Source: Clostridia bacterium
GTDB taxonomy: Bacteria; Bacillota_A; Clostridia; Oscillospirales; CAG-272
Length of the DNA: 5,074 nt
Assembly (NCBI GenBank): GCA_017462145.1
Contig: JAFTRT010000095.1
Location: forward strand, 1 to 5,074
Reading direction: 5' to 3'
In this document: piece by piece, positions 1 through 5,074 of the stretch
Numbering within the stretch: the stretch's first letter is position 1
Layout of the letters: each line of letters starts with the position of its first letter
The notes under the pieces: model-generated
Seen by the model: only the letters and a program-made list of their open reading frames with translations
Databases searched by the model: none
What the model was told of the DNA's origin: nothing
Position numbers and translations under genes: made by a program

Positions 1-2
1 AC

Positions 3-986
3 TGCAAACGGGAGACCGAGCAGACCATGTCAGCTACCTATCTCAAGGACGACGAATACAACACGCTATTTCTCCGCAAGGGTTGGGATAACCTGTACGT
101 AGGCCGTTCGGAAACGGGCGGACGTGCACTTCCTCCTCAAAATCAATCCTACACCAAGGTTTGCGATACCACCGTGACCCAGCCGGGTCTGGTATCCGCA
201 GGCGGTATGTGCGAAATCTTCCGCTTGGCAGACGGTAGCTTTTTGATCTTTGACTCCGGCAACCCCATCGAAAGCTCGATCATTTGGCAAACATTGTGCC
301 AGCTGCACGGTTCGGAGAACAATATCCGCATCTGCGCATGGGTCATGACACACTCCCACGGCGACCACTACGGCGGATTTAAGAACTTTGCGAACACCTA
401 TGCCGACAAAGTCAAGCTGGACTATGTGCTGTACTCTCCTCTTGCCCGTCAGGAGTGGGATATTGCAGATTCCTACGACGTGTCCTGGAACACCATCGAC
501 TATTATTTCAACGGAAGCCTGCAAAGCTTGATCCAGGAAAAGTTTGCGGGAACCGTACTGGCCTCGGTCCATGCAGGTCAGGTACTGACCTTTGCGGACG
601 TGTCTGTGGAGATCCTCTACACCCCCGAATTCGTTTATATGGAGGAGGTTCCCGTTGACACCAACAACACCTCCATCGTATCCCGTGTGGTCAACAGCGA
701 CGGCTCTATGATGGTAATGGCCGACTGCGGTGCAGAAGCCTCCCAGTGGATCTACAAGACCTACGACGAAGAGCTGAAAAGCGATCTGCTGCAAGCAACC
801 CACCACGGTATGCTGACCGGGGACGACCTCAAGGTGATGAGAAAAATCAAGCCCACCACCTATTTCTTCCCTTGCAGTGAAACCAAATTCAACGAGTACT
901 GGGGCGTGACCTGTCAAGCCAAGCAATACGCCATTTCGGGCGGTGAGATCATTCATTACGGCCACGGCGCCGTGACCAGAAAGCTC
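3..986 (+). repeat. MBL unit, copy 1 of an intragenic tandem duplication (incomplete at 5' end)
   Basis: This stretch aligns codon for codon with 1629-2621 at a constant offset of 1626 bp through the first two-thirds. Copy 2 then has three extra codons: one near 2395 and two in the variable loop near 2520-2545. By eye about two-thirds of residues are identical. The unit runs from the MSATYL leader through the HSHGDH motif, the N-x-x-S strand and the HHG motif to the closing IIHYGHG-x-VTR segment. In copy 2 a segment of about 35 residues precedes the aligned start, so the matching part of copy 1 should lie just upstream of the window. Confidence 0.9.
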
Positions 987-2630
987 TCCTACCGAGGAAC
1001 AGCCGCCGACGGCGACGAGCTGTTGCGAAACGGAATGACCGTCATTCCCAACGGTATCACCATTAAGAAGGTAGGTGCAGATGGCATCGTTTATACGGTA
1101 AAGGATGCTTCCGACCCCTACGTTGCCTTTGCCACCGATCTGAACACCGAGTATTACAACTCCCTGCTGGTCACGGTCAAGTGTCCCGAGTTCAAAAGCT
1201 GTTCGCTTTGGTTCACGTCGGGCGATCAAACTCCCTTCCAGTACATCAGCGGCAACAGCAGTCCCTTGGGGCCTCAGGGTGCCTCTGACGACGGCTTTGT
1301 AAAGCTGGTGGTCTATTTGGGTGACGGAACGGTCTTTGACGGCAACATTACCTCCATCCGTATCGATCTGGGCACGGTAGCCGGCCAAGAGATCACCATT
1401 CAATCGGTCAAGCCTTTCTACGTTGACGTAGACGGATTTGGCACCATCCCCGTGGAGGATGACGAAACCGACCCCGAAGAGCCCGGCGAGGGCAATCTGC
1501 CTCGGGGCGAGGCGGTGTCCTCCCTCATCGCAGGCGACGGCATGGAATGCTTCCGATATACCGACATCTCCGTTGCCGATTTTGAAGCAGCTTGTCTCTA
1601 CTTTACCTCCAGAGGCTACACCGAGTATTGCTACCGAGATACGGCCAACACCATGTCGGCAACCTATTTGAGAGGGGATACCTACAATACCCTCTTCTAT
1701 CGTAAAGGCTATAGCGATCTGATCCTCGGTCTTTCGGAGACGGGCGGTCTTGCCCTTCCTCCTCAAGATCAAGCCTACACCAAGGTATGCGAAACCACCT
1801 TTACCCAGCCCGGCCTGCTTTCCGCAGGCGGCATGTGCGAAATCTTCCGCTTGGCAGACGGTAGCTTTTTGATCTTTGACTCCGGCAACCCCATTGAGCA
1901 CACCGTGATTTGGAACACCCTGTGCCAGCTCAACGGATCGGATCAGAACATCCGCATCTGCGCTTGGGTGCTGACCCACTCTCACGGCGACCACTACGGC
2001 GGCTTCCGTGACTTTGCGGGCAAGTACGCCGACAAGGTACAGCTGGATTACGTGCTGTATTCCCCCATGGCCGCACAGGAATGGGCTATTGCAGACTCCT
2101 ACAACGTCTCTTGGAACACCATTGACTATTATTTCAACGGGCCATTGCAGTCCTTGATTGCCGAGGCCTATCCCAACACCACCTTGGCATCGGTTCACGC
2201 AGGTCAAACACTGACCTTTGCCGACGTGACCTTGGAAATCCTCTATTCCTTTGAGCACGTTTACATCAACGGCGTTCCCGTGAATACCAATGATACCTCG
2301 CTGATGGTGCGTGTTTACAATGAGGACGGCTCGGTTCTGATCACGGGCGACTGTGAAACCGAGGCATCGGTTTGGGTGGATGAAACCTACACGCAAGCCG
2401 AGTTGAAGAGCGACTATATGCAGGCCGCACACCATGGCATGATCACCACCAAAGAGCTGAAAATCATGAAGAAGGCCGCTCCCACCGTCTATTTCTTCCC
2501 CTGCAATGAGGCTACCTACATCAATCGATGCAACAGTGGCGGCTATCGGGAAGCCAACCAATACGCAGCAGAAAACGGCGAGATCATTCATTACGGTCAC
2601 GGAACCGTCACCCGTCCTTTGGCTCAATAA
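3..2630 (+). CDS. Tandem double metallo-beta-lactamase-fold hydrolase (ComEC/Rec2-like), 5'-truncated by window edge
   Basis: The reading frame is open to the left edge, so this is the C-terminal part (875 codons) of a larger protein. The ATG at 27 is not the start: the residues before it (C-x-R-x-T-x-x-T) align with those before the equivalent MSATYL in the second copy at 1629-1655. Two MBL units are seen. Each has an HSHGDH metal motif (351-368; 1977-1994), a strand-end Asp (723-725, MADC; 2349-2351, TGDC) and a late HHG motif (801-809; 2430-2438). This ligand set, without a clear counterpart of the middle histidine of classical beta-lactamases, is typical of ComEC/Rec2-like MBL domains. 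Between the units lie a beta-rich region (about 987-1440), an acidic Asp/Glu/Pro linker (about 1455-1500) and the leader of unit two. The protein stops straight after unit two, with no C-terminal anchor. Both units keep their metal ligands, so both may be active. Hydrolase activity is inferred from the family; the substrate is unknown. A signal peptide cannot be assessed. Confidence 0.93.
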   Translation, partial: CKRETEQTMSATYLKDDEYNTLFLRKGWDNLYVGRSETGGRALPPQNQSYTKVCDTTVTQPGLVSAGGMCEIFRLADGSFLIFDSGNPIESSIIWQTLCQLHGSENNIRICAWVMTHSHGDHYGGFKNFANTYADKVKLDYVLYSPLARQEWDIADSYDVSWNTIDYYFNGSLQSLIQEKFAGTVLASVHAGQVLTFADVSVEILYTPEFVYMEEVPVDTNNTSIVSRVVNSDGSMMVMADCGAEASQWIYKTYDEELKSDLLQATHHGMLTGDDLKVMRKIKPTTYFFPCSETKFNEYWGVTCQAKQYAISGGEIIHYGHGAVTRKLSYRGTAADGDELLRNGMTVIPNGITIKKVGADGIVYTVKDASDPYVAFATDLNTEYYNSLLVTVKCPEFKSCSLWFTSGDQTPFQYISGNSSPLGPQGASDDGFVKLVVYLGDGTVFDGNITSIRIDLGTVAGQEITIQSVKPFYVDVDGFGTIPVEDDETDPEEPGEGNLPRGEAVSSLIAGDGMECFRYTDISVADFEAACLYFTSRGYTEYCYRDTANTMSATYLRGDTYNTLFYRKGYSDLILGLSETGGLALPPQDQAYTKVCETTFTQPGLLSAGGMCEIFRLADGSFLIFDSGNPIEHTVIWNTLCQLNGSDQNIRICAWVLTHSHGDHYGGFRDFAGKYADKVQLDYVLYSPMAAQEWAIADSYNVSWNTIDYYFNGPLQSLIAEAYPNTTLASVHAGQTLTFADVTLEILYSFEHVYINGVPVNTNDTSLMVRVYNEDGSVLITGDCETEASVWVDETYTQAELKSDYMQAAHHGMITTKELKIMKKAAPTVYFFPCNEATYINRCNSGGYREANQYAAENGEIIHYGHGTVTRPLAQ
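207..268 (+). repeat. 62-bp exact direct repeat, copy 1
   Basis: These 62 bases are identical to 1833-1894, including all third codon positions. With one mismatch at 206 the match extends left to 195 (195-268 against 1821-1894). Elsewhere the two MBL units differ freely at synonymous sites, so this patch is much better conserved than the duplication as a whole. It encodes MCEIFRLADGSFLIFDSGNP. Confidence 0.95.
1629..2621 (+). repeat. MBL unit, copy 2 of the intragenic tandem duplication
   Basis: This is the second, complete unit. It starts at the C-Y-R-D-T segment and ends at IIHYGHGTVTRPL, three codons before the stop. Its Asp motif is the canonical TGD form, where copy 1 has M-A-D. The leader at about 1513-1628 (with DISVADFEAACLYFTSRGY) probably belongs to this unit as an N-terminal cap. 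The copies differ mostly at surface-like positions and in a loop before the last strand (about 2505-2550), which has different cysteines and glycines in each copy and could tune specificity. Confidence 0.9.
1833..1894 (+). repeat. 62-bp exact direct repeat, copy 2
   Basis: This is the partner of 207-268, 1626 bp downstream in the same gene and the same frame. Recombination between the two copies would remove 542 codons in frame and leave a single hybrid MBL unit. Confidence 0.95.
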
Positions 2631-2656
2631 AGGATACGGTTTGGGGAGGCGATTTT

Positions 2657-2688
2657 TTTGGAAACTTTCTTGAAAGAAAGTTTCCAAA
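2657..2688. repeat. Left arm hairpin of the palindromic element
   Basis: This is a near-perfect hairpin: ggaaactttctt (2660-2671) pairs with aagaaagtttcc (2674-2685), and three more T-A pairs extend it to 2657-2688. In practice the loop would be opened to 4-6 bases. It is flanked by T7 (2653-2659) and A7 (2706-2712). No T-tract follows it on either strand, so it is not a canonical intrinsic terminator by itself, though it could protect a 3' end or slow decay. Confidence 0.85.
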
Positions 2689-2754
2689 CCTTCAAAGAAC
2701 TGAACAAAAAAAGAATAGCGCCCTATGCCTTATATGGCAAAAGTCGCTACGCTC

Positions 2755-2813
2755 TTTCTAAGGAAGAAACCCGTCGGTACCGCAAGGTGTCCGACGGGTT
2801 TCTCCTTTAGAAA
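2755..2813 (+). terminator. Central long hairpin, probable (possibly bidirectional) transcription terminator
   Basis: The stem pairs 2755-2777 with 2791-2813, about 23 bp with one A-C mismatch and one G-U pair. Its GC-rich core is cccgtcgg/ccgacggg. Inside, acc (2779-2781) pairs with ggt (2786-2788) around a GCAA tetraloop of the GNRA class (2782-2785). The GC core is followed by the T-rich tail tttctccttt on the + strand and by tttcttcctt on the − strand, so it could stop transcription from either side. It lies about 125 bases after the MBL gene stop and would end that transcript. The tail is T-rich but interrupted by C, so efficiency is uncertain. Confidence 0.6.
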
Positions 2814-2885
2814 AAAAGCAAAGCGGTTTTGCGATTCAATGGATCGAAAGCATAAATATCTTTTTTTGTGCAGTTCTTTGGGAGC

Positions 2886-2917
2886 TTGAGGGCCTTTCTT
2901 TCAAGAAAGGCCCTCAA
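2886..2917. repeat. Right arm hairpin of the palindromic element
   Basis: gagggcctttctt (2888-2900) pairs perfectly with aagaaaggccctc (2903-2915), and two T-A pairs extend the stem to 2886-2917. Its tip ctttctttcaagaaag is the exact reverse complement of the left arm tip. The outer stem is GAGGGC/GCCCTC instead of GGAAA/TTTCC. An A7 run follows (2916-2922) and a T7 run precedes it (2861-2867), mirroring the left arm. Confidence 0.85.
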
Positions 2918-2988
2918 AAAAATAGGCCTCCAAAAAAAATCCCCACCCACGCACCACTCAGAGTGCAAAAAATGCCTTTTTTTACAAC

Positions 2989-3015
2989 TTTTCCCCACCC
3001 TCTTGACGGGGAAAA
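2989..3015. promoter_or_regulatory. 8-bp inverted repeat over the -35 box (possible operator)
   Basis: ttttcccc (2989-2996) and ggggaaaa (3008-3015) are perfect inverted repeats with an 11-base spacer. The right arm starts at the last base of the −35 hexamer, where a repressor would block RNA polymerase. Low-complexity arms make chance plausible, and no regulator is encoded in the window. Confidence 0.3.
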
Positions 3016-3031
3016 AGCCGTATGCTATACT
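3003..3031 (+). promoter_or_regulatory. Sigma-A-type promoter for the lipoprotein gene
   Basis: The −35 box TTGACG (3003-3008) is five of six to consensus. After a 17-base spacer the −10 box TATACT (3026-3031) is also five of six. A TG dinucleotide at 3023-3024, one base before the −10, makes it an extended −10 promoter. Transcription should start near 3038, giving a leader of about 40 bases before the ATG at 3077. It lies outside the palindromic element and gives the lipoprotein gene its own transcript. Confidence 0.8.
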
Positions 3032-3062
3032 GGCATCAACCATTCAAAAAAACGACAAAAAA

Positions 3063-3068
3063 AGGGGG
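3063..3068 (+). promoter_or_regulatory. Ribosome binding site that fixes the lipoprotein start
   Basis: AGGGGG sits eight bases before the ATG at 3077. It supports this start over the in-frame ATGs at 2963 and 2972, which lie upstream of the promoter and have no such site. Confidence 0.8.
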
Positions 3069-3076
3069 AAACCAAC

Positions 3077-5062
3077 ATGAAACAATCACTCGCCATCCTG
3101 CTTCTCTTTGCCACTCTGGTGTGGGGTCTTGCCGCCTGCGGACAGAACCCATCCGACGGCACTGCCGAAACCACCACAATCCCTTCCGAGGAAGAAACCA
3201 CAACCTCTCCCATCGGAACTCCGCCCCCGTCATCCGATGAATCCGAAGAAGGCGAAACCACCACTCCCACTACGCCCCCCGAAACACCGCCCGAGCAGGA
3301 AGAGCCCGACGTCTGCCCGGCTTACATCTGGTATCTCACCACCCTCACCGACTGCTACGTTCGCACTGAACCGAGGATCGCCCCCGAGACCATTTTGAAA
3401 AATCAAAACAACGTCAACGTGATCTTGCGAGAAGACACATCCTCCACCGTCCTTCTCCGAGAGAAGGACACCATCACAGGCGGAGGCTACGAATCGGAGG
3501 GCAAGCTCCGAAACGACTGGTACAAGATCGACTACAACGGAACGACCGCCTACGTCACCGCTGACAGCTTCCGCCGTTCCTTTTACTGCTGTAACGAGCT
3601 TTCCCTCTCTGCCGTTTTGCAAGGACAAGCCTATTATATGTGGGACGGTTCCTTCCATTTACTTGATGAGACCGAAAACACCTTTGCCGCAGTCGATATG
3701 AACGGGGACGGGCAAACGGAGGTCGTCTTGGAAAGCGGTGCCGAGAATATGCTGGTTCTCCGAACCCTTGACGGATTGATCCTCGGCTACCGCTTCCCCG
3801 TGTCCAATATGGTCCGTCTGTATGCCGACGGAACCTTTGATTTCACCGATACCGCCGCAGAAGGGCACACCTACGGCAGAGCCAAGCTCACCTTTTCCGG
3901 CACTACAGTGCAAACGACCTCCCTTTGGCATATCATCAACGACGGAACCGACCATGTAGAATATTACATTGGTACGCAACGGGTGGCCAAGGCCAATTTA
4001 GATGCCTACATCGCCACACTGGAGGACGAGGAGCTCAGCTTTTGCGGACGAACCAAAGAAAATGTAACCGCCCTCCTCTCCTGCCCCGGTAACAATCCGG
4101 CCGAAAAAACCCCGGCCGATTTCACAAGCTACGATTCCATTCTCGCCACCTACCGCCACATGGTGGAGCTGATCCCCCTCGGAGGGCCTTGGGCTTTTGA
4201 AAACGGTTCCTTTGCCTCCCTCTTTACCTTTTCCGACAAGGATGCGTACGAGACGTACTGCGCCTTGCTCCACGCTGTAGGCCAATATGATGCCGATCAT
4301 GGGGAATCGCAAAATGCCTTTGGCTATGCACAAAAGGATCTGAACGGAGACGGAGCACAGGAGCTGATCCTCCTGAGCGACCGCTATGAGATCCTTGGTA
4401 TTTTCACGTCAACACCAACGCCCACACTTGTTTTCTGCTACCGCAGTCGTGTCGAATGTTCGATCCGTGAGGACGGTACGCTGTTTGTCTGTGCTTGGGG
4501 AGCAAGCACTTACGACTATCGCCACTGCGCCATCCGCTCCGACGGCACCGCGGAGACGCTTCTCCACTACGGCACCTTTGCCGACATTGCCAATGAGGAC
4601 GAATCCTTGACCTACTATCAGATCGGAGACGACGGTCAACGGGTGACACTGACAGAAGAAGCGTGGAACACCCTCCACGCAAGCTTCCTTTGCCCTTGCG
4701 GCTGCCTGATGAACGAGCAGACCAAAAACCACGGCGGCCTTGTGTGGAAGCCCCTCTTCTCCGCCGCAGCTCCCACCGCTTTCCATTTGGAAATGTGGAT
4801 GAATCACAATCGGAGGGTCAATCTGTTAAGCCTCACCGACGGCACGCTTCGCTTCACTGTGAAGCCCGATCAGGATGCGATTCTCCTCTCACTCACCGCC
4901 TCCCTTGCCGAGGACGGAAGCTATGCCTTTGAGTCCGAGAACCTCCGAGGACGCTTGGTCTTTTGCGAACAGGGCTTTTGGCTGGTGGTGGAGGAATCCT
5001 CCCTGACCTCCATACCCCCTCGTTCGTACGGCTTTTTCATCCATCTTGCCGCATTGGGCTGA
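3077..5062 (+). CDS. Surface lipoprotein with SH3-like domain and two D-x-N-x-D-G (FG-GAP-like) modules
   Basis: The 661-residue product starts with a lipoprotein signal peptide: MKQ, a hydrophobic core and the lipobox L18-A19-A20-C21, so Cys21 should be lipidated and the protein held on the outer face of the membrane. Residues about 24-85 are a Thr/Ser/Pro/Glu-rich stalk with three E-T-T-T repeats, suited to crossing the cell wall. Residues about 88-168 resemble a bacterial SH3 domain (CYVRTEP near the start; W-Y-K-I and A-Y-V-T-A-D-S-F near the end), a fold often found in cell-wall-associated proteins. Two modules follow, each with an acidic loop: D207-M-N-G-D211-G-Q-T-E215 and D421-L-N-G-D425-G-A-Q-E429. 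These resemble calcium loops of FG-GAP/dockerin-type repeats. A C-P-C-G-C cluster (539-543) leads into a C-terminal domain (about 565-661) that I do not recognise. No catalytic motif is seen, so a binding, sensing or structural role is more likely than an enzyme. The start is set by the lipobox, promoter and ribosome binding site. Confidence 0.93.
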   Translation: MKQSLAILLLFATLVWGLAACGQNPSDGTAETTTIPSEEETTTSPIGTPPPSSDESEEGETTTPTTPPETPPEQEEPDVCPAYIWYLTTLTDCYVRTEPRIAPETILKNQNNVNVILREDTSSTVLLREKDTITGGGYESEGKLRNDWYKIDYNGTTAYVTADSFRRSFYCCNELSLSAVLQGQAYYMWDGSFHLLDETENTFAAVDMNGDGQTEVVLESGAENMLVLRTLDGLILGYRFPVSNMVRLYADGTFDFTDTAAEGHTYGRAKLTFSGTTVQTTSLWHIINDGTDHVEYYIGTQRVAKANLDAYIATLEDEELSFCGRTKENVTALLSCPGNNPAEKTPADFTSYDSILATYRHMVELIPLGGPWAFENGSFASLFTFSDKDAYETYCALLHAVGQYDADHGESQNAFGYAQKDLNGDGAQELILLSDRYEILGIFTSTPTPTLVFCYRSRVECSIREDGTLFVCAWGASTYDYRHCAIRSDGTAETLLHYGTFADIANEDESLTYYQIGDDGQRVTLTEEAWNTLHASFLCPCGCLMNEQTKNHGGLVWKPLFSAAAPTAFHLEMWMNHNRRVNLLSLTDGTLRFTVKPDQDAILLSLTASLAEDGSYAFESENLRGRLVFCEQGFWLVVEESSLTSIPPRSYGFFIHLAALG

Positions 5063-5074
5063 TTTTTTTGAGAA
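5061..5074. repeat. Probable outer edge of another copy of the palindromic element
   Basis: gatttttttgagaa, overlapping the TGA stop of the lipoprotein gene, matches the left edge of the intergenic element (gatttttttggaaa at 2651-2664) at 12 of 14 positions. The right edge read on the − strand also has tttttttgag. The window ends before the hairpin would appear, so this is suggestive only. Confidence 0.4.

Follow-up and report, generated by a model that had tools for sequence, protein, structure and literature searches.

The intergenic palindrome at positions 2645–2931 is read here, with a probability of about 0.7, as an inverted doublet of a dispersed hairpin/tail module whose sequence would allow an intrastrand triple helix. 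The window, i.e. the whole 5,074-nt stretch of DNA that was analysed, holds one such doublet; the comparative evidence comes entirely from relatives, and the multi-copy status and dispersal of the module are known from relatives only. In these relatives, the double-stranded base of the hairpin (the pedestal) changes in a compensatory manner, the hairpin core and the tail are coupled in mirror register, the linker lengthens with the pedestal, and neighbouring modules are paired with their tails inward.

Anatomy of the palindrome

Folded as RNA, positions 2640–2940 reached −143 kcal/mol, compared with −74.85 kcal/mol (sd 5.34) for 100 dinucleotide shuffles (z −12.8), and folding of the same region as DNA gave a z of −13.1. 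The ~290-bp palindrome of ordered inverted blocks described in the initial annotation is present, and with a z of about −13 for both nucleic acids its structure exceeds that of shuffled sequence. The outermost closing arm, GGAGGC at 2645–2650, pairs with GCCTCC at 2926–2931 (inverted pair I4, no strand assigned), and inside it lie the inverted blocks 2653–2680 and 2894–2921, which are 82% complementary. The left hairpin (2657–2688, minus strand, pair I6) consists of perfect 15-bp arms at 2657–2671 and 2674–2688, in which an 8-bp pedestal, TTTGGAAA, carries the core CTTTCTT/AAGAAAG. The right hairpin (2886–2917, plus strand, pair I7) has perfect 15-bp arms at 2886–2900 and 2903–2917 and bears the same core on the 8-bp pedestal TTGAGGGC. 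The two end hairpins differ in their pedestals but have one core, which reads CTTTCTT-GA-AAGAAAG on the plus strand at the left and as the reverse complement of this at the right.

Each hairpin is accompanied by a tail that mirrors one of its arms, a feature absent from the initial annotation. The left tail, CAAAGAAC (2693–2700, minus strand), was assigned by its sequence and by the arm/tail rule described below; within it AAAGAA at 2694–2699 (minus-strand TTCTTT) mirrors, as third-strand code, the purine arm AAGAAAG (2674–2680). The right tail, TTCTTTG (2874–2880, plus strand; GTTCTTTG with one more flanking base, 2873–2880), mirrors in the same code the purine arm AAGAAAG of its own hairpin (2903–2909). 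Both tails, together with A7/T7 runs, fall within the inner inverted arms 2693–2714 and 2859–2880 (95% complementary, pair I2, no strand assigned). The T7 and A7 runs that had been described around each half are found, but the inner run is separated from its hairpin by the CAAAGAAC tail. The central stem (2755–2813, pair I3, no strand assigned) has arms 2755–2777 and 2791–2813 (91% complementary) and no following T-run; its GCAA loop agrees with the GNRA cap proposed for it, whereas its description as terminator-like fails, as no stem with a T-run behind it was found by scanning 2600–3100.

The repeated unit, termed TH, is a hairpin with a variable stem below CTTTCTT/AAGAAAG and a nearby tail, reading TTCTTTG on one strand and CAAAGAA on the other. 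Both tails lie on the central side of their own hairpin, and the palindrome is an inverted pair of this one module, with tails inward around the GNRA-capped central stem. Each end of the element in the window carries the hairpin-plus-tail module, which none of 2000 dinucleotide shuffles of the intergenic region 2631–3076 reproduced. At both ends the pyrimidine (Y), purine (R) and third-strand tracts TTCTTT/AAGAAA/TTTCTT stand in matching register, within the 6–15 nt of the PIT/ITxF definition. The core in the window offers six triplets, and the closing G of the tail opposes a C-G pair, which is not a canonical triplet.

Relatives and their distribution

A pattern composed of the core plus the tail retrieved five loci from the genome contig collection, four in Clostridia records (L002, L003, L004, L006) and one in an archaeal MAG (L005), which looks like a chance match and was dropped. 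The core alone was found in 12, 13, 3 and 9 copies in genomes G001–G004 and in one copy in a fifth genome, with no match in the backward control. In 28 of 31 distinct core-only copies a tail is present where expected, even though the tail was outside the search pattern; three with no tail on that side were set aside, two having it on the other side (L011, L030) and one, by eye, a variant tail (L012). The hairpin loop of L011 and L030 is flipped relative to the tail. Related copies, of the kind that the initial annotation had proposed to look for in Clostridia, are numerous in several genomes. Of 146 genomes from the family to which G002 belongs, 33 have the motif with its tail, and the form tested is present in 2 of 149 genomes sampled across the phylum; outside some gut Clostridia its distribution is patchy.

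Distant blastn with 2630–2945 gave no match in the phage collection and two short matches (E 0.3) in the plasmid collection. Neither the left hairpin nor the hairpin plus tail AAAGAACTG was found as an exact string in IMG/VR, and the T7-hairpin string was found there in one contig (L001), which was excluded from the family. Three further arrangements were observed among the loci. L058 (G097) consists of three tandem units of ~168 bp, each with a TH hairpin, and inverted T-type hairpins lie between the units. In L065 the TH hairpin immediately follows a stretch resembling the 3′ end of a tRNA gene. In L003, L019 and L170–L183 the TH hairpin often has a GGGGCTCYGCCCC-like hairpin next to it, on the side facing the gene.

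Coupling of the tail to the hairpin arm

The number of T residues in the tail TTC(T)nG equals that in the arm AAG(A)nG in 110 of the 114 hairpin sides having such a tail (4 with n=2, 84 with n=3, 20 with n=4 and 2 with n=5); 127 sides are without one, about half being expected since hairpins were read from both sides. The variable core pair is likewise matched by the tail base in 154 of 155 cases (C-G with G 114, T-A with A 40, C-G with A 1), a count that took in tail-bearing copies only; none of the 26 copies contributed by the core-only search departs from the rule. The order of bases in the tail TTC(T)nG is the reverse of that in the arm C(T)nCTT, so that the tail mirrors the pyrimidine arm and thereby spells the parallel Hoogsteen code for the purine arm. 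When asymmetric long tracts were searched in the same 103 genomes, mirror tails gave 203 matches (13 genomes) and direct-repeat tails 13 (9 genomes), of which at least 5 overlap a listed mirror-type copy on the opposite strand. A scan with no fixed tract classed 132 asymmetric sides as 55 mirror, 66 tie and 11 direct; the ratio was 28 to 2 for matches of at least 8 nt and 26 to 0 for those of at least 10 nt. Mirror matches of at least 7 nt were found on 39 sides, compared with a mean of 22.7 and a maximum of 30 in 200 permutations, copies within one genome not being independent. The mirror rule holds across many different tracts; some loci had been fetched by patterns that contained a tail, but the pattern did not fix the match of the tail to the arm. 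Some long-tract modules, in L108 and other direct-pattern matches, carry after the hairpin a second purine tail, AAAAGAAAAA, which is a direct repeat of the purine arm.

The same coupling is visible in IMG/VR, where at least 120 stretches were matched with n=3 and 20 with n=4, as against 4 with arm 4 and tail 3 and 10 with arm 3 and tail 4; in the same order, the distinct strings number at least 77, 19, 3 and 7. Restricting the distinct strings to those whose pedestal reaches 3 bp leaves at least 32 and 12 matched and 1 and 0 mismatched. The sample of 149 genomes across the phylum yielded 14 matched copies with n=3, 10 with n=4 and none for either mismatched combination, the backward controls giving two matches for one combination (arm and tail mismatched) and none for the others. 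In G281, copies with n=3 and n=4 coexist in one genome, and all are matched. L101 and L127, which have the same right module, differ by one triplet (arm T to C, partner A to G, tail T to C) and also in the pedestal, which could be a triple change or the exchange of a whole module. Pairing of the two tails with each other was considered as the cause of the rule and rejected because, by eye, the left and right tracts differ in the G003 family and each tail follows its own hairpin.

Ordinary template switching copies a sequence in direct or inverted form and does not generate mirror repeats, nor does a protein meet the same face or site in a sequence and in its mirror. An intrastrand triplex, on the other hand, requires exactly this mirror-repeat arrangement. 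Being unlike both template-switch products and repeated protein sites, the module is read as a hairpin with a putative fold-back third strand.

Pedestal and linker

Across 43 distinct sequences, 91.8% of the pedestal cells are paired, compared with 70.6% after shuffling. The covariation score is 0.518 against 0.131 for shuffled pedestals and was reached in none of 500 shuffles, while slid controls gave at most 0.188; two other measures in this analysis, which count pairs or pair types, did not rise above the shuffles. The linker lengthens with the pedestal (slope 0.79, Spearman 0.67, n=110), also when 62 distinct stems are considered (slope 0.69, rho 0.61), and its median length, closing G included, is 1.5, 2, 3, 3, 5, 6 and 7 nt for pedestals of 3 to 9 bp. 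The window, with pedestals of 8 bp, has linkers of 5 and 6 nt.

Doublets and the question of mobility

A permissive detector identified 236 modules, among whose neighbours within 600 bp there were 43 tails-inward pairs, no hairpins-inward pairs and 5 facing the same way, many of the 43 coming from loci fetched for carrying a long-tract module. With a stricter detector the respective counts were 23, 0 and 5 in hosts and 1, 1 and 1 in IMG/VR. In the long-tract family, 38 elements align over the left module, central stem and right module, and a recognisable left module is missing, by eye, in at least six (L078, L083, L095, L096, L100, L124). One family is built of a ~135-nt unit with the same three-hairpin layout as the window.

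This organisation recalls REPINs and BIMEs, in which two inverted palindromic hairpins surround a spacer and are dispersed between genes as mosaics; the inverted doublet of short palindromes is present here too, its dispersal being established through the relatives. It also recalls MITEs, with which the element shares terminal inverted repeats (present in the window), a lack of coding capacity and several copies in relatives. A selfish non-autonomous element of this kind, whose tail and hairpin would be the target of a transposase, REP-type (Y1/RAYT) or other, is the strongest of the alternatives, although we hold it only tentatively. In addition to the multi-copy inverted doublets, it is favoured by the near-constant inner spacing, 71–78 bp for most of the G003-family doublets listed, and by the sharing of interiors between copies, in 64 of 105 copy pairs in G007 and 105 of 190 in G131, as against exteriors in 14 of 105 and 29 of 190, where the similarity mostly adjoins the hairpin. 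However, interiors are weakly shared in G101 (13 of 171 pairs; exteriors 2 of 171), and in G103 exteriors are shared (10 of 10 pairs) as well as interiors (9 of 10). Six cross-locus flank comparisons were made: four pairs keep the element and two are without part of it, L123 having the right module only where L087 has the full doublet, which counts in favour of such an element, and L113 being without the right hairpin of L095. In this comparison, of the kind called for in the initial annotation, none is a clean empty site and no target duplication was seen.

A link to RAYT/Y1 transposases was also sought and rejected. Y1_Tnp (PF01797) is not associated with the motif in the family of G002 (13 of 33 bearing and 42 of 113 non-bearing genomes) or in a second genome set (3 of 13 and 38 of 90), in a cross-tabulation made by hand on genomes that are largely MAGs. 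The element differs further from REPINs and BIMEs in that its sequence rule is the mirror tail; the GTAG or CGTC tag of the REP definition, as given in PMC3733652, is not at its ends, where the tails read GTTC(T)nG and C(A)nGAAC. From MITEs it differs in having ends that vary compensatorily between copies and in the lack of a parent transposon among the sequences searched. The MITE- or BIME-like repeat suggested by the initial annotation therefore fits the multi-copy relatives, the interiors shared in some genomes, the inverted doublets and the ~135-nt unit, but not the transposase and target-duplication results. We infer spread and possible mobilisation of the copies from these comparisons.

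Relation to transcription

A second alternative, which appears doubtful, is an RNA element involved in the protection or processing of mRNA ends, in which the T-rich reading (tail, then hairpin) would form U.A-U and C.G-C major-groove triples, or the A-rich reading (hairpin, then tail) would dock the tail in the groove, a subset folding as H-type pseudoknots. In 19 of 47 distinct copies with loops of at least 5 nt, the loop can pair with the flank lying 5′ of the tail, beyond it, by a helix of at least 4 bp, compared with a mean of 6.6 and a maximum of 15 in 500 permutations; these copies are a predicted H-type pseudoknot subset. In the long-loop IMG/VR loci L264, L309, L322, L358 and L367, the loop pairs over 5–7 bp with the flank before the tail. 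The window lies outside this subtype, its loops (2–4 nt) being too short and showing no loop-flank pairing. Riboswitches provide known cases of H-type pseudoknots that contain a major-groove triple helix, as reported for SAM-V (PMC6061858) and guanidine-III (PMC5696562), and the long-loop subset shares with them the strand order and a third strand placed in the groove. In contrast to them, the window shows no pairing of loop and flank, a ligand pocket is not known, and the copies are dispersed and, as far as seen, not tied to one gene class.

Single modules in IMG/VR are oriented with respect to transcription (21 against 8, and 17 against 3 with shorter ORFs), whereas those in hosts are not (19 against 18), these counts being based on crude ORF calls that place 25 host and 8 IMG/VR singles inside an ORF of at least 120 codons. 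The neighbour within 120 nt on the hairpin side presents its 3′ end in 44 cases and its 5′ end in 32 (62 and 51 in an earlier, cruder count). The proposal that the element may be an RNA at the 3′ end of the upstream gene fits the orientation of the IMG/VR singles and draws no support from that of the host singles. Rfam searches of the window at E up to 1 returned three matches, all far below gathering scores, and hence no family; at 12 IMG/VR loci they returned tmRNA and tRNA only, away from the motif. The commoner mRNA reading is, moreover, the purine motif, and purine-motif triplexes are reported in PMC4666352 not to form in RNA. This report, together with the absence of host orientation, makes us lean to action at the DNA level, whereas the IMG/VR orientation bias and the pseudoknots lean to RNA.

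A bidirectional intrinsic terminator with chance repeats is improbable. The central stem does have an A-tract upstream and TTTCTCCTTT downstream, and it is situated between the stop of the first gene and the promoter-like site of the second; however, besides the negative scan of 2600–3100, at least four T in the 8 nt after the hairpin were found in 0 of 221 modules in the hairpin-to-tail reading and in 31 of 221 in the other, and an intrinsic terminator was rejected. Least probable is a protein-binding site repeated in hairpin and tail, since the core and tail, though conserved in a fixed relation, are mirrors rather than direct or inverted copies (203 against 13 matches, with equal T-counts on 110 of 114 sides), which would offer a protein a different face and led to the rejection of a direct repeat as the main rule.

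Proposed structure and comparison with known triplex motifs

In the triplex-capable doublet that we favour, each module would comprise a hairpin on a variable double-stranded pedestal, a polypyrimidine/polypurine core, a linker and a Hoogsteen-coded third-strand tail. Whenever the strand becomes single, through replication, transcription or cruciform extrusion, the hairpin could form, and the tail could then fold back along it to give a short intrastrand triple helix of about 6–12 triplets, six in the window. Two such modules, facing each other with tails inward around a central stem, would produce the three-hairpin palindrome. Judged from base sequence, triplex formation may also take place in the cell. 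Acting on DNA, the module might separate transcription units as a structural element or a boundary, or else form the ends of a non-autonomous repeat. Our leading guesses for its function are a structure that sets a boundary or causes pausing between such units, and the repeat-end role.

The element falls into two kinds already known, the intrastrand triplex repeat and the inverted doublet of repeats. The closest known system is that of the BoxC/PIT/TM-ECO intrastrand triplex motifs, as presented by Holder et al. (2015; PMC4666352). They share with the element ordered Y, R and third-strand segments, which here would place a purine motif (class II) on one strand and a pyrimidine motif (class IV) on its complement, as well as an intergenic, multi-copy occurrence, also in inverted orientation, and the absence of an assigned function. 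Unlike these motifs, as described there, the element has a Watson-Crick pedestal of 3–9 bp under the core, a linker growing with the pedestal, a short A/T-rich core, tails-inward doublets and demonstrated coupled changes of hairpin and tail. Owing to the pedestal and scaled linker, the 13–15 nt (closing G, linker, pedestal and core C) that separate the third strand from the Y arm in the window exceed the 1–6 nt set for both loops in the ITxF search (PMC4666352). The G/C-rich BoxC/TM-ECO consensus CCCTCNCCC...GGGNGAGGG...GGGNGAGGG is not found in the A/T-rich cores of the window. For this G/C-rich motif, PMC4666352 reports a triplex in vitro, in-cell footprinting that did not support it and no assigned function. 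A search of open-licence PMC papers found no description of the present motif, nor of its pedestal, scaled linker, hairpin/tail co-evolution or tails-inward doublets.

The existence and importance of triple helices in bacterial cells is an old open question, for which evidence from evolution was missing; the coupled changes of hairpin and third strand, seen with different tract types in many genomes and in IMG/VR contigs, are evidence of that kind. A broader claim, for which we see even odds, is that the modules form a widespread bacterial and phage-like intergenic class with the intramolecular triple helix as its conserved trait. Core and tail would then co-evolve as base triples, with the linker tuned to the pedestal, some copies being pseudoknots and the Clostridia copies forming tails-inward doublets that bracket intergenic stems. 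If true, this would constitute covariation evidence for the selection of a nucleic-acid triplex across bacteria. The rule itself (TTC(T)nG with AAG(A)nG, and a linker that scales with the pedestal) specifies exact testable mutants, and should the triplex prove irrelevant, it would still define a repeat family passed over by gene finders and RNA annotators.

Locus and neighbouring genes

The window contains two plus-strand genes, at 3–2630 and 3077–5059, and the element lies after the stop at 2630 and before a promoter-like site, TTGACG-17-TATACT, at 3003–3031. The identities of the neighbouring genes were examined and revealed no tie to the element. The first gene, open at its left end, encodes two tandem metallo-beta-lactamase-fold domains in a single protein; an 873-codon open frame on its opposite strand (66–2687) is probably a shadow frame. 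The product of the second gene is a lipoprotein-like protein of 661 aa with weak FG-GAP similarity, for which one other relative, P0002, was found at 32% identity among 7994 candidates scored.
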